This document shows positions 1 to 64,000 of a stretch of DNA of 64,000 nucleotides, piece after piece. The position numbers and the translations under genes are program-made. The number at the start of each line of letters is the position of its first letter. Within the stretch, counting starts at the first letter, position 1. The DNA comes from Geobacter sp. AOG1 (GTDB lineage Bacteria; Desulfobacterota; Desulfuromonadia; Geobacterales; Geobacteraceae), in assembly GCF_019972315.1 (NCBI RefSeq), contig NZ_BLIZ01000001.1, forward strand, positions 2,765,521-2,829,520, given 5' to 3'. The notes beneath the pieces are model-generated. The model saw only the letters and a list, made by a program, of their open reading frames with translations, did not search any database and had not been told where the DNA came from.

Positions 1-597
1 GCCAATGGCGGGATAACCATTCTCCAAGAACTCAAAACTCTGCGTAACGACCTGCCGGTTATCTTCCTGACCGATGCCAGTTCCGAGGAAACTGTCCTCA
101 AGGCATTCAAGGGGGGAGCCCGGGAGTATTTCCGCAAACCGGTCGATCTGCTCGAACTCCAACAGACGGTTGAGCGTATCCTTTTTCTTCGCAGGGGAGG
201 GCGGGAAAGCAGGGGTTCCCTGAAAGAGTTCGCTCCAGATTTCACCGGGATGCCGGGCAACCTCCCTCCCAACCTTCCCTCTGCAATCAGCCGTGCGGTC
301 ATGCATATCCATGACAATTTCAACGGTACTCTTTATCTCGATGACCTGGCTCGGGCAGCCCATCTCAGCAAATTTCACTTCTGTCGTAACTTCAAGCATT
401 ATATCGGGGTAAGCCCGATGCGATTTGTGAACATGGTCAAGATCAGGAAGGCGGAAGCCCTGCTGCTGCAGGCCGATGTCACGATTTCGACCGTGGCCTA
501 TAATCTCGGATTCAACGACCAGAGCGAATTCACCCGGCAGTTCAAGAGCATTATCGGCGTCTCCCCATCGGCATACCGGCGTTCCCGCCTCTACTGA
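1..597 (+). CDS. Response regulator with AraC-type DNA-binding domain (5' truncated)
   Basis: The reading frame is open from base 1, so the start lies outside the window. The first 70 or so codons are the end of a CheY-like receiver domain: a beta-4 segment with LPVIFLTDASS, and the conserved lysine in FRKPVDLLEL. A short linker leads into a C-terminal AraC/XylS double helix-turn-helix (LYLDDLARAAHLSKFHFCR and VAYNLGFNDQSEFTRQFK) ending in SPSAYRR. The phosphoacceptor Asp is not in view. It is inferred to be a transcription factor controlled by a sensor kinase encoded upstream; its targets are unknown. The gene converges on the next one and is separated from it by a hairpin terminator. Confidence 0.9.
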   Translation, partial: ANGGITILQELKTLRNDLPVIFLTDASSEETVLKAFKGGAREYFRKPVDLLELQQTVERILFLRRGGRESRGSLKEFAPDFTGMPGNLPPNLPSAISRAVMHIHDNFNGTLYLDDLARAAHLSKFHFCRNFKHYIGVSPMRFVNMVKIRKAEALLLQADVTISTVAYNLGFNDQSEFTRQFKSIIGVSPSAYRRSRLY

Positions 598-611
598 TCT
601 CTTCTCACCCA

Positions 612-644
612 CTAAAAAGAGGGGAGGGCTAAACCCCTCCCCTC
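612..644 (-). terminator. Rho-independent terminator of the minus-strand cytochrome-like gene
   Basis: A perfect 10-bp stem (GAGGGGAGGG with CCCTCCCCTC, 619-628 and 635-644) has a 6-nt loop. Read on the minus strand it is followed by TCTTTTTAG, a run of Us. On the plus strand no T-run follows, so it mainly serves the minus-strand gene ending at 671. Confidence 0.8.
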
Positions 645-670
645 GGTCCTTCCCTACGAAGCGCAGTCGA

Positions 671-1885
671 TCATTGCCGCACAGTAGTTACCGCCGTTGC
701 CTGGTCGACGTCCGCATCATTGTCAACAACGGTGACAGTCCAGGTTATATCCCCCAATACGGTAGGTCTGAACGGCGGGAATTTGAACATGACCGTTTCG
801 GCCGGCGGCACGGAGACGTTGATGGTCTCGCTGTAGACCTGGTTGCCGTTCTGCATGCCGACCAGGGTTGCCGTGGAAGTTCCAGGCCCGGTCCCCTCGT
901 TGAAGAGCAAGAGGTGGAAATTGACCGAGTTCGCCTTACCCTTTTCCTTCAGTTTGATCTCTTTTGTTGCCATAAACTTCTGGATGTCGAAGTCGAACTC
1001 GGTAAGTGGTGGAGTGGTGACGCCGCTCCCTGTCAGATTCAAAACGGCCGGGTTGGTGACCGGGTCGTTGCTGGTGATGTTCAGGCAGCCGGTATCGGTC
1101 CCCGTATCCACTGGCGCGTAGGCTACCGACAGGGTCTGGCTGCTTCCCGGGGTGACCGTGAACGGCGCCGGTGGCGACCAGGTAAACTCCGTGCTGGTCC
1201 CGGTGCAGAGGGCGATGGCGGTTATGCTGAGATCTGCGGTGCCCGTGTTTTGCACCAGGGTTGTCAGGGTTGCGGACCCGCCGGTGAGGATGGAGCCGAA
1301 ATTCAGCGATGCCGGATTAAGAGCGATACTCGGCGTCGGTACCGGGGTTACCGCGACCGTAAAGGAGTTGGTACTGACGATTTCCTGGCCGTGTTCTGGG
1401 TTGTTCGGATCGGGTGTCCAGCGCGGGCCGAAGAAGGCGCCGCTGGCGTCGAACTGGTTGCCGTACCAGGCGACATTCCAGGTGTACGTTCCCGCAGCCG
1501 CAGGTGCCGGTGCTGTCAGGGTGATCGGGTAACCGGGGCCGCCACCAATACCGGCCGGGCCGGTACTTCTTGCCAGTTCAACCATGTTCTGGTCATAAAG
1601 GATCGCGCGAATCCATCCTGTCCGGTAGCCGCCGGTAATGTTGACGCTCACCGTTTCGCCGGGCGCATAAGTCTGTTTGTCGGTCGTGCCCGCGACATTT
1701 ATGTCGCTTTTTGTGCTGTCCGTGTGAACGCCGTGGGCGTGGCAGCCATTGCAGGTGGCAGTCGCGCCATGACAGCCGGCACAGTTGGTAGTGTAGAAAC
1801 CCGAAAATGCATTTGCGTTAGGCACCCACGACATCCAGGCGGCCAGCGCCAGGATGCAACAGAATACCAAAGATGCTTTTTTCAT
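671..1885 (-). CDS. Exported di-haem cytochrome-like protein with Ig-like/choice-of-anchor-D domain
   Basis: 404 aa. A Sec signal peptide (about residues 1-27, MKKASLVFCCILALAAW...ANA) precedes two haem-binding motifs close together, CAGCH and CNGCH. The middle resembles beta-sandwich domains (about 45-180). Next comes a choice-of-anchor-D-like module with the LNPASLNFGSILTGGSAT signature, and a final beta-rich region. The ATG at 1885 is preferred over an upstream TTG because AAGGAG lies correctly before it and the signal peptide starts there. It is probably periplasmic or surface-exposed and involved in electron transfer or adhesion; the exact function is unknown. It is transcribed away from the multicopper oxidase at 2894, with a long AT-rich spacer between them. 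Confidence 0.75.
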   Translation of the reverse strand: MKKASLVFCCILALAAWMSWVPNANAFSGFYTTNCAGCHGATATCNGCHAHGVHTDSTKSDINVAGTTDKQTYAPGETVSVNITGGYRTGWIRAILYDQNMVELARSTGPAGIGGGPGYPITLTAPAPAAAGTYTWNVAWYGNQFDASGAFFGPRWTPDPNNPEHGQEIVSTNSFTVAVTPVPTPSIALNPASLNFGSILTGGSATLTTLVQNTGTADLSITAIALCTGTSTEFTWSPPAPFTVTPGSSQTLSVAYAPVDTGTDTGCLNITSNDPVTNPAVLNLTGSGVTTPPLTEFDFDIQKFMATKEIKLKEKGKANSVNFHLLLFNEGTGPGTSTATLVGMQNGNQVYSETINVSVPPAETVMFKFPPFRPTVLGDITWTVTVVDNDADVDQATAVTTVRQ

Positions 1886-2893
1886 GATTATTTCTCCTTT
1901 TGACGGTTGCGATCGTAACGAGCTCAATTGATGCCGATTGTGTGACCCACTGGACTCACCTCCTTTTGTAGTGCGACGGTTGCACAGAGAACTGGTCGTA
2001 ACGTCATGCTCTCATGGTGCCGACAGCAGAAGAATAAGTACCGCAGGGGAAAGTGTGAGGATTGTCAGGTAATCAGGAAAGGGAGCCGGCAAGGCATTCT
2101 TGTCGAGCGACTGCACTGGTGCGAGCAGGTGGCTGGTTTAACATTCACTATGTACGTATCTATTAACTGAACCTCCATGATTGGTGGTTGTGATGTTGTT
2201 CCAAATATAGTCGTAATTAAAGGATTTGCTAGGAGGTTATTGCTATTAATTTTGCTAATATTGCTAACTTATATTTATGTGGTTGCTATTATACCTTAAA
2301 ATGCACAAACATACTGTCACAAATTGCAAATAATAAAATTATTATTGTACAAATATTAATCTTATAACAGCACAAACAGTTGTTTGTGCCTGCTATATTA
2401 ATATAGTTATTAATAAGTATAGTATTTATGTTTTTTTAAATTTTATCAAAAGCTGGTTGCGAACTTAATTAAAAAGCAAGTTTTCACTAACATAAAGCAA
2501 TAATTCCCCTTGTCATTGGTTCAATACCTTTTACACTTCTTGCAGAAATAACCTTTAAAAATCGAACTATTAACTGACGTTTTATCAATATTTATTATTA
2601 TTTCCAGCGACGATGAGGGGGAAACAGGGCTACATGGGCGTGACAACTGCTTTACTGCCATCTGTAGGCCAAACTCTGTATTTCACACCTTCATTTTCCT
2701 AGGCAAATGTATAGAAATCACTTAGCGAATTAACAGATATTCACTGAATAGACGAACGTGTAGATTCGAGTAAAGTTGATCGTAAGTACAAAAAATATAA
2801 AGGCTTTTCACCAGGCAACTCTGCCTGGTGAGGGAAACCGCCGGCCATACTCGCCACAGTGGAGTGAACTTTTTCGAAAGGAGAACACAAACT
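1886..2893. other. Divergent intergenic region with AT-rich core
   Basis: About 1 kb lies between the divergent cytochrome-like and multicopper oxidase genes. The core, roughly 2163-2620, is much richer in A/T than the GC-rich surroundings, with many short TTATTA/AATATT runs and no convincing gene on either strand. A second Shine-Dalgarno-like AAAAGGAGGTGAG lies on the minus strand near 1955-1967, followed by a possible 8-codon leader (GTG...TGA). At 2810-2828 a small hairpin (CCAGGCA/TGCCTGG) lies in the leader of the multicopper oxidase gene. No riboswitch class could be recognised here. Confidence 0.5.
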
Positions 2894-5284
2894 ATGCGCA
2901 AACAAACTAAGTGGTTATCTGTATCCGGTCTTCTGGCGCTACTCGCCGCCGGAATTGTCGGAACTGCCGGCGCCAGCACCCTGGTGCCACAGACCGCCCT
3001 GCCGGGGGGGTGCATCCCGCAGTTTGCCGTAAACCTGCCGGTATTCGGCCCGGCTGGCCCCATCCCACGGGTGGATGCCTTGAAACACAAGGACATAACG
3101 GTCACCATGGAAGAGACCGCGCAGGCGGTACTGCCGACCGACACGTCTCTCTACAATGCGCAATACTATGACCCGTTCGCCGCTGCGTTTCTCAACTGCC
3201 CGGCTCCCGCAGATCTCACTATCCAGCCGACCCGGGTCTGGGCCTACGGAATATCTGACACCCATACCGGCAAGACGCTCGCTCCCGCCAACTGGCCGGC
3301 GGTAACGGTGGAAGCGAAGCGCAGAACCCCGACGACTCTTACCTTCAAGAACGTGCTTCCCAAATTCGGCGAGCCGGTTACCATTAACGGTGCCGACACC
3401 ACCGGCCTTGTCCAGGGGTTGGTGACGGTCGACCAGACCATCGACTGGGCCGACCCGCTCGGCGAAGCGGCGTTGAACGGCTGCACGAACTTCCCGCAGG
3501 ACCCGAACAACGTCTTTACCACTAATGCCAATCTGAACCCTTACTGCAACACACCGTACCAGGGTTCCCCCCCGGCCGTTGCCCACCTGCATGGCGGAGA
3601 GAGCTCGTCGTTTGTAGATGGCGGCCCACTGCAATGGTTCACCCCGGATGGTCATAAGGGGTCCAACTACTATACCCAATTCAATGCCGGGACCGGCACA
3701 GCCGTCTTCACCTATGACAATGCCCAGGAGCCAGGTACACTCTGGTTCCACGATCATGTCATGGGGCAGACCCGGACTAACGTCTACAGCGGCATGGCGG
3801 CGTTCTACTTCCTGCACGACCCGTCGAACGAGCCCATGCGGCTGCCGGACGGCCCCTTTGAAATCGAGATGGCCATCCAGGACCGGCAGTTCGACACCAA
3901 AGCCCAGCTGTTCTTCCCCGACGGCTTCCCTGAAGGCAACGGTAACGCTACCTTGTGCGGTACCGGTCAGCCGGGCGATCCCTGCCTGAACGGCGGCCCT
4001 CCCAATCCATTGAACCACCCGTTCTGGATCCCGGAATTCGCCGGTGATGTGGCCATCGTGAACGGCGCCCCCTGGCCGAAGCTCAGTGTGGAACCGCGGC
4101 GTTACCGTTTCCATCTCCTGGACGGCTCCAACGCCCGCATGTACAACCTCAAGTTCGGTCCCGCTACGGTATACGTGGCAGGTGCTGACGACAGCTATTT
4201 CAACAAACCGGTCAGCCCCTCGAACGGCACGATATTCCTCGCTCCCGGCGAGCGCGCCGACGTGATCGTCGACTTCACGAGACTGGCTGGTCAGACAATC
4301 ACGGTCACCAACGATGCGCCGGTCCCGTTCCCGTCCGGGCTTTCCCCTGTGCCGTATGTCGATCCCCTGAACCCGGCCTGCGATCCTGTTACCCATATCT
4401 GCCCCGCCGACCAACCGCAGATGGCGAGCATCATGCAGATCGTGGTCGACAAGCCTCTCTCTTCCAAGGACCATAGTTGCGATCCGCGAATCGACTGCCG
4501 CCGGCCGATACCGATGGTCAGGCTGACTGACGGCAAGGGGAATGTGGCCGGTAACGTCAAAATCGACAAGAAGAGACAGCTCATCCTGAAGGAGTTCGAA
4601 GGCCCCGGCGGACCGCTCATGGTGTTCGTCAACAATACCCAGTTCATGGGTACCATGTCCCCCGGCATCGATAAGAGCGTCTTCGGGGAAGACCCCATCA
4701 CGGGTGGCGTCACCGAACTGCCGCAGCAAGGGTCCATCGAGGAGTGGGAGATCATCAACCTGACGATGGATGCGCATCCCATGCATACCCATCTGGCACA
4801 GTTCCAGATCCTGAACCGTCAAGCGTACGACATTGACGGAACCATGGGGTCCCAGATACCGGGTGGGTACCTGGGCGCCTGGAACGCGGCATTTGGCACC
4901 GACTCGACGATGGCTCCGCTGTTCAACGGCTGCACGGCCGGTCAGTTCTGCCCCGGCTACGGTCCGCCGCTTCGGTACGAAATCCCCAACGCCGACGGCG
5001 CCCTGGGTGGCAATCCTGCAGTAAGTCCTTACCTGGTTGGGGCTGCTACACCGCCGGCTCCGGAAGAATCCGGCTGGAAAGACACGGCAAAGGCGTATCC
5101 GGGCCAGGTTCTGCGATTCCTGATCAGGTTTACGCCCACTTCCGTTCCGGCGACCTCCACCTCGACGACGGGACAAAACCTATATCCCTTCGATCCTACC
5201 GCAGGTCCCGGTTATGTCTGGCACTGCCACATCGTGGATCACGAGGACCAGGATATGATGCGGCCATACAAGGTCACTAAGTAA
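2894..5284 (+). CDS. Secreted multicopper oxidase, OmpB-like
   Basis: 796 aa with a Sec signal peptide (MRKQTKWLSVSGLLALLAAG, cleavage near GAS). All four copper motifs are present: HLHGG, WFHDH, HPMHTHL, and the C-terminal HCHIVDHEDQDMM, which carries the type 1 Cys and axial Met. Together they build a mononuclear T1 site and a trinuclear T2/T3 cluster for oxygen reduction. It is longer than laccases (about 500 aa) and matches the large Geobacter OmpB/OmpC-like proteins, which are linked to Fe(III)-oxide reduction; that link is family knowledge, not visible here. The ATG at 2894 has AAAGGAG upstream; the frame is open further 5' but lacks a signal peptide there. A strong terminator follows. 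Confidence 0.88.
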   Translation: MRKQTKWLSVSGLLALLAAGIVGTAGASTLVPQTALPGGCIPQFAVNLPVFGPAGPIPRVDALKHKDITVTMEETAQAVLPTDTSLYNAQYYDPFAAAFLNCPAPADLTIQPTRVWAYGISDTHTGKTLAPANWPAVTVEAKRRTPTTLTFKNVLPKFGEPVTINGADTTGLVQGLVTVDQTIDWADPLGEAALNGCTNFPQDPNNVFTTNANLNPYCNTPYQGSPPAVAHLHGGESSSFVDGGPLQWFTPDGHKGSNYYTQFNAGTGTAVFTYDNAQEPGTLWFHDHVMGQTRTNVYSGMAAFYFLHDPSNEPMRLPDGPFEIEMAIQDRQFDTKAQLFFPDGFPEGNGNATLCGTGQPGDPCLNGGPPNPLNHPFWIPEFAGDVAIVNGAPWPKLSVEPRRYRFHLLDGSNARMYNLKFGPATVYVAGADDSYFNKPVSPSNGTIFLAPGERADVIVDFTRLAGQTITVTNDAPVPFPSGLSPVPYVDPLNPACDPVTHICPADQPQMASIMQIVVDKPLSSKDHSCDPRIDCRRPIPMVRLTDGKGNVAGNVKIDKKRQLILKEFEGPGGPLMVFVNNTQFMGTMSPGIDKSVFGEDPITGGVTELPQQGSIEEWEIINLTMDAHPMHTHLAQFQILNRQAYDIDGTMGSQIPGGYLGAWNAAFGTDSTMAPLFNGCTAGQFCPGYGPPLRYEIPNADGALGGNPAVSPYLVGAATPPAPEESGWKDTAKAYPGQVLRFLIRFTPTSVPATSTSTTGQNLYPFDPTAGPGYVWHCHIVDHEDQDMMRPYKVTK

Positions 5285-5302
5285 TTTCCGACTGCCTCAA
5301 GG

Positions 5303-5332
5303 AAGAGGGCCGCACCAAGCGGCCCTCTTTTT
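5303..5332 (+). terminator. Rho-independent terminator after multicopper oxidase
   Basis: An 11-bp stem (AAGAGGGCCGC with GCGGCCCTCTT) has a 5-nt loop and runs into a T-run (CTCTTTTTA). It lies 18 nt after the stop codon of the multicopper oxidase gene. Confidence 0.9.
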
Positions 5333-5377
5333 ACCGGCTGATAGTGATTCACATCAAAATCCTGACGGAGAATGCAG

Positions 5378-6115
5378 ATGATAAGACTGAGTACGTTTCT
5401 GGCGATGTTGGTGTTAACGATTTCTATCTGCCGGGCGGAAGAAATATCTCCCTTGGACAACAAGAAGGCAAAGGACAGCTACAGCCTCGGTTATGATTTC
5501 GGCAACAACCTCAGGACACAGGAAGTGGATCTGGATGTGAACCTGCTGATTGCCGCCATCCGTGAGGCGCTCGAAGGTAAGGCGCCTGCGATGAAAATCG
5601 ATGACATGCGGGACAACCTGAAGCAGCTGCGCAAGGAGGTGCTGATCCGCTACAACCTGCGCATTAATGGTCAGTCCGCGAAAAACATAGAGGAAGGAGC
5701 GAAGTTTCTGGCCGCCAACAAGTCGAAAGCAGGCGTCATTACCCTCCCCAGCGGTCTGCAGTATACGGTGCTGAAAGAGGGGGAGGGTCCCCGCCCGCAA
5801 TTGTCGGACCGGGTAAAGGTCAACTACCGTGGAACGCTGGTAAACGGCACCGAATTCGATACTTCTTTCGGCCCGAGCGGGCCGGCGATAGTCAGGGTCG
5901 ATGACGTCATCAAGGGGTGGACCGAAGCGCTCCAGCTCATGAAAACGGGTGCGAAGTGGCAACTCGTTGTCCCCGCTGAGCTTGCCTACGGTAAGCGGCA
6001 ATTCGGCCGCATTCCACCCAACAGCACCCTGATCTTCGAGGTGGAACTCATCTCCATCGAAAAGGCTGCCGACCCCAAGGGAACCGAACAGCAACCGCCT
6101 GAGACCAACAGCTGA
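5378..6115 (+). CDS. FKBP-type peptidyl-prolyl cis-trans isomerase (Mip/FkpA-like)
   Basis: 245 aa. A signal peptide (MIRLSTFLAMLVLTISICRA) is followed by an N-terminal FKBP dimerisation domain (about 22-115, beginning near DSYSLGYDFGNNL). A C-terminal FKBP catalytic domain (about 120-230) carries GLQYTVLKEG, DRVKVNYRG, GTEFDTSF, the VIKGWTEAL segment and the LAYGKR/IPPNSTLIFEVEL ending. It should act as a periplasmic or outer-membrane folding helper for exported proteins such as its neighbours. Two ATGs lie 6 nt apart (5372 and 5378); GGAG at 5367-5370 fits the second better. Confidence 0.9.
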   Translation: MIRLSTFLAMLVLTISICRAEEISPLDNKKAKDSYSLGYDFGNNLRTQEVDLDVNLLIAAIREALEGKAPAMKIDDMRDNLKQLRKEVLIRYNLRINGQSAKNIEEGAKFLAANKSKAGVITLPSGLQYTVLKEGEGPRPQLSDRVKVNYRGTLVNGTEFDTSFGPSGPAIVRVDDVIKGWTEALQLMKTGAKWQLVVPAELAYGKRQFGRIPPNSTLIFEVELISIEKAADPKGTEQQPPETNS

Positions 6116-6191
6116 AAATACGCCATGGTGTGGTCGCCGTTCGACACACTCCGCTTCCAGGTCGAAGAGGGTGACATATACGGAGGCATTG

Positions 6192-8063
6192 GTGAGAGCG
6201 ATTCTTTCTGCGTTTATTCTCCTGGTGGCAGCCGTGAGTTCGGCTGCCGCATCCGGCGATATTCAGGCAATGGCCGCCGGCTCCGCCCACACGGTTGTCC
6301 TGAAAAACAACGGGACGGTCTGGGCATGGGGGGATAACTATTTTGGCCAGCTCGGCGACGGCACGGTCACGGAGCGCCATACTCCGGTCCAGGTGACGGG
6401 CCTTGCCGGGATAACCGCAATTGCTGCAGGGGATTATCATACCGTTGCCCTGAGAAACGACGGGACGGTCTGGAGCTGGGGGGACAACTACTGTGGCCAA
6501 CTCGGTGACGGTACGACTACGGAGCGCCAATCACCGGTCCAGGTGACGGGCCTTGCCGGGGTGACGGCCATAGCCGGAGGGGATGCGCATACCATCGCCC
6601 TGAGAAACGACGGAACGGTCTGGGCCTGGGGTGACAATTATTACGGCCAACTCGGCGACCGCACGGTCACGGAGCGCCATACTCCAGTCCAGGTGACGGG
6701 TCTTGCTGGGATTATCGCCATTGCCGCGGGATATTGCTATACGGTTGCCCTGAGAAACGACGGGACGGTCTGGGCCTGGGGTATCAACTCTTACGGACAG
6801 CTTGGCGATGGAAAGACCCTTGAACGCCACGCCCCGGTCCAGGTGACGGGCCTAGCCGGGGTGACTGCCATTGAAGCGGGATGGTCTCATACGGTTGCTC
6901 AGAGAAACGACGGGACGGTCTGGGCCTGGGGGGACAACTATTATGGCCAGCTCGGTGACGGAACGACCACGGAGAGCCATACTCCGGTCCAGGTAACGGG
7001 CATTGCCGATGTCATCAAAGTTGTGGCGGGGGGAGTCCATACGGTAGCCCTGAAAAACGACGGGTCGGTCTGGAGCTGGGGAGATAACAGTTCTGGCCAG
7101 CTCGGCAACGGGACGACTGCAGAAAGTGATGCTCCGACCCGCGTGACGGGTCTTGATGGGGTAATCGCCGTTGTTGCGGGAGATTTTCATACCGTTGCCC
7201 TGAAAAGCGACGGGACGGCCTGGGCCTGGGGGGATAACTATTATGGCCAAGTCGGTGACGGAACGACCACACAGCGTCGTTCCCCGACATTAGTCCGTAC
7301 ACTTGCACAACCTGCCAAGATAGGTGTCTTTAGTGAGGGGTACTGGTATCTCGATACGAACCGGAGCGGGGTGTGGGACGGCACCCCTGCAGATGTCCTC
7401 GGCATTTTCGGCCTTGGTATTGCCGGAGCAATCCCCGTTGTCGGTGACTGGAACGGTTCCGGGACCACCAAGTTCGGCGTCTATGATCCTGCTACGACCA
7501 CCTGGTATCTGGATTACAACGGCGATGGGCAGTGGAATGGCGCGACCGACAAATCATACTGGTTCGGTATTCCCGGTAGCATTCCCGTAACTGGAGATTG
7601 GAACGGGAGTGGCAGCACCAAGATAGGCGTCTATGACCCCGCTACGACTATTTGGTATCTGGACTACAACGGCGATGGACAGTGGACCGGCACGCCGACC
7701 GACAAATCATACTGGTTCGGTATTTCAGGAGCCATTCCTGTTACCGGAGATTGGAACGGTAGCGGTCCTGCCAAGATCGGCATCTACGACCCTGCTACCG
7801 CCAGATGGTATCTGGATTACAACGGTGATGGACAGTGGAGCGGCACGTCGACCGACAAGTCCTACGTCTTCGGTTTTGCAGGTGTCAAACCCGTAACCGG
7901 AGATTGGAACGGCAGCGGTACCACCAAGATCGGCGTCTATGATTCTGCCACTGCCACATGGTACCTGGACTACAATGGTAACGGCTTCTGGGAAGGACAA
8001 CCCCTGGACACCACTGCCAATTTCGGCCTCACGGGTTCGACTCCGATTATAGGGAAATGGTAG
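6192..8063 (+). CDS. Exported RCC1-repeat protein with C-terminal VCBS/FG-GAP-like repeats
   Basis: 623 aa. The GTG at 6192 is chosen because GGAGG sits 5 nt upstream and a signal peptide (VRAILSAFILLVAAVSSAAA) begins exactly there. Seven RCC1-type repeats of about 50 aa follow (consensus HTVALRNDGTVWAWGDNY then GQLGDGTT), predicting a seven-bladed beta-propeller. About 245 C-terminal residues then hold five roughly 50-aa repeats (IPVTGDWNGSG, KIGVYDPAT, WYLDYNGDGQW) with Asp/Asn/Gly-rich turns typical of calcium-binding beta-propellers. The 150-bp DNA units are also very similar, which suggests recent tandem expansion. It is probably a surface or extracellular binding protein; its ligand is unknown. 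Confidence 0.85.
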   Translation: MRAILSAFILLVAAVSSAAASGDIQAMAAGSAHTVVLKNNGTVWAWGDNYFGQLGDGTVTERHTPVQVTGLAGITAIAAGDYHTVALRNDGTVWSWGDNYCGQLGDGTTTERQSPVQVTGLAGVTAIAGGDAHTIALRNDGTVWAWGDNYYGQLGDRTVTERHTPVQVTGLAGIIAIAAGYCYTVALRNDGTVWAWGINSYGQLGDGKTLERHAPVQVTGLAGVTAIEAGWSHTVAQRNDGTVWAWGDNYYGQLGDGTTTESHTPVQVTGIADVIKVVAGGVHTVALKNDGSVWSWGDNSSGQLGNGTTAESDAPTRVTGLDGVIAVVAGDFHTVALKSDGTAWAWGDNYYGQVGDGTTTQRRSPTLVRTLAQPAKIGVFSEGYWYLDTNRSGVWDGTPADVLGIFGLGIAGAIPVVGDWNGSGTTKFGVYDPATTTWYLDYNGDGQWNGATDKSYWFGIPGSIPVTGDWNGSGSTKIGVYDPATTIWYLDYNGDGQWTGTPTDKSYWFGISGAIPVTGDWNGSGPAKIGIYDPATARWYLDYNGDGQWSGTSTDKSYVFGFAGVKPVTGDWNGSGTTKIGVYDSATATWYLDYNGNGFWEGQPLDTTANFGLTGSTPIIGKW

Positions 8064-8365
8064 TAGTAATGGGTGTCGAGCAAGCTGTAACCAACGGCAA
8101 CATAGCTCTATGCTGTACTCTTGTAGGACTAAGAATTAGTTAATCTGCGTATGCAATACCTCTATTTAGTCCGTATATCTTAGGACAAAATCAGACATTC
8201 CCCCACTTTCCCCTAGAAACCAGATAGTTAAAATTTACACAGAAACAGACATGTATAGCGCTGATGCATTTGTGCGTGACCGCTCGCTGACGCACCCCCC
8301 CCCGGCTAGTTACCGATGCAGAACTTCTCTGACTGTGAGAGCCCGGAACGGGCAAGGAGTGACAC
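8064..8365. other. Intergenic region and cytochrome leader with C9 tract
   Basis: No gene is visible. The right part holds a short hairpin (GTGCGT...ACGCAC near 8271-8294) followed at once by nine consecutive C residues (8295-8303). AAGGAG then lies just before the cytochrome start at 8366. No terminator with a T-run was found for the RCC1 gene. Confidence 0.4.
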
Positions 8366-9700
8366 ATGAGACTGACACACGTGAATGTCACAAAATGTAT
8401 CCCGGTGCCGATGTCCGTGAAAAGGTTCCTGCGCTCGGTGCGGTGGCTCCTGGCACTGATAGTCGGTTGCGGTCTTTTAGCGGTGCAGGGGGAGGCCGCC
8501 AAAGATACCCCCGTCAAGCCACCCGTTCCGGGCGGCGATTATGTCGTCATCGGCTGGAACGATCTCGGCATGCACTGCATCAATCCGAGTTTCAAGGACC
8601 TGGCGATCCTCCCTCCGTACAACAATCTCTGGGTCCAGGTCATCAAGCGGGGAGACCCGCCGGTAATCGTGACGTCGGGGATAACGTTGGAATACTCGAT
8701 CGTCAACAACACTACGGTGATCAACAAGACCGATTTCTGGCAGCACGCCAAGCAGCTTTTCGGCGTCGACCTGCCGGAGGGGATCGGCCTGACCAACAAC
8801 GGCCTGTCGGGAACGATGAAGCCTATGGGCAACCACTTCGAGGCGACCGGGATCCCGGTGCTCCCCTATGACGACAACATGAACTGGAACCCCTACCAGA
8901 TCGCCACAGTGAAGATGAGGGTGGCCGGCAGCGGGATTCCGCGCAAAATCCAGGTCGTCCTCCCGGTATCCGATGAGCTGAATTGCGCCTCGTGCCATGC
9001 CCAGGGTATGGACGCCACGGTGAATCTCCCCAACGACGGCACCGATTCCGTGGATGTCAACATTCTGATGGTCCACGATTACTACCACGGCTCCAAAGGT
9101 GTCACAACCACCGGCCCCGATCTGATGTTGGAGAGACCGGTCCTGTGCGCCTCGTGCCATGCCGACCCAGCCCTCGGCAAACCGGGGGACGGGACGTCCA
9201 AACCGCTCTCCCAGGCGATTCATGGCTGGCATGCCACCCGTCTTAATGATCCGACTGCCGGTTGCTACTCCTGCCATCCCGGCCAGAATACTCAGTGCCT
9301 GAGGACCGGCATCAAAGGGATGGGCTACCTTGGCGAAACGCCGTCGTGCCAGACCGGTCTCTGCCATGGCGGCATGCAGCAGATTGCCGACTCCATCGGC
9401 AAGGAGGGCAGGGAGCCGTGGCTCCAGGAGCCGACGTGCGAACAGTGCCACGGGAGCAACGTCGCGACCGGCCAGGACCTCTATCGCCATGCGAGGGGGC
9501 ACGGCGGGCTCATGTGCGCAGCCTGCCACAACAGCCCCCATGCCTGGTGGCCGTCAAAGATGTGGGCCGACAACACCCAGACCGTGAAGCTGCAGCATGC
9601 TCCAACCGCTCTCGGCGATTGCTCTGTCTGCCATACGAGGAAACTCGAAGGGCGCAATCCCCACGTAACCTATTACCCTGTCACCGGTACCCCCCCCTAA
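8366..9700 (+). CDS. Secreted multihaem c-type cytochrome (6 CXXCH plus one CX4CH)
   Basis: 444 aa. After a basic N-terminus and hydrophobic segment (SVRWLLALIVGCGLLAVQ) comes a haem-free domain of about 190 residues. A haem-rich C-terminal half follows with CASCH, CASCH, CYSCH, CQTGLCH, CEQCH, CAACH and CSVCH, plus many distal His. Six motifs are canonical; CQTGLCH has four residues between the cysteines, a spacing known to bind haem in some multihaem cytochromes. The VIGWNDLGMHCINPSFKD opening is distinctive. AAGGAG 6 nt upstream supports this start; another Met 15 codons on is possible. Its role is inferred to be periplasmic or outer-surface electron transfer. The last codons lie in a run of eight Cs. 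Confidence 0.88.
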   Translation: MRLTHVNVTKCIPVPMSVKRFLRSVRWLLALIVGCGLLAVQGEAAKDTPVKPPVPGGDYVVIGWNDLGMHCINPSFKDLAILPPYNNLWVQVIKRGDPPVIVTSGITLEYSIVNNTTVINKTDFWQHAKQLFGVDLPEGIGLTNNGLSGTMKPMGNHFEATGIPVLPYDDNMNWNPYQIATVKMRVAGSGIPRKIQVVLPVSDELNCASCHAQGMDATVNLPNDGTDSVDVNILMVHDYYHGSKGVTTTGPDLMLERPVLCASCHADPALGKPGDGTSKPLSQAIHGWHATRLNDPTAGCYSCHPGQNTQCLRTGIKGMGYLGETPSCQTGLCHGGMQQIADSIGKEGREPWLQEPTCEQCHGSNVATGQDLYRHARGHGGLMCAACHNSPHAWWPSKMWADNTQTVKLQHAPTALGDCSVCHTRKLEGRNPHVTYYPVTGTPP

Positions 9701-9735
9701 CAGGGAGATAACCGGCCAACGCACATGAGCCTGAG

Positions 9736-9756
9736 CCCGCCCTCCGGGGCGGGTTT
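9736..9756 (+). terminator. Hairpin terminator after multihaem cytochrome gene
   Basis: A CCCGCCC/GGGCGGG stem with loop TCCG is followed by TTTCATCT. The T-run is weak, but the position 35 nt after the stop codon fits a terminator. Confidence 0.6.
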
Positions 9757-9834
9757 CATCTACCCGGTCATTATTTACGCATACATTGTGACACAATTTC
9801 TTTTATGTAATTACCACTACGAAAGGAGGAAATC

Positions 9835-11385
9835 ATGAAGACAAAGGGAATCAGCCGGAGGAAGTTCATCGCCGCGACATCTGCTGGGGTTGCCGGTGTC
9901 TATGTCGGTCTTCACGCCAGCCTGGCCCGGGCCATGATGGGAAGTGGCGGTATGGGGGGCGGAGGTATGGGGGGCGGCATGGGCGGGACGACGACGATTA
10001 TCGATCCCCCGCCGGGAGCGGCGTTCTTCGACATTCCCGACGCCACTAAAAACAGCGCGGGGGCCTACGAACTGCTGGTGCAGGAAGCGAAGCTCCGGCT
10101 GAACGGTACCCCGGTGACCCTCCTCACCTACAACGGCATGTACCCGGGCCCGGTCATCCGGGCGGCCAAGGGTGACATGCTCAAGGTGCGCATGGTCAAC
10201 GGGCTGCCGAAAACGACCGCCACCAACATCCTTGGACATCGGCGCAATATCACCAACCTCCACACCCACGGCCTCCACGTCTCGCCATCGGGAATGGCGG
10301 ACAACATGATGATGATGGCGGCGCCGGGCGAGGCACTCGATTACGAATACGATCTCGCCTTTGAGGAACCGGGGCACCTGAATTTCTATCATCCCCACGT
10401 GCATGGCACGGTTGCCGAGCAGTACTGGGGAGGGCTCGCCGGTCCGCTGGTGATCGAGGACAAGGAGGGGAGGGGGGCCGGGCCCCTTGGCGGTTACGAG
10501 ACCCATGTCATGCTCATCAAGGATATCACCATCAGCAGCGGTCTTCCGGAGCCGTACACCTCTACCTCCCAGTACATGCGGGGGAAGGAGGGGAACCTGG
10601 TGATGGTGAACGGGCGGGTGAACCCGGTTCTGTCGATCCGGCCGGGGCAGGTGCAGCGGTGGCAGATCGTCAACGCCTGCAACGCCCGCTTCCTGAAGCT
10701 TTCCCTCGACAGGCATTCCCTCTGGCTGGTCGGGACCGACGGCGGACTCCTGGACAAGCCGTACCAGCTATCCACTATACTCCTTGCGCCGGGAGAACGG
10801 ATCGATGTCCTGGTCAAGGCGGACCAGGCGGGCGGGTCCTTCAAATTCCTGTCGCTCCCGTACGACAGAGGGATGAGCTCTCTGCAGCAGATTACGCTCC
10901 TGACCCTTGCCTATAGCGGAATTTCAGCCAGCGACACCCTTCCCCTAACGGTAAATCCGGCAGCTACAAGACTGAACATGAACTTCTCCCTCCTGCCGCG
11001 ACGGCAGATAACCCTGAGCATGATGATGGGAAAGGGGTATATCAATGGCATCTCGTTCACGGGGATGGACAAAGCCTATACGATCATGTCCAAACTCGGT
11101 ACGTACGAGGTCTGGCAGATAGTCAACCAGAGCAACATGGATCACCCGTTCCATCAGCATGTCAACTCGTGCCAGGTCCTCTCCATTTCCGGTGGCGACA
11201 GCAGCTATGCCTCGCTCTATACGACCATACCCGCCTGGAAGGACGTGGTCACTGTCCCGAAAATGGGGAGCGTCACCATGCTCGTGCCGGTCACGGATTA
11301 CGACGGAATGACCATGTTCCACTGCCACATTGTCGAGCACGAGGATATCGGTATGATGGGTGTGTGGGACATCATGATGATGTAA
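9835..11385 (+). CDS. Tat-exported multicopper oxidase
   Basis: 516 aa. The N-terminus has a twin-arginine signal (SRRKFIAATSAGVAGVYVG), so the enzyme is predicted to be exported folded with its copper. A Met/Gly-rich stretch (MGGGGMGGGMGG) follows. Copper motifs are HTHGLH, HPHVHG, HPFHQH and HCHIVEHEDIGMM, so T1, T2 and T3 ligands are all present. The size and three-cupredoxin plan match CueO/CotA-like enzymes. The start is supported by AAAGGAGG 6-8 nt upstream. It may oxidise Cu(I), metals or phenolics; the substrate cannot be read from the sequence. It follows a multihaem cytochrome gene behind a hairpin, so it is probably a separate unit. Confidence 0.88.
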   Translation: MKTKGISRRKFIAATSAGVAGVYVGLHASLARAMMGSGGMGGGGMGGGMGGTTTIIDPPPGAAFFDIPDATKNSAGAYELLVQEAKLRLNGTPVTLLTYNGMYPGPVIRAAKGDMLKVRMVNGLPKTTATNILGHRRNITNLHTHGLHVSPSGMADNMMMMAAPGEALDYEYDLAFEEPGHLNFYHPHVHGTVAEQYWGGLAGPLVIEDKEGRGAGPLGGYETHVMLIKDITISSGLPEPYTSTSQYMRGKEGNLVMVNGRVNPVLSIRPGQVQRWQIVNACNARFLKLSLDRHSLWLVGTDGGLLDKPYQLSTILLAPGERIDVLVKADQAGGSFKFLSLPYDRGMSSLQQITLLTLAYSGISASDTLPLTVNPAATRLNMNFSLLPRRQITLSMMMGKGYINGISFTGMDKAYTIMSKLGTYEVWQIVNQSNMDHPFHQHVNSCQVLSISGGDSSYASLYTTIPAWKDVVTVPKMGSVTMLVPVTDYDGMTMFHCHIVEHEDIGMMGVWDIMMM

Positions 11386-11400
11386 CGTTATTTAAATTAG

Positions 11401-11448
11401 TCCCGTTTCGTCGGTTGCAGGTGTTCCGACTCAATCGACGAAACGGGA
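11401..11448. repeat. Long perfect inverted repeat after multicopper oxidase gene
   Basis: TCCCGTTTCGTCG (11401-11413) and its exact reverse complement (11436-11448) are separated by 22 nt. No T-run follows, so it is not a classic terminator. It may be a transcript-stabilising hairpin or a repeat element. Confidence 0.6.
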
Positions 11449-11541
11449 TACAGGAGGGGGCAAATCAGAACCTGCATATATCAACTTGTAACGTACTTTA
11501 CATAATATATCTTATGGGACGTAAAATCTCGGAGGTCTATT

Positions 11542-11979
11542 ATGACAAAGTGCACGAAAAACCCCGCCAGCGGCTGCTCTGGCCCTGCTGCTTGTTCCAA
11601 GAAACACGTTGAGCTGCAAATCACCTCCATGCATCACGGCACCGGCGACGTTCAGGAAGCGTTTTGCGTTTCGCATTGGACGCCGGAACAATTTGACCGC
11701 CTCCAGTCGTTGTTCCAGGAGAACTCCAATTTTTCTGTTCCAGATCCTGACGGCAAAAAAGGACCGGCTAGTAATACGGTCCTTTACCCTCAAATTGTAA
11801 TCCCCGGTCCAGTATGTTATCGACACTCACTGCGCGGAAGAATTCTTGTCTCACCCCCACAAGGACATACCAGGAGCTGCAGTGTCCGCCAAAAACCGCT
11901 CAGAACGCAAATTTGGAAGCCGTCTATTTCGCCACCCGGTACCCGACCATCTCGATTACTACGTATTCGCACCGGTTAA
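11542..11979 (+). CDS. Small protein of unknown function, possibly frameshifted
   Basis: 145 aa as an intact frame, with GGAGG 6 nt before the ATG. The N-terminus is Cys/Lys-rich (MTKCTKNPASGCSG...ACSKKH), then HWTPEQFDRLQSLFQENSNF. I do not recognise the family. After about codon 88 the protein becomes Arg/Ser/Pro-rich and unlike a folded domain. The +1 frame from 11801 reads more naturally (QYVIDTHCAEEFLSHPHKD, then HPVPDHLDYYVFAPVK). This suggests a single-base change near 11800-11815 that broke a longer gene of about 155 codons. The 3' end runs up to the convergent TAXI gene. Confidence 0.4.
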   Translation: MTKCTKNPASGCSGPAACSKKHVELQITSMHHGTGDVQEAFCVSHWTPEQFDRLQSLFQENSNFSVPDPDGKKGPASNTVLYPQIVIPGPVCYRHSLRGRILVSPPQGHTRSCSVRQKPLRTQIWKPSISPPGTRPSRLLRIRTG

Positions 11980-11996
11980 GGCAGTTGCCGCGCCAA

Positions 11997-13370
11997 TCAC
12001 GCTGAATCATGCTCAGCCTCCATCTTGCTGTTCGCGTACCTGTTGCGCACGAAACTTATGTGGTCCCGGAGCACATAGAATTGCTCAGCGTAGGCAAGTG
12101 GCATTTTCATTTTATTTACTTCGGCCTCGATGTCGTCGAGCCGCTTGAGCAGTTCTTTCCGCTCCGCCGGCTCCGGCTGTGCAAGCATGTTTCGTTCGAG
12201 TGTGATTAGGATGCCATACCACCGGTAGATGCGCGATCTGATGCGCCAGCTGTAAATCGACGGCACCAGCTTCAACCCGGGGATCAGCAGCACGATGATC
12301 GGCACCACGACCACCAGCAGACGGTCCACCAGGCTAGCCAGCCAGAACGGCAGGTTTCGATAGAGGAAGCTCTTGCCCGATGTGTAGTAGCGCCGTGCGT
12401 CATCGCTGATACGATATTCATGCTCCAGTGGCGCGGGAAACTCTCCCGCATTCTGCAACAGTTTGGCGCCGCTATGGACTTCCCGCGCTGCTTCGATCAG
12501 CATGTCAGAAAGCGCGGGATGCAGATTATCGCGAGCAACGAGTTCGACGGTAGGTCCGATCAGATGGATGTCCTGGGGGGGAATGTTCTTGCCAAAATCG
12601 AATGCTCCCATGGGAAGATCGAGTTTGGACAGATAGGGAAAACGGCGTGCATATGCATCAGCCTGCGCGAAATTGAGGAGCCGGATGCCGGGTGTCCACA
12701 AAAGCGTGCGCATGATTGGCGGCGTAGCCGAATCACCCATGAGAAACGCGGCATCGACTTTGTTCCCGATCAGGGCCTGAGCCGCGTCTTCTCCCCCCAG
12801 GTTCAGGAGTTCCGTAGCGCCACCAGGTTCGATCCCATTGGCCTTGAGCAGAATCAAGGCCAAGGCGTGCGTCCCGCTTCCCTCCGGTCCGATCGCAAGA
12901 CGTTTGCCGCTCAGCTCGGAAAGCCAGGTTACGGGTGCCTCCCCCCGGTAAAAGAGCGCGAGCGGCTCATGAAATACGCTCCCCAGAGAAACCAGCTTGT
13001 CCACCGTCACCCCGGCAGTCAATCCACCTTGAACAAAGCCGACATCGACGCGATACTTCGGGTCATTCAGTCGTTTAAGGTTCTCCAGCGACCCTTCAGA
13101 TGGCAAGATACGCAGTTTGACGCCGTTGCGCGCCAGTATCTTGCGATACTTCTCGGCCGTGAGCTGAAACGTACTGCCGGCCGGACCGCTGGTGATGGTT
13201 ATAGTGTCAGGTGGCGCAGGGCGCATGATCCAATAGGCAGCCGCAATTGCAACGATGGTGAGGAGAATCAAAGGGCCTGCCGTTACCGTAAGATCGCGCA
13301 GGGAGATGCCAACGAAGCGGGCCACAGGGCGAATGGAAGCGATTTTGCGCACGTAGTTTCGAGCTGTCAT
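11997..13370 (-). CDS. TAXI-family TRAP-type solute-binding protein, membrane anchored
   Basis: 457 aa. An N-terminal membrane anchor (about 28-49, AGPLILLTIVAIAAAYWIM) is followed by a periplasmic binding domain with the TAXI-type opening TITSGPAGSTFQLTAEKY, VDVGFVQGG, and LAIGPEGSGTHALALILL. A second hydrophobic segment (about 345-370, LLVVVVPIIVLLIPGLKLVPS) and a charged cytoplasmic C-terminus with short coiled-coil character complete it. Soluble TAXI proteins are about 320 aa; this anchored form with a C-terminal membrane helix is the longer variety. No TRAP permease gene is adjacent, so its partner and ligand are unknown and it may act in sensing rather than transport. Confidence 0.8.
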   Translation of the reverse strand: MTARNYVRKIASIRPVARFVGISLRDLTVTAGPLILLTIVAIAAAYWIMRPAPPDTITITSGPAGSTFQLTAEKYRKILARNGVKLRILPSEGSLENLKRLNDPKYRVDVGFVQGGLTAGVTVDKLVSLGSVFHEPLALFYRGEAPVTWLSELSGKRLAIGPEGSGTHALALILLKANGIEPGGATELLNLGGEDAAQALIGNKVDAAFLMGDSATPPIMRTLLWTPGIRLLNFAQADAYARRFPYLSKLDLPMGAFDFGKNIPPQDIHLIGPTVELVARDNLHPALSDMLIEAAREVHSGAKLLQNAGEFPAPLEHEYRISDDARRYYTSGKSFLYRNLPFWLASLVDRLLVVVVPIIVLLIPGLKLVPSIYSWRIRSRIYRWYGILITLERNMLAQPEPAERKELLKRLDDIEAEVNKMKMPLAYAEQFYVLRDHISFVRNRYANSKMEAEHDSA

Positions 13371-13396
13371 TCGATAACCTCAGCTTGGCTGTATTC

Positions 13397-14119
13397 TTAC
13401 CAATCAAACGCCTCAAGCTTCCGTGCGAGCTCCACGACCTTGGCCACCACCAACTCCTCGAGACGGCGTCCCTTATCGGCCGTCGCCTTGGTCGGATCAC
13501 CCCAGACCCCTCCCGGCCAATATTTCTTCTTGTCCCGCACCAGGATCCCACCTGGCGGGAAATGGGGGAATTCCCGGGTACCGGTCCCCTTGACCAAGTG
13601 CGGATGGGTGTGGAGAATGCGGGAGGTTTCGATCTCGCCTGCATGGGAATCACCGTCGGTCTCCACGATGGGAGCGCCTTCCCTGCTGGCCAGCTCGTAC
13701 TCGGTCACCACCGCCATCCGGATGTCGGTAAACTCAGCGATCAGCTCTTCCCCGGCATCCTGGAGTGCCATTCGGTGTGCGCCACCGGCATGGCCGGTAA
13801 GGACGATGAAATTAAATAGCCCGTGATTACGAAGAGATGTAACAATATCTTTCAATAAATACTTTAAGGTAGAAGTGGTAATGGAAATAGTGCCAGGGTG
13901 TCGAGTGGTGGAGCGACAGTTGCCATAGTGAATCGGTGGGGCCACGAAGAGCGGTATCTGGAGCGCCGCCTTTTTTCCCACTTCGTATGCCTGAATGGTG
14001 TCGGTAGAGAGCGGCAGATGGCTTCCATGCTCCTCCACCGAGCCGAAGGGGATAAAGACCGTCCGGGTCCGCTCCACCCCCGCCGCAAACTCCGTCATGG
14101 TCATCTCTTCGATAATCAT
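13397..14119 (-). CDS. Creatininase-family amidohydrolase
   Basis: 240 aa, close to the family length. Metal-binding and catalytic signatures are present: GSVEEHGSHLPLSTDT near residue 27, GHAGGAH near 109, and the acidic DGDSHAGEIETS near 155, giving the usual two-metal site. Family members cleave small cyclic or formyl amides (creatinine, formamidopyrimidines) or peptides of redox cofactors. The gene lies just upstream of queE/queD on the same strand, separated by a repeat-rich spacer. A link to pteridine or deazapurine metabolism is possible, but only by context. Confidence 0.8.
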   Translation of the reverse strand: MIIEEMTMTEFAAGVERTRTVFIPFGSVEEHGSHLPLSTDTIQAYEVGKKAALQIPLFVAPPIHYGNCRSTTRHPGTISITTSTLKYLLKDIVTSLRNHGLFNFIVLTGHAGGAHRMALQDAGEELIAEFTDIRMAVVTEYELASREGAPIVETDGDSHAGEIETSRILHTHPHLVKGTGTREFPHFPPGGILVRDKKKYWPGGVWGDPTKATADKGRRLEELVVAKVVELARKLEAFDW

Positions 14120-14130
14120 CTTTCACTCCT

Positions 14131-14247
14131 GGAGGCCGGGACTCGGGATCCGGGACCCGTAAAACCCATATGTTGGTTGTTAAGTTTTTGAAGTTGCGGG
14201 TCCCCGGTCCCGAGTCCCGGATCACGGCTCTTTATGGGTCCCGGCCT
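14131..14247. repeat. GC-rich dispersed repeat (GGGACTCGGGATCCGGGA family), copy 1
   Basis: The left arm reads GGCCGGGACTCGGGATCCGG and the right arm holds the complement (GGTCCCGAGTCCCGGATC), so the whole spacer can fold on itself. Related copies lie near 16131, 17259, 26264, 29346 and 47895, always between genes. Confidence 0.7.
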
Positions 14248-15000
14248 CTACAGCTGTCCCATGAACCGGTGGGTCTGTGGTATTACCCTTACCTCAGCTA
14301 ACTGCCTGCAGGCAAGTTCCTGCAGTTCCAGCACCAGTTTGGGGGGTATGGTCACCCCCCCTTCCCGGTCCGTCACCGGCTGGAGGATGAGGGGGATGGT
14401 CCGGTCAATGGCGGCGATGGTCTCGCAGGTGCGGGCGATCTCCCACTCCTCGGTGCAGGAGCCGATTACCGTCTTGACGAAGAGTTTCTTGCCGCGGGCG
14501 ACCCGGAGGAACTCGCGATGGCGGTCCCACAGGTCGCCGCAGTTGGAAGTGGAGGGAAGCTTGATATCCATGCTGATGTGGTCGATCTGGTGGATGACGC
14601 TGTCCAGGGCGCTGTGGAGGACGCCGTTGGTTTCCAGGTAGATGGGGAGGTGCCGGCGGAGGGCCGGCAGCCATTCCTGCAGGGTCTCGTGGTTGAGGAG
14701 CGGTTCCCCCCCCGTGAGGCTGAGTGAATGGTGGAGACCCGGCCATCCCCGTTGCCACCCTTCCAGGATGCCAACGATCCGGTCAAGGGAAACGGGGTTG
14801 TCGGCCGGATGAAAATCACGCCGCCCCGGTGTCCCCTCCAGCTGGCAGACCGCAGGGGGGGCTGGGTTGACGGTATCGCAGTAGTCGCAGGAGAGGTTGC
14901 AGCCGTGGAAGCGGAGAAACACCTGCCGCAGCCCCACCATCATCCCCTCCCCCTGTATGGAGGAGAAGAGCTCGATGCAGTCGGCGGTTCGATTGCTCAT
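14248..15000 (-). CDS. queE: 7-carboxy-7-deazaguanine synthase (radical SAM)
   Basis: 250 aa. It converts 6-carboxytetrahydropterin to 7-carboxy-7-deazaguanine on the way to queuosine/preQ0. The radical-SAM cluster motif is seen as GCNLSCDYCDT near residue 35. It is preceded by the QueE hallmark IELFSSIQGEGMMVGLRQVF, and a glycine-rich SLTGGEPLL segment lies near 97. The start at 15000 (MSNRTADC) has GAGG upstream. A start at 15027 would overlap queD by 11 nt and has no visible ribosome site. Together with queD it forms a two-gene queuosine unit; other que genes are not in the window. Confidence 0.93.
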   Translation of the reverse strand: MSNRTADCIELFSSIQGEGMMVGLRQVFLRFHGCNLSCDYCDTVNPAPPAVCQLEGTPGRRDFHPADNPVSLDRIVGILEGWQRGWPGLHHSLSLTGGEPLLNHETLQEWLPALRRHLPIYLETNGVLHSALDSVIHQIDHISMDIKLPSTSNCGDLWDRHREFLRVARGKKLFVKTVIGSCTEEWEIARTCETIAAIDRTIPLILQPVTDREGGVTIPPKLVLELQELACRQLAEVRVIPQTHRFMGQL

Positions 15001-15016
15001 GGACAACCTCGCATCT

Positions 15017-15388
15017 TCACTCTTCATAGTACGACGCGCAGGCCATGTCCGATTCCCACACCGTCACCATCACCACCTTGATATTGTCGGTGTTGAGGCG
15101 GCGGGAGAGTTCGTCGTACACGTAACGGGAGATGTTCTCCGACGAAGGGGAAAGTCCGACGAAGGGGGAAAGCTCGTTCAGGTACTTGTGATCGAGGGTC
15201 TTGAGGAGGGTGTTGGTCTCCGACTTGAGGATCTTGAAGTCGATGCCGAGCCCCGACTTGTCCAGTTCCCGGGCGGTGACCGTCACCTCCACCTTCCAGT
15301 TGTGGCCATGGAGATTTTCGCAATCCCCCTGGTAGTGGACCAGGTTGTGGGCGGCGGCGAAGGAGGTGAGGATTTTCAGTTTATACAT
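15017..15388 (-). CDS. queD: 6-carboxy-5,6,7,8-tetrahydropterin synthase
   Basis: 123 aa, typical of bacterial QueD. The zinc-binding histidines are visible in SFAAAHNL (near residue 11) and ENLHGHNW (near 27-31), and DHKYLNEL follows. It makes 6-carboxytetrahydropterin from dihydroneopterin triphosphate, the substrate for QueE encoded 16 nt downstream. The ATG at 15388 is chosen because AAAGGA lies 7-8 nt upstream; the frame is open for 19 more codons but these do not resemble the family. Confidence 0.93.
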   Translation of the reverse strand: MYKLKILTSFAAAHNLVHYQGDCENLHGHNWKVEVTVTARELDKSGLGIDFKILKSETNTLLKTLDHKYLNELSPFVGLSPSSENISRYVYDELSRRLNTDNIKVVMVTVWESDMACASYYEE

Positions 15389-15474
15389 AATGGTGTCCTT
15401 TGATTGATAGTTTTGATTACTCGACCCGATAGCCGTTAACCGCATTATCAGACGCCCCTCAGAATAATGACTAT

Positions 15475-15891
15475 CTAGGGAAAATCTGCGCGTACCGCGT
15501 GAAGTTTTATGGGGAGCTGTTGCTGATACAGCATGAAATCATTATCTGTCGTAAAAATTGGCAGATCGTTTCGAACCGATAGAGCACAGAGAAGAAAATC
15601 AGTATTCGAGCCCTGAATGCCCTTCCCACGACTGAGGTTGAAAAACTCAGCAGCCAGTTCGTAATCGGCGGTAGTGGCCGGCAGATCCGCAAAGGCCCGT
15701 AAGTGTTCACGCAGTTGCGAATAGCGGATGGTATCCTTGATTCCGGACAGGAGTTCCTGGCGAATTGGCCCTGTCATCTGCACCCTGAATTCCTTGATAA
15801 GTTCCCTGAGTTCAAGCACAGCAGGCAAATCCTTGCCATCATTACGACGGAGTGCCAGAGACCAGACGCATGTATCTACCAAAACCTTCAT
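15475..15891 (-). CDS. vapC: VapC-type PIN-domain ribonuclease toxin
   Basis: 138 aa. The PIN-domain acidic residues are in place: MKVLVDTCVWS (Asp6), ELLSGI, the GSNTDFLLCALS Asp and TTDNDF. VapC toxins are magnesium-dependent RNases that cut tRNA or rRNA. The ATG overlaps the stop of the upstream antitoxin gene by 4 nt (ATGA), the usual arrangement for translational coupling. It is likely to be held inactive by the antitoxin and autoregulated by the complex. Confidence 0.88.
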   Translation of the reverse strand: MKVLVDTCVWSLALRRNDGKDLPAVLELRELIKEFRVQMTGPIRQELLSGIKDTIRYSQLREHLRAFADLPATTADYELAAEFFNLSRGKGIQGSNTDFLLCALSVRNDLPIFTTDNDFMLYQQQLPIKLHAVRADFP

Positions 15892-16088
15892 TGCCGTTTC
15901 CGCTGGCTTTTATAGTCGTAGTCAGGATCGAAGTCGACGCCATGAAACAGTTCCAGTATCCGCATCTGCTTGCGGCGCTGGATGTATTCCTCCAGAGCTT
16001 CGGTCACGACAGCCTTTTTGGTCGACTTGTTGCCTATAACCCGTGCCTCTTCGAGAAGTTTATCGTCAAGTGCAAGATTGGTCGCCAT
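15888..16088 (-). CDS. vapB: VapB-type antitoxin
   Basis: 66 aa. The N-terminus MATNLALDDKLLEEARVIG and the KKAVVTEALEEYIQRRKQ helix match the short VapB family with a ribbon-helix-helix-like DNA-binding region. A Tyr/Asp-rich tail (DFDPDYDYKSQRK) should wrap the toxin. It lies directly upstream of vapC, overlapping by 4 nt. The spacer upstream (16089-16130) has short inverted repeats around TCATATGTG that may be an autoregulatory operator. Confidence 0.85.
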   Translation of the reverse strand: MATNLALDDKLLEEARVIGNKSTKKAVVTEALEEYIQRRKQMRILELFHGVDFDPDYDYKSQRKRQ

Positions 16089-16130
16089 ATCAACACACTC
16101 CTTTACACATGAATCTACACCATCATATGT

Positions 16131-16250
16131 GTAAGGTCAAGCAAGACCCTGTGACTCGGGACTTGCAACGGCAGGTGGTTTTCAGATGTTACTCGTTCCG
16201 AGTCCTTTAGTCCGCCTGCTGGGTCCGAACCCCGGACTTTAAGCATCTGG
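16131..16250. repeat. GC-rich dispersed repeat, copy 2 (degenerate)
   Basis: It contains GTGACTCGGGACTTG and the inverse-type strings GTTCCGAGTCCTTTAG and GGGTCCGAACCCCGGAC. It fills the spacer between vapB and galE and is a more diverged member of the family at 14131. Confidence 0.55.
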
Positions 16251-17240
16251 CTACTTCCCTGCCAGCTTCTGCTCCCAGCGCCAGGCGTCGGCCACGATGG
16301 TTTCCAGATCGTCGAATTGCGGCTCCCAGCCGAGCATGCTCCGGATTCGGTCGGCACCGGCGACGAGCTCCGCCGGATCCCCCGGCCGGCGCGGCGCCTC
16401 AGCAACGGGGAAGTCGATGCCGCTCACCTCTTTAACCACCCGGATTACCTCCCGGACGCTGCTCCCCCTGCCGTAGCCGACATTGAAGGTATCCGACCCC
16501 CCTCCCCTTTTCAGATGGGCGAGGGCTGCCAGGTGGGCCGAGGCGAGATCTTCCACGTGGATGTAGTCGCGGATGCCGGTCCCGTCGGTCGTCGGGTAAT
16601 CGGTGCCGAAGATGCTCACCCCCTGTCGCATCCCCAGGGCCGCCTGGCAGCTCACCTTGATGAGGTGGGTCGCCTCCGGGGTCCGCTGCCCCATCCGGGA
16701 CAAGGGATCGGCCCCCGCGACATTGAAGTAGCGGAGCGCAACATAGCGCAGACCGTGGGCCAGGGCCGTGTCCCGCAGCATCCACTCGCTCATCAGCTTG
16801 GAGGTGCCGTAGGGGTTGATGGGGAGAGTCGGGCTCGACTCCGCCGCCACTCCCCCTTCGGGGAGACCGTACACCGCCGCGGTGCTGGAGAAGATGAACC
16901 GCTCCACACCGTGCCGGACGCAAGCCTGGAGCAGGCGCAGGGTATTGGCCGTGTTGTTGGAGTAGTATTTCAGGGGGACCGTCACCGATTCGGGTGCCAC
17001 GATGGCGGCGGCAAAATGAAGCACCGACGTGATGGCATGGGAACGGAACAGCTCGTCCAGCCTCTCCGTATCCTCCAGTTCACCCACCACCAGTTTCTCG
17101 CCATGAACGAGGGCGTCCGGGCTCCCGGTGGAGAGGTTATCGTACACAATGACCCGGTGCCCGGCCTCGGAGAGCTGCCGCACCACGTGGCTGCCGATAT
17201 AGCCGGCACCGCCGGTGACCAGAATAAGTTCAGTACTCAT
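16251..17240 (-). CDS. galE: UDP-glucose 4-epimerase
   Basis: 329 aa SDR enzyme. The NAD-binding motif GGAGYIGSH is near residue 10, the catalytic Tyr-x3-Lys lies in YGTSKLMSE near 147-151, and the galactose-epimerase blocks YFNVAGADPLSRMGQRT and IFGTDYPTTDGTGIRDYIH are present. It interconverts UDP-glucose and UDP-galactose, supplying the lipopolysaccharide and exopolysaccharide pathways. It is monocistronic and flanked on both sides by GC-rich dispersed repeats. Confidence 0.93.
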   Translation of the reverse strand: MSTELILVTGGAGYIGSHVVRQLSEAGHRVIVYDNLSTGSPDALVHGEKLVVGELEDTERLDELFRSHAITSVLHFAAAIVAPESVTVPLKYYSNNTANTLRLLQACVRHGVERFIFSSTAAVYGLPEGGVAAESSPTLPINPYGTSKLMSEWMLRDTALAHGLRYVALRYFNVAGADPLSRMGQRTPEATHLIKVSCQAALGMRQGVSIFGTDYPTTDGTGIRDYIHVEDLASAHLAALAHLKRGGGSDTFNVGYGRGSSVREVIRVVKEVSGIDFPVAEAPRRPGDPAELVAGADRIRSMLGWEPQFDDLETIVADAWRWEQKLAGK

Positions 17241-17258
17241 GGAGTAATATTCCTTTCT

Positions 17259-17330
17259 TAAAGGCCGGGACCTAAAGAACCCGGGACTCGGAACCCGGGA
17301 CCGGTAACCTCTAAAACCCGGAACGAGCCG
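17259..17330. repeat. GC-rich dispersed repeat, copy 3
   Basis: It reads GGCCGGGACCTAAAG then CCCGGGACTCGGAACCCGGG, the same family as 14131. It lies in the 463-nt spacer between galE and the divergent operon starting at 17704. The rest of the spacer holds a 31-codon open remnant on the minus strand ending at 17331 and no recognisable gene. Confidence 0.65.
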
Positions 17331-17703
17331 TTAATCCATAATGGCCTTCATATTTTTAGCCCACTCAAGGGCTTCTGTAAAGGTAAAAACAAGACCGACG
17401 CGGCTTGTAACGTATCCGTGCTTTTACCATTTAATTAATAGCTCTGGCGGCTCTTTTATTTCTTGCCTAACAGGGGTCGGTCAGTGTATGTAAACAGTGA
17501 TAAGTTCGGTTCATACAACGTTTGAGGTGCAGTTTTGTTCGATTGGAAAAACGAGAAACAAACAAGGGCCGTTTGTGCCGGTTACCGACCGGTGCTGCGG
17601 CCTTTTTTTCATGCGGCGGGTACAAAGAGGATTGGCGAGGTGGGTCGTCGTCTGCTGGTTTACGCCGCAGACAGCTCATCGACATGCGCAGAGGGGTGTC
17701 ACT

Positions 17704-18261
17704 ATGAATAAACGGGTAATTGAGGCAGTACGGGCACAGACAACGCTTTTTCTCATGGCACTCATCCTGCTCACTTCCTGCGGGTTTGCCTATGGGGGAA
17801 CCAGCCGGGAAAATAACCAGGCCCTGCTCCTGCCACCGTCGCAAGAGGACCAGGCCGTACTCACGCGCCGCCTCCAGACCGCCAAGCGGGATATCGAGGC
17901 CTTCCGGATCTTCGCGGAGAATTTCCGCAGCAACGGCGATTCCAAGGCGCTCGCCCAACTCCAGTACCCCGTGGACGATTTCCTGAAAAAGCATGTTGAT
18001 AATCTCCTGGCCCAGAGTATGCAGCTTGCGACCCTTGAAACCATTCGGCTGACGGCGGAAATCATGTTCATCAAGGCGCGCGTTTTCCTGTACCTGAACC
18101 GGGGTGACGCCGCCAGGAGCGTCGTTGCTGAGATGAAGAACCAGTTCGGCTCCTACCAGAAGATGTCGGTCGAGCTTCCCGGCAAGACCACCACGCTGGA
18201 CGAAGGGATACGGCTGCTCGACGAGGAACTGGCGAAGGCCGTCACTACCGAGCGAAAATAA
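17704..18261 (+). CDS. Putative lipoprotein, first gene of an ExbBD/TonB-like operon
   Basis: 185 aa. The N-terminal signal ends in a lipobox-like LLTSC (Cys near residue 26), so it is probably a lipoprotein; cleavage at AYG-GT by signal peptidase I is the alternative. The mature part is predicted helical (QAVLTRRLQTAKRDIEAF, DFLKKHVDNLLAQ, LFLYLNRGDAARSV-like segments). I do not recognise the family. The gene stops 15 nt before the ExbB-like gene, so it is the first gene of the operon and may be an envelope anchor or regulator of the channel. Confidence 0.65.
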   Translation: MNKRVIEAVRAQTTLFLMALILLTSCGFAYGGTSRENNQALLLPPSQEDQAVLTRRLQTAKRDIEAFRIFAENFRSNGDSKALAQLQYPVDDFLKKHVDNLLAQSMQLATLETIRLTAEIMFIKARVFLYLNRGDAARSVVAEMKNQFGSYQKMSVELPGKTTTLDEGIRLLDEELAKAVTTERK

Positions 18262-18276
18262 AGGAGTGCGCTGATT

Positions 18277-18852
18277 ATGGAGTTTTTTGGCATCATCACG
18301 ATAAATCCTGAGAGCTTCAACGTCTGGTCGCTGCGGATATCCATGTCGCTGACCACGTCCATCTTCTTCCTCGGGGTCATCATGGCCATACGCGCCTTTC
18401 TCCACGCCAGAGGGGGCGATCCTGCCCATCTCGACCGGGTCAAGAGCCAGGCGATGTCGCCGACCGACGGTCTGGCTGAGAGCGTCGCGAAGATGCTCTG
18501 GTCCACGGCACGTGACGAGGAGCAGAGGGGGCACGGGGCGCCCCAGGCGTTCCTTCAGGATGCCACACGCCAAGTGGCGGAAAACGGCTACGACGGCCGC
18601 TATGTCAACAAGATCTACATGTGCGCCAACCTCCTTCCCCCCATCGGCCTGTGGGGAACCGTTGCCGGCATGATCGTGATCTTCCTCTATACCGGCGATC
18701 CCACCAACGCCCTCAACAAGGGAGCCATCGGCACCAAGCTCTGGTCGACGTTCCTGGCCCTGATGTATTACGTCATTCTCGAGTCGATCTGCCTCTTCCT
18801 GACCATGCATTCGAGAAAAAGCATCGACCGCGGGCTGAGGGTGAAACTGTAA
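18277..18852 (+). CDS. MotA/TolQ/ExbB-like proton channel subunit
   Basis: 191 aa with three predicted membrane helices, about 18-42, 112-136 and 150-172. The second and third carry the family pattern ANLLPPIGLWGTVAGM and the following GAIGTKLWSTFLALMYYVILE, matching the ExbB/TolQ ANxAPxxGLxGTVxGM block. A cytoplasmic loop lies between helices 1 and 2. With the ExbD-like product of the next gene (13 nt downstream) it should form a pmf-driven motor in the inner membrane. It is shorter than typical ExbB (about 220-240 aa). The overall call is good; the specific system is unknown. Confidence 0.78.
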   Translation: MEFFGIITINPESFNVWSLRISMSLTTSIFFLGVIMAIRAFLHARGGDPAHLDRVKSQAMSPTDGLAESVAKMLWSTARDEEQRGHGAPQAFLQDATRQVAENGYDGRYVNKIYMCANLLPPIGLWGTVAGMIVIFLYTGDPTNALNKGAIGTKLWSTFLALMYYVILESICLFLTMHSRKSIDRGLRVKL

Positions 18853-18865
18853 GGAGGGACGATCG

Positions 18866-19336
18866 ATGGCCATGAAACGTATCGCACGTCACACCTGGCT
18901 TTTTTCCTTCACGGATGTCGCCTTCCTGCTCCTGCTGGTGTGGACCCAGGTCGCGCGGCTGAATACGGCCGCAACCCCCGTGGCGGAAATGCAGCTACCG
19001 GCCCCGGTCGTGGCGAAGAACCCGGAACTGACGGCACTGAAAACCTATAAAGAGTACCAGCAGGTGCTCATCGAGAAACATTCCGAGCGGCCGTACCGGT
19101 TGACTCGCATCGTCAGCGGGAAGGAGGTGTCGCGGAGCGAACCCATGACGTTCGCGGAACTGGCCTCGGCCCTGCATGTGGTTTACCGCGAGCGGAGCGG
19201 TACCCCGCGCCCCGTAGTCGTCCCGCTCCCCGAATCCTTCAGCAGTGACCTCCTTCAGGCGGCAGCGCTCGTCAGCAAGCTCTGGAACGTAAAGGAGAGC
19301 GCTGTGGTCCACCTGGAGAACGAAGGAAAACGATGA
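18866..19336 (+). CDS. ExbD/TolR-like subunit
   Basis: 156 aa. A short cytoplasmic N-terminus is followed by a single membrane helix (WLFSFTDVAFLLLLVWTQVA). Its aspartate is placed like the proton-carrying Asp in ExbD/TolR/MotB (PFIDVMLVLLI-type motif). The periplasmic domain (about 35-150) is small and mixed alpha/beta, as in ExbD. The stop overlaps the start of the next gene by 4 nt. GGAGGG precedes the start. The family call rests on the helix with Asp, the size and the ExbB-like neighbour. Confidence 0.72.
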   Translation: MAMKRIARHTWLFSFTDVAFLLLLVWTQVARLNTAATPVAEMQLPAPVVAKNPELTALKTYKEYQQVLIEKHSERPYRLTRIVSGKEVSRSEPMTFAELASALHVVYRERSGTPRPVVVPLPESFSSDLLQAAALVSKLWNVKESAVVHLENEGKR

Positions 19337-20316
19337 GCCGTCTGATTCGCATGGCCTATGGCCACGGCGGGACCAGATTGGAGCGCATCCTCGTCACCGC
19401 TTCTCCTGCTGAAACAAAGCCCATGCCGCGTTGGCTGCAGCTTTTGTTGCTGGTTTCCTGGATCGTTGCCCTAGTCCTGTTCAGCCGTTACGCAGTTCAT
19501 ACCATCCCGCATCAGACGACAGCCATCGACACGAGCCGGCTGGAGCTGATGCCACCCCCCGCTCTACCCGAACCACCGCATGTCATGCCGGCCGAACCAC
19601 AACCGCCGGCGCCGCTGCAGAGCGAGCAAAAACCTCAGGAACGACCGCAGGAGGATCTGCCCCCCACCATTAACCGGCCCGCTCAGCGCGCTCCCGAGGC
19701 CATAGAGTACCAGCCGCGCATTGCCCGGGAAAGGGCGTCTGCAGTCACCGACGTCGGAGCGTCGGCAGCGCCCCAGGTGCGGCGGGGTGCCGCCATGAAC
19801 GAAACAGCGGCCGAACGGACGACCATCACGCGGAGCCGGGGCGCCTCCACAGCCGAGGCGCCTGCTGCCACGGAACGGATTGCCCCCCTGCGGCGGGCAA
19901 GGGGAGCAGAAGGAACGCCGTCGGCATCGGAACCGGAACTTCGACCGATCACCCGCAAAGAACGCACGTCGGGGACTATTGCGGGGAGCACACAGCAGGT
20001 GATGGCTGCACGGGAGCGGACGGCTGGGGTGGCTGGCGACGAGAAGGGAAGCTCGTCCCTCTCCCCCGCCCGGGGAGTATCGTTCGCGAGCCTGGAGATA
20101 TGCGCCAGCCCCCGGGAAGAGGAAGAAAAGATTACGGCGGTACTGGGGGTCGTCGGCGGCCGGCAGAGTTGCCGGAACGGGTCGGGCGAGTACCGGTTCA
20201 CGGGGACCCGGCGAATTTCGTCGTTCAATCTCATTATTTTCCCCGCCAAGGGACGTAAACCAACCAACAGATGCGAGGAACTGGAAAATGCGTACAGGTG
20301 CCTTGAAGCCCGTTGA
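19333..20316 (+). CDS. TonB-like proline-rich energy-transducer candidate
   Basis: 327 aa. Topology fits TonB: a cytoplasmic N-terminus of about 33 residues, one membrane helix (WLQLLLLVSWIVALVLF, about 35-52), then a long Pro/Glu/Arg-rich periplasmic stretch (PPPALPEPPHVMPAEPQPPA and onward, about 75-245). A small C-terminal domain carries four cysteines (EICAS, QSCRN, NRCEE, YRCLE) that could make two disulfides. The C-terminus does not show the usual TonB domain, so the outer partner is probably non-standard. It overlaps its neighbours by 4 nt (upstream) and 29 nt (downstream), implying translational coupling. Confidence 0.6.
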   Translation: MSRLIRMAYGHGGTRLERILVTASPAETKPMPRWLQLLLLVSWIVALVLFSRYAVHTIPHQTTAIDTSRLELMPPPALPEPPHVMPAEPQPPAPLQSEQKPQERPQEDLPPTINRPAQRAPEAIEYQPRIARERASAVTDVGASAAPQVRRGAAMNETAAERTTITRSRGASTAEAPAATERIAPLRRARGAEGTPSASEPELRPITRKERTSGTIAGSTQQVMAARERTAGVAGDEKGSSSLSPARGVSFASLEICASPREEEEKITAVLGVVGGRQSCRNGSGEYRFTGTRRISSFNLIIFPAKGRKPTNRCEELENAYRCLEAR

Positions 20317-22279
20317 CCTACGGGTCGTTTTCCCGCTTGTGGTCCTGCTCAGTCTGCTGGTGGGAGCGACGGCGGCGCACGCGGCCGAAACGAAAAAGAA
20401 GAAAACCGGGACCGCGGCGAAGTCCTCCACGGCAATAAAGGCCGAACGGCCGCAGCCTGCGGCCGTGCCGATCAGGGAGTGGGGGCCGTATCTCGACGTG
20501 GCTTACGAACTCACCTACTGGGACAGGACCGAAATCAGGGAATGGCGTGAAAAAAGCGAGCGGCAGATCGGGGAGACGCTCGCAGCCTACATCACGGAGT
20601 GGAACGGCAAGCTGGCGGATTCTGCCGACAGCACCGGCGCCGACAGGGTGGACAACCGGCTGCCGATATACCGGGAGCGCGATTACCTGCGGCTGGCCAT
20701 CGCCCTGACCGTCGATTACCTCCAGAGCGAGAACCTGGAGAGTCTGAACAGCGCCGAACAGATCCTCGACAAACTGAAGGAGAAGGCGACGATGCCGGAG
20801 GTGGCGTTCTGGACCGGGTTCGTCAAGGCGCTGCAGGCGATGGAGGTGAACGACTCCCCACAGTTCGTCGCCCGGGTCTTCGATATCTGGAACAACGCCG
20901 TCATGTACATCGAGCAGGGAACTGCCGGCACTGCGCCAAGAACGCCCAGCGGCAAGAGCGCCCCCTACCTCTACCGCAACATTGTCAATCTGGTGGTCAA
21001 CCAGGCGATCATCGAACGGAAAATGCGAGATCTCAACGCCCTGGGGCCGCTCTTCCTCATGCTGCGGGACCGGGACCTGGCGGAAAAAGCCGACGAAGGG
21101 CAATACATGACGTCGCTGGTCCGGCGTATCGCGGACGGCTTCGCGGCCCCCGATGCCGACCGTTACCGGCTCAACTTCACCGTGGCGGTCACCGAGGCGC
21201 AGCGGCTGCAGAAGATTGCCACCGCCAAGCTCGATACCCAGGGGATGACCGACGAAGCGCAACGGGTTTTCGAGCAGTCGCGACTCTTCGACGATTATGC
21301 GCTCAAATGGGCCTCCTCCCACCGGAGCAGCGGGGCAGCGCTGGCGATTGCCGACTACCTGGATATTACGAGCTTCGCCATCCAGCGCCTGGCCGACAAC
21401 GGTAAAGCGCCCGCCTACCCCTTCTTTGCCATGCTCCCCGCCCACGACGGTTCATCCACCCTCCTCAAGGCGATGGACATCTTCAACGACCTAGCCGCTT
21501 ATACCAACGGCGGCTGGGAAAAAGCGGGCTACGCAAACCGCGAACTCTATCTGAAGGCAACCCACCGGCTCTGGCGGACCATCATGGAACTCGCCCTCTG
21601 GACGGGCGACTTCTACCAGCTGAAGCTCGACGAAGCCACCGATCCCCGGACCATTTTCGCCGTCGCTGCTCCGATGCAGGCGGTTCTCAATTCCTACCTC
21701 GACTTTTTTGCCGCCCAGACGAGCACTGCCTTTCCGGAGGTCGTCCCCGACTCCGCCTGCTTCGGAGCCGCCGAGGCGGCGGAAAAGCTCGCCCATGCCT
21801 ACCTGCGCACCTACACCTACAGCACGGACAGTGCCAGTTACAACCTCTGGTTCGTCCACCGTCTGCAGGCAGCAGAACTCTTTCCCCTGGCACCACGGGA
21901 AATAGCCCAGTCCGCAGCCGTGCTCCAGCGCGACGGCCGCTACAATCTCTTCCTCGATTACTTCCTCCCCTTGGCGGACCGCTTCAAACAGTCAGCCGCG
22001 GTGCAGAAGTGGCTGGAGGGCCAGAACAGCGACACGGCGGCGGCAGTTCGTGCATACGCCGGCACCATCGACCGGGTGTTTGCCGATCCCGGCGGCAGGA
22101 GCAGTGCCGGCCGAATCGCCGACGCCACACCGTTCCAGCGGTTGCGGGAAGAGTTGCAACGCAAGCCGGACCATCCGGTGCACAAGCTCCTGAAAGACTT
22201 TTACGTGGAAGAAATGGGCAAAGCCACCCCCTATACCCGGCTGCTGAAAGATGCGAACCGACTCGGCGGAAGGCTGTAG
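20288..22279 (+). CDS. Large exported helical protein of unknown family (operon member)
   Basis: 663 aa. A signal peptide (VFPLVVLLSLLVGATAAHA) is followed by a Lys-rich linker, then an almost entirely alpha-helical, charged protein without catalytic motifs I recognise. It shares features with the next gene's product: an N-terminal helix pair ending in LAAYITEWNGKL versus PGYITAWEQRL, a PDSACFGAAEAAEKLAHA versus PDSAYFAAAECLKMLAQL block, and a C-terminal DHPVHKLLKDFY versus NHPMHKMLKASFY motif. The two are therefore likely paralogues. GAGGA lies 8 nt before the ATG. It is presumed periplasmic, working with the ExbBD/TonB-like proteins. Confidence 0.65.
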   Translation: MRTGALKPVDLRVVFPLVVLLSLLVGATAAHAAETKKKKTGTAAKSSTAIKAERPQPAAVPIREWGPYLDVAYELTYWDRTEIREWREKSERQIGETLAAYITEWNGKLADSADSTGADRVDNRLPIYRERDYLRLAIALTVDYLQSENLESLNSAEQILDKLKEKATMPEVAFWTGFVKALQAMEVNDSPQFVARVFDIWNNAVMYIEQGTAGTAPRTPSGKSAPYLYRNIVNLVVNQAIIERKMRDLNALGPLFLMLRDRDLAEKADEGQYMTSLVRRIADGFAAPDADRYRLNFTVAVTEAQRLQKIATAKLDTQGMTDEAQRVFEQSRLFDDYALKWASSHRSSGAALAIADYLDITSFAIQRLADNGKAPAYPFFAMLPAHDGSSTLLKAMDIFNDLAAYTNGGWEKAGYANRELYLKATHRLWRTIMELALWTGDFYQLKLDEATDPRTIFAVAAPMQAVLNSYLDFFAAQTSTAFPEVVPDSACFGAAEAAEKLAHAYLRTYTYSTDSASYNLWFVHRLQAAELFPLAPREIAQSAAVLQRDGRYNLFLDYFLPLADRFKQSAAVQKWLEGQNSDTAAAVRAYAGTIDRVFADPGGRSSAGRIADATPFQRLREELQRKPDHPVHKLLKDFYVEEMGKATPYTRLLKDANRLGGRL

Positions 22280-22332
22280 CCCCCCCTGTTTTCTGCTTCA
22301 CACGACCCGATATGATGACGCGAGGACCTTTT

Positions 22333-24999
22333 ATGCGAGTTATCCGAAGTCTGCTCCTGGGCGCGCTGCTGTCATGCTCCCTCCCCTTTGCCGCCTCCGC
22401 TGGTGAAACCTCGCCGGCGCACGAGTGGGATGCGGTTCTCGACAGAATCAGCGCCTCTACCTGGCACGGCCGGGCCGAGCTGAATGCCGAACTGCAACAG
22501 CACGAGGCACGCATCAAGCAGGACCTCCCCGGCTACATAACCGCCTGGGAACAGCGCCTGGCTGTCCCGATCGCCTATACCGACAAGAAAAGGACGGGGG
22601 ACTCCTGCGGACCGCTCACCTACTGCGCCGCCGACTTCCTCGACATCCGGAAACTTGTTCACCTACTGCGGGAGCGAAACGAGCCGGTGGCGCGCCTGCT
22701 CTTCGACAAGCTCTCGCCGGAAGCGCAGCAGGCCATCACTGCATCCGCCCCGCCCCCCCTTCCCCCGGGGCAAAGCGGTGCCACGAGTGCAACTGCCGGT
22801 GCAACGGGGGCCGCGCTGGAAAAAGCGGCACAACTTCTCCCCGGCGAGCTGACCCGGATCGTGCGGGAGGAATCTCTCTACACTGCGGAGCGCTTCACGG
22901 GAGTACGGCTCTCCTTTACAACCAGAAGCCTCGTCTCCGAGCACAACGATGCGCAAAACCGCGTCTGCATCAACAAAAGCCTCCTCAGCGAGACGTTCCC
23001 GGAGGAAATGGCACACAACTTCAAGTGCGTCATCCAGAAGGACGAAACCTACCGGCGGGTGGTTGCTGCCAGAACGGTCCAGTACCTGCGCACGGGAGAC
23101 ACCAAGACCCTTGCGACGGGGATCGCCCTCAGCGAAAAATTCGAAGACAAGCTCATGTACACCGACTTTGCGTTCTGGTACTACTACCCGCGGATGCTGG
23201 ACGACGTGCAGACCGGCAATGAGGTCGCGCTGAAGTACGACGCCTATGCGCTGCTGAACGATGCCGTCCTGGGGGGAGAGCCAACGGCCGCAGCGAAGTC
23301 CGGTCCTGCCGAGCTGGAGCGACGTCACTACGGCTGGAACCTCGCCGATGTTGTCCTTGTCAGGGCGATCATGGAAGGACGCATGAGCGGCCTTGAATCC
23401 CTCGGCTCGGCCATCTGGCTGCTCGGTTACCGTAACGAAGCACCGGCCGGCAGCGGGCCGGAGAGAGAGCTGGCGCTGCTCCTCACCGATGTGCGCAGGT
23501 ACCTGACCGGACCCGACTCCGACAATTTCCGCCTGAACTATGCGGTTGCAATGCGCGAAGGGATGCGCCGCTACGCCCTCCTCATCCGTGCACTCGATAC
23601 GAATGAAGGGGGCGCAGCCGCCGAAAAGCTCTTCAACGAAGCCCGGAAATACCTGCGGCTCGCCTATGAATGGGCGGAAACCGGCCAGGGCAGGGCCACG
23701 GCCGTCACGAACTATCTGGAGCTCATCAACCTGGCGCAGGCGCGGATGAAAGACATGCTTCCCCCTACTGCCTATGCGGCTCTGGCGACAAGCCCGGGCA
23801 AAGCCAACGCCGATACTGCGGTCGTCCTGTATCACGAAATGGCTGCCCGGGAAAACGAGGGGTGGGACCAGCTGCGCTTCGTAAGCCGCAAGTCCTACAT
23901 CGACAGTTCCCAGAAGCTCTGGAACGCACTGCGGCGGAATACGGTCCTTGTCGGTGACTACTACCTGCAACGGATGGACAAGGAAGATTTCCAGAGCGTC
24001 ATGGACAACGCCGAGCCCGCGGAACGGGCGCTGCTGCGCTACGTAAAGCTGTTCGACGAGTTCACGGCCAATGGCCACCGGGAAATCATGCCTGATTCGG
24101 CCTACTTCGCCGCTGCGGAGTGCCTGAAAATGCTGGCGCAGTTGAAGCGCATCGAGTACGCCTACAACAACAAAATCGAACTGCACAACCAGTCCATCAC
24201 CTACCTGCTAAAGGCGATCGAAGTGTATCCGTACGACGACAGCATCAACGTCTATGCGGTGATGAGCAAGAACATCAACACCCCTCTCGTCAACCGGTCG
24301 CTGGATAACGTCCTGAGCAGGATGGTCGCCAACCCGGTCACCGCCAAATGTCTCGACAGTTCCCGAGGCTTCTGTGACCGCAGCCTCACGCAGACCATCG
24401 AATGGAATATGTACAAGGCAAAGAACAACCTGTCCGGAAGAACCGACATTGACCGGCTTGAGGAACTGAAGGCCCTGGTCCGCAACGTGCAGGAGGGAAC
24501 CCCCGCACCCGGCCCGGACACACGTGCGGCCGATGCCGGCCAGATGGCACCTCAAAAGGCGAATACCGCCGGTCGCGACACCACCAGTGGAAATCAGCGG
24601 ATGTACCGGCTCGCGGAGCGCTACCTCGCCGTTGCCGAACAACAGGCAACGCTCGTGGCGGAAGCCCGTAAACAACTCGTAAGGAGCATAGCCGAAGGGG
24701 TTGGCTTTGCAACAGCTCCCGGTGCCGACGACCGTCTGCTGGCGAAAAAAGACGAAGCGGAGAAGATCAATGCTGAGCTGCTCGGCTCGTGCACAGCTTA
24801 CCAGCAGTCACCGCGAAACGCGGGGGATGGCAATGGCCTGGCCGACGCGGCGAAGCTGGCCGCCCTCGCCACCGACGTTTCCCTGTACCAGACTGACCAG
24901 TTGATCGACCTGACTATGCGGAAAAAACTTTACGAACTGCGCCTCTTGGACAACCACCCCATGCACAAGATGCTCAAGGCATCCTTTTACGCAAACTGA
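22333..24999 (+). CDS. Very large exported helical protein, paralogue of the preceding gene
   Basis: 888 aa. A signal peptide (MRVIRSLLLGALLSCSLPFA) is followed by a long helical periplasmic protein. An early cysteine pair (SCGPLTYC, about residue 95) and a Pro/Gly/Ala-rich linker (APPPLPPGQSG...) are visible. TPR-like helices such as AEKLFNEARKYLRLAYEWAE and ITYLLKAIEVYPYDDSINVY occur in the middle and C-terminal parts. No enzyme motif is recognised. The ATG at 22333 is chosen for its GAGGA and signal peptide, although the frame is open upstream. It is the last gene of the operon and ends at a strong terminator. Confidence 0.65.
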   Translation: MRVIRSLLLGALLSCSLPFAASAGETSPAHEWDAVLDRISASTWHGRAELNAELQQHEARIKQDLPGYITAWEQRLAVPIAYTDKKRTGDSCGPLTYCAADFLDIRKLVHLLRERNEPVARLLFDKLSPEAQQAITASAPPPLPPGQSGATSATAGATGAALEKAAQLLPGELTRIVREESLYTAERFTGVRLSFTTRSLVSEHNDAQNRVCINKSLLSETFPEEMAHNFKCVIQKDETYRRVVAARTVQYLRTGDTKTLATGIALSEKFEDKLMYTDFAFWYYYPRMLDDVQTGNEVALKYDAYALLNDAVLGGEPTAAAKSGPAELERRHYGWNLADVVLVRAIMEGRMSGLESLGSAIWLLGYRNEAPAGSGPERELALLLTDVRRYLTGPDSDNFRLNYAVAMREGMRRYALLIRALDTNEGGAAAEKLFNEARKYLRLAYEWAETGQGRATAVTNYLELINLAQARMKDMLPPTAYAALATSPGKANADTAVVLYHEMAARENEGWDQLRFVSRKSYIDSSQKLWNALRRNTVLVGDYYLQRMDKEDFQSVMDNAEPAERALLRYVKLFDEFTANGHREIMPDSAYFAAAECLKMLAQLKRIEYAYNNKIELHNQSITYLLKAIEVYPYDDSINVYAVMSKNINTPLVNRSLDNVLSRMVANPVTAKCLDSSRGFCDRSLTQTIEWNMYKAKNNLSGRTDIDRLEELKALVRNVQEGTPAPGPDTRAADAGQMAPQKANTAGRDTTSGNQRMYRLAERYLAVAEQQATLVAEARKQLVRSIAEGVGFATAPGADDRLLAKKDEAEKINAELLGSCTAYQQSPRNAGDGNGLADAAKLAALATDVSLYQTDQLIDLTMRKKLYELRLLDNHPMHKMLKASFYAN

Positions 25000-25030
25000 T
25001 GCCGGCTTGCCCAGAGGTGATCACACCCAT

Positions 25031-25064
25031 AAAAAAACCGGGGCAGAGATGCCCCGGTTTTTTT
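25031..25064. terminator. Bidirectional Rho-independent terminator
   Basis: A 14-nt arm AAAAAAACCGGGGC (25031-25044) and its complement GCCCCGGTTTTTTT (25051-25064) enclose a 6-nt loop. The A-run on one side and T-run on the other let it end both the plus-strand ExbBD/TonB-like operon and the minus-strand AMIN gene. Confidence 0.93.
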
Positions 25065-25092
25065 GTCCTGCAGTATGTAAGAACCCGTCGAC

Positions 25093-26157
25093 CTAAGGAG
25101 CCGACATGATAACCTTCAGCCCGTTGTCGGTTTCGGTGATCCGGTAGGGGAGGAGTTTCCCTTGGGCCGCATCGAGAACGATCCGGAGGAAGTTGGGATG
25201 ATTCCCGAAGCGGACGGCGAGGATGCCGAATTTATGGACCGGTACCCTGGACGCTCCCAGGCCGTTGACCGCGTTGTTGATGTCGATGACCAGCCGGGAA
25301 GGCTGGGACAGGGTGAAGGTCTTGTAATTGGTAATCCGCCCGGTTGCGGTTATCTCCAGGGCATCCTGGTCGATGGATATCCCGGTAACCATGATTTTTC
25401 CCGCCGGCGCGTTCTCTCTCCCTGTGCCCGTTAGTGTGACCGGTCCCGCCTCCGTCGTCTCTGCCAGCGCGGCAGGTGCCGCAACGGGAGCCGGCTCGAT
25501 GGCGGGGGCGGGTGCAGGTGCTGGGTGTTTCGCGGCGACGTGCTCCGGCGGGGCCGTCACTACCCACTCCTTCGCCGGGGGGACGGCAGCAGCGGCTGGC
25601 CGGTTCTCCCGGCCGAAATACCAGGTAAGTCCCACCGCCGCCTCGTAGTTTAGGTGCTTGGCGTAATCGATGGTACCGATCTGCCGCACCTCGCCCCGCA
25701 GTGCCACGTTGTCGGCTACGAAGAGCTTGGCGCCGAGTCCCGCGTTCAGGAGGGCGCTGGTCCGGTTCCGGTACGTGGCAGAGCCGATCTCCTGCTTCAC
25801 GCCCCCCCCCGCCACCAGGAACGGGACGAACGTCGAGCGGGGCATGAGGTAAAGGAGTGCGTCGGCCCGGTAGAGGTAGGCTTCGGCCTGCCGGTTCGAG
25901 GCGCTCGATGGCTTCCGCAGGGTCGATTTCGTATCCACATAGCCGAAGGAGCCTTCGACTCCCACATACTCCGTGATGTCGTAGCCGAGGCGGACCAGCA
26001 GTTCCGGCCCGGCGTCCAGGTGCTCCTGGCCGTCGAAGACGTAGCCTCCCGCCCCCACGGTAAGGGCAACTTCCCCCCCCTTGATGGCGGCGGCGGCCGG
26101 CATGGCCAGCGCCAGAGTCACGAGCAGTGCCAGCAGCACAAAAAATCTCTGGGACAT
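25093..26157 (-). CDS. Outer-membrane beta-barrel protein with C-terminal AMIN domain
   Basis: 354 aa. A signal peptide (MSQRFFVLLALLVTLALAMPAAAA) precedes an OmpA/opacity-type eight-strand barrel (about 25-195, with GPELLVRLGYDITEYVGVEG and a final aromatic-ended strand AAVGLTWYFGRE). A Pro/Ala-rich linker follows, then an AMIN domain (about 255-352, PSRLVIDINNAV...LRIVLDA). AMIN domains bind peptidoglycan and occur in pilus/secretin and amidase systems, so it may tie the outer membrane to the wall. GAGGAGG lies 4 nt before the ATG at 26157. Nine consecutive Gs (coding strand, 25802-25810) lie inside the barrel region. It converges on the ExbBD/TonB-like operon. Confidence 0.82.
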   Translation of the reverse strand: MSQRFFVLLALLVTLALAMPAAAAIKGGEVALTVGAGGYVFDGQEHLDAGPELLVRLGYDITEYVGVEGSFGYVDTKSTLRKPSSASNRQAEAYLYRADALLYLMPRSTFVPFLVAGGGVKQEIGSATYRNRTSALLNAGLGAKLFVADNVALRGEVRQIGTIDYAKHLNYEAAVGLTWYFGRENRPAAAAVPPAKEWVVTAPPEHVAAKHPAPAPAPAIEPAPVAAPAALAETTEAGPVTLTGTGRENAPAGKIMVTGISIDQDALEITATGRITNYKTFTLSQPSRLVIDINNAVNGLGASRVPVHKFGILAVRFGNHPNFLRIVLDAAQGKLLPYRITETDNGLKVIMSAP

Positions 26158-26263
26158 AGTACCTCCTCTGTGTAATCGCATTACAAATCAATAACGGCAG
26201 GTTTCGCTGGAAAGCAACCGACCGGCGTACATTACCACAAAATATCTCATTAATCCAAGAAAA

Positions 26264-26437
26264 ACCGGGACTCGGGATCCGGGATCCGTAAAGCAAAAAC
26301 TGTAATCCGGGACTCGGGACTCGGGACTCGAAAAGCCGGGACGGTAAGTGCTAAACTGCTCAAAGCAGGAACGTATATGGTTTTACGGATCCCGGGTCCT
26401 TTAGGCCCGCTTCTTGGGTCCGAGTCCCGGCTTACGG
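26264..26437. repeat. GC-rich dispersed repeat, copy 4 (largest)
   Basis: It contains CCGGGACTCGGGATCCGGGA, then three tandem GGGACTC units (26312-26328), and at the right end the complementary GGTCCGAGTCCCGGC, so the block can form a long hairpin. It fills the spacer between the AMIN gene and the CapD/PglF gene. Confidence 0.75.
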
Positions 26438-26441
26438 CCTT

Positions 26442-28394
26442 TCACCGCTTATAATGCTGCACATGCCGCATCAGCAGGTCCTTCACCACCTGCCGGTTGT
26501 GCATCCCCGGCGCCACGTCGGGCAGGGCGGCGAATTCCGCCAGCATCCGGTCGATCTCGGCGGGGGTGTGGGCGGCGCTGTTCCGCGCCACGAAGACCTT
26601 CTGGTGGCGGGTCGCCTCCGTCCCCTCTTCGGCGGTAAGGATCTCCTCGAACAGCTTTTCCCCCGGCCGCAACCCCACGAATTCGATGGGGATGTCGTCG
26701 TACGGCTTCAGCCCGTGCAGGCGGATCAGCTCCTCCGCCAGCTCCACCACCTTCACCGGTTCCCCCATGTCCAGCACCAGTACCTCGCCGTTGTTGCCGA
26801 GCACCGCCGCCTGGAGCACCAGCGACACCGCCTCGGGAATGGTCATGAAGTAGCGCTGCATCTCCTTGTCGGTCACCGTAAGGGGGCCGCCCCGCTTCAG
26901 CTGCTCCATGAACAGCGGCAACACGCTCCCCCGGCTCCCCAGCACGTTGCCGAACCGGACCGAGGTGTACTCCGTCCCCCCCTCGCGGCTGTAGGCGGTG
27001 CAGATGTACTCCGCCACCCGCTTGGTCGCCCCCATGACGCTCGTCGGCATCACCGCCTTGTCGGTGGAGATCATCACGAACCGCTCCACCCCGTACTGCA
27101 GGCAGGCCCGTGCCAGGTTGCGGGTGCCGAAGATGTTCACCTTCACCGCCTCCGACGCGTTGTCCTCCATCATCGGCACGTGCTTGTAGGCGGCGGCGTG
27201 GAACACCAGCTGGGGACGATGGGTCTCGATCACCCCCCCTACCCGCTCGGCGTCCCGCACATCCCCCACCACGTAGTGGAGCCGGTCGGCCATCTCCGGA
27301 AAGGCCCGGTTGAGCTGCAGGCGCAGGTTGTGCAGTTCCGTTTCGTCGATCTCGAACAGGACCAGGCTGGCCGGCTTGAAGCCGCAGACCTGCCGGACGA
27401 TCTCCGCGCCGATGGAGCCGCAGGCACCGGTCACCATGATCGCCTTGCCGGTGAGAAGCTCTTCGATCCGGTCGTACTCCACCTCCACCGCCTGCCGGCC
27501 GATCAGGTCCTCGATGCTGATTTCGCTCAGATCCTTCAGGTGCACCTCGAAGCGGGCATGGTGCTTGTACATCTGGGGGACGATCTTGATCCGGCTTATC
27601 CCCGCCTCCCGGGCGGCGTGGTGAATCTTGCGCAGCGCCTTGAAGTGGGTCGAGGGGATGGCGATGATCACCACCTCCACGTCACGCTTCCGCACCGCCT
27701 CCGCCAGCCGGTCCGTCACGCCGAGCACCCGCACCCCATGGATGTAGGACCCCACCTTCATGGGGTTGTCGTCCAGGAAGCCAACGGGGTAATACTCGGC
27801 GAAGTCCCGCTGGGCCATGTCCCGCAGCACCAGTTCCCCCGTCAAGCCGGCCCCCACGATCAGGGTCCGCTTCCCCTGGGCGAAGTTCCTCTTGTTCCGG
27901 ACCACCTCCAGGTAGCCCCGGCGGGAGATGCGCAGGCCACAGACGAGGAGGAACGAGATGAGACCGTCGATGATGAAGATGCTCCGGGGGGAGTGCACGC
28001 CATAGTCATGCAGTTGGAGAAACGGGAGAGGTGTGGTGAGCAGCAGCACCATGAGAAACGCTTCCGCTGCCATGGTGGCAAGCCCGATATTGTACAGCTC
28101 GGTCAGGCCGACGAAACGCCAGGTCATCCTGTAGACCTTGAAGACGGCGAACAGAGTGAGTTTTACGATGATAAAGAGGGGGAGCGCTTCGCCAATAAGT
28201 GTAATGTATTCGGGTTTTATCCGTGTGTCGAAGCGGAGGTAGAAGGCCAGATAGAGGGATAGCGCGACAATCAGCGCATCCCCCAGGAAAAAGAAGATGA
28301 AGCGCTTGAGTGCCGAGGGGCGGATCAGTTTGTCGATCCATTGGTCGGGGGCAATGAAGGTATATTTGTCGGGATCGGGGGATGTTGGGGGCAT
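26442..28394 (-). CDS. Membrane-bound nucleotide-sugar 4,6-dehydratase (PglF/CapD/WbpM-like)
   Basis: 650 aa. Four N-terminal membrane helices (about 25-140) are followed by two Rossmann-type halves. The first has TLIVGAGLTGELVLRDM (about 175). The catalytic one has MVTGACGSIGAEIVRQV (about 314) and STDKAVMPTSVMGATKR (about 435-450). Family members turn UDP-GlcNAc into UDP-4-keto-6-deoxy-GlcNAc, the first step to bacillosamine or QuiNAc/FucNAc. The DegT-, NeuD- and PglC-like genes upstream on the same strand fit a bacillosamine-type route. It is separated from them by a toxin-antitoxin pair and repeats. Confidence 0.88.
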   Translation of the reverse strand: MPPTSPDPDKYTFIAPDQWIDKLIRPSALKRFIFFFLGDALIVALSLYLAFYLRFDTRIKPEYITLIGEALPLFIIVKLTLFAVFKVYRMTWRFVGLTELYNIGLATMAAEAFLMVLLLTTPLPFLQLHDYGVHSPRSIFIIDGLISFLLVCGLRISRRGYLEVVRNKRNFAQGKRTLIVGAGLTGELVLRDMAQRDFAEYYPVGFLDDNPMKVGSYIHGVRVLGVTDRLAEAVRKRDVEVVIIAIPSTHFKALRKIHHAAREAGISRIKIVPQMYKHHARFEVHLKDLSEISIEDLIGRQAVEVEYDRIEELLTGKAIMVTGACGSIGAEIVRQVCGFKPASLVLFEIDETELHNLRLQLNRAFPEMADRLHYVVGDVRDAERVGGVIETHRPQLVFHAAAYKHVPMMEDNASEAVKVNIFGTRNLARACLQYGVERFVMISTDKAVMPTSVMGATKRVAEYICTAYSREGGTEYTSVRFGNVLGSRGSVLPLFMEQLKRGGPLTVTDKEMQRYFMTIPEAVSLVLQAAVLGNNGEVLVLDMGEPVKVVELAEELIRLHGLKPYDDIPIEFVGLRPGEKLFEEILTAEEGTEATRHQKVFVARNSAAHTPAEIDRMLAEFAALPDVAPGMHNRQVVKDLLMRHVQHYKR

Positions 28395-28600
28395 GGGCCA
28401 CTGTCCAATATTGCTTGGAAATTAAATCAGAGTAAAACAAGCAATACTTACACCAAAAGTGAGAAAAATACCAGTAATTATAAGGGACTGTTTTATAACA
28501 GGAAATATTACTGAGAAGTGTAAGTAGGCACTTGCCATGAAAACGTGTGCCGTTAAACAACGTAAAAAGCCTTAATTTCACGCCCGTTCGCTTCGCTCTC

Positions 28601-28705
28601 TAAAGACGCAAAGTCGCAAAGGAAACCTGAAGCCTTTTTGGTGTTAAACCATGAAATATAGATTCTAAGCCTCTCTTTGCGTCTTTGCGGCGTGAGGCGA
28701 TTTTG
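28601..28705. repeat. TTTGCGTC-type inverted repeat pair
   Basis: The left arm is AAAGACGCAAAGTCGCAAAG and the right arm TCTCTTTGCGTCTTTGCGG, giving an imperfect inverted repeat. Relatives lie at 29461 and 32278. The pair at 28601 and the copy at 29461 bracket the RelE/Phd genes. The rest of 28395-28600 is AT-rich with nothing recognisable. Confidence 0.65.
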
Positions 28706-28746
28706 GTTTAGGCCCGCACTTTGGGTCATAACTCATAATTGCCTTT

Positions 28747-29022
28747 TCAATACACCTCATCATGGCTGCCGACGTTCACGGGGACGATCTTCCCGTCTTC
28801 GAGCACAAACTCCAGGGTGATGCGATAGCTGATGTTGATCGACACGGAATGGAGGTCCCGCAGGGGGCCACCCAGGCGATGCAGCCGCAAGGAAGGATGC
28901 ATCGGATTGAGTTCCAGCAGTTTCAGGGTTTTTTCGTACTGGGGAAGGAGTTCCGGGTGACGCTTGATGAACTTGGCGGCGCGCTTCAGATAACTGTGCG
29001 TATAGATGATCCGAAAGCTCAT
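28747..29022 (-). CDS. RelE/ParE-superfamily toxin
   Basis: 91 aa. MSFRIIYTHSYLKRAAKFIK, a conserved basic helix (PQYEKTLKLLELNP), then LRLHRLGGPLRDLHSVSINI and SYRITLEFVLEDGKIVPVNVGSHDEVY match the YafQ/RelE-like fold, with a typical C-terminal ...IGxHDEVY ending. Such toxins cut mRNA on the ribosome; whether this one is active cannot be judged. Its start overlaps the end of the antitoxin gene by 4 nt. Confidence 0.82.
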   Translation of the reverse strand: MSFRIIYTHSYLKRAAKFIKRHPELLPQYEKTLKLLELNPMHPSLRLHRLGGPLRDLHSVSINISYRITLEFVLEDGKIVPVNVGSHDEVY

Positions 29023-29279
29023 TTCGCGGTATTCCTGATCCGCGCTATATGCTCATCGACGCTCTCCTCCACAAACTCACCGGCAGCAAGTTGCTGGCGG
29101 GTTTCGTAAAGAGCGGCTTCCAGTTCGCAGACCCGCAACCGGTTGTACTCTTCCATGTCCATGACCACGTAGCGGTCCTGGCCACGCACCGAAATGATAG
29201 CCTCGCCACTGTCCTCAAGGGCCTTCTCGATGGAAGAGACACCTTTGGTTTTCAAATCGTTCGCAGCAATCGTCTTCAC
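29019..29279 (-). CDS. Phd/YefM-family antitoxin
   Basis: 86 aa. KTIAANDLKTKGVSSIEKAL and IISVRGQDRYVVMDMEEYNRL form the Phd/YefM N-terminal DNA-binding fold. The C-terminus (LAAGEFVEESVDEHIARI) is the predicted toxin-neutralising tail. It lies upstream of the toxin with a 4-nt overlap, so the pair is a type II module that probably represses its own promoter in the 29280-29345 spacer. Confidence 0.82.
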   Translation of the reverse strand: MKTIAANDLKTKGVSSIEKALEDSGEAIISVRGQDRYVVMDMEEYNRLRVCELEAALYETRQQLAAGEFVEESVDEHIARIRNTAK

Positions 29280-29345
29280 ACCGCACCTCCGACAAGGATT
29301 GTTACCGTGCGATGAATAGTACTATCAACAGAGCGGTTTGTCAAT

Positions 29346-29440
29346 GAACTCGGGACCTGTAAGGCCGGACCCCAAATGCGGGTCTAAAGGACCCGTGACC
29401 CGGACCCAAGAAACGGGCCTAAAGGACTAGTAAAACCTTA
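29346..29440. repeat. GC-rich dispersed repeat, copy 5
   Basis: It contains ACTCGGGACCTGTAAGG, GCCGGACCCCAAATGCGGG and GGACCCGTGACCCGGACCC, the same family as 14131 and 26264 but degraded. Confidence 0.55.
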
Positions 29441-29460
29441 AACCTTGAAGGCACATTGGT

Positions 29461-29506
29461 TTCCTCTGCGTCTTTGCGCCTCTGCGTGAGGCGATTTTTA
29501 AGGTTT
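29461..29506. repeat. TTTGCGTC-type repeat, second copy
   Basis: CTCTGCGTCTTTGCGCCTCT followed by GCGTGAGGCGATTTTTAAGG closely matches 28672-28705 in the same orientation. It abuts the 3' end of the aminotransferase gene. Confidence 0.6.
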
Positions 29507-30720
29507 CACAAGTCTTTCGTCGCGGCTTGATTAAAAACCTTCTCCACCGCCCGAACCGTATCCCGCATATCCTCATCGCACAATGTCGGATGCACTAGAA
29601 ACATCAAACTCGTCTCCCCAAGTTCCTTGGCCACGGCAAGACGCTCGGCCGGTCGCAGACCGTCAAATGCCTTCTCCCGGTATATCTCGCTGCAGCTGCC
29701 GCTGAAGCAGGGTATACCTTCCGCGGCAACGGCATTCATGATCCTGTCCCGGTCCCAGTCGTCCTTTAGCATTTCCGGGCGGACAAAGATGTAGTACTTG
29801 TAGTAGGCGTGGCCGATTTCCGGTGGGGGAATAGTGAGCCGCAGGGCCGGTATTTGCGATAATCCTTCGGTGAGGATAGCGGCGTGGCGTTGTCGTGCGG
29901 CCGTCCATTCAGGCAGCTTGCGCAGCTGCACCCGGCCGATGGCCGATTGCATCTCCGTCATTCGCCAGTTGGTACCGAAGGATTCGTGGAGCCAGCGGAA
30001 ACCGGGAGCATGTTGGCGGTTGTATACCGCGTCGAAGCTCTTGCCGTGGTCCTTGAAGGCCCAGGCCCGTTCCCACAGGTGCGGGTCATTGGTGGTCAGC
30101 ATCCCCCCCTCCCCTCCCGTGGTCATGATCTTGTCCTGGCAGAAGGAGAAGGCAGCTACGTTACCCAGCGACCCCACCGGACGCCCCTTGTAGGTGGCAC
30201 CATGGCACTGGGCGCAGTCTTCGATGACCTTCAGCCCATGCTCCCGGGCCAGTTCCATGATCGAGCCCATGTCGCAGGGCCAGCCGGCCAGATGAACAGC
30301 GATGATGGCCTTGGTGCGAGGGGTGATGTGGGGGCGGATGGTATCGGCGGTGATGTTCTGGGTGACCGGGTCCACGTCTGCAATGACCGGCGTTGCACCG
30401 CGCATGACGATGCAACTGGCTGAGGCGATGAAGGTGCGGCTGGTGGTGATCACTTCATCGCCGGGACCGATCCCTAAAGCATACAGGGCAAGCTCCAGCG
30501 CCACCGTGCCGTTGGCCAAGGCAATGGCATGACTGCAACCGGTAAACGCAGCAAACTCCCGCTCGAACTCCCGCCCTTCCGCCCCGGTCCAGTAATTGAC
30601 CTTGCCGGACTGCAAGGGGGCTGATGCGGCAGCTATCTCGTCGGCGTCAAAGAAGGGCCAAGGGGCAAAAAGGGTGGTACGGACCGGCTGTCCGCCGTCA
30701 ATGGCAATCAAATTTTGCAT
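29506..30720 (-). CDS. DegT/DnrJ/EryC1/StrS sugar aminotransferase (PglE-like role)
   Basis: 404 aa PLP enzyme. The fold signatures are ALANGTVALELALYALGIG, GDEVITTSRTFIASAS and VIEDCAQCHGATYKG, with the PLP lysine in FSFCQDKIMTTGGEGGML (near residue 190). It should aminate a 4-keto (or 3-keto) nucleotide sugar using glutamate. The neighbouring PglF-like dehydratase and PglD-like acetyltransferase suggest UDP-4-keto-6-deoxy-GlcNAc as substrate. That assignment is inference from context. It begins 1 nt before the stop of the upstream acetyltransferase gene. Confidence 0.87.
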   Translation of the reverse strand: MQNLIAIDGGQPVRTTLFAPWPFFDADEIAAASAPLQSGKVNYWTGAEGREFEREFAAFTGCSHAIALANGTVALELALYALGIGPGDEVITTSRTFIASASCIVMRGATPVIADVDPVTQNITADTIRPHITPRTKAIIAVHLAGWPCDMGSIMELAREHGLKVIEDCAQCHGATYKGRPVGSLGNVAAFSFCQDKIMTTGGEGGMLTTNDPHLWERAWAFKDHGKSFDAVYNRQHAPGFRWLHESFGTNWRMTEMQSAIGRVQLRKLPEWTAARQRHAAILTEGLSQIPALRLTIPPPEIGHAYYKYYIFVRPEMLKDDWDRDRIMNAVAAEGIPCFSGSCSEIYREKAFDGLRPAERLAVAKELGETSLMFLVHPTLCDEDMRDTVRAVEKVFNQAATKDL

Positions 30721-30721
30721 C

Positions 30722-31384
30722 TTACAATTCCTTTAGGGTGAATGCATCCAGCGATTTAACGTGGCGAGCAGGAGTACCAACAACAAGCGAGTTGGGCGCT
30801 ACTTCCTTGGAGACAACCGCACCTGCTCCTACAAAACACCCATCTCCCAATTTATTGCCTTGAATCACAGTTGCGCAGGTTCCAACCTCCACACCATCCC
30901 CGAGAGAGACATTGCCGGAAATGGCCACTTGTGGTGCTATCGTACAAAAATCACCCATAGATACATCGTGACCGATAGTAGAAGCCAGATTGACTATAGC
31001 ATGTTTACCAATTGAAACCTGTGTTGTCAGGATGCATCCAGCACAAACAATGCTGCCCTCTCCCAGAGAAACATAACGCGATTTCATGACCGATGGATGT
31101 ACCAGTGTTGCAAATCGAGGGGTCCCGTTAGCTGCCATACGTTTGACAATTTTTCGTCGTGTCCGTGGAGAACCAACGGCAACAACAAAATATGCATCCA
31201 TATATTCATGCCATGAATCAATAGCGCCAATTACTGGCACATCGCAAAAGCTTTGTCCATGTGTCGAAAGGTTGTCATCCAGTATCGCATAAGGAGTCCA
31301 AATCTCCCCACAGTCACGCGCAAGCCAGATCACTTCGCGGGCAAATCCTCCACCACCGATGATTATCAATTTTTGTCCGGACAT
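30722..31384 (-). CDS. NeuD/PglD-like sugar O/N-acyltransferase
   Basis: 220 aa. An N-terminal Rossmann-like UDP-sugar binding domain (KLIIIGGGGFAREVIWLARD) precedes a left-handed beta-helix of hexapeptide repeats (VSLGEGSIVCAGCILT, SIGKHAIVNLASTIGHDV). The trimeric active-site His is expected in the NLASTIGHD turn. This architecture matches PglD/NeuD, which acetylate a 4-amino group on UDP-sugars. The ATG at 31384 is preferred (GAAGGG 6 nt upstream) over one 6 nt earlier. The upstream gene's stop lies within its ribosome-site region. Confidence 0.85.
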   Translation of the reverse strand: MSGQKLIIIGGGGFAREVIWLARDCGEIWTPYAILDDNLSTHGQSFCDVPVIGAIDSWHEYMDAYFVVAVGSPRTRRKIVKRMAANGTPRFATLVHPSVMKSRYVSLGEGSIVCAGCILTTQVSIGKHAIVNLASTIGHDVSMGDFCTIAPQVAISGNVSLGDGVEVGTCATVIQGNKLGDGCFVGAGAVVSKEVAPNSLVVGTPARHVKSLDAFTLKEL

Positions 31385-31386
31385 AA

Positions 31387-32271
31387 TCATCCCTTCTTTC
31401 TATATGTGTAAAATCCAATCCCTGCTTTCTTCCCAAGTTTTCCTGCCCGAACATATTTTTTTAACAGATGAGCCGGTCTGTATTTGGCATCACCAGTTTC
31501 GTGGACAAGTGTTTCCAGGATGCTTAGGCATACATCCAATCCGATGAAATCAGCCAGTTCTAGCGGCCCCATGGGATGGTTAGCCCCCATCTTCATGCAA
31601 CTGTCGATTGTTTTCTCATCCGCTATCCCTTCAGAAAGAAGGAATATCGCTTCATTTATCATTGGGAAAAGGAGTCGATTCACAACAAAACCCGGTGTTT
31701 CAGGCAAAACCACAGGGTGCTTCTCAAGTCTAGATAGCAGATCAAGCGCCTTGCTAACTGTGTAGTCATTGGTCAATTCGCCTTTGATAACTTCAATGAG
31801 TTTCATTGACATTGGGGGGTTAAAAAAATGAATACCAATGAATTGTTGTGGATTTTTAGTAATACTTGCCAGTTCTGTAGTACTAAATGTTGATGAATTA
31901 GTTGCAAATATAGTATTTTCAGTAACTATATTACCCAACATCTGTAATACTGAAGTTTTTACGCTACTACTTTCTTTCACTGTCTCAATAATAAAATCGC
32001 AGTCGCACAGCTGAGTAATGTCAGATGTGTATGATATCAATGACATAATAGGCGATATAGCGTCTTTTTGAATAAGGCCGAGTCTAGCCTGTAACAAGCA
32101 CAGTTTCTCTAAGTCCTGAAAAAAGTTGTCTCTAGCTATGTGATTCCAAATAATGACGGGATAACCGTGTGAAGCACACAACAAGGCAATCTGTTTGCCC
32201 ATTGTTCCAGAGCCCAGAACGCCGAGTTTGTGTATCAACATATCATTTTCGGTAATTCCAGTATCACTCAT
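31387..32271 (-). CDS. 3-hydroxyacyl-CoA dehydrogenase (3-hydroxybutyryl-CoA dehydrogenase type)
   Basis: 294 aa, the length of Hbd. The NAD-binding motif is LGVLGSGTMGKQIALLCA (near 16). Catalytic His/Asn context is seen in SSTFSTTELASITKNPQQFIGIHFFNPPMSMKLIE, and the C-terminal domain is GFVVNRLLFPMINEA...LADFIGLDVCLSILETL. It interconverts acetoacetyl-CoA and 3-hydroxybutyryl-CoA. The gene is AT-richer than its neighbours and sits between the sugar acyltransferase and PglC-like genes, so it may supply a hydroxybutyryl group for the polysaccharide. AAAGG lies 6 nt before the ATG. Confidence 0.83.
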   Translation of the reverse strand: MSDTGITENDMLIHKLGVLGSGTMGKQIALLCASHGYPVIIWNHIARDNFFQDLEKLCLLQARLGLIQKDAISPIMSLISYTSDITQLCDCDFIIETVKESSSVKTSVLQMLGNIVTENTIFATNSSTFSTTELASITKNPQQFIGIHFFNPPMSMKLIEVIKGELTNDYTVSKALDLLSRLEKHPVVLPETPGFVVNRLLFPMINEAIFLLSEGIADEKTIDSCMKMGANHPMGPLELADFIGLDVCLSILETLVHETGDAKYRPAHLLKKYVRAGKLGKKAGIGFYTYRKKG

Positions 32272-32277
32272 AGGATA

Positions 32278-32318
32278 CCTTTCTTTGCGTCTCCGCGTCT
32301 TTGCGTGAGAACAGAGTT
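32278..32318. repeat. TTTGCGTC-type repeat, third copy
   Basis: It reads CTTTGCGTCTCCGCGTCTTT then GCGTGAGAAC, the same family as 28672 and 29461, in the spacer upstream of the dehydrogenase gene. Confidence 0.55.
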
Positions 32319-32334
32319 TGTGGCTTTGTGTGAG

Positions 32335-32925
32335 CTAGATTGAGCCTTTAAACTTCTCCATCGTTGCCTGTCCCTCCTGGCTGATCCCCTCCCGCTTGAA
32401 CACCTTGGCAAGGGTCATCCAAAGAATTTTCAGGTCGAGCCAGAAGGACTGATTGTCCACATACCACACATCCAGCTTGAATTTCTCTTCCCAACTAATG
32501 GAATTGCGGCCATTCACCTGGGCCCAGCCGGTGATGCCGGGCCGCACTTCGTGACGACGAGCCTGCTGCTGAGAGTAGAGCGGTAGGTATTCCATCAGGA
32601 GCGGCCGGGGGCCGACCAGGCTCATGTCGCCCTTGAGCACGTTCAGCAGTTCCGGTAGTTCGTCCAGGCTGCTGCTCCGGAGGAATCTTCCGAAGCTGGT
32701 CAGGCGTTGGGCGTCTGGGAGCAAATTGCCTTCTGTGTCCCGTTCGTTGGTCATAGTGCGGAATTTGTACATGTGGAATGGCTTGCCGTGGAGGCCGGGG
32801 CGGGTCTGGCGGAAAAGGACCGGGGAGCCGTGTTTGAGGCGGACCAGCAGTGAGATAACCAGCAAAGCCGGAGCAAGAATACATAAACCGGCAAGAACTG
32901 AAAAAAAGTCAAAAGTGCGCTTCAC
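32335..32925 (-). CDS. Initiating phosphoglycosyl transferase (PglC-like)
   Basis: 196 aa. The monotopic PGT core is complete: a re-entrant N-terminal helix ([19 protein letters not shown]), [49 protein letters not shown], and [18 protein letters not shown]. The catalytic Asp-Glu is the DE of SLDELP. It transfers a phospho-sugar to undecaprenyl phosphate and so starts each repeat unit. The short form without extra membrane helices is typical of bacillosamine-type PglC enzymes. It sits in the same cluster as PglF, DegT and NeuD-like genes. Confidence 0.9.
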
Positions 32926-33040
32926 GATATAACACTCAAAGGGGTCAATTCAAAATCCAAAATCCAAAATTTAAAATTGCCTTCATCTGGCCAGATCAGT
33001 AGCAGACCGAGTAAAGTTGCGGCCAGATCAAACAGACGCT

Positions 33041-34159
33041 TCATATCAGCCCCATGGTCAGCAGAATCTGATTGTTAACCTTGTGCACATCAAACCGTTC
33101 TTCTGCTATCTCTCGACTGCGGCGTCCCATTTTTTCTATGAGTTCCGGATGCAGGATGAACTGTTCCATGGCATGCGCAAGGGCCTGCGCGTCCTTTATC
33201 GGCACCAGAAATCCGTTATCACCATCCACAACCGTATCACGGCAGCCGGGCGCGTCGGTCGTAATAACTGGCCTCCCCATTGCCATTGCCTCCAGAACCG
33301 TCCGAGGCATTCCCTCGTGATAAGACGGTAAGACATAGACGTGGCTTTGTCCAATGAAAGGCCGAACATCACTTGTTGCGCCCAGATACTGCAAAGCTCC
33401 AGATGTTTGCCAACTCTTCACTTCGGATAGAGGAATACCATCTGGTGAGGGATCTTCGGGGCCAACCAGGTAAAAAATGATATTCGGGTATCGATTCTTT
33501 ATGACCTGTGCAGCTTTGGCATACTCCCTCAGTCCCTTATCGCCCAACAGACGTGCAATCGTTAAAAAGACCGGATTACTCTGTGGGAAAGGCGAGACAA
33601 CAAAGTGGTTCAGATTTACGCCCGAACCATTCACAACAACGCACCGTTGAGTATCCACAATCTGGCGTTTTACAAAGACCTGAAGGTTATCCTTATTCTG
33701 AAAGATCACCTTTTCAGCATGAGCAAGTGCCCACCGGTACAGGCGAGTGACCAAGCCGGATAATATATTTTGTTTTATGCCGCCCGGTTGAAAAGCGAAG
33801 CCAAGACCAGTTATCAGGGCATAAAATCGTGCGGTCGTACCCAAGCTGCGTATAGCCAAGCCACCCCAGATGATAGGCTTGATTGTGTATGCTAGGACCA
33901 TATCGGGTTTAATCTCATAAAAAACCTCGCGTAAGGCAAAAAAGGTCAGTAGATCACTGCTGGGATCCATGCCACTTCTCTGTATAGGATAGGACTTGAA
34001 ATCGATCCCCATACTGCTAAGTCGCTCGATAACCAACGGGTCATTTTCTGCCCCCATTGCCGTTACCTTATGACCTGAGGTCACCAAGTTATTAAGAAGT
34101 TCGCCTCTAAAATTTATGAGAGATTTCGACAGTGCGCCTATTATTAAAATATTGGCCAT
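33041..34159 (-). CDS. Glycosyltransferase family 4 (WbnK/Cps-type)
   Basis: 372 aa. The N-terminal GT-B domain begins at MANILIIGALSKSLINFRGE; the C-terminal donor domain has FLTIARLLGDKGLREYAKAA and the EX7E-type region in PSYHEGMPRTVLEAMAMGRP. It is most like PglA-type enzymes, which add GalNAc to bacillosamine-linked lipid, but donor and acceptor are not certain. The ATG at 34159 fits the family start; a GTG at 34216 directly after the upstream stop would add 19 residues. A small AAAATCCAAAATCC repeat lies downstream (32948-32975). Confidence 0.83.
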   Translation of the reverse strand: MANILIIGALSKSLINFRGELLNNLVTSGHKVTAMGAENDPLVIERLSSMGIDFKSYPIQRSGMDPSSDLLTFFALREVFYEIKPDMVLAYTIKPIIWGGLAIRSLGTTARFYALITGLGFAFQPGGIKQNILSGLVTRLYRWALAHAEKVIFQNKDNLQVFVKRQIVDTQRCVVVNGSGVNLNHFVVSPFPQSNPVFLTIARLLGDKGLREYAKAAQVIKNRYPNIIFYLVGPEDPSPDGIPLSEVKSWQTSGALQYLGATSDVRPFIGQSHVYVLPSYHEGMPRTVLEAMAMGRPVITTDAPGCRDTVVDGDNGFLVPIKDAQALAHAMEQFILHPELIEKMGRRSREIAEERFDVHKVNNQILLTMGLI

Positions 34160-34216
34160 TACAGTTTCTTTGTTTGGATCATTTATAGGCTCCAGAGCAC
34201 AATCCGTTGCTGGCAC

Positions 34217-35374
34217 TCAAGAAAGTGTTGTCACATTCTGTTTGTTATGGCGTTTTTCATATAATTTACTTGACGAGAGTGCAATTAGAAAAAAGATAGC
34301 CGGTAAGATCATGGTTTTCTGACGGACAGCAATACCAAGGTTGGAGGTGGTCATGGAAAAGACTAATACGCTAATTACGAAAAAAATCAAATTGTACCGC
34401 ACAGATACATTATTTTCGCTCGACAAAAGCAAAAAACCCCTTATAAAAAAGGCCAGAAAAAGCGCCAATAGAAAAAGATTTTCCACTGAAGCGGCCATTC
34501 CCAATAACCCTGAAGCATCAATCAACAAGGGTCTGAAAAGATAAGTCCCTATTTTCAAAGGTAAGGACATAGAAGAAATATCGACTGAACCGCCGCTACC
34601 CAAATTGTAATCTTGCCTTGTTTCAATATATTCTTCGACACCTTGAGGTGAAAGCTCACCCTCTAAGCCCACATAACTGACAATAAAGGGCAAGGCGGCG
34701 ATGCTTGCAGCGCTCAGAAAAATGATAATTACAATCCGGTTAATCATATTAATTTGCCTGCCGGTAACCATAGTGATGCCTGCCGCCAATATCATAAAAC
34801 CTGCGACATGAGGGCGAACAACGAACATCACTAGAATGGCCACTGCAAACAGTATTTGTCGACGCCTGACATCAAGAAAAGCATAGGAGGCAAGGCAGGA
34901 TGCGAAGAAAGCCGGAGCGTCCTTGCCAATTGCGGAACTCCAGAAACTGAGCCCCGGCATGATCAATATTAAATAAGGAATATATTTGCGCAATCCTAGA
35001 CAGGCAGGCCAGTTCGAGATCACTAAACTGGCCAGCAGCAGCAAACCAGCGACACCGAACATGTTGTAAACCAAAAAGGTATTTAATTTATCAAACTCAA
35101 GAACACTAGCAAATAAGGCTGTGAAAGACTCAACAAACCTAGTGCCGGGTCGCCAGTCATACTGCCCTAAAAGTGCAATTTTAAAATAGTTATTTGAATC
35201 CCCCCCACGTATTTCTACGAAAAACCAGTAAGCAATGCAAAAGAGCGTATGCCACAGAAATAGCCCTACCGACAAACGAGTCCTTAGCCCAAGCATCTTT
35301 CCAATCAGGCAGGCCCCATAAGCAGAAACACCCAGTATGATCACCAGCAGGAGTAGATCAGGAAAAGTTGTCAT
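34217..35374 (-). CDS. Wzy-like polysaccharide polymerase (multi-spanning membrane protein)
   Basis: 385 aa with about ten predicted membrane helices. A longer loop (about 240-270, EGELSPQGVEEYIETRQDYN) lies between helices, as in O-antigen polymerases. Sequence identity in this family is low; the call relies on topology and on the position among glycosyltransferases with Wzx and Wzc present. It should join lipid-linked repeat units in the periplasm. The gene ends immediately upstream of the GT4 gene. It is AT-richer than the housekeeping neighbours, usual for serotype-type genes. Confidence 0.65.
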   Translation of the reverse strand: MTTFPDLLLLVIILGVSAYGACLIGKMLGLRTRLSVGLFLWHTLFCIAYWFFVEIRGGDSNNYFKIALLGQYDWRPGTRFVESFTALFASVLEFDKLNTFLVYNMFGVAGLLLLASLVISNWPACLGLRKYIPYLILIMPGLSFWSSAIGKDAPAFFASCLASYAFLDVRRRQILFAVAILVMFVVRPHVAGFMILAAGITMVTGRQINMINRIVIIIFLSAASIAALPFIVSYVGLEGELSPQGVEEYIETRQDYNLGSGGSVDISSMSLPLKIGTYLFRPLLIDASGLLGMAASVENLFLLALFLAFFIRGFLLLSSENNVSVRYNLIFFVISVLVFSMTTSNLGIAVRQKTMILPAIFFLIALSSSKLYEKRHNKQNVTTLS

Positions 35375-35497
35375 TATCTTTTGTTGTCTCTCAATAATTT
35401 ATACAGAAAGTTCCTCGAGAACATATATTTGAATATAGATGCGTTTGCAAAAGCTCAAAAAACGTTTGCTTTAGCTCCGTAGAGCCGTTGTAACCAG

Positions 35498-36568
35498 TCA
35501 ACGAACTGCGAAATTTATCAAATCCAACAATCGTGATGATGTTGCTTGGAGGGAATAACGTTCCTCCACTCGCTGCCGCCCGGCCTGCCCCATACGTAGA
35601 CAAGACCCCGGGTTATTGACCAGTGTCATCAAGGCACTCTCCCACTCCTCTGGGGTATCAGCCAAAAAACCGTTCACCCCATGTTCAACAATCTGACGGT
35701 TCACCCCCACCGGGGAGGCAACCACCGGCAGACCACAGGCCATGTACTGAATTAGCTTATAGCCGCACTTCCCTCTTTCCCAAGGCCCATTAGGTAAAGG
35801 CATGATGCCGATGTCAAAACAGGCAATCTTCTCCGACTCTGTTTCCTCCTTCCAGGCAACAAATTCAACAGGTACGTCATGCAACCCCGAAACTAATTCC
35901 GGTTGCGCACCAACCAGGACCAAACGTGCACGACCGTTCCTGCACACTCGCTGAAGGACCGGCAACATGTCTTGAACATATTTTTGAGTGGAGGGTGAGC
36001 CAATCCATCCAATCACGGGACATTGATTCTCGCGCGCAACTCTAGGCATGTAGCGCAATGTATCAACGACAGTCGGCAGTATTTCTATATGCTTTGCCCC
36101 CGCCTGGCTTGCACGCTCTGCAATATAGTTATTCCCACAAACTACCATGTTCGCATAGGCCATCACCTTATCAATCTTGCGCCCAAGCAGTTGCCGAACA
36201 ACGGGGAACCTGGATAAATCGTAGTTGTGAAATACTGCATCGTCATAATCCACAATATAGGCTTTACCCAATAGTAGTAATAATCTTTCGGCAAAAGCAG
36301 GCAAAAAAGGGAAAATTTCCTTTTCTATCCAAATCAAGTCATATTTAAAAATACTTAGTAGAACGACAAGTCTTTGGCTATATAATCTAGCAATTGTTGT
36401 TGCGGACCGTTTACCCCTGTTATAAACGCTACTTAAATAACCATCGTCAAAAAGGCTCTGTATGGTGATCTCAAACCCGTTAGCTTCAATATATGTTACA
36501 TACTGAAACGAACGAAGCCGACTGCTGGCCCCCTTGCGTGAGTATTTTGTAAGCAAAAGGATTTTCAT
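35498..36568 (-). CDS. Glycosyltransferase family 4
   Basis: 356 aa GT-B enzyme. Features are MKILLLTKYSRKGASSRLRS at the N-terminus, IGWIGSPSTQKYVQDMLPVL in the donor domain, CGYKLIQYMACGLPVVASPVG as the nucleotide-sugar binding region, and a C-terminal helix. The sugar specificity is unknown. Its start overlaps the end of the upstream glycosyltransferase gene by 4 nt. The 120-nt spacer downstream is AT-rich with no gene. Confidence 0.82.
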   Translation of the reverse strand: MKILLLTKYSRKGASSRLRSFQYVTYIEANGFEITIQSLFDDGYLSSVYNRGKRSATTIARLYSQRLVVLLSIFKYDLIWIEKEIFPFLPAFAERLLLLLGKAYIVDYDDAVFHNYDLSRFPVVRQLLGRKIDKVMAYANMVVCGNNYIAERASQAGAKHIEILPTVVDTLRYMPRVARENQCPVIGWIGSPSTQKYVQDMLPVLQRVCRNGRARLVLVGAQPELVSGLHDVPVEFVAWKEETESEKIACFDIGIMPLPNGPWERGKCGYKLIQYMACGLPVVASPVGVNRQIVEHGVNGFLADTPEEWESALMTLVNNPGSCLRMGQAGRQRVEERYSLQATSSRLLDLINFAVR

Positions 36569-37770
36569 TTATTAACTCTTAAAAGAGCGTCTACATAAGC
36601 ATTTGTACTAGCATCGAGTGAATAATTAGTCTCCCCTATTCCCCTGCAATTGGTGCGGAAAGCTTCACGATTTGGTAGTACTACATCAATAAACCAGTTT
36701 GCAGCCGCTTTTAAATCTCTTTCTCCCATATTCTCAAGTAGATAACCCACTTCTGATGAAATTTCTTTGCTGTCACCAATCCCTGGAGTGGCGACAATTG
36801 GAAGCCCAGAGAGTAGATACTCACCAGTTTTTATTGCAGCAGCTCCTTGCATTGAATAACTGGGGCGAATCAAGGAGAGGCCAAGATCGGCGCAAGAGAG
36901 ATATTGTGAAACCATGTTGCTTGACACCGCAAGAGTATTTACTGATTCTTTAAGATGGGGAAACTGATTAATTATATTATTGGCAATATCCGGTGTACCA
37001 GTTAGGATAAGAAATTTAGCGTCCCCTCGTCGCATTCTAATAAAACTAAAAAGATGTAACATTTCGGTCAGGCAGTATTTCCCCCCAAGGGAACCTGAAT
37101 AAATTACAAAAGGTGCATGTAAATTAACATTGCATTTTTTGCGCATATCGCTGTATTCGACTGAATCGGCTGGCTTAAACACCTTGGAGTCACGCCCATT
37201 ACTAACGACGTGATATTTGTCAAATGCCGTACCTGCTCCGGCGCGCGCACGAAGAATCTCAACTGCTTTTCTTGATCGAGTGAGAACAACATCAGCGCGT
37301 CTAACAGCTTGGGACTCTATATCGCGGAGCAAACGGTAAAACAAACCTGATGACGATTGACCAGAAAAATCTACCCGCTCATCCAGTGGCAAACCGTCTG
37401 CATCGAAAATCATCGGCAGCGATCTGCCGTGAAGAGCAAGTAGCGTTGCCAGGGCCGGCAAAGTACTACGAGGCATCACGGCATCGATGCGATGGTCATG
37501 AACAGACTTGCGAATCAGCCGAGCACCGTTTAGTGCTGTCAACAAACCACCGGCAGCAACAGGGTGACGCCAGATGGTCTCTGCTTGATAGGTAAAATCG
37601 GCATCAATGCAAGCCTGACGGATGATCTTGACACGTTGGGCATCACCCCAAGTAAACTGCAAGATATGAAAATTTATGCCGCTTTTTGCCAGTCTCTTGA
37701 AAATTGGCAGAAACAGACTTTCAAGATAAGTGACCTGTGGACCATCCCAAGTGACAAACAATACATTCAT
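36565..37770 (-). CDS. Glycosyltransferase family 4
   Basis: 401 aa. The N-terminus MNVLFVTWDGPQVTYLESLF and the C-terminal block SYSMQGAAAIKTGEYLLSGL with PIVATPGIGDSKEI are typical of GT4 enzymes acting on polysaccharide repeat units. Four-nt overlaps with the genes on both sides show a translationally coupled operon. Donor and acceptor are not predictable. Confidence 0.82.
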   Translation of the reverse strand: MNVLFVTWDGPQVTYLESLFLPIFKRLAKSGINFHILQFTWGDAQRVKIIRQACIDADFTYQAETIWRHPVAAGGLLTALNGARLIRKSVHDHRIDAVMPRSTLPALATLLALHGRSLPMIFDADGLPLDERVDFSGQSSSGLFYRLLRDIESQAVRRADVVLTRSRKAVEILRARAGAGTAFDKYHVVSNGRDSKVFKPADSVEYSDMRKKCNVNLHAPFVIYSGSLGGKYCLTEMLHLFSFIRMRRGDAKFLILTGTPDIANNIINQFPHLKESVNTLAVSSNMVSQYLSCADLGLSLIRPSYSMQGAAAIKTGEYLLSGLPIVATPGIGDSKEISSEVGYLLENMGERDLKAAANWFIDVVLPNREAFRTNCRGIGETNYSLDASTNAYVDALLRVNK

Positions 37771-38744
37771 GCTACGTACTTTCTAATTATATTCTGAATC
37801 ATAGCTCTAATTGTTGTCTTCATTATTCGATTGTCTTTTAGACTATTGACAATTTGTGAATATGTTATCTTTGGGTAGATTGAATAAGATTCACGACGTT
37901 TTTTGGAATTAATTATCTCATTTTTTATCTCATTCTCTATATACTGCAAATTTCTTTCGCATACTAGATTTTCAGCTTTAATTTTTTCAATGTCATTTAA
38001 CCTCTGCCTAAAGCCTGCCTGAGCAAAGGACTCGCGACGTTCGGCATTTTTATATAATTTGAAATAATCTATATTTTGTTGAAAGTTTGTAATGTTGTCT
38101 TTATGAACTCGATATTTTACCAAGATCTCATTTGTGTATAGAATAGCTCCTAACAAATAACTTCTAAAAGATATCGCGTTATCTTCGAACATAATGTCTT
38201 CATTCAAAGGTCCAAAAATATCAAACACGTCTCGGCGCCAAGCATGAGTAGCGCCAATCACAGGATTTTCATTTTTTGTCATTGATTTTTCCGTATATCC
38301 GTAAGGCCATCCCGGGAATATTTGTTTAAGGGCTTTCCCTTCTGAATTAATATATTCTGCCGAGGACCAGACGGAATATACCTTTTCATAGCTATTCATA
38401 AATAGATTTGTTAATGATCTGGCTCTATGAGGTAAAGATATGTCATCCCCAGCAGAAGCAATAATCAATTCCCCCTCTGCCAGTTCCATCACTCGGTTTA
38501 CATGACCTCCTAAACCGAGATTTTGCGCATTACGATTCAAAAGAATGATATGCGGCCCACTGTAATCCTTCACCATCTCCTGCATGATCTCAAAAGTGCG
38601 GTCAGAGGAACAATCATCTGAAAGAATTATCTGTAATGGTGAGTAGGTCTGTGCAAACGCCCCTTCCACCGCTTCACGAATAAACCGCTCCTGGTTATAC
38701 GCAAACAGTGCAAATGTTACGAGTGGTTTATCTGTTTCACTCAC
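37767..38744 (-). CDS. Glycosyltransferase family 2
   Basis: 325 aa GT-A enzyme. The N-terminal core is VTFALFAYNQERFIREAVEG with the ILSDDCSSDRTFEIM motif and ELIIASAGDDISLP, which holds the DxD-like metal site (GDD). The GATHAWRRDVFDIFGP and MFEDNAISFR segments follow. The C-terminal part is Lys-rich and AT-rich. It should add one sugar of the repeat unit. It overlaps the flanking genes by 4 nt on each side. Confidence 0.83.
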   Translation of the reverse strand: MSETDKPLVTFALFAYNQERFIREAVEGAFAQTYSPLQIILSDDCSSDRTFEIMQEMVKDYSGPHIILLNRNAQNLGLGGHVNRVMELAEGELIIASAGDDISLPHRARSLTNLFMNSYEKVYSVWSSAEYINSEGKALKQIFPGWPYGYTEKSMTKNENPVIGATHAWRRDVFDIFGPLNEDIMFEDNAISFRSYLLGAILYTNEILVKYRVHKDNITNFQQNIDYFKLYKNAERRESFAQAGFRQRLNDIEKIKAENLVCERNLQYIENEIKNEIINSKKRRESYSIYPKITYSQIVNSLKDNRIMKTTIRAMIQNIIRKYVA

Positions 38745-40249
38745 CGCAAACGCCCTCCGACAAACTCTCTCGTTTTACGTGCAATCGCAGCAACAGGTCC
38801 TTTAACACCGGTCATATCAGCCAGTTGGTTGAAGGAGTATATAAATAGCACGACCGTTAACATACTACCCAACACCATTGTCAGCTTTGGCCAGAATAAT
38901 CCGGATACAAAAACACTGCTAACAATTCCTATGTATTTTATAACAAGGTGAAAATTATTTTTATCAAACGAAAAACCTATAAGCCGACGTGCAACAAACC
39001 AACAAATAATCAAATACATAGAATAAGACAGGAAAAAACTCATTCCTGTTACAACCAAACCAACAGTTTTAATACCACTCCAGACAATCCCCATGTAAAA
39101 AACGTTCCAGGATGTTTCAGTTAAAAAGTAAATTTTACCAGCGCCTGATGCCAAAATAATGAAACCGAGAGGCCATGCAATGATCTTGAACAGATCACCT
39201 ATTATTTGCCAGCGCAAAATATCAACTGCCCCAGAAAATGCCTTTGCGTAGAGAATATTGATGACCAGGGGGGCCAGTGACAACATCCCTACCAACACTG
39301 GCCCGGCCAGAAGCAGGGCAACATGGATCTGCTCGTTTACCAGTTGATTAGCCTGCGCTTTATCGTGAATAGCAGCGGTTAGTCTCGGGTAATAATCCGC
39401 AGCCATTGAACCAAGCACAAACCCAATGTAGGTCATGGAAATGGTCCATGCCGCCTGGAAAAGGCCGTTGGCCTCCATACCCAACTCACGGTTGATGATC
39501 GTTCGCACCAGCAGTTGCGTCACCGTGGACATCAACCCCGAAAGCATGAGCATTGCGCCAAGGCGCAACAGAGGTGCGATCTCCCCTTTCACTTCGGACC
39601 ACGGAGCAATGCCGTCAACACGTGGAATGCGTCGCAAAAAGAGAGCTGCAATAACAAAACTGCTCAGAGGAGCAACAATAATGTAAGCGACTATTCCGCG
39701 CACACCCCAAGTAAGGACACACCCGACCGCCATAATCGTGCCGACAATCGAACCGATAATCCCGGCAGAGGCCATATCGGCAATCCGCCGCATCCCCTGC
39801 AGCATGGCCCCCTGCGAACCGCCGACAACCGTAAAAAAGACGCCAAAGGCCAACCAGCCGACAGCGCTACTCTTTTCCGCAGTACCGAATATCCCTTGTG
39901 CCACAGGTTCGCGCATCAACCATAATATCAGCGAACCAAGGGCACCCAGGACCAGAGTCGCAAACCACAGGGCACGGCGCACCACTACCATCCTGGCAAC
40001 ATCATCACGACTTGCAGCCTCAGCAACCTGGCGCACGCCGCTTGTGCACATACCCATGCCGGCCACGGTCGATGCGGTCCCCATGATACTGGTCAGAAGT
40101 CCAGCCAGACCAACACCGGCAGGGCCAAGCAGCACTGCCAAAACTTTGGTTCGGACAAGTCCTACAACAATATTGACTACCGATGCACCGCCGATGATGG
40201 ACGATGACTTGAGAATCTGGCGGTAGCTACTGCGGGACTCACTCATCAA
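38741..40249 (-). CDS. Wzx-type lipid-linked oligosaccharide flippase
   Basis: 502 aa with about twelve to fourteen predicted membrane helices and a MATE-like pattern ([60 protein letters not shown]). This matches O-antigen translocases of the RfbX/PST family, which move undecaprenyl-linked repeat units to the periplasm for Wzy. It lies between the GT2 and FdtB-like genes with 4-nt overlaps on both sides. Confidence 0.85.
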
Positions 40250-41376
40250 ATAGACCGCAAGTCCTTTGACTTTTTGTCACAGGCTATTTTGACACACCCA
40301 ATAACAGTAGGGATATCCTCGCCGCCAAGATGCGGCCCCATCGGCAGACTCAGAACTTCTTTTGCCATCAGCTCGGAAATCGGGAAATTCCCTTCGTTCA
40401 AATTGTGGTCTGCATAGGCGGGCTGCAAATGCGGCGGAATCGGATAATGGATCATAGTGCCGATTCCCGCTTCATTGAGGGCTTTTTGCAGAGCGTCGCG
40501 TTGGGCATGACGCACTACAAAGAGATGCCAGACCGGTTCAGCCCACTCCGGCACATTGGGCAAAGTCAGATGCTGTTGACCTGCAAGCTCTCGCATATAC
40601 TGCGCGGCAACCTGCCTGCGCCGGTCGTTCCATTCATCCAGCCTGCTCAACTTTACCCGCAACAGAGCCGCCTGCAATTCATCCAGGCGCGAATTGTACC
40701 CAACGACTTCGTTGTGATACTTGATCTGTGAACCATAGTTACGCAAAACCCGGATGCGCTCCGCCAGTTCGGGATCGTTGGTAGTCACAGCCCCACCATC
40801 ACCAAGTGCACCGAGATTCTTGCCGGGGTAAAAACTGAACCCGGCTGCATCGCCAAGTCCCCCTGCCCTTCGCCCCTTGTAGCGCGCCCCGTGGGCCTGG
40901 GCACAGTCTTCGATAACCTTAAGCCCATGTTTCCGTGCCAGAGCATTAATCGGGTCCATATCTGCCGTTTGACCGTAGAGGTGGACGACCAGGATTGCCT
41001 TCGTTCTTGGAGTGATGGCTTGTTCAATCAGCGAAGGGTCAATATTATAAGTGCTCTCAACCGGCTCAACGGGAACGGGAGTCGCTCCGGCATGGGTCAC
41101 CGCAAGCCAAGTCGCAATGTAGGTGTTGGAGGGAACTATCACCTCGTCCCCCGGACCTATTCCGTAGGCGCGGACAATCAGGTGGAGAGCTTCAAGACCG
41201 TTGCCGACGCCGATGCAATACTTTGTTTCACAATATGCGGCAAACTCCGACTCGAACGCATCTACTTCCTTGCCGAGGATGTACCAACCGGATTCCATCA
41301 CTCGCTGGTAGGCGGCGTCAAGTTCGTCTTTAAGTTCGAGATAGGGCGATGTGAGATCGAGGAAAGGAACTTTCAT
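40246..41376 (-). CDS. dTDP-3-keto-6-deoxyhexose 3-aminotransferase (FdtB/QdtB-like)
   Basis: 376 aa DegT-family PLP enzyme. It has [20 protein letters not shown], the [20 protein letters not shown] block, [15 protein letters not shown], and the PLP lysine in [18 protein letters not shown] (near residue 186). FdtB-type enzymes add the 3-amino group to the product of FdtA, whose gene overlaps by 4 nt upstream. The close FdtA neighbour makes 3-amino specificity more likely than 4-amino. Confidence 0.87.
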
Positions 41377-41786
41377 TTTTGCCCCTCGAGAGCGGAAAGG
41401 TATTCGCTGTAATCCCGATAATAATCATTCTCATCATAAGTATTGGAAGCAAGAACCATACATACAGAACCGGAGGAGAAATTATCCAATTCGCGCCAGA
41501 TCATCGGGCAGACATAAAGTCCATTATATGAACGATTTAGGTGGATGCGTTTCTTCTCCTTGCCATCATCCAGTACGACATCAAAACTTCCCGACATGGC
41601 AATAATGAGTTGATGTAGACCTTTATGGGCATGCCCTCCACGCTCAGCCCCCCCAGGGACGTCATACAGATAATAAACACGGCAAATATCAAAAGGTATG
41701 TGGTTGTTGCCTTCTACAAAGGTCAAGTTGCCGCGTGGATCAGAAATTTTAGGGAGATCAATGATTTTGCAGTCTTTAATTGGCAT
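41373..41786 (-). CDS. Sugar 3,4-ketoisomerase of the WxcM/FdtA family
   Basis: 137 aa single cupin domain. The active-site histidines are in [15 protein letters not shown] (near 50-56), preceded by [17 protein letters not shown] and followed by [21 protein letters not shown], matching FdtA/QdtA. It converts dTDP-4-keto-6-deoxyglucose to the 3-keto isomer. No RmlA/RmlB genes are in the window, so the substrate must come from elsewhere. The ATG at 41786 is chosen over a TTG at 41801. The gene follows the acetyltransferase gene by 4 nt. Confidence 0.88.
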
Positions 41787-41790
41787 GAAA

Positions 41791-42255
41791 TCAGACCTCA
41801 AGTTTTTTTATAATTCTGGCGGGATTACCAATAACAAGAACATTAGGTGGTACATCTTTGGTAACAACAGACCCAGCGCCAACCATGGAGTTTTCTCCAA
41901 TGGTTATGCCTGGTAATATTGTTGCGTTTGCTCCAATAGTTGCACCATTTTTTATAAATGTCTGTAACAAGGTAAAGTCTTGTTTACTGCGAGGAAACAA
42001 GTCATTCGTGAACGTAGCATTTGGTCCAATGAAAACATCATCCTCAATGCGCAACCCATCCCATATCTGCACACCACACTTGATGGTAACGCGATCGCCA
42101 ATCACAACATCATTTTCAATTAAACAATGTGAACATATATTGCAGTCTTCACCGATCACTGCATTCTCTAAAACAACAACGTATTGCCATATTTTTGTGC
42201 CGGCACCGATTTTGTTGCTTTGAACTTCAGATAGCTCATGGATGAATGTCGACAT
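41791..42255 (-). CDS. Hexapeptide-repeat acetyltransferase (FdtC/WlbB-like)
   Basis: 154 aa left-handed beta-helix: [58 protein letters not shown] and [20 protein letters not shown] repeats, then GNPARIIKK. The [10 protein letters not shown] segment is typical of sugar N-acetyltransferases. Next to FdtA and FdtB it should acetylate the 3-amino group to give a 3-acetamido-3,6-dideoxyhexose (Fuc3NAc or Qui3NAc). Confidence 0.87.
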
Positions 42256-42292
42256 TATTCCAACTCCTTGATTTATTGTAGCTAGAGTCTAT

Positions 42293-44812
42293 TTACTTGG
42301 TCTTTGGCGCGTCAATTTCAACCACTTCGACTGGTAACAACAACTCTTTTTCATTTCGTGCCAGATAGGGTGGAACGGTCATAAGCAATTTTAGTCCTGC
42401 ACATTGCTCAAATTTCCACAATCTGCCGGATTCTTCTCGAAGTACCGGCACTTTGAAGTAACCAGGATTTTTATCAAAAACATATACCTGCTTCCCGTGC
42501 CCATCCAGCAGAACACCTGGTCCAGACGTGTAGCCGCCAACTTCCTTCGTTCCCTTGGGAACATAAAAGTAAAGGCTCCAGCGCAACGCAAATTCTTCCG
42601 GACTATCGCGACTGGATTGTACGGTCATCGGCAGGCCATCCGGCCATTGAACACCAGTACCGGCCGAAGCATCCTGAACTTCCAAGCGGTGAGCCCCCGT
42701 AAAAGCAGTCTTTAACAGTATATTGTGGGGCTGTTTGTCCGGAGCGACACTCGCCTTCGCCACCGCCTCCCCTTTCGTCTCCGCCGAGGGGTAGAGGCTG
42801 AGCTTCGCATCCCCAAAATTACCGTAAATATAACCGGCGGTCACGGTGAAGGCCAAAGAAACCGGAGCCTTGTCAACCCAGGTGTGGTAGACTCGCGTCC
42901 CGCGACTGAAACTGCCCATGGTGCCGGTCGGCACCGGCGGCAGCTTCAGGGGGGTTGCGGGAACCAGATCGGTACTGTAAGAGACCGGCTTAAAGTCAAG
43001 TAATTGCCGCGTCACCATGCCGTTCTTCATCAGGTTCTCGATTTGCGTGCGCGAAAACGGTTCATTGTTGATCCAGATGTTCTTCTCTTCCGGGACGGTG
43101 TAGCCGGCCTCTTTGGGCAGGACGACGGTTTTGTCCCGATCAGGCAGATCACGTACAAGTCCAGCCGTATGCACCATCATGGTCTTCCTGATTCGATAGG
43201 CATGGCGGATCAGCCGTTCGAACGCCTGCTGCTTCCCCACACCAGCCGCATTTGCGTAATCGGACCAGAGCTCCACATAGCGGGTATAGAGCACCAGGTC
43301 GTCAAGCCGCGCGAGGATTGCCGGGTCATTGGTCAGCTTCCGCGCCTGTGCAAGTTGGCGGTACATCCGCCCGAGCAGATCGTCTGATAACAGGGGCTTG
43401 TTGCTGCCGTCGATCAACCCGTAGAACTCTGCCATAGGCACACGGGCCGGGCCGAAGGACTTGTCGAGGAAGTCAGCCTTCAACTCCTCAATCCGTCCCG
43501 CTTCCCGGACATCCCAGAGCATCCGGGCTGCGAGGTAGTAGCCAAGGCCGTTGCAGCCCCAGTTGTCGCTGGATTCAGCTGAAAGGAATCGAGCCCCTTT
43601 TTCGTAATAATGAGGGATAGTGGTCGTGAGGTAGCTAAGATTCGCCCCCCGCGCGCGGCCCGGCAGATCACGATCCCAGACGTTCACGCTGTAGTACTCG
43701 CGCATGCCAATGGTTGCCCCTTGCTTCTGCCAACCGGCAAGGAGTTGGTCCACCGTATACCCTCCCTTCAGGAAGGCTGTCGCGACCGAGATGACCACCC
43801 GTGGGTGGACGCGAATCGTGGGCGGAGGGGAATGCTGATTATAGGCGTACATCCCGACGAATCTACCGGGGTACTTAGCCTCCACCGCGGTCGCAACCTC
43901 GTTGGCCAGCATGACGGCACGGTCGCTGATGCTGCCGAGTTTTTTGCAGTCGTCGCACTCGCACCAGCCCCCCCCGTCGCTCGGTTCGACCGACACGCTC
44001 TGCAGGTCAGGATTGGCAACGAACTGGGCCAGAGCATCCTGGACGACCAGACGACGCAAGCCGGGGTTGGAGATGCAGAATTTTGAGGAACTCCTTTTGC
44101 CGTTGACGAGTCCCAGATATTCCGGATGCATGTCGAACGCGGCCTTGTTTCGCTTGATGATGCCTTCGTAAGCATGACCGCTGTTGATGGCAATGCCGTT
44201 TACGGCGCGGTTGCGCTCGCACCATTGTGCGTACGCATCTGTTGACCATGGACCTGCGCCAAAACCATACCAGATGCGACGCGCGTAATACGCAGGATGC
44301 TCCGTTACATCAACGGCAGCGGATAATGCACGCACCCGGGGGATCACTTCCCAAACCGGGCCGGGGAAAAACTGGCGATAGCCAATTCGGTAGAGCAGGT
44401 CCCATACAGCATCCTCTACCGCCAGCTCACTTGCGCCGATGACGTGGATTCCCTTTGCATGAGAGCGGAGTAGATAATCTTCCTGCCTGGTCGGGTCATG
44501 GATGTCGCCCAGTCCACCGGACGGGACTTTGGGAAACTGGCCGGGGAGGCCGACAGCTATGCCGGACGTCCCGTCACCTGCGACCACCTCGAAGTGAGCG
44601 CCACTAATTTTACCCAGGTAATCCGCCAGCTGCTGTGCGGCACGCTGCACCCGGTCGGAAGCGTCCCACGAGATAACCACGGGCATAAGGGCTTTGCCGT
44701 CTGCCGCAAGACGAGTTGGGATAGTGCTCTTTTGTGGCGCAGCATGGAGCGTAGCAGACCAGAAAGATGCCAGTCCTGCCACAACAAGGAGTATAAGAAA
44801 CAAACGTCGCAT
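42293..44812 (-). CDS. Exported DUF4838 protein, putative glycoside hydrolase
   Basis: 839 aa. A signal peptide (MRRLFLILLVVAGLASFWSA) is followed by an alpha-glucuronidase-like N-terminal domain (about 45-160, RAAQQLADYLGKISGAHFEV). A TIM-barrel-like region follows (GYRQFFPGPVWEVIP, YARRIWYGFGAGPWSTDAY). A DUF4838 signature SVEPSDGGGWCECDDCKKLG lies near 270-300, with a Cys cluster that could bind a metal. The C-terminal about 200 aa look like a beta-rich carbohydrate-binding part. It may trim or modify the polysaccharide made by this locus. The ATG at 44812 has AAGGGA upstream. Confidence 0.75.
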   Translation of the reverse strand: MRRLFLILLVVAGLASFWSATLHAAPQKSTIPTRLAADGKALMPVVISWDASDRVQRAAQQLADYLGKISGAHFEVVAGDGTSGIAVGLPGQFPKVPSGGLGDIHDPTRQEDYLLRSHAKGIHVIGASELAVEDAVWDLLYRIGYRQFFPGPVWEVIPRVRALSAAVDVTEHPAYYARRIWYGFGAGPWSTDAYAQWCERNRAVNGIAINSGHAYEGIIKRNKAAFDMHPEYLGLVNGKRSSSKFCISNPGLRRLVVQDALAQFVANPDLQSVSVEPSDGGGWCECDDCKKLGSISDRAVMLANEVATAVEAKYPGRFVGMYAYNQHSPPPTIRVHPRVVISVATAFLKGGYTVDQLLAGWQKQGATIGMREYYSVNVWDRDLPGRARGANLSYLTTTIPHYYEKGARFLSAESSDNWGCNGLGYYLAARMLWDVREAGRIEELKADFLDKSFGPARVPMAEFYGLIDGSNKPLLSDDLLGRMYRQLAQARKLTNDPAILARLDDLVLYTRYVELWSDYANAAGVGKQQAFERLIRHAYRIRKTMMVHTAGLVRDLPDRDKTVVLPKEAGYTVPEEKNIWINNEPFSRTQIENLMKNGMVTRQLLDFKPVSYSTDLVPATPLKLPPVPTGTMGSFSRGTRVYHTWVDKAPVSLAFTVTAGYIYGNFGDAKLSLYPSAETKGEAVAKASVAPDKQPHNILLKTAFTGAHRLEVQDASAGTGVQWPDGLPMTVQSSRDSPEEFALRWSLYFYVPKGTKEVGGYTSGPGVLLDGHGKQVYVFDKNPGYFKVPVLREESGRLWKFEQCAGLKLLMTVPPYLARNEKELLLPVEVVEIDAPKTK

Positions 44813-44849
44813 TATACGCGTCCCTTGCGGTGTGCTGAAGTTTTGCTGA

Positions 44850-45878
44850 CTACCTAGCATTTATATACCATCCCAGCGCCTCATCCAACCCACGCCCAAT
44901 CGTATGCGTCGGCGCATACCCAAGCAACCTTCCTGCCTTCCCTATATCCGCCTGGGAATGCAACACATCCCCAGCCCTAAAATCCCGGAAGACCGGCTGG
45001 CACTCTTTCAGAGCAGGGCGCCTCTCCGCAAGCCCGTCGCGCAGCAGGTTAAAAAGTTCGACCAGACTGGTGCGCGCATTAACCGCCACATTGTACACCT
45101 GGTTGACCGCCTCGGCGTTATCGACGGTCGCCGCAAGCAGATTGGCCTGCACCGCGTTCTGCACAAAACAGAAATCCCGACTGGTCTCTCCCGTCCCATT
45201 GATGTACACCGGTTCACCACGCAGAAGCGAAGCGATCCACTTGGGAATCACCGCCGCATAGGCGCCATCCGGATCCTGCCTCGGGCCGAAGACGTTAAAA
45301 TAGCGCAGACCAATCGACTCCATACCGTAACAGCGCGCAAACACATCGGCATACAGTTCGTTGACATACTTGGTAACAGCATACGGCGAAAGCGGTCGAC
45401 CGATAGTATCCTCAACCTTGGGCAGGCCGGGATGATCGCCATACGTAGAACTGCTCGCCGCATAAACAAACCGCTTGATCCCTGCATCCTTGGCAGCGAC
45501 CAGCATATTCAGAAAGCCGGTCACGTTGCTAGCATTGGAGGTAATCGGATCATCGATAGATCGCGGCACCGAACCAAGCGCCGCCTGGTGAAGAACATAG
45601 TCAACACCAGAACAGGCTTCTCGGCAGGTCGCAAGGTCGCGGATATCCCCTTCGATGAAGCGGAATCGAGCCCACTGTTCTTTGCTCACGAGAGACGCAA
45701 CTTCGTCCAGGTTACGCCGCTTCCCGGTAACAAAATTATCCAGTCCGACAACAGCCTGATCCAGCTTAAGCAACTGCTCCAGCAGATTCGACCCGATGAA
45801 CCCGGCACAGCCTGTGACAAGCCAGGTTTTGGGGTTGCTCTTCAATTCCTGTTTCAATACTTCGTAAACAGATGACAT
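44850..45878 (-). CDS. UDP-GlcNAc/GlcNAcA 4-epimerase (TviC/WbpP-like)
   Basis: 342 aa SDR epimerase. Features are [36 protein letters not shown], the catalytic Ser and Tyr-x3-Lys in [18 protein letters not shown] and [14 protein letters not shown], and [20 protein letters not shown]. The extended N-terminus and the GKR...LDE block are typical of WbpP/TviC enzymes acting on N-acetylated UDP-sugars. It pairs with the TviB-like dehydrogenase encoded upstream to make UDP-GalNAcA. Confidence 0.88.
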
Positions 45879-45908
45879 CTGTAAATTCCCACCTTAAGAA
45901 TCTATTTT

Positions 45909-46024
45909 AACCGCCGATAAATACGGATGTACGCCGAGTAAGGCAAATCTTTTTGCGTTAAACAAGCACCTTTTGTTTTGTTGTTTCCGTCTTTATCTGC
46001 GTGTATCTGAGTCCATCGGCGGTT
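45909..46024. repeat. Terminally inverted repeat unit (AACCGCCGAT...ATCGGCGGTT), left copy
   Basis: A 116-nt unit begins AACCGCCGATAAATACGGAT and ends TGAGTCCATCGGCGGTT, so its ends are exact inverted repeats of 10 nt. A second copy in the same orientation lies at 46447-46566, and the GxxExxY gene sits between them. Confidence 0.8.
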
Positions 46025-46031
46025 TTCAGGT

Positions 46032-46421
46032 TTAATACTCAAGAACTATTCTCTTTATCTCAAGGCTGGGTGTACCGAAGTTGATCAACAAGCAAACGGA
46101 ATTCCCGGTCGCTTTGAGATAATTTAAGCATTGGGCGCGATGAATATTATCAAGAGTCTTGACTGCTTTGAGTTCAACGAGAACCTGCTCTTCAACAAGA
46201 ATGTCGGCGACATAATCACCTATTTCAATACCGTCATAGTGGACCTTGATGGAATGTTGCTGAGACACATGCAACCCAGTTTTTTTAATTTCATGCGCCA
46301 GAGCATTTTCATACACTTTTTCGAGAAAACCGCTTCCAAGTGACGAAATCACTGCATACGCACAACCGATAATTTTCTCGGTAATTTGATCAAGTCTTTC
46401 CCGGCGGCACTCTTCGTTCAT
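46032..46421 (-). CDS. GxxExxY family protein (PD-(D/E)XK-like fold)
   Basis: 129 aa. The defining GSGFLEKVYENALAHE motif (GxxExxY) is near residue 30; HYDGIEIGDYVADILVEEQV and LVELKAVKTLDNIHRAQCLN give the acidic D...ELK core of PD-(D/E)XK nucleases. The C-terminus LINFGTPSLEIKRIV is typical. The function is unknown. The ATG at 46421 (GGA upstream) is preferred; the longer frame to 46484 runs into the neighbouring repeat. It is bracketed by two direct copies of a 116-120 nt repeat and interrupts the tviB-tviC pair. Confidence 0.85.
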   Translation of the reverse strand: MNEECRRERLDQITEKIIGCAYAVISSLGSGFLEKVYENALAHEIKKTGLHVSQQHSIKVHYDGIEIGDYVADILVEEQVLVELKAVKTLDNIHRAQCLNYLKATGNSVCLLINFGTPSLEIKRIVLEY

Positions 46422-46446
46422 TTGCGTTCCATTCATTTTAATCGTT

Positions 46447-46566
46447 AACCGCCGATAAAGGCGGATGTACGCCGAGTAAGACAAAAACTTTTTTGGGGTA
46501 AACCAACAATCTTCATCTTTTGCTTCTTCCGCTTTTATCTGCGTGTATCTGCGTCCATCGGCGGTT
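46447..46566. repeat. Terminally inverted repeat unit, right copy
   Basis: A 120-nt unit with ends AACCGCCGAT and ATCGGCGGTT, sharing GGATGTACGCCGAGTAAG and ATCTGCGTGTATCTG with the copy at 45909. The middle parts differ more than the ends. Confidence 0.8.
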
Positions 46567-46587
46567 CCATGTTTTTTGTCTATTTCT

Positions 46588-47874
46588 TTATAACCGCCAG
46601 AGGCGGATGCCGGCGTCGGTTATTGCCTGCTGATCGTAAATGCATTTCACATCGGTCAGCACCGGTTTTTCACCCATAAGCCCCTTGAGGTGTTCCACGG
46701 AGAACGCGCAGTATTCCTTGTGCGCAACCGCCACAACCAGTGCTGCGGCAGGTTTCAAATCCTGAAGTTTCGTGAGCTTGACGCCGTATTCATGCTCTGC
46801 CTCAGCGGAGTCAGCCAGGGAATCATGGACTTGGACGTTGATGCCATAATCCTGCAGTTCACGGATGATGTCGATCACCTTGGAGTTACGCAGGTCGGGG
46901 CAGTCTTCCTTGAAGGTGAGTCCCAGGACGGTGACGGTTGCGCCATGGATGGCGTGTCCGGCAAGGATCATCTCCTTGACCGTACGCTGGGCAATGAAAC
47001 TTCCCATGCCGTCGTTGATCCTCCGGCCAGCCAGAATGACCTGGGGGATGTAGCCGATCTTCTCCGCCTTGTGGGTCAGGTAGTAGGGATCGACGCCGAT
47101 GCAGTGCCCCCCCACGAGTCCCGGCGTGAATTTCAGGAAGTTCCACTTGGTGCCGGCGGCTGCCAGTACGTCATTCGTATCGATGCCCATCCGGTCGAAG
47201 ATGAGGGCCAGTTCGTTCATCAAGGCAATGTTCAGGTCCCGCTGCGTGTTCTCGATCACCTTGGCCGCCTCGGCCACCTTGATGGAGGAGGCGCGGTGCA
47301 CACCGGCAGTGACCACCGATTCATAGACCTTGGCCACGATCTCCAATGTCTCCGCATTCTGGCCAGACACCACCTTCCTGATCTTTGTGAAGGTATGCTC
47401 CCTGTCGCCGGGGTTGATCCGTTCCGGCGAGTAGCCGACGGTAAAATCCCGGCCGCAGGCAAGCCCGGACACCCTTTCCAGAATTGGCACGCACTCGTCC
47501 TCGGTCACACCGGGATAGACCGTCGATTCGTAGACGACGATGTCCCCTTTCTTCAAAGCCTTCCCGACAGTCTCGGAGGCCCGCAGCATGGGAGTCAGGT
47601 CAGGCTGGTTGGCTTCGGTTACCGGAGTCGGAACAGCAACGATATGAAAATCCGCCAGTGCCAGTTCGTCGGTCCGGTCGGTAAAGAGAATGTTAGCTAC
47701 GGCCAGGTCGTCAGGGGCCACCTCGCCGGTCCGGTCATGCCCCGCCTTCAATTCGGAGATGCGAGAAGCATTGATGTCGAAGCCGACGGTCCGGCGAACC
47801 TTGCCGAAAGCCACGGCAACGGGAAGACCGACGTAACCCAGACCGATGACGGAGATAGTGCGGTTATGTGCCAA
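46588..47874 (-). CDS. UDP-N-acetylhexosamine 6-dehydrogenase (TviB/WbpO-like)
   Basis: 428 aa. The NAD-binding motif is ISVIGLGYVGLPVAVAFGK, the VVYESTVYPGVTEDECVPIL and YSPERINPGDREHTF blocks follow, and the catalytic Cys is in GGHCIGVDPYYLTHKAE (near residue 258). The C-terminal half has VTVLGLTFKEDCPDLRNSKV. It oxidises the C6 of UDP-GlcNAc or UDP-GalNAc to the uronic acid. With the TviC-like epimerase it forms the Vi-antigen type UDP-GalNAcA pair. Confidence 0.92.
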   Translation of the reverse strand: MAHNRTISVIGLGYVGLPVAVAFGKVRRTVGFDINASRISELKAGHDRTGEVAPDDLAVANILFTDRTDELALADFHIVAVPTPVTEANQPDLTPMLRASETVGKALKKGDIVVYESTVYPGVTEDECVPILERVSGLACGRDFTVGYSPERINPGDREHTFTKIRKVVSGQNAETLEIVAKVYESVVTAGVHRASSIKVAEAAKVIENTQRDLNIALMNELALIFDRMGIDTNDVLAAAGTKWNFLKFTPGLVGGHCIGVDPYYLTHKAEKIGYIPQVILAGRRINDGMGSFIAQRTVKEMILAGHAIHGATVTVLGLTFKEDCPDLRNSKVIDIIRELQDYGINVQVHDSLADSAEAEHEYGVKLTKLQDLKPAAALVVAVAHKEYCAFSVEHLKGLMGEKPVLTDVKCIYDQQAITDAGIRLWRL

Positions 47875-47894
47875 TGTATAAACTCCTTTAAAAT

Positions 47895-47954
47895 CAGGGA
47901 CACGGGACTGGCAAAACCTCGAACCCGGAACCTTGGGTCCTGTGGGTCCTCAGG
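47895..47954. repeat. GC-rich dispersed repeat, copy 6 (degenerate)
   Basis: It reads CAGGGACACGGGACTGGC then CGAACCCGGAACCTTGGGTC, related to the family at 14131. It lies at the left edge of the 133-nt repeat. Confidence 0.45.
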
Positions 47955-48087
47955 GCGAGGGGGTAAACCAGCACCTTCTTCCATCCACCTCTTACTCCCT
48001 CATCCGCCCTTCGGGCACCTTCTCCCCAAGGAGAAGGTATTGAATCTTACCCTCTCCTTTAGGCGCTGTGGGTCTTCAGGGTGAGGG
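47955..48087. repeat. 133-nt direct repeat, left of DUF559 gene
   Basis: It starts GCGAGGGGGTAAACCAGCAC and contains TCATCCGCCCTTCGGGCACC and a CTTCTCCCCAAGGAGAAG hairpin. The copy at 48567-48701 is nearly identical, differing at only a handful of positions by eye. Both are in the same orientation and flank the DUF559 gene. Confidence 0.9.
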
Positions 48088-48116
48088 TTACTGTCGGCTC
48101 AGGGGGGAATGCCGGA

Positions 48117-48467
48117 CTAAGGGAAAAGTTCTCCGTGCAACCTTTCTAACACGCAATCCAGATCGTGCAGCACCTCATGATTCCAGAATCTCAGTACCTT
48201 GATCCCCGCTCCTACCAGAATCCTCGTCCGCTCCTCGTCATACGCCTTCTGTTCCTCATCCCCATGGCCGCCGCCGTCCAGTTCGACCGCCAGATGGGCA
48301 TCATGACAGTAGAAATCCAGAATATACCCGCCACACGGATGCTGGCGACGAAACTTCACGCCGCAGAAACGACGGTCGCGCAACAGATGCCAGAGGAGCT
48401 GTTCGGCATCGGTCAGTTGCCCACGCAGCGAACGGGCATTGGCGAGGATGTGCGGCGGGATCGGCAT
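48117..48467 (-). CDS. DUF559 endonuclease-domain protein (Vsr-like fold)
   Basis: 116 aa, typical length. It has LRGQLTDAEQLLWHLLRDRR, VKFRRQHPCGGYILDFYC, the acidic HLAVELDGGGH motif, and VLRFWNHEVLHDLDCVLERL, the PD-(D/E)XK core shared with very-short-patch-repair nucleases. The biological role of DUF559 proteins is not established. The gene lies between two 133-nt direct repeats and separates the tviB-like gene from cpsB, with no clear promoter of its own. Confidence 0.87.
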   Translation of the reverse strand: MPIPPHILANARSLRGQLTDAEQLLWHLLRDRRFCGVKFRRQHPCGGYILDFYCHDAHLAVELDGGGHGDEEQKAYDEERTRILVGAGIKVLRFWNHEVLHDLDCVLERLHGELFP

Positions 48468-48479
48468 GTCTCTTCTCTT

Positions 48480-48566
48480 ATCCCCTCACCCCTGCCCCTC
48501 TCCCCTAGGGCGAGGGGATAAAAGTCTTACCCTCTCTCTAGGGGAGAGGGTGGTGCAAAGCACCGG
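48480..48566. repeat. CCCTCTCCCCTAGGG-type inverted repeats
   Basis: CCCTCACCCCTGCCCCTCTC, CCCTAGGGCGAGGGG and CTCTAGGGGAGAGGG form nested inverted repeats directly upstream of the DUF559 start. They may form a strong hairpin in either transcript. Confidence 0.7.
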
Positions 48567-48701
48567 GTGAGGGGGTAAACCAGCACATTCTTCTATCCAC
48601 CTCTCACTCCCTCATCCGCCCTTCGGGCACCTTCTCCCCAAGGAGAAGGTATTGAATCTTACCATCTCCTTTAGGCGCTGTGGGTCCTCAGGGCGAGGGG
48701 G
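48567..48701. repeat. 133-nt direct repeat, right of DUF559 gene
   Basis: Second copy of the unit at 47955. Its right end overlaps the last codons of cpsB (stop at 48688), so the C-terminal codons of that gene are encoded by the repeat. Confidence 0.9.
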
Positions 48702-49524
48702 CACCTTGAACCAAGATTTCCCTTAACCCTTCTACATTATGCCCATCGCTCCCGAAGCAGCTATAGAGCCCCATCTCCCGCATCCGCCCGGCACTGGCCC
48801 GTGCCCGGTCACCGTAGTAACCGGCGAAGCTCCCCAGGTTGCCCTGGAACTGGCAGTCGAGGTCAATCAAATAGTCCAGAAGACTATTGGATTGACCGTT
48901 CAACGTTCTATGTTCAACGTTCAACGTTTGTGAGTCAAGCAAGTCGCCGTCTTGAAACCTTGAACCTTGAACCTTGAACCACTCCCACACCCCCTGTTTG
49001 GTGGGGAGAGGGAGTGCAAAGAGCTTGCAGCGCTCGGGGTGGGCGATGAGGGGGATATATCCCTTCTGGCGGATGCGGTACAGGGTTTCTTTGACCAGCT
49101 CCACCGGCGCGTGGTGGGGGATCTCCACGAGGATGAATTGTGTATCACCCAGCGGCAGGGGATCCTGCAGATAGTGGGGGAGGAATTCGTCCAGGTAGTA
49201 TTCCCGCCCCGCGTGAAGTTTCAGCTCGATCCCCTCCCGGTCCAGCGCCGTCTGCAACTCCCCTACCCCGCTCCGCACCGCCTCGTTTCCCGCGTCGTAG
49301 ACCCCCTTGATCAGGTGGGGGGTGCAATGCACCGTCTCATATCCCGCATCCCGCAGCAACCGCGCCATCTCTATCGATTCGGCCATGGTGGAGGGACCGT
49401 CATCGAGTGATGGCAACAGATGGCAATGCCAATCTGTTGCTGAGTTTTGAGTTTTGAGTTTTGAGTTTTGAGTTGTCAAACTTACTCTATCGCCAAAGAA
49501 TGGTTTAGCTTCACGATTACTCAT
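48688..49524 (-). CDS. cpsB: CpsB/YwqE-type PHP-domain tyrosine phosphatase, with in-frame repeat insertions
   Basis: 278 aa. The PHP core is clear: DWHCHLLPSLDDGPSTMAES, the VHCTPHLIKGVYDAGNEAV block, LHAGREYYLDE, ILVEIPHHAPVELV, LIAHPERCKLF and FGSDGHN. It should dephosphorylate the Wzc-like kinase encoded just upstream. About 28 residues before the core (MSNREAKPFFGD..., then TQNSKLKTQNS) come from dispersed repeats: the start codon lies in an ATTACTCATGATT-type unit, followed by TTTTGAG tandem units. A second insert of about 35 residues (FKVQGSRFQDGD...TLNVEHRTLNGQS) follows the HPER motif and derives from GGTTCAAGGTTC/AACGTTGAAC repeats. Activity is probably kept because catalytic motifs are intact. 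Confidence 0.85.
   Translation of the reverse strand: MSNREAKPFFGDRVSLTTQNSKLKTQNSATDWHCHLLPSLDDGPSTMAESIEMARLLRDAGYETVHCTPHLIKGVYDAGNEAVRSGVGELQTALDREGIELKLHAGREYYLDEFLPHYLQDPLPLGDTQFILVEIPHHAPVELVKETLYRIRQKGYIPLIAHPERCKLFALPLPTKQGVWEWFKVQGSRFQDGDLLDSQTLNVEHRTLNGQSNSLLDYLIDLDCQFQGNLGSFAGYYGDRARASAGRMREMGLYSCFGSDGHNVEGLREILVQGAPSP
48897..48980. repeat. TTCAACGTTC / TTGAACCTTGAACC repeat cluster inside cpsB
   Basis: The plus strand shows CAACGTTCTATGTTCAACGT TCAACG and, 40 nt later, CTTGAAACCTTGAACCTTGA. The same type of sequence occurs at 52733-52798 and 53176-53200 around the four-helix-bundle gene. Here it lies within the cpsB coding frame without breaking it. Confidence 0.8.
49439..49475. 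repeat. TTTTGAG tandem repeat inside cpsB
   Basis: About five tandem TTTTGAG units. With 7 nt per unit, any change in copy number other than a multiple of three would shift the cpsB frame near its start. Confidence 0.85.
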
Positions 49525-49632
49525 GATTTAAAACCTTAAAGCTTTGTTGCCTTCATCATAAGAAATCTTGAGGTAATCATGTGCTAAGAATGGCTTAAAA
49601 TCATTTTGCTTCACGATTACTCATGATTTATA
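49508..49632. repeat. ATTACTCATGATT repeat family, left units
   Basis: One full unit (CACGATTACTCATGATTTAA ... AATCTTGAGGTAATCATG, 49508-49581) and a partial unit (49606-49632) lie between cpsB and the second GxxExxY gene. The full unit supplies the ATG and AAGG of cpsB on the minus strand. Confidence 0.8.
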
Positions 49633-49650
49633 AACACAAATAATTAGAGT

Positions 49651-50031
49651 TTAAGAGCCTGATTTTACGTACTTCCTCTTTATCTCTACACTCTTACCAA
49701 AATTAATTAACAGTCCCAGTTCTATACCAGTTGCTTTTAGATAATTCTTGACCTGCAATTCATGGACATCAGTCAATTTTTCTAGAGCCTTTAACTCCAA
49801 AATTACTGAATCTTCGACAAGAAGATCGGCGAAATATTCCCCAACGACATTACCTTTGTATTTGACAGCGATTGGTTTTTGAGCTTCGACCTTCAGTCCA
49901 CGATTTTTTAACTCTTCAAAGAATGCGTTCTCATAGACTTTTTCAAGAAAACCACTTCCAAGAACCGAATGGACTTCAAAGGCACAGTTGATAATTTGCT
50001 CGGTTAATAGATCTGACGATAGAGCCTTCAT
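49651..50031 (-). CDS. GxxExxY family protein, second copy
   Basis: 126 aa. GSGFLEKVYENAFFEELKNR is the signature; VKYKGNVVGEYFADLLVEDS and VILELKALEKLTDVHELQVK carry the nuclease-like acidic core; LINFGKSVEIKRKYV ends the domain. It is about the same length as the copy at 46032 but clearly diverged, so it is not a local duplication. The ATG at 50031 follows GGAGAAAGG. It lies between wzc-like and cpsB genes, flanked on both sides by units of one repeat family. Confidence 0.86.
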   Translation of the reverse strand: MKALSSDLLTEQIINCAFEVHSVLGSGFLEKVYENAFFEELKNRGLKVEAQKPIAVKYKGNVVGEYFADLLVEDSVILELKALEKLTDVHELQVKNYLKATGIELGLLINFGKSVEIKRKYVKSGS

Positions 50032-50040
50032 GTTGCCTTT

Positions 50041-50346
50041 CTCCAAAAAACCTCACCCTTAATTTGCTTCTCGATTACTCATGATTTTAAAACCTTGAAG
50101 TATTTTTGCCTTAATCACGAAAAATCTTGGGGTAATCATGCCTTAAACCTATTTTTGCTTCTCGATTACTCATGATTCTAAACCTTAAAGATTTGTTGCC
50201 TTCATCATGAGAAATCTTGAGGTAATCATGAGGCTAAAAACTCCAAAAAACCTCACCCTTAATTGCTTCTCGATTACTCATGATTCCAAACCTTAAAGAT
50301 TTGTTGCCTTCATCATGAGAAATCTTGAGGTAATCATGAGGCTAAA
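50041..50346. repeat. ATTACTCATGATT repeat family, right array of three units
   Basis: Units at about 50065-50140, 50156-50236 and 50263-50346 share TTGCTTCTCGATTACTCATG, CCTTAAAGATTTGTTGCCTT and AATCTTGAGGTAATCATG. A separate string (CTCCAAAAAACCTCACCCTT) occurs at 50041 and again at 50241. It matches the leader end of the GxxExxY gene, as if that edge had been copied along. The array fills the whole 344-nt spacer. Confidence 0.85.
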
Positions 50347-50375
50347 AATAATGGTTTCGTTTCTTTCCCTTCGAA

Positions 50376-52721
50376 CTAGAAAAACCGCCTCCACCAAGGC
50401 TTCGCCTTGGCAGGCGCTTTTTCGTCATCCCCATAATACCCATACCCGTAACCATATCCGTATTTGTAGCCGTAGTAGCCGCCGTAGGCCATGCCGCGGC
50501 CGGTTTTGTCGTTGATGACGAGTCCGGCTACGGGGGCCTGGACGGCGCCGAGGAGTTCGCGCATGCGGATGGCAGCCTTGGCGGGGATGCGGCCGGTTTC
50601 CAGAACCACCAGGACCATGTCGGCCAGGGTGGTGAGGACCGGCGCGTCGGTGACGGCGAGGACCGGGGGGGCGTCGATGACGATCTGGTCGTACTCTTCC
50701 CGGAGTGCGTCGAGCAGGTCGCGCATGGCAACGGAGCCGAGGAGCTCGGAGGGGTTGGGGGGGGTGGTGCCGGCGGCAAGCAGGTGGAGGTTGGGGATCT
50801 CGGTGGTGTGGACGGCGGCGGCGAAGGGGGTGTCCTTCGCCAGGACCTCGGAGAGCCCCGGAATCTTCTCGACCCGCAGCTTGTCGTGGAGGGAGGAGCG
50901 GCGCATGTCGCAGTCGATGAGAAGGACCCGGGTACCGGTCTGGGCGATGGTTATGGCCAGGTTGGCGGAGACGGTGGATTTCCCCTCACCGGGGAAGGAG
51001 CTGGTAATGACGAGCACCCGCTTGTCCCGGTTGATGGCGGAGAAGTGGATGCCGGTCCGGAGGCTGCGAAACGCCTCGGCCACGGACGACCGCGGGTCGG
51101 TATGGCTGACGATGGCCTCGGTGCCGGTGCTCTCAGCATCGACCTTGCCGATGTGGGGGATGGTCCCCAGGTGGGCGAATCCGAGGATCCGCTTCGCCTC
51201 TTCGGCCTCCTTGATGGTGTCGTCCAGATACTCCTGAAAGAAGGCGAGGCCGACCCCGAGCATGCAGCCGACCAGGAGGCCGAGGAGGAGGTTTTTCTTC
51301 TTCTGGGGCTTGATGGGGAGGTCGGGGGCGATGGCCGGGTCGACGATGTTGATGTTGCTGATGGTGGAGGCCTTGGCGATGCGGGCCTCCTCATGCTTCT
51401 GGAGGAGGAAGGTGTAGATGTCGGCGTTCACCTTGGCAAGCCGCATGTAGCGGGCCAGGTCGCGCTCGGCGGCCGGGAGCTGGCGCAGGGTCCCCTCGTA
51501 ACCGGCCAGCCGCCTGGTGACGTCCGACTCCTGCCGGGTCAGGTTCTTCAGGCCGGTCTCGTAGGTGGCCTGGATCTTCCGCAGCAGCTCGTCGATCTGC
51601 CCCTGGACGGTCTTGACGGCAGGGTGGTCCTTCGTGTAATCCTCCAGGAGCGCCCGCTTCTGCACCTCCAGTTCGGCCAGCCGGGAGGCCATCCCTGCCA
51701 CCAGGGGGTCGTCCTTCAAGACCGCCGGCGAATAGGTCCTCCCCCGGGACATGCTCTCCTTGAGGGAGGCCAGGGCGAACTCCAGCTGCTTTTTCTGGAT
51801 GCTGATCCCCGCCCGCTCCTTTTCCACGTCGGAGAACTTGTTGATGAGGGCCTGCGCCTCGGTGTCCAGCTGCACTACCCCGGCCGAGCTCTTGTACTGC
51901 TGGAGGTCCGACTCTGCCTTCCCCAGTTCGTCCTTGATCCCGGTCAGCTGTTCTTCGACGAAGTTGACGGTACGGCTCGCCTCTTCGGTCTTGAAGGCGA
52001 TGCTCTGATCCAGGTAGGACTGGACCAGGGTATTGACGATGTCCCGGGCAAGAGCGGGGTCGGTGTTGCTGTAGGCGATCCGGATGATGTTGGTCTTCTT
52101 CCCCACCTCCGTCGCCTTGATGCCGCTCCGCAGGCCGGCGACCGTTCCGTTGAAGTTGAGCTGGCTCAGCTGGAAGCTGTCCCCCTCTTTCCCCTTGACC
52201 TGGACCAGGAGGGTCAGCCTCGGTGACTGGAAGAGCACGCCGCTTTTGCCGCTGCCGACGGCCTTGCCGTCGGCGTCCTTGACCGTGTAACTGTCGGGGC
52301 CGGTGAGGGTGACGGTGCAGGAGGGGCGCTTCGCCGTTGTAGCGAACTCAAGGACCTTGTGGGAAAGCTCGGGAGCGGCATCTTCCACCCGCCAGTCCAG
52401 GTGGAGTCTTCGTACCACCTGTTCGGCGATGGTGCGGGATTTGAGGATCTCGATCTCCGCGTCGATGGGGTTGTTGCTGGCCAGGAGGGAGAGCTCACCC
52501 AGCACGCCGCTCTTCGCCTTGTCGTCCTTGACATAGAGGGTGGCGGTCGCCTCGTAGATGGGGCGCATGGCGAAGGTATAGAGGGCGACGCCGATAAACA
52601 CCGCGCAGAAAGCGACGAGGAAGGTTCGCCGCCGGCGCATGATGACGTTGATGTAATCGGAAAGGTGGACTTCCTGGGGCTGGTTGGGCTGGGGGGCCGG
52701 GGGTTGGACTATGGGGTTCAT
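50376..52721 (-). CDS. wzc: Wzc-like polysaccharide co-polymerase and BY-type tyrosine kinase
   Basis: 781 aa. An N-terminal Wzz domain (LSDYINVIMRRRRTFLVAFC first membrane helix) is followed by a long periplasmic coiled coil with GNVR-type segments, a second helix (KKKNLLLGLLVGCMLGVGLA near 480), and a cytoplasmic kinase. Kinase motifs are Walker A SSFPGEGKSTVSANLA, Walker A' VLLIDCDMRRSS and Walker B YDQIVIDAPP. The C-terminus is a Tyr cluster (GGYYGYKYGYGYGYGYYG), the autophosphorylation tail. It controls chain length and export with Wza and is reversed by CpsB. The ATG at 52721 is chosen near the family start. Confidence 0.93.
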   Translation of the reverse strand: MNPIVQPPAPQPNQPQEVHLSDYINVIMRRRRTFLVAFCAVFIGVALYTFAMRPIYEATATLYVKDDKAKSGVLGELSLLASNNPIDAEIEILKSRTIAEQVVRRLHLDWRVEDAAPELSHKVLEFATTAKRPSCTVTLTGPDSYTVKDADGKAVGSGKSGVLFQSPRLTLLVQVKGKEGDSFQLSQLNFNGTVAGLRSGIKATEVGKKTNIIRIAYSNTDPALARDIVNTLVQSYLDQSIAFKTEEASRTVNFVEEQLTGIKDELGKAESDLQQYKSSAGVVQLDTEAQALINKFSDVEKERAGISIQKKQLEFALASLKESMSRGRTYSPAVLKDDPLVAGMASRLAELEVQKRALLEDYTKDHPAVKTVQGQIDELLRKIQATYETGLKNLTRQESDVTRRLAGYEGTLRQLPAAERDLARYMRLAKVNADIYTFLLQKHEEARIAKASTISNINIVDPAIAPDLPIKPQKKKNLLLGLLVGCMLGVGLAFFQEYLDDTIKEAEEAKRILGFAHLGTIPHIGKVDAESTGTEAIVSHTDPRSSVAEAFRSLRTGIHFSAINRDKRVLVITSSFPGEGKSTVSANLAITIAQTGTRVLLIDCDMRRSSLHDKLRVEKIPGLSEVLAKDTPFAAAVHTTEIPNLHLLAAGTTPPNPSELLGSVAMRDLLDALREEYDQIVIDAPPVLAVTDAPVLTTLADMVLVVLETGRIPAKAAIRMRELLGAVQAPVAGLVINDKTGRGMAYGGYYGYKYGYGYGYGYYGDDEKAPAKAKPWWRRFF

Positions 52722-52732
52722 AAAATTCCAGT

Positions 52733-52798
52733 TCAATGTTCAAGGTTCAATATTCTAGGTTATTTTTCAACGTTCAAGGTTCAAAGTTCAAGGTTATT
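52733..52798. repeat. TTCAAGG repeat cluster, left of four-helix-bundle gene
   Basis: CAATGTTCAAGGTTCAATAT, CAACGTTCAAGGTTCAAAGT and TCAAGGTTA occur in a row. The right side of the gene (53176-53200) has the complement (AACCTTGAACGTTGAACC), so the gene is bracketed by inverted copies. Confidence 0.8.
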
Positions 52799-53159
52799 TT
52801 ATTCTTTCAGAATTCCTAAGGTAGCGGATGAAACCGTTCAGGAGGTTGCTCAGTCTGGTGGATTGTTCCTGGATAGCATTGCATTGTTCGCTGTCCAGGT
52901 AGCCAATATCCTGAGCTGCATAAGTGAGGCTTCGCACTTCGGAAACTGAACCACGGGAAATGATCAGAAATTGGATAAACTCCTTGTTGCTGCCCCTGTC
53001 AAAACCTTCTGCGATATTTGCCATTGTCGAAACTGCAGCACGCTGAATCTGGTCCCTGAAACCATAATCCCTGCATTCGGCAAACCGGGTGTATACATTC
53101 TTAACCAGAAGACGTGCTTCCTTCCAGGCTTCTATATCCTCGAAACGCTCAATTCTCAT
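52794..53159 (-). CDS. Four-helix-bundle protein of the 23S-intervening-sequence (S23/IVP) family
   Basis: 121 aa. MRIERFEDIEAWKEARLLVK, the FRDQIQRAAVSTMANIAEGF signature, and EFIQFLIISRGSVSEVRSLT then LDSEQCNAIQEQSTRLSNLL match the family found in 23S rRNA intervening sequences and widely as free genes. The function is unknown. It lies between wza and the Wzc-like gene, in the same direction, and is bracketed by inverted TTCAAGG-type repeats. Confidence 0.87.
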   Translation of the reverse strand: MRIERFEDIEAWKEARLLVKNVYTRFAECRDYGFRDQIQRAAVSTMANIAEGFDRGSNKEFIQFLIISRGSVSEVRSLTYAAQDIGYLDSEQCNAIQEQSTRLSNLLNGFIRYLRNSERIK

Positions 53160-53175
53160 ATCTCAACCCAATGTA

Positions 53176-53200
53176 TTCAACCTTGAACGTTGAACCTGAC
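53176..53200. repeat. TTCAAGG-type repeat, inverted copy right of four-helix-bundle gene
   Basis: It reads ACCTTGAACGTTGAACCTG on the plus strand, the reverse complement of the left cluster at 52733. Confidence 0.7.
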
Positions 53201-53218
53201 ACGCTTTGCGCGTCAGCG

Positions 53219-54280
53219 TCAGTGTTGCGACAAAAACTTGACCTGGACGAATGGTTGCAGGATAGCGCTGATGGCCTGCAGTGACGGGAGGATCTCGTTG
53301 ATGGCGTCGTTCCAGTTCCCCAGGGCGCTCTTGGGGACGTAGACGATGTCCCCTTCCTGGAGCTGGATCGGGAGAGCATCCCCCCGGAGCACCTGGTCGA
53401 AATCCACCACCAGCAGTTCACCCCGGGTGGTGGAGAGGGAGCGGATGATCCGGACGTGGCGGAAGTCGTAGCCGATCTCCCGCAGCTCGGCACTGGCGAT
53501 GGCCTGGGCCAGGTTGAGCCCCGAGGTGGGCATGGGGACCGGGCCCGGCTTCTTGACCGCGCCGAAGATGAAGACCTGCTGGGTCTTGTTGTCGGGGATG
53601 TAGATCGTATCCCCCGCCTTGAGCCAGACGTTCTGCCCCGTCTCCCCCCGGGTGAGGAGGTCGTAGACGTCCACCGGCACGATCTTGCGATCGCGGGTCA
53701 ACCGGGCACCCCGCAGGTTGGCGGCGGCGTCGAAACCGCTGCCGAGGGCGACCCCCTGGACCAGCGTGAGGGGGCGATCCATGTAGTAGGTACCGGCGGC
53801 CCGGAACTGGCCGAGGAGGTAGAGGGGCTGGCTCTTGTACTCGGCCACCTCCACCACCACCCACGGGTCATTGAGGTATTTGCGCAGTGCCTCCTGGATA
53901 TGGGCCTGGGCCTGGGAGAGGGTAAGCCCGGCCACCTGCACCGGACCGACCAGCGGGAGGCTGACCCGGCCGTTGCCGTCCACCCGGCTCCCCTGGACCT
54001 TACTGCTTGAGTTGCCGGACGTGACGATGAATTCGGGCTTGCCGCTGATATTGATGAACAGGACGTCGTTGGCGCCGATGACGTAGTCGGTGGAGGGTGG
54101 CGGATCGGCCGGCACGGTCGGCACCGCCACGCTCTCCCGCTCCACCACGGCGGCGGAGGCATCGGCTGACTGGTCAACGATGGACTTATGGGTACCGGCG
54201 GGAAGGTCGGAGTAGGTGGCGCAGCCGCTTACGAACAGGCAGCAGGCAAGGAGTGACATAACATAAAATGAACGCATCAT
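53219..54280 (-). CDS. wza: Wza-like outer-membrane polysaccharide export lipoprotein
   Basis: 353 aa. The lipobox LFVSGCAT puts the lipidated Cys near residue 19. A Poly_export domain follows (DYVIGANDVLFINISGKPEF, VDGNGRVSLPLVGPVQVAGL) with YLNDPWVVVEVAEYKSQPLY, then SLBB domains (LLGQFRAAGTYYMDRPLTLV; VFIFGAVKKPGPVPMP) and the C-terminal GDIVYVPKSALGNWNDAI amphipathic segment. It forms the outer-membrane channel for the polymer, working with the Wzc-like kinase. It is the first gene of the exopolysaccharide locus; GGGGA lies 6 nt before the ATG. Confidence 0.92.
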   Translation of the reverse strand: MMRSFYVMSLLACCLFVSGCATYSDLPAGTHKSIVDQSADASAAVVERESVAVPTVPADPPPSTDYVIGANDVLFINISGKPEFIVTSGNSSSKVQGSRVDGNGRVSLPLVGPVQVAGLTLSQAQAHIQEALRKYLNDPWVVVEVAEYKSQPLYLLGQFRAAGTYYMDRPLTLVQGVALGSGFDAAANLRGARLTRDRKIVPVDVYDLLTRGETGQNVWLKAGDTIYIPDNKTQQVFIFGAVKKPGPVPMPTSGLNLAQAIASAELREIGYDFRHVRIIRSLSTTRGELLVVDFDQVLRGDALPIQLQEGDIVYVPKSALGNWNDAINEILPSLQAISAILQPFVQVKFLSQH

Positions 54281-54459
54281 AATGAGTCCCCAAGGGAAAA
54301 GTAGTGGCTTTTTCTACCATAATTACTCTGTAATGTCAAGTATTTATGAAAGATAATTTACTCTAATCTTGTGTTGCCTGGTTGATACGGATATGTAACT
54401 GCGTGGCGGGTACGTGTTCGAGGACACACCGGAAACGCGGGGTGCTCCATTTTCGTTAG

Positions 54460-54495
54460 AAAACCGGCTCACCCTGGAAAAGTGCCCGGTTTCTT
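54460..54495 (-). terminator. Possible terminator after GGDEF/EAL gene
   Basis: A 7-bp AAACCGG/CCGGTTT stem with an 18-nt loop; on the minus strand it ends in CCGGTTTTCT. It is weak. It separates the c-di-GMP gene from the exopolysaccharide locus. Confidence 0.35.
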
Positions 54496-54526
54496 AGTGC
54501 CGGCTGCTCGGGAGTCTTCGTGGGCC

Positions 54527-56296
54527 TTAATGGATTGACATAGTGGGGGGGATGTCGCACCGCCAGTGGAGTTTGTTCATCTGAAAGGGGAATTCTGCGG
54601 CGTTAAGGGGGCGGCTGAAAAAATATCCCTGCATTTCAGAACAGTCGAGCGAATCGAGGAGCCGTGCCTGCCCTTCGTCCTCGACCCCTTCGGCAATCAC
54701 GTTCAGCCTGAGGCTCTGTGCCAGGGTAATCACCGCCGTGGCAATCGCCGCGTCGTCCGGGTTGATGGTGATGTCGTTCACGAAGGATTGGTCGATCTTG
54801 AGGGTATTTATCGGGAGTTTCTTGATGTAGGAGAGGGATGAGTAACCGGTACCGAAATCGTCGATGGAAATGTGCACACCCAGGTCGCTCAGGCGACGAA
54901 GCGTCGTGATGGTGTTCTCCATATTCTGAAGCATGATCCCCTCGGTCACTTCAAGTTCGAGCCAGCAGGGGGCAAGATTCGTCTCGGCGAGGACCTTTTC
55001 CACCATGTCGGCCAGGCGGAGGATCTGGAACTGCCGCGGTGAAAAATTGACCGCCACGCGCATGGAGGGGTAGTTTGCATCCTGCCAGGCCCGGTTCTGG
55101 GCACATGCGGTCCGCAGTACCCATTCGCCGAGCTGAACGATCAATCCCGTTTCTTCCGCCAGGGGGATGAACTGTTTCGGCTCGACCAGCCCCAATTCCG
55201 GGTTCCGCCAACGGATCAGCGCCTCGAAACTGACCACCCGCCCCGTTTTGACGTTTACCTTGGGCTGATAGTTGAGGAAAAATTCCTGTCTCTCCATCGC
55301 CTTGCGGAGGTTTGTTTCCATGGCAAGCCGCTTGGAGGTCTGGGCGTTCATGGACAGGTTGTAGAGGTGGTACTGGTTTCTGCCGTGTTCCTTGGCACGG
55401 TACATGGCCATATCGGCATTGCTGATGAGGGCATCTGCATCGTCACCATCGCCGGGAAAGATGCTGATGCCGATGCACGTGCTTATGAACAGCTCGTGTT
55501 CGTGGAGAACGAAGGCTCGGGAGAAGGCGTCGATGATCTTCTGGGCAACCTTGGCCGCTTCCTGAGCGGTATCGAGCTCTGGCAGGAGGACGATGAACTC
55601 GTCGCCTCCCCGGCGGGCGACTATGTCCCCGTGACGCCGGCAGCACTCCTTCAGACGCTGGGCCACTGCCTGCAGCAGCTGGTCGCCGACGCCGTGGCCG
55701 AGGGTGTCATTGATGACCTTGAACCGGTCGAGGTCGAGGAAGAGCACCGCAAGGAGCCGGTTGTTGCCGTGGCGCTGGGCCTGGGAGAGCGCCAGGTGGA
55801 GAAGCTCATTGAAAAGCTCCCGGTTGGGGAGGCCCGTCAGGGTATCATGGTAGGCAATATGCCGGATATAGTGTTGCTGCAGACGGAGTTGTTTCTCCAG
55901 TCCTATGCCGACGAGGCACTGCTCGATTGCGGAGACGAGCTTCTCCATCTTGACCGGTTTCAGCACATAGTGACGGATGCCAATGTCGATGGCTTCGATA
56001 ATGCTGTCGGTGTTGCTGGTTGCCGTCAGGACGATGATCCGGGCGCCATTGTCGAGCGCCTTGATCTCCCGGGACATGCTGATGCCGTCCATGTCAGGCA
56101 TGGTGATGTCGGTCAAAACTATCTCGGGATGATGGATCGTGAAGAGTTCAAGCCCCTTACGACCGTTCTCCGCCAGGTAGATGGCAAGCTGGGGGAACAT
56201 CCGGCGTAAAACGAGGGTGGTCGCCTCCCGCGTCGATTCGTCATCCTCTACGTAGAGGAGAGTCGCCACTTTATGTTCTTCGGAAAGGATTGGCAT
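54527..56296 (-). CDS. Response regulator with GGDEF and EAL domains (c-di-GMP turnover)
   Basis: 589 aa. An N-terminal receiver ([14 protein letters not shown]; phosphoacceptor Asp in [14 protein letters not shown]; Lys in HYVLKPVKM) precedes a GGDEF domain with the intact [12 protein letters not shown] motif and an RHGD inhibitory site five residues before it. An EAL domain follows, with [30 protein letters not shown] and EGVED. Both catalytic domains look complete, so it may make or break c-di-GMP depending on phosphorylation. The ATG at 56296 has GGAAGG 5 nt upstream; the frame is open further 5'. It lies between the exopolysaccharide locus and the PilZ/riboswitch genes. Confidence 0.92.
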
Positions 56297-56788
56297 CGTT
56301 GCCTTCCACGCGATCAGTCGACGGGAATTGCCTATAACCCGGCATGAAATCTGGTCAAAAACCCCTCTATATAGTATCACCATAGCCGCCATTCTCAATT
56401 GAACGAACGCGCGGTGGTTCCATCGTTTTACCGGTGTTCAGATTGATGTCTATCTGCAATAAATGCACTGAATACAAAAATAACTATTGACACGTTATTA
56501 CAAGTAGTTAGACAGGCTGCCTATCTGCTGTGCAAAATGCAAAAGCACTCGTTGTAACATTGCATTTTTGCAACTTATCCACAGCTAGGGAGGTTTTATC
56601 CACATGGCTTGTGGATACACGTTTCACCATCAACTATCCTCATGATGCCGTGTTTACTTTTGAGGCAGGTGCCCTTCTGGCGGGGTGGCAGTAATCACCC
56701 TCTCCCTGAAGGTGAACCGGGCCCGACAGAGCGACAAGGGCCAATGCCTTCTTTACAAACGCCGGGAATCCCGGTAGAATCCGTTCTC
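56297..56788. other. Divergent spacer between GGDEF/EAL and PilZ genes
   Basis: No gene is recognised. The stretch includes an AT-rich part (56440-56600) with a TTGACA at 56488 that lacks a good -10 box at the right distance. In-frame codons upstream of the PilZ gene are open but Pro/Arg-rich and unlikely to be translated. Confidence 0.35.
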
Positions 56789-57478
56789 ATGAAGAATATT
56801 CTGCTTGTCAGCCCATCAGAGAGCTTTCGGGAAAGAAATGCCCACCTCCTCATCAGGTCCGATTTCCAGATAACCGCTGTTGCATCCGGTACAGAAGCTC
56901 TCCACCATCACCAGAATAATCCTGTCGACATTGTTATCAGCGAACTACAACTTGACGACATGGGTGGCGATGAGCTCTGTACCCTCCTTCGGCAGTCACC
57001 CGGTCGGGGTGATTTCTCCTTTATCATGGTCTGTCGTGACATCCCTGCTGACATAGAACGCGTCGAAAAAAGCACGGCAAACTATTGTATTACCAAGCCT
57101 GTCCGACCGGTGCAGCTGCTTAAGGCTGTTGGTGACTTCGCTTCTGCCAAGATGCTCAGGGAGAAGCGCGTCCCCCTGCGTGTACGGGTAAAAACCATCC
57201 GGGACGGGGTCGGATTCTACGGCGTCTCCCATGATGTCAGTGTCACCGGTATTCTGCTTGAAACCGAAGAGAAGATCGAGCTCCGCGAGCAGATCACCTG
57301 CTACTTTTCACTCCCGGATTTTGGCTCGATTGAGACAAGGGGCGAGGTGATGCGCTACGAAAGAACGATGGATGGCGGATATAAATACGGGGTCCAGTTC
57401 ACCGGCTTGACGCGGGGGGATCACCATAAGATAGACCAGTACGTCGCCAGTACCGCTCATGATGAAAGTCGTGCCTGA
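56789..57478 (+). CDS. Degenerate receiver domain fused to PilZ domain
   Basis: 229 aa. The N-terminal CheY-like fold (MKNILLVSPSESFRERNAHL) lacks the acidic pair, replaced by SPS. The phospho-site reads DIVISELQLDDMGGDEL, with Glu in place of Asp; the Lys remains in YCITKPVRPVQLL. The C-terminal PilZ domain has the c-di-GMP motifs REKRVPLRVRV (RxxxR) and DVSVTGILLE (D/NxSxxG) and ends YKYGVQFTGL. It is a predicted c-di-GMP effector with a phospho-independent receiver. The start at ATG 56789 matches the fold, although its ribosome site is weak; ATG 56744 is an alternative. It is divergent from the GGDEF/EAL gene. Confidence 0.85.
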   Translation: MKNILLVSPSESFRERNAHLLIRSDFQITAVASGTEALHHHQNNPVDIVISELQLDDMGGDELCTLLRQSPGRGDFSFIMVCRDIPADIERVEKSTANYCITKPVRPVQLLKAVGDFASAKMLREKRVPLRVRVKTIRDGVGFYGVSHDVSVTGILLETEEKIELREQITCYFSLPDFGSIETRGEVMRYERTMDGGYKYGVQFTGLTRGDHHKIDQYVASTAHDESRA

Positions 57479-57495
57479 TTATGCACATCGCACGC

Positions 57496-58776
57496 TCAGT
57501 CTTTGGCATGGCATTTGTTGCAGAGTGACCGCTGGAAAAAGGCAAATCGTGACGGATCCCGATCGTACATCGCCTTTTTGTACTCGGCCCTGGTTTTACC
57601 CCCAGCGTTCGTGCCGTCCCCCCCTTTGCCGGTGGCATCTATGCCGGGATAATCCCCATTAACGAGTAAAAAGCTCCCCTTGGTGTTCCAGCGGGTCATG
57701 CCGTGCCAGGCCGACGCGTGTGCCCGGTGACAGGTAAGACACATGATTTTGTCCTCCGGCCGTGCCCCGTCGAAGGACATTGCCACTGCGGCAAGTTGCT
57801 GCACATTCCCCACCTCCCCGCTCTGGAAAGGCACCAGGGAAGTAAAAGCGGTGGACTGACTGCCGTTGAGATCGCCGGTTTTGACATAGTGATTGTAATT
57901 TCCGGCAATCGTACCGCCAAGTTCCGCACCGGCCGCGTGCATATGGCTTTTGCCGCCTCCCCGGTTCGCAAAAACCTCGTGGCAGTTCAGGCACCATTCG
58001 CTGGTCCCCTTCCCATAGGCGACCCTGGTATCCACATCGACCTCAGCCCTGTTGTAATTTCGCGGCACGACGGCAATCGGCGGATCGTACTGGAAGGTGT
58101 GAGCGGCAGATTTGGTGCCGTATCCCTTGCCTGCCAGCAACCGGTAGGTTCCGACAGCTTCCGTCGCCGTGGGTGGGGTGCCGTATGATCCGGAATCGAT
58201 AATGGGATTGCCGCTTCGGACAATCGTGCCGGCGGAGTCGAGAAGTCGGTAGTTGCCGTGGGGGTCATGGCAACTGATGCAGGAAAGTACCGCGGAGGGG
58301 TAGGTCCCGCCCGGAGAGGCGGAGAATGTTACGTCAGCAACGTAACCATATGCAGGAGCGACGATATTGTGACCATGCCGCTCTCCCGGACTGAACGAGC
58401 TGCCGGCGGCAGAGTCGGTCCAGTAATACAGTTTCTGCAGATAGGCAAAGTCTCCCCCCGGCGTCAGAGCGGCAGGGGGTACGCCTGGCGGCGGTGGTGG
58501 ATGGGTCGCGACCTGGTGGTCGGTCGGCTTTGCAGCCGCGTGACAGCGCAGACATATCTCGCTCGGAGTGAGGCTCAGCCCGACGCTCGTCCCGTCGACG
58601 GGAGAAGAAGAGCCATGGCAGCCGTCGCAGTTGCCGGTCCAGCCGGCATGGAATACTGCGTCTGCTGCTTGATGCGCACCGAGGGCGACGAGCGTTGCTA
58701 CAAGAACGGTCGCCACCATTCTCGCCACTCTCGTGACCATGCCACCAGCCCGTCCGGATCTCACCGCTGCACGCAT
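57496..58776 (-). CDS. Exported hexahaem c-type cytochrome
   Basis: 426 aa. A signal peptide with a basic start (ARMVATVLVATLVALGAHQA) is followed by six CXXCH motifs: CDGCH, CLRCH, CISCH, CLNCH, CLTCH and CNKCH, the last at the C-terminus. Spaced His (GERHGHN, HAHASAWHG-type) could be distal ligands. Regions between motifs are Gly/Thr/Tyr-rich, as in Geobacter outer-surface cytochromes. GGGAGGG lies a few nt before the ATG. Expression is predicted to be controlled by the GEMM riboswitch and terminator in the leader, and hence by cyclic dinucleotides. Role inferred: extracellular or periplasmic electron transfer. It converges with the PilZ gene, 17 nt apart. Confidence 0.9.
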   Translation of the reverse strand: MRAAVRSGRAGGMVTRVARMVATVLVATLVALGAHQAADAVFHAGWTGNCDGCHGSSSPVDGTSVGLSLTPSEICLRCHAAAKPTDHQVATHPPPPPGVPPAALTPGGDFAYLQKLYYWTDSAAGSSFSPGERHGHNIVAPAYGYVADVTFSASPGGTYPSAVLSCISCHDPHGNYRLLDSAGTIVRSGNPIIDSGSYGTPPTATEAVGTYRLLAGKGYGTKSAAHTFQYDPPIAVVPRNYNRAEVDVDTRVAYGKGTSEWCLNCHEVFANRGGGKSHMHAAGAELGGTIAGNYNHYVKTGDLNGSQSTAFTSLVPFQSGEVGNVQQLAAVAMSFDGARPEDKIMCLTCHRAHASAWHGMTRWNTKGSFLLVNGDYPGIDATGKGGDGTNAGGKTRAEYKKAMYDRDPSRFAFFQRSLCNKCHAKD

Positions 58777-58854
58777 CTTTTCCCTCCCCCTTGTGTCGGC
58801 AGGTCATCATGAAGCGTGGAGGTACGTCAACCCTGGTTTCCCCTGAAAACAACG

Positions 58855-58886
58855 ACGCCCCTATTCGGTCGACCGAATAGGGGCGT
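58855..58886 (-). terminator. Riboswitch expression platform terminator
   Basis: A perfect 32-nt palindrome (ACGCCCCTATTCGGTC followed by its complement) is followed on the minus strand by CGTTGTTTTC. It lies between the GEMM aptamer and the cytochrome start, so it can act as the switchable terminator. Confidence 0.8.
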
Positions 58887-58920
58887 TTCGCTGCAGGATA
58901 CACCTGCAGTGTAAAAATCA

Positions 58921-59005
58921 CCCTCTTCGGCGGCCCGGCCGTCCCTTAACGGAACCCGTGACTCTGCGCCGCCGGGTTGCCCCGGCTTTGCTCTTTTCGG
59001 AGAGT
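58921..59005 (-). promoter_or_regulatory. GEMM (c-di-GMP-I class) riboswitch aptamer
   Basis: Read on the minus strand: AAAAGAGCAAAGCCGGGGCA carries the conserved GCAAA and a stem capped by a GCAA (GNRA) tetraloop. Then comes CGGCGGCGCAGAGTCACGGG (consensus GGCGCAAAGCCACGGG), a short second stem, and GGCCGGGCCGCCGAAG (consensus AGCCGGGTTGCCGAA). The changes from consensus (CAGAGTC for CAAAGCC, GGGCCGCC for GGGTTGCC) keep the stems paired. A terminator follows, so the platform is transcriptional. Geobacter GEMM variants bind either c-di-GMP or 3',3'-cGAMP; which one applies cannot be told by eye. Confidence 0.85.
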
Positions 59006-59018
59006 AAAACTTAGATCC

Positions 59019-59048
59019 TTTATACAATTGTGTTTCACAGCATGTCAA
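59019..59048 (-). promoter_or_regulatory. Sigma70-like promoter for the riboswitch/cytochrome transcript
   Basis: On the minus strand TTGACA (59043-59048) and TATAAA (59019-59024) are 18 nt apart. The predicted start near 59011 lies just before the aptamer, in an AT-rich block. Confidence 0.7.
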
Positions 59049-59469
59049 TATAAATAAAACATTAGTTTATGTAGAACATAGAAATCAATTTTATTCGCAG
59101 ACAAAAGTACATATATATTCCTCGTACCGCGCCAACATGGTGACTATGTTAACAGGTGTAATTGGTTCTCTGTTTTAAATTTCGTTACACTGACAGAATC
59201 CTTCGCCCTCGAATGGTACGAGCACAATTGACCCCATCTTGGTGGGCCTTTCCAAAAGAGGTATTGGAGTGCAGTGGTTATTACCAGGGATAGATTGCCG
59301 GCAAGCATGGGAGCAATGGCAGAGAGGTTTGTCGGTGCTGTTTTAATGAGGATAAAGCGATAAGGTCAGAGCGGCGGGAAGATAGAACGTCGACGCTGCC
59401 ATAGCGGTTGCCGATGCAGCAAGGGCGGCGGATGAATAGAGGGTTACAGTATGCTTAAAGGGGGGTGAA
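59049..59469. other. Intergenic region upstream of riboswitch promoter
   Basis: No gene is recognised on either strand. Short open stretches exist near 59220-59360 on the plus strand, but none has a start, ribosome site and family resemblance. Confidence 0.35.
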
Positions 59470-60288
59470 TCATAGGCGGACCACGCGATAGGAAACTTTC
59501 CCCATTTTTACTTCCACGACCACGATATGATAGGCCGCCTCGCCTGAATAACCGAACCAGGTCAAGGACGCCCCCGCACCACCACTGACGATGCAGGGTA
59601 TCCCCTTGATCACGTCGTTGTCGAACTGGTGAATATGGGAAAACAGCCCAAGTCTCACCTTCCGATCCGCCATCAGGCTGACGAGTTCATTCTTCCCTTC
59701 CGTAAATGAATGCTTGCTCCAGCGGTCGGTCAGGGGAGGAATGTGCATCGATACAACCTGGATCGGTCGGCTCTGATCCAGCATCGTGGCGAGATAGGCG
59801 AGTTCCTTTTCCTTCAGGGCGTAGCCTGCATTATCAACTGCAACCAGCCGAAAGCCTAGTCGTTGGCTGTCGAGGGTAAAGTTTAGAGGGCCAATGATTT
59901 TTTCATACAGCCCGACGTCTGTTTCATGGTTGCCCCGTACGATAAAGAGCGGCGGTAAGCCTGACACTTCATGCACCACCTTCATGAAGTGGAGCAATTC
60001 TGCAGCGGTCCCTTTTTCCGCTATGTCTCCACCATGAAGGATGAAGAGAGGATCAAACTCTGCTGCACGTCGAAGCGCCTCTTTGAATTTTTCATCGTTT
60101 CCGCGGCTGTCTCCCAAAAAAACAAAGCGCCAGTCATCGACGTTTGCCGCGGCAATTCGCTTCTCGAGCGACGCCAACGATGCGGCGTGGAGAGTGCCGG
60201 ATGCAGCCATGCCGTGACCGAAAGAAAACAACACGGCGATGACGACGGTGACATAGATGAACCAGTATTTGTTCGGAAGTCTGCTCAT
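59470..60288 (-). CDS. Exported calcineurin-like metallophosphoesterase
   Basis: 272 aa. An N-terminal hydrophobic segment ([20 protein letters not shown]) serves as signal peptide or anchor. Metal-binding blocks are [38 protein letters not shown] and LFSHIHQFD, the full metallophosphoesterase set (GDxR variant of GDxH). The substrate is unknown; family members cleave phosphomonoesters or diesters, including nucleotides. The ATG at 60288 fits the hydrophobic segment; no strong ribosome site is seen. Confidence 0.85.
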
Positions 60289-60355
60289 GGGATCTTGGAA
60301 TTCCAACCACCGACAGCTAAAATGTGAGTATCTACGGTATCCCCACTCGTTCCAG

Positions 60356-62041
60356 TTACCCCCGCGTCAACTGCCGGTACTTGATCCGATGGGGCTGGTC
60401 GGCAGCGGCGCCGAGGCGCTGCCGGCGGTCTTCCTCGTACTCCGAGTAGTTGCCGTCGAACCAGACCACCCTGCTCTCCCCTTCGAAGGCGAGAATGTGC
60501 GTGGCGATACGGTCCAGAAACCAGCGGTCGTGGGAGATGACCACGGCGCAGCCGGCGAAGTTCTCCAGTGCCTCCTCCAGTGCCCGCATGGTGTTCACGT
60601 CCAGGTCATTGGTCGGTTCGTCCAGGAGGATGACATTCCCTCCCTCCTTGAGCATCTTGGCCAGATGGACCCGGTTCCGCTCGCCGCCGGAGAGCATCCC
60701 CACCCTCTTCTGCTGGTCGGCGCCGGAGAAGTTGAAGCGGGACACGTAGGCGCGGGAGTTGACCTGCTGCTTCCCCAGTTGGAGCATGTCCTGACCGCCG
60801 GATATCTCCTCCCAGATGGATTTCTCCGGATCGAGGAGGTCGCGGCTCTGGTCCACGCAGGCGAGTTTCACGGTCTCGCCGATCTTGAAGGTACCGGAAT
60901 CGGCTTGTTCCTGACCGGTGATCATCCGGAACAGGGTGGTCTTGCCGGCGCCGTTGGGGCCTATGACTCCGACGATGCCGCCGGGGGGGAGCCGGAAGGA
61001 GAGCCCTTCGAACAGGAGACGGTCGTTATACCCCTTGGCCACGTTGTCCGCCTCGATGACCACATCCCCCAGCCGCGGCCCGGGTGGAATATAGATTTCC
61101 AGGTCTTTCGCATGCCGTTCGCTTTCCTGGGTAAGGAGTTGCTCGTAGGAGGTGATACGGGCCTTTCCCTTGGCGTGGCGCCCCTTGGGGGACATCCTGA
61201 TCCACTCCAGCTCCCGGGCCAGCGTCTTCTGCCGCTCGCTCTCCGCCTTTTCCTCCTGGGCCAGCCGCGCCTGTTTCTGCTCCAGCCAGGATGAGTAGTT
61301 CCCCTGCCACGGTATCCCCTGCCCCCGGTCCAGCTCCAGAATCCACCCCGCCACGTTGTCCAGGAAGTAGCGGTCATGGGTGACGGCGATGATAGTCCCC
61401 TCGTAGCGTTGCAGGTGGTGCTCCAGCCATGCCACCGATTCGGCGTCCAGGTGGTTGGTCGGCTCGTCCAGGAGGAGTATGTCGGGTTTCTGGAGGAGGA
61501 GCCGGCAGAGGGCGACCCGCCGCTTTTCGCCGCCGGAGAGGACGTTTATCGGCGTGTCCCCCGGCGGGCAGCGGAGGGCATCCATCGCCATTTCCAGCCG
61601 CGCATCCAGGTCCCACGCGTCCAGGTGGTCGAGCTTCTCCTGCACCGCCGCCTGCCGGTCGCACAGCTTGGCCATCTCGTCGTCGGACATGGGCTCGGCG
61701 AAACGGGCATTGATCTCGTTGAACTCGTTCACCAGGTCGACGGTCTCCTGCACCCCCTCCTCCACAACCGACCGGACAGTCCGGTTCTCGTCCAGCAGCG
61801 GCTCCTGGGGGAGGAATCCGACCGTGTACCCGGCCGAAAGGACCGCCTTGCCGTTGTACTCCGTGTCCACGCCGGCGAGAATCCTGAGGAGCGAACTCTT
61901 CCCGGACCCGTTGAGGCCCAGCACACCGATCTTGGCGCCATAAAAATAGGAAAGATAGATATCCTTCAGGACCGGTTTTTTATCATAGAACTTGCTCACG
62001 CCGATCATGGAGTAAATGACCTTGTTCCCGTCGTTGCTCAT
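60356..62041 (-). CDS. ettA: Energy-dependent translational throttle protein EttA (ABC-F ATPase)
   Basis: 561 aa. It has two ABC cassettes: Walker [18 protein letters not shown] (near 38) and [17 protein letters not shown] (near 358), signatures [17 protein letters not shown] and [17 protein letters not shown], and Walker [14 protein letters not shown] and [12 protein letters not shown]. The linker between them (about 240-325) contains the ribosomal P-site interacting region of EttA. The length matches EttA (about 555). It binds the ribosomal E site and couples translation to ATP level. It stands alone on the minus strand. Confidence 0.95.
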
Positions 62042-62211
62042 GTATCTCGAATCCTCCTTGGATAGTGTCGGGCCAAAATATCAGCAGCTCCGGCCGGATG
62101 CAAGCGCAAATTCGGCCTGTACAGATCGCCAGACCATTGAGCGCCTCGGGGGGTTTGGAGCTGGTTGGCCGATAAATTGCTAGTGAAAAGCCTGCGCACG
62201 GGAATATCGAA

Positions 62212-62240
62212 TTGACTTGCCACCATCACTTTGCTATTTT
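62212..62240 (+). promoter_or_regulatory. Possible promoter for the coiled-coil gene
   Basis: TTGACT (62212-62217) and TATTTT (62235-62240) are 17 nt apart in an AT-richer patch about 100 nt before the ATG at 62342. The rest of the 300-nt divergent spacer with ettA shows nothing else. Confidence 0.35.
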
Positions 62241-62341
62241 TCCTGTAATTACTGCACCTGATACATATCGTTTTTGCCGATATCCCTAAAATCCGAGGAC
62301 GTTGACACAGGATCGTCAAATCGTCCCAAAAGAGTGAAACC

Positions 62342-64000
62342 ATGCTTACCCTCGACAAAACGCTGCAAGTAATCGAAGTCGCTGAAGCCGATGTGCTGGA
62401 AGTCCACCGCTCTACGGCCGCAATACCTTCCCCCGAGGGTCTGTCCAAGCAGCCGTGCACCGCGTTCCTCTGCGGCGTCAGGGAGGATGAGCTCCCCCGC
62501 ATCTACGTGGGACTCGTCTCAAAGGATAACAAGATATTCATCTACACTCCGGCGAAACAGCCGGAAAATATGACGGCATACGCCAAAACCCTTAAGGAAG
62601 TCACCGCCGATGTCGAGGAGATGGGATTCAAGCTGCATGAGATAAACCTCAACTACAGCAAGGCCCTGCGCGAGGTAATCATCAAGGACGTTCGCATCCT
62701 TGCCCGCCCCGGCTCAATTCCCAAAAGCACGCCCAAACCTGCCGAGAAACCGGCCCAGCCTGAGCAAAGTGATGCGGAGAAGATCCGGCAGGAAAAGCTT
62801 GCAGCGGACAAGAAGGCTGCCGAGGCTGAAAAGAAACGCATCGAGGAAGAAAAAAAGGAGCTGGAAAGAGCCGCAGCCGAGTTGGCAGCCGCCGAGGCCG
62901 AGCGGGAAAAAGCCGCGATTGAGCAGGCCAGAGACCTAACTGCTGTCCAGGCTGCCATTGCCTCCACGACGGAACGGCTGAAACTGGCCCAGGCAGATGT
63001 CACCGGATTGTCGGCGATCGGCGCCGACCACAATCGCCACATGAAAGAGATGGCGTCTGCGGAGAAGGCTGCTTCGCAAGAACTGGCAGCCATTACAGCC
63101 GAACTCGACCGCCTGCTGGCTGCAACAGCGGAACAGCAACGTCTCATCTCCGAACGCGAGATTGCCGAGCAGCAACTGGCCGAGAAACTTGCCGCTGCCC
63201 GCACCGACCTGAAACACCGTACGGTGGAACTGAGGGAGATGGAGCAACTGGCTGCGGAAAAAGCAGCGGCGGAACAGGTTGCCGCCGAGGAGTTCGCGGC
63301 AATCACCGCCGAACTGGAACGGTTGCTTGCTGAAACCGCTGACCATGAGCAATCGTTTCACGACACATCTTCCGCAGAACAGGCCATCTTCGAACAGGTT
63401 GCCGAGGTGCGTGCCGAAATCGAACGGTTGTCCGCCGAAAATTCAGAAGTGGAGCAACTGGGGCGAGAAAAGGCGGCTGCAGACGAGGCGGCTCGCCGTG
63501 ATCTTGCCGAGCTCACGGCGGAGATTGAACGACTGGGTGCGCAACTTGTCGAGAATCAGCAATTCCTGGATCAGAGCATCGCCCTGGAAGGTTCCACTGC
63601 GGTGGAGCTTCAGGAGACACGTGCACTTCGGGAACAGTTGCTCGCCGAAACGGAGGAGCAGGAACGTCTCATCGACGAAAAGATGGTGGCTGTCCGTTCG
63701 GCGGCGGAAGAACTGGCTGCGACGAAGACGCAGATGGCAGACCTTGCGTCCGCATGGGCGGAAAAATCGCGTCTGGCTGCACACCGGGCGACCGAAGAGC
63801 AGTCGGCAATCATGGCCATTCTGTCCGGACGGATGGAAAGCAGCCCCACGACGGATGTCAGGGCGGACGCCAGGCAGGCTGCGGAGGAAGTAACGGAATT
63901 GCTCGAGATCGAAACCCTGGAACCCGAGATTCCCCCGATCGCTGTCCGGTCGGACAGGCCTTCGGTGAAGACCGGGCCCGGCAAGGAATTGTCACCTGCC
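62342..64000 (+). CDS. Long coiled-coil protein (3' end outside window)
   Basis: The frame is open from ATG 62342 to the window end, at least 553 codons. The first 115 residues form a compact domain (MLTLDKTLQVIEVAEADVLE, then RIYVGLVSKDNKIFIYTPAK) that I do not recognise. A Pro/Lys-rich linker (SIPKSTPKPAEKPAQPEQ) follows, then about 380 residues of Ala/Glu/Lys/Arg-rich heptads with recurring blocks such as AAITAELDRLLAATAEQQRL and AAITAELERLLAETADHEQS. This suggests internal duplication of a roughly 45-60 aa unit. No membrane helix or signal peptide is seen. It is probably a cytoplasmic structural or scaffold protein; the C-terminal domain, which may define function, is missing. Confidence 0.75.
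   Translation, partial: MLTLDKTLQVIEVAEADVLEVHRSTAAIPSPEGLSKQPCTAFLCGVREDELPRIYVGLVSKDNKIFIYTPAKQPENMTAYAKTLKEVTADVEEMGFKLHEINLNYSKALREVIIKDVRILARPGSIPKSTPKPAEKPAQPEQSDAEKIRQEKLAADKKAAEAEKKRIEEEKKELERAAAELAAAEAEREKAAIEQARDLTAVQAAIASTTERLKLAQADVTGLSAIGADHNRHMKEMASAEKAASQELAAITAELDRLLAATAEQQRLISEREIAEQQLAEKLAAARTDLKHRTVELREMEQLAAEKAAAEQVAAEEFAAITAELERLLAETADHEQSFHDTSSAEQAIFEQVAEVRAEIERLSAENSEVEQLGREKAAADEAARRDLAELTAEIERLGAQLVENQQFLDQSIALEGSTAVELQETRALREQLLAETEEQERLIDEKMVAVRSAAEELAATKTQMADLASAWAEKSRLAAHRATEEQSAIMAILSGRMESSPTTDVRADARQAAEEVTELLEIETLEPEIPPIAVRSDRPSVKTGPGKELSPA

Follow-up and report, generated by a model that had tools for sequence, protein, structure and literature searches.

In the ExbBD-TonB and TolQRA systems, a three-transmembrane (TM) ExbB-type protein and a single-TM ExbD-type protein with an Asp act with a transducer made of a TonB-like TM helix, a Pro-rich linker and a C-terminal head. 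The AglRQS-Glt machinery of Myxococcus combines a motor and a TonB-like transducer with TPR-type periplasmic proteins, an outer membrane (OM) barrel and a lipoprotein, and a core complex of the Agl/Glt type, of unknown function, has been described in Geobacter (PMC3169522). In vWA-type motor-driven transducers, a non-TonB head sits on a motor-linked transducer and a TPR gene lies nearby (PMC12204202).

Here we analyse a six-gene operon in a 64,000-nucleotide stretch of Geobacter sp. AOG1 DNA (contig NZ_BLIZ01000001.1, positions 2,765,521 to 2,829,520; hereafter the window), which has all of these features in common with the three systems and yet differs from each. As compared to ExbBD-TonB and TolQRA, the window ExbD is unseen by Pfam, the transducer carries a four-Cys head, no TonB-dependent receptor is adjacent, and the partners are a solenoid and an AMIN protein; distant members of the operon family share canonical ExbB and ExbD, and one shares an SHLS-like TM segment. 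Unlike AglRQS-Glt, the operon has one ExbD, no AgmX C-terminus and no significant sequence similarity to that system, and where the third group has a vWA head it has a small four-Cys alpha/beta domain. Literature searches within the collection available found no description of this system. We read the operon as a proton motive force (PMF)-driven trans-envelope coupling module of the ExbBD/TonB kind, working at the wall or OM, with a probability of roughly 0.6.

Results

A translationally coupled operon overlooked by routine annotation

Six ORFs occupy the + strand from 17704 to 24999, at the positions and on the strand first assigned to them. Upstream lies galE on the - strand; downstream come a bidirectional hairpin terminator and then a convergent gene encoding a barrel/AMIN protein (OMP/AMIN):

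17704..18261, + strand: gene 1 (lip), 185 aa; exported helical protein with lipobox LTSC in the window lineage, no family match
18277..18852, + strand: exbB-like, 191 aa; three TM helices, invariant T128 and T158, MotA_ExbB match (E=1.8e-4) under the gathering score
18866..19336, + strand: exbD-like, 156 aa; one TM helix with Asp17 invariant in the alignment, no Pfam match in the window (relatives L065 and L066 match ExbD)
19333..20316, + strand: TonB-like transducer (tonB), 327 aa; cytosolic N-terminus, TM helix at 37-55, Pro/Ala/Arg-rich linker, four-Cys C-terminal domain
20077..20313, + strand: four-Cys C-terminal domain of the transducer; model pLDDT 80.5, no PDB fold match, found only in genomes with hel1
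20288..22279, + strand: hel1, 663 aa; exported, predicted alpha-solenoid (all-helical model, pLDDT 76.8), weak matches mainly to TPR-type and other repeat proteins
22333..24999, + strand: hel2, 888 aa; exported, optional paralogue of hel1 (by hhalign) with an inserted segment, five genomes
about 25029-25066, either strand: bidirectional intrinsic terminator, fold -26.8 kcal/mol
25093..26181, - strand: OMP/AMIN, beta-barrel (OMP_b-brl 2.1e-16) plus AMIN (1.4e-12); convergent in the window, same strand beside the operon in other genera

The exbD and tonB genes overlap by 4 nt (ATGA) and tonB and hel1 by 29 nt. These overlaps recur in relatives, the second again at 29 nt in most Geobacteraceae loci and at 38 nt in a Nitrospirota locus. 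Purifying selection acts on every one of the six (dN/dS of 0.13-0.32 against two relatives). The six genes are real and translationally coupled, and both the coupling and the strong terminator described in the initial annotation were borne out. Its description of the operon as starting with a lipoprotein fits the window, the two relatives closest to it and the Nitrospirota loci; most other Geobacteraceae have no lipobox, and lipidation of gene 1 is therefore not a family trait. Across the Pfam, NCBIfam, PHROGs and PADLOC profile libraries, no usable match to the operon proteins was obtained beyond the weak MotA_ExbB one. The earlier statement that the two exported helical proteins match nothing recognised stands as regards these libraries. 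Routine annotation overlooks the system, leaving its ExbD-like and TonB-like proteins without a family assignment.

The operon is a rare, patchily distributed unit among unrelated flanks

Within the same family and order, hel1 is encoded by 18 of 97 genomes, counting that of the window. Each of the 17 further loci examined (Geobacteraceae and relatives) keeps the order lip-exbB-exbD-tonB-hel1. A genome-wide scan with the ExbB alignment recovered 16 loci in Geobacteraceae, other Desulfuromonadales/deltaproteobacterial MAGs, many Geomonas species and one Nitrospirota MAG, whose locus (L062) has an identical gene order; gene order is thus conserved as had been proposed for checking, with hel2 optional. 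Phylum-wide sampling added three genomes, G098, G138 and G173 (5 matches in 395 genomes, the window genome and its sister G001 among them), and a second sample added G796, a Nitrospirota genome (2 matches in 396 genomes). In G796 the cluster reads lip-tonB-hel1, with the motor genes absent; one may speculate from this one genome that its transducer borrows another motor.

The flanks of the operon are unrelated between lineages (polysaccharide, UvrD, MutS, nitrogenase-type or Lap genes), and the operon is a rare and patchy unit sitting among them. In the window it adjoins a large surface-polysaccharide cluster on the - strand (26442-54280; Polysacc_synt_2, a Wzz/tyrosine-kinase type protein and glycosyltransferase-like genes). 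Polysaccharide export, considered as a general cargo on account of this neighbour, was rejected given the unrelated flanks elsewhere. Separately, a VapC/PIN-like toxin candidate lies at 15475-15891 (- strand), with no obvious antitoxin among the listed ORFs of at least 80 aa. Geomonas oryzae S43 carries two near-identical operon copies near contig ends (L057 and L058, contigs C3 and C15), reflecting either duplication or an assembly artefact.

Divergent motor proteins linked to canonical ExbB and ExbD

The window ExbB-like protein retains three TM helices, the GxxGT block and the channel Thr, and scores 21.7 bits against Pfam MotA_ExbB, for which the gathering score is 22.9; operon relatives in locus L066 reach 84-89 bits. 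The ExbD-like protein has a single N-terminal TM helix with the invariant Asp and no Pfam ExbD match, whilst relatives match at 2.9e-15 (L066) and 0.0042 (L065). Profile searches suggested at the outset gave one weak, sub-gathering match (MotA_ExbB), with ExbD and TonB_C unmatched in the window. A search of PDB sequences returned nothing for ExbB and a single chance-level match for ExbD. Across alignments of 14 sequences, the GLWGTV block of ExbB and Asp17 of ExbD are invariant, in agreement with the retained GLxGTV block and membrane Asp noted initially.

In distant operons, canonical MotA_ExbB (about 1e-24) and ExbD (3e-15) proteins lie beside the same transducer and hel1, and the family is therefore tied to real motors. 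In G138 and G173 the transducer and hel1 stand next to a canonical ExbD and a pair of ExbB-type proteins, of which one has an ExbD-like domain fused to it; the G098 motor is intermediate and Geobacteraceae form the divergent end. Since hhalign of the exbD alignment against the canonical L066 ExbD did not recover homology, this relationship is argued from the place in the operon, the shared topology and L065 as an intermediate. The ExbB-ExbD fusions themselves (L066 1607-2908 and L067 4784-6103) have an ExbD-like TM helix without the usual Asp and adjoin a normal ExbD.

The strong divergence of ExbB and ExbD, together with the motor-less G796 locus, would fit a passive scaffold or mechanosensor whose motor-like proteins no longer pump protons. 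This is unlikely, as the channel Asp and Thr are invariant and exbB and exbD have the lowest dN/dS within the operon. The operon is probably PMF-driven, with proton flow through the ExbB/ExbD pair as the putative energy source.

A four-Cys head that tracks hel1

The initial annotation singled out a Pro-rich spacer and a non-standard four-Cys C-terminus in the transducer, and the analysis upheld both. Cys 257, 280, 314 and 323, all within about 80 C-terminal residues, show no variation in 14 sequences, a set that reaches Nitrospirota and the most distant operons. AlphaFold models the head as alpha-beta-beta-beta-alpha. Comparison with the PDB gave no fold match at E<=0.001, none to TolA or TonB, and no sequence match, and TonB_C was found neither by sequence nor by fold. 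A point against the coupling module is that the TM helix in the window lineage has no SHLS-type His, whilst that of G796 contains a TonB/TolA-like segment, SALLHIL, resembling it.

Among 395 genomes, strong matches to a head profile occur only in genomes that also encode hel1; G098, G138 and G173 score by construction, being part of the alignment, which applies neither to the absences elsewhere nor to the presence in G796. No convincing head was found in any hel1-negative genome of the 395, the leftover matches being short and noise-like (E of 6e-4 to 0.01). G796, picked up by hel1 alone, encodes a four-Cys head next door.

hel1 and hel2 are paralogues

Structural matches of hel1 are weak (E>1e-3) and fall mainly on TPR-type and other repeat solenoids; hel1 is accordingly predicted to be a TPR-like solenoid, with no Pfam TPR match. 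A PPR identity was discarded: the PDB sequence matches behind it rest on one 32-residue helical stretch, none significant alone. An apparent AMIN-like tail on Nitrospirota hel1 received no confirmation from Pfam.

Rather than being two unrelated proteins, hel1 and hel2 are paralogues (hhalign probability 100%, E=7.6e-56), hel2 being a diverged copy with an extra segment that is optional and found only in five genomes. The suggestion that both giant proteins form the load of the motor calls for revision, as hel2 is an optional duplicate and hel1 is more likely a periplasmic coupling scaffold leading from transducer to envelope than a cargo; movement of any load by the motor is putative.

A barrel/AMIN neighbour supplies a candidate wall and OM partner

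The initial annotation gave a picture with no MotB-type wall-binding domain and named no OM partner, which the analysis did not support: OMP/AMIN, an OM gene with a wall-binding domain, lies just beyond the interval it covered. Of 17 loci, 15 have OMP/AMIN beside the operon; in the other two the contig ends (L028) or hel1 carries the AMIN part fused to its C-terminus (L031, one genome). In Geomonas, where it carries an OmpA domain, the gene is immediately upstream on the same strand; in L050 it is immediately downstream, again on the same strand. AMIN domains of PilQ bind peptidoglycan (PMC5285504). Exclusivity to the operon was ruled out: two congeners without the operon, G002 and G003, keep OMP/AMIN at the same locus, so the gene has a role of its own. 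OMP/AMIN and galE are 225 bp apart at the empty site of G002 and 7.85 kb apart in the window. Set against window 17241-25092, the sites in G002 (L112) and G003 (L114) could date the gain or loss of the operon.

With a motor, a transducer and, in Geomonas, an OM protein bearing OmpA and AMIN wall-binding domains, the operon might be a lineage-specific Tol-Pal paralogue keeping the OM attached to the wall. We consider this improbable: the same genome has a complete Tol-Pal at another locus, the cluster contains neither the TolB propeller nor Pal, the head has no TolA/TonB fold match, and the distribution is patchy, unlike that of housekeeping Tol-Pal. Descent from the Agl/Glt core complex (a gliding or Nfs type motor) would account for the parallel logic of an exported protein, ExbB, ExbD, a TonB-like transducer and TPR-like proteins, and such a complex is described in Geobacter (PMC3169522); it is more doubtful still, given the single ExbD in place of two and an Agl-type locus with an AgmX/PglI C-terminus sitting separately in G001, with proteins that do not significantly resemble hel1, hel2 or the four-Cys head. 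The AgmX/PglI C-terminal domain (NF033768) matched nothing in the operon or elsewhere in the window genome. Loci L083 and L085 hold Agl/Glt-like core complexes in Geobacteraceae (exported TPR protein, AglR/Q/S-like proteins, AgmX-type transducer). Least probable is a TonB uptake system serving an unlinked receptor, for although an ExbB-ExbD-TonB-like core is present and receptors are often unlinked, TonB_C is absent, the head tracks hel1 and no TonB-dependent receptor was recognised beside the operon in the window. The operon is thus separate from Tol-Pal, standard Ton clusters and the Agl/Glt core, as first proposed, and the early remark that receptor, TolB and Pal are missing from its surroundings proved accurate.

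An adhesin system surrounds the operon in Geomonas

Genes for LapD, LapG and a TolC-like protein flank the Geomonas operon on one side, and on its other side lies that of a giant RTX/cadherin adhesin of some 2000 aa or more (L029, L030, L033, L034, L036, L038 and L040); LapG is about 7 kb from hel1. LapG is present in 11/12 operon-positive and 0/7 operon-negative Geomonas genomes, an agreement of 18/19 (Fisher p=1.6e-4, uncorrected for shared ancestry), and a single island gained or lost once could give the same correlation. These genes and the OmpA barrel recall the Lap/Bpf loci, and the Shewanella bpf adhesin cluster holds an OmpA-like gene, SO4321, which plays a part in biofilm formation; neither a motor nor a TonB-like transducer is present in the bpf and lap clusters described there (PMC4523816). 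The association suggests an adhesion-related use in Geomonas, to which the Lap link is confined as far as checked. LapG is absent from the window genome, so a Lap partnership is not the general function.

Discussion

The coupling model builds on what was observed, namely the genes and how they are conserved, the motor residues, the domains encoded, and the patterns of linkage and co-occurrence; from these we infer proton flow, contacts between head and hel1 and between hel1 and AMIN, and function. The ExbB/ExbD-like subunits would form the inner-membrane motor, beside which one TM helix would anchor the TonB-like protein, its Pro/Arg-rich linker spanning the periplasm. The four-Cys head, probably held by two disulfides, may engage the hel1 solenoid, plus hel2 where present. 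In turn, hel1 would connect to a peptidoglycan/OM anchor: the barrel/AMIN protein, with OmpA in Geomonas, or an AMIN domain fused to hel1 itself. The output would be force or conformational work at the wall or OM. The most concrete lead comes from Geomonas, where the module may serve to display or anchor a giant surface adhesin of the LapA type.

The known PMF-driven trans-envelope transducers are few, and this operon would add one with its own head, partner and patchy distribution. Motor proteins within its family also run from canonical through intermediate forms to extremely divergent ones. Tentatively, it could represent a dedicated proton-driven machine acting through a solenoid arm on a surface adhesin or on the link between wall and OM, and, with its undescribed four-Cys head, a new transducer class beside Ton, Tol, Agl/Glt and vWA. 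Its head, partner, distribution and intermediates, with the direct genomic link to an adhesin system in Geomonas, make the question of what such orphan motors act upon testable in culturable species.

Follow-up and report, generated by a model that had tools for sequence, protein, structure and literature searches.

Tandem repeats with a period of seven bases (heptads) are known from several bacterial systems. In Escherichia coli K1, the O-acetyltransferase gene neuO is switched by slippage of an AAGACTC array that holds 3–53 units, most commonly 20, and the gene was OFF in 42 of 64 complete genomes (PMC13001214). In the 23S rRNA intervening sequence of Coxiella, an S23 open reading frame (ORF) lies in a stem, and tandem heptamers (GACAGAT) that vary in number by strain precede it (PMC4990558). 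Heptanucleotide repeats have also been described in G. metallireducens (PMC2700814) and in Xanthomonas and Nostoc (PMC4692102, which cites earlier findings in Calothrix). In the portions of these two papers available to us, the tandem units lie within as well as between genes, as they do here, and are treated as regulatory or quadruplex elements, with no tie to S23 genes and no inverted pairs bracketing a gene.

Here we describe heptads in cpsB, a gene of Geobacter sp. AOG1 (genome a single contig of 3.68 Mb), based on a stretch of 64,000 nucleotides that we call the window. Profile searches place cpsB in an exopolysaccharide operon that includes a wzc-like kinase gene and a wza-like export gene, with an S23 gene in the same operon (Table 1). 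As in neuO, a capsule gene has an array close to its 5′ end. The unit, AAAACTC, is one base from AAGACTC, and all three coding-strand frames of the array are open. On the other hand, it has about 5 units where neuO commonly has 20, the enzyme is a different one, and the cpsB genes of relatives are nearly all ON. The S23 element of the operon resembles the 23S rRNA intervening sequences of Coxiella, Leptospira, and Brucella (PMC4990558) in having an S23 ORF between stem-forming terminal inverted repeats, but here heptad arrays with locus-specific units would form the stem arms. It was not filed as a 23S intervening sequence because it sits in a polysaccharide operon rather than in a 23S rRNA gene. 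The flanking of a gene by short inverted repeats, together with inverted pairs that lack a gene at other genomic sites, recalls REPIN-RAYT systems (PMC3116915), although the ends of the S23 elements share a period and not a sequence. Identity with REPIN-RAYT was rejected, as there is no tyrosine transposase (HUH/Y1) and the bracketed gene encodes a non-enzymatic four-helix bundle (PF05635).

Table 1. Coordinates, in the window, of cpsB, its neighbors, and the associated repeats.
Feature	Position	Strand	Remarks
cpsB ORF as listed	49524..48688	minus	278 aa; Pfam PF19567 (CpsB_CapC), E 3e-29
cpsB putative start, TTG (codon 16 of listed ORF)	49479-49477	minus	263 aa product; based on L007 and L009
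5′ in-frame heptad array	49441..49474	minus	perfect, 4.9 copies of AAAACTC on coding strand; peptide TQNSKLKTQNS
Loop heptad array 1	48956..48980	minus	AAGGTTC units on coding strand; peptide KVQGSRF
Loop heptad array 2	48897..48928	minus	GAACGTT units, opposite in orientation to array 1; AGA in place of the stop-phase TGA
133-nt repeat, copy overlapping cpsB end	48560..48700		second copy 47953-48087
DUF559 gene (PF04480), directly downstream of cpsB	48117..48467	minus	profile search
GxxExxY gene (PF13366), directly upstream of cpsB	49651..50046	minus	profile search
ATTACTCATGATT units, both sides of GxxExxY gene	49514..50287 (starts 49516, 49616, 50074, 50165, 50273)		
S23/four-helix-bundle gene (PF05635), same operon as cpsB	52794..53159	minus	profile search
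Heptad array bracketing S23 gene	52731..52795		GTTCAAG/GTTCAAC units
Short inverted heptad array, other side of S23 gene	53179..53197		CTTGAAC units; stem in fold of 52720-53215

Heptad Arrays Inside cpsB

The first-pass annotation had described this ORF as a CpsB-type phosphatase gene with in-frame insertions of dispersed repeats at its start, middle, and end. The gene assignment holds. Both the profile match and the conserved metal-binding motifs place the product among the CpsB/CapC-type PHP phosphatases, kin of YwqE of B. subtilis and CpsB of Streptococcus, with a predicted phosphatase role. The catalytic motifs, described as intact, are indeed so: D31, H33, H35, E108, H162, D260, and H262 are invariant in a 23-sequence alignment. 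The domain, the motif residues, and the presence of a wzc-like kinase in the operon are shared with the YwqE/CpsB phosphatases of known structure (PDB 2wjd, 3qy6). Compared with solved YwqE, about 40 residues are extra in the segment that follows HPER, and there is also an N-terminal tail; heptads occur in both.

The start of the gene is probably not where it had been placed, at an ATG within a ATTACTCATGATT unit. A TTG at codon 16 is shared with two loci of the same genus, L007 and L009, and L009 has no alternative start between the upstream stop and the array. Thus, the TTG is probably the conserved start in the genus, the ATG is probably unused, and ATTACTCATGATT probably lies outside the CpsB protein. 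The repeat units said to follow the start codon directly (TTTTGAG, also written TGAGTTT) begin only at codon 17 of the listed ORF and extend to codon 28. In the sister species (genome G001, locus L008), TTA replaces TTG in the last copy of the cpsB 5′ region, and there is no usual in-frame start; from its sequence, this cpsB may be degenerate or switched OFF. Ahead of cpsB in the same genome, its 5′ end is repeated in two partial tandem copies that include the D-x-H-C-H codons (L092 = G001:C9, ~6731-6890, minus strand). The exact 15-mer CGATTACTCATGATT is found at the cpsB 5′ end in the window, and its single copy in the sister genome (G001:C9:506039-506053) is at the cpsB 3′ end.

The repeats at the two ends of the ORF were rejected as dispersed repeats from their genome-wide copy positions. 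The genome holds five copies of ATTACTCATGATT, every one of them beside the GxxExxY gene. Of the 133-nt repeat, which does overlap the end of cpsB as noted in the first pass, there are two full copies, and the DUF559 gene lies between them. These two kinds of repeat reach cpsB at its two ends because the gene is squeezed between the GxxExxY and DUF559 genes. Only the heptads are dispersed, with arrays genome-wide.

At a single score threshold, the window contains six arrays with period 7 and none with periods 4–6 or 8–13, and three of the six are in cpsB. In the alignment, they occupy two sites: one directly before the first metal-binding motif (D-x-H-x-H), the other in the loop that separates HPER from the helix preceding GCxFQGNLGS. 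Relatives in several genera bear extra segments at these same two places, made of heptads that differ in unit sequence and copy number (AAAACTC, AAAATTC, AAGGTTC with GAACGTT, CGAACGT, GTTCAGG, GAACCTC, and others), and this recurrence supports the in-frame insertion of repeats. Many other cpsB homologues have no arrays. The HPER–FQGN segment spans 60 codons here, compared with 40–54 in array-free homologues and up to 70 in those with arrays. The net excess of the block after HPER is therefore about 6–20 codons, not the 35 that had been proposed.

The loop array retains a direct trace of its reading frame. A perfect GAACGTT array would give an in-frame TGA at array position 19, and this codon is altered in three species, to AGA in L001 and L007 (T to A) and to CGA in L010, from another genus (T to C); it is the sole array position changed in all three. 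Thus, the loop segment has been part of the translated protein on an evolutionary time scale, and on this comparison selection is keeping the array open and in frame. In an AlphaFold2 model the core is confident, whereas pLDDT falls below 50 at residues 8–26 and 189–205, and both heptad-bearing segments are predicted to be disordered and outside the PHP core. At the RNA level, the loop hairpin alone folds barely better than shuffled sequences (z −1.6), and it was set aside as a strong RNA structure.

Period-7 Arrays and S23 Genes

Arrays bracket the S23 gene of the operon not only in the window but also in G001, G003, G005, and G007. In G001, G005, and G007, the array nearer cpsB is the cpsB 5′ array itself, and in inverted orientation it agrees at 0.94–1.00 with the array beyond S23. 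Across 50 cpsB loci, a 5′ heptad array was present in 9 of the 11 with S23 directly upstream vs 6 of the 39 without (Fisher P 8e-5, uncorrected for relatedness).

This association is directly observed well beyond cpsB. Inverted period-7 pairs within 200 bp were detected at 13 of 24 S23 loci from eight Geobacteraceae genomes, compared with none of 30 GxxExxY loci and none of 6,000 random segments. A further 29 S23 loci of the phylum gave 13 with such a pair, while periods 5, 6, 8, 9, 10, and 11 gave 0–2. All 63 loci, like the window, carry a PF05635 ORF; the left and right flanks of the same locus match in inverted orientation, as terminal inverted repeats with a predicted stem, in 45 of 63, compared with 2.2% for swapped flanks. 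About 18 of the 63 have no clear inverted match, and at L115 the arrays are in the same orientation. RNA folds of the S23 elements pair both arrays (z −3.2 in the window, z −6.1 in G007), and by analogy with the 23S rRNA intervening sequences the two brackets may act as stem arms. Heptads also lie on both sides of S23 in 10 of 10 plasmid loci (nine cyanobacterial, one from Riemerella). Matched inverted pairs bracket S23 genes in Desulfobacterota, on cyanobacterial plasmids, and on one Bacteroidota plasmid. Our literature search, which did not extend to subscription journals and most preprints, returned no paper tying S23 genes to heptads. On Pseudanabaena and Anabaena plasmids (L254 and L256), an S23 gene with heptad arrays is located between cas6 and cas4 in CRISPR operons.

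Genome-level statistics were obtained by pattern search and from sampled stretches. Each congeneric genome holds 20–32 distinct arrays of one degenerate heptad type, of which 3, 7, 4, and 7 fall in the cps operon, where 0.02–0.04 would be expected. Most arrays in the Geobacter sp. AOG1 genome are intergenic and few are in frame within ORFs; apart from cpsB, in-frame arrays occur, for example, in an 830-aa ORF and in a 1,174-aa ORF that we take, on our own judgement without a family search, to be helicase-like. Sampled stretches gave 27 arrays in 800 kb from 12 genomes with S23 and 1 in 750 kb from 11 genomes without it (uncorrected for phylogeny); in the same stretches, the two groups did not differ at periods 5, 6, and 9 and differed weakly at period 8. 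A single repeat family was ruled out, given that units differ by locus while the period stays at 7. A TTTTGAG array is present in the leader of a prepilin-like ORF with a GFTLIELVVVLAILA motif (G000:C1:1259232; L099:1736-1753). At L092:11084-11281, a 198-bp array of GGTTGAA type reaches the contig end, and thus heptad arrays may break assemblies.

Other small genes are accompanied by repeats of other kinds. Around the DUF559 gene of the window and those in eight Geobacteraceae genomes (loci L202–L219), CCCTC...GGGAG hairpin repeats occur in variants that differ by locus; in the eight genomes they flank both sides in about 15 of 17, as judged by eye. About 19 of 30 GxxExxY genes (loci L142–L171, eight Geobacteraceae genomes) have an array of period 8 or 9 on at least one side, with units such as CACGAAAGA and CTCTGTGT, in contrast to the period of 7 at S23 genes; on four plasmids from other phyla, the GxxExxY genes have almost no arrays alongside. 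From these sequences, a repeat format of the GxxExxY family is supported in Geobacteraceae only, and the overall pattern suggests, without proving, that every small gene family owns a separate format.

Origin of the cpsB Arrays

We consider it probable, at roughly two chances in three, that the cpsB arrays are brackets or miniatures of S23 elements that have been tolerated and held in frame. The exopolysaccharide operon would have gathered small intervening genes, each with its own kind of repeat as brackets. The 5′ array would be the right-hand bracket of an S23 element or its remnant, and the loop pair, in which an AAGGTTC array is followed by a short spacer and an inverted GAACGTT array with no S23 ORF within, would be a miniature of the same arrangement. 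CpsB would tolerate both because each occupies a disordered segment that is not part of the PHP core, and selection would hold both open and in frame. Against an S23 origin, the 5′ array has no adjoining S23 gene here, although S23 lies directly upstream of cpsB in several relatives, and the two cpsB sites do not share a unit (AAAACTC vs AAGGTTC). The S23 loci with no clear inverted flank match, the arrays of like orientation at L115, and the weak fold of the loop hairpin also count against it. Descent from S23 elements is what we infer from the association, as is any mobility of the elements.

The array could instead make cpsB a contingency locus, in which slippage of AAAACTC shifts the frame and turns CpsB and exopolysaccharide control on or off. 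Tandem heptads in this early part of the coding sequence are frame-sensitive: gain or loss of one unit is computed to leave a product that lacks the PHP core, of 43–48 aa if read from the ATG or 28–33 aa if read from the TTG, and the frame shift proposed in the first-pass annotation would thus truncate CpsB. There is a precedent in neuO for heptad switching of a capsule gene (PMC13001214), S23-linked heptamer number varies between Coxiella strains (PMC4990558), perfect arrays occur in G001 and G007 as well as here, and L008 could be OFF. Yet about five units are few by the standard of neuO, and of nine relatives whose coding region contains an array, eight are ON, for which P is ~0.001 at the neuO ON fraction of ~1/3, in a sample that is small and non-independent. 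This is a species-level comparison, in which unit number does vary and one gene is possibly OFF. Moreover, the loop arrays are equally frame-breaking but lie mid-gene, an atypical position for a switch. From the sequences, phase switching of CpsB is possible but not supported, and we regard it as an unlikely explanation of the arrays; a slippage-based regulatory effect is possible as a secondary consequence.

Slightly less probable again is neutral slippage, by which period-7 arrays would arise anywhere, with no link to S23, and persist where proteins tolerate them. This explanation fits the spread of arrays over many intergenic sites and a small number of other genes, and also the free variation of unit sequences. 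However, it predicts no association with S23, whereas one is seen, and plain slippage would not be expected to produce a strict period of 7, inverted pairing, placement around S23 genes, S23-free genomes poor in arrays, or clustering in the cps operon. A function of the heptad peptides within CpsB, for instance in oligomerization or in binding the Wzc tyrosine cluster, is very improbable: a TQNSxLKTQNS-like sequence does recur before the PHP motif in several genera, and longer neuO repeats reportedly raise activity (earlier work cited in PMC13001214), but there is free variation in unit sequence and length, arrays are absent from many homologues, and the segments are predicted to be disordered.

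Beyond S23 brackets in cpsB, we tentatively propose, as an idea somewhat more likely to be wrong than right, that S23 genes organize heptad repeats across bacteria. Inverted-array ends would be known by their 7-base period and not by sequence, and S23 would make or spread arrays, including gene-less pairs that come to rest in tolerant coding regions such as cpsB. GxxExxY and DUF559 would have formats of their own. Heptanucleotide repeats have been known in cyanobacteria for decades, and later in Geobacter and Xanthomonas, with their cause missing; the cross-phylum tie to S23 offers a testable one. cpsB in turn illustrates how repeats can become protein, by settling in disordered segments with a single would-be stop codon altered. 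The tie would also give a role to the S23 family, which until now has mainly been an oddity of 23S rRNA.
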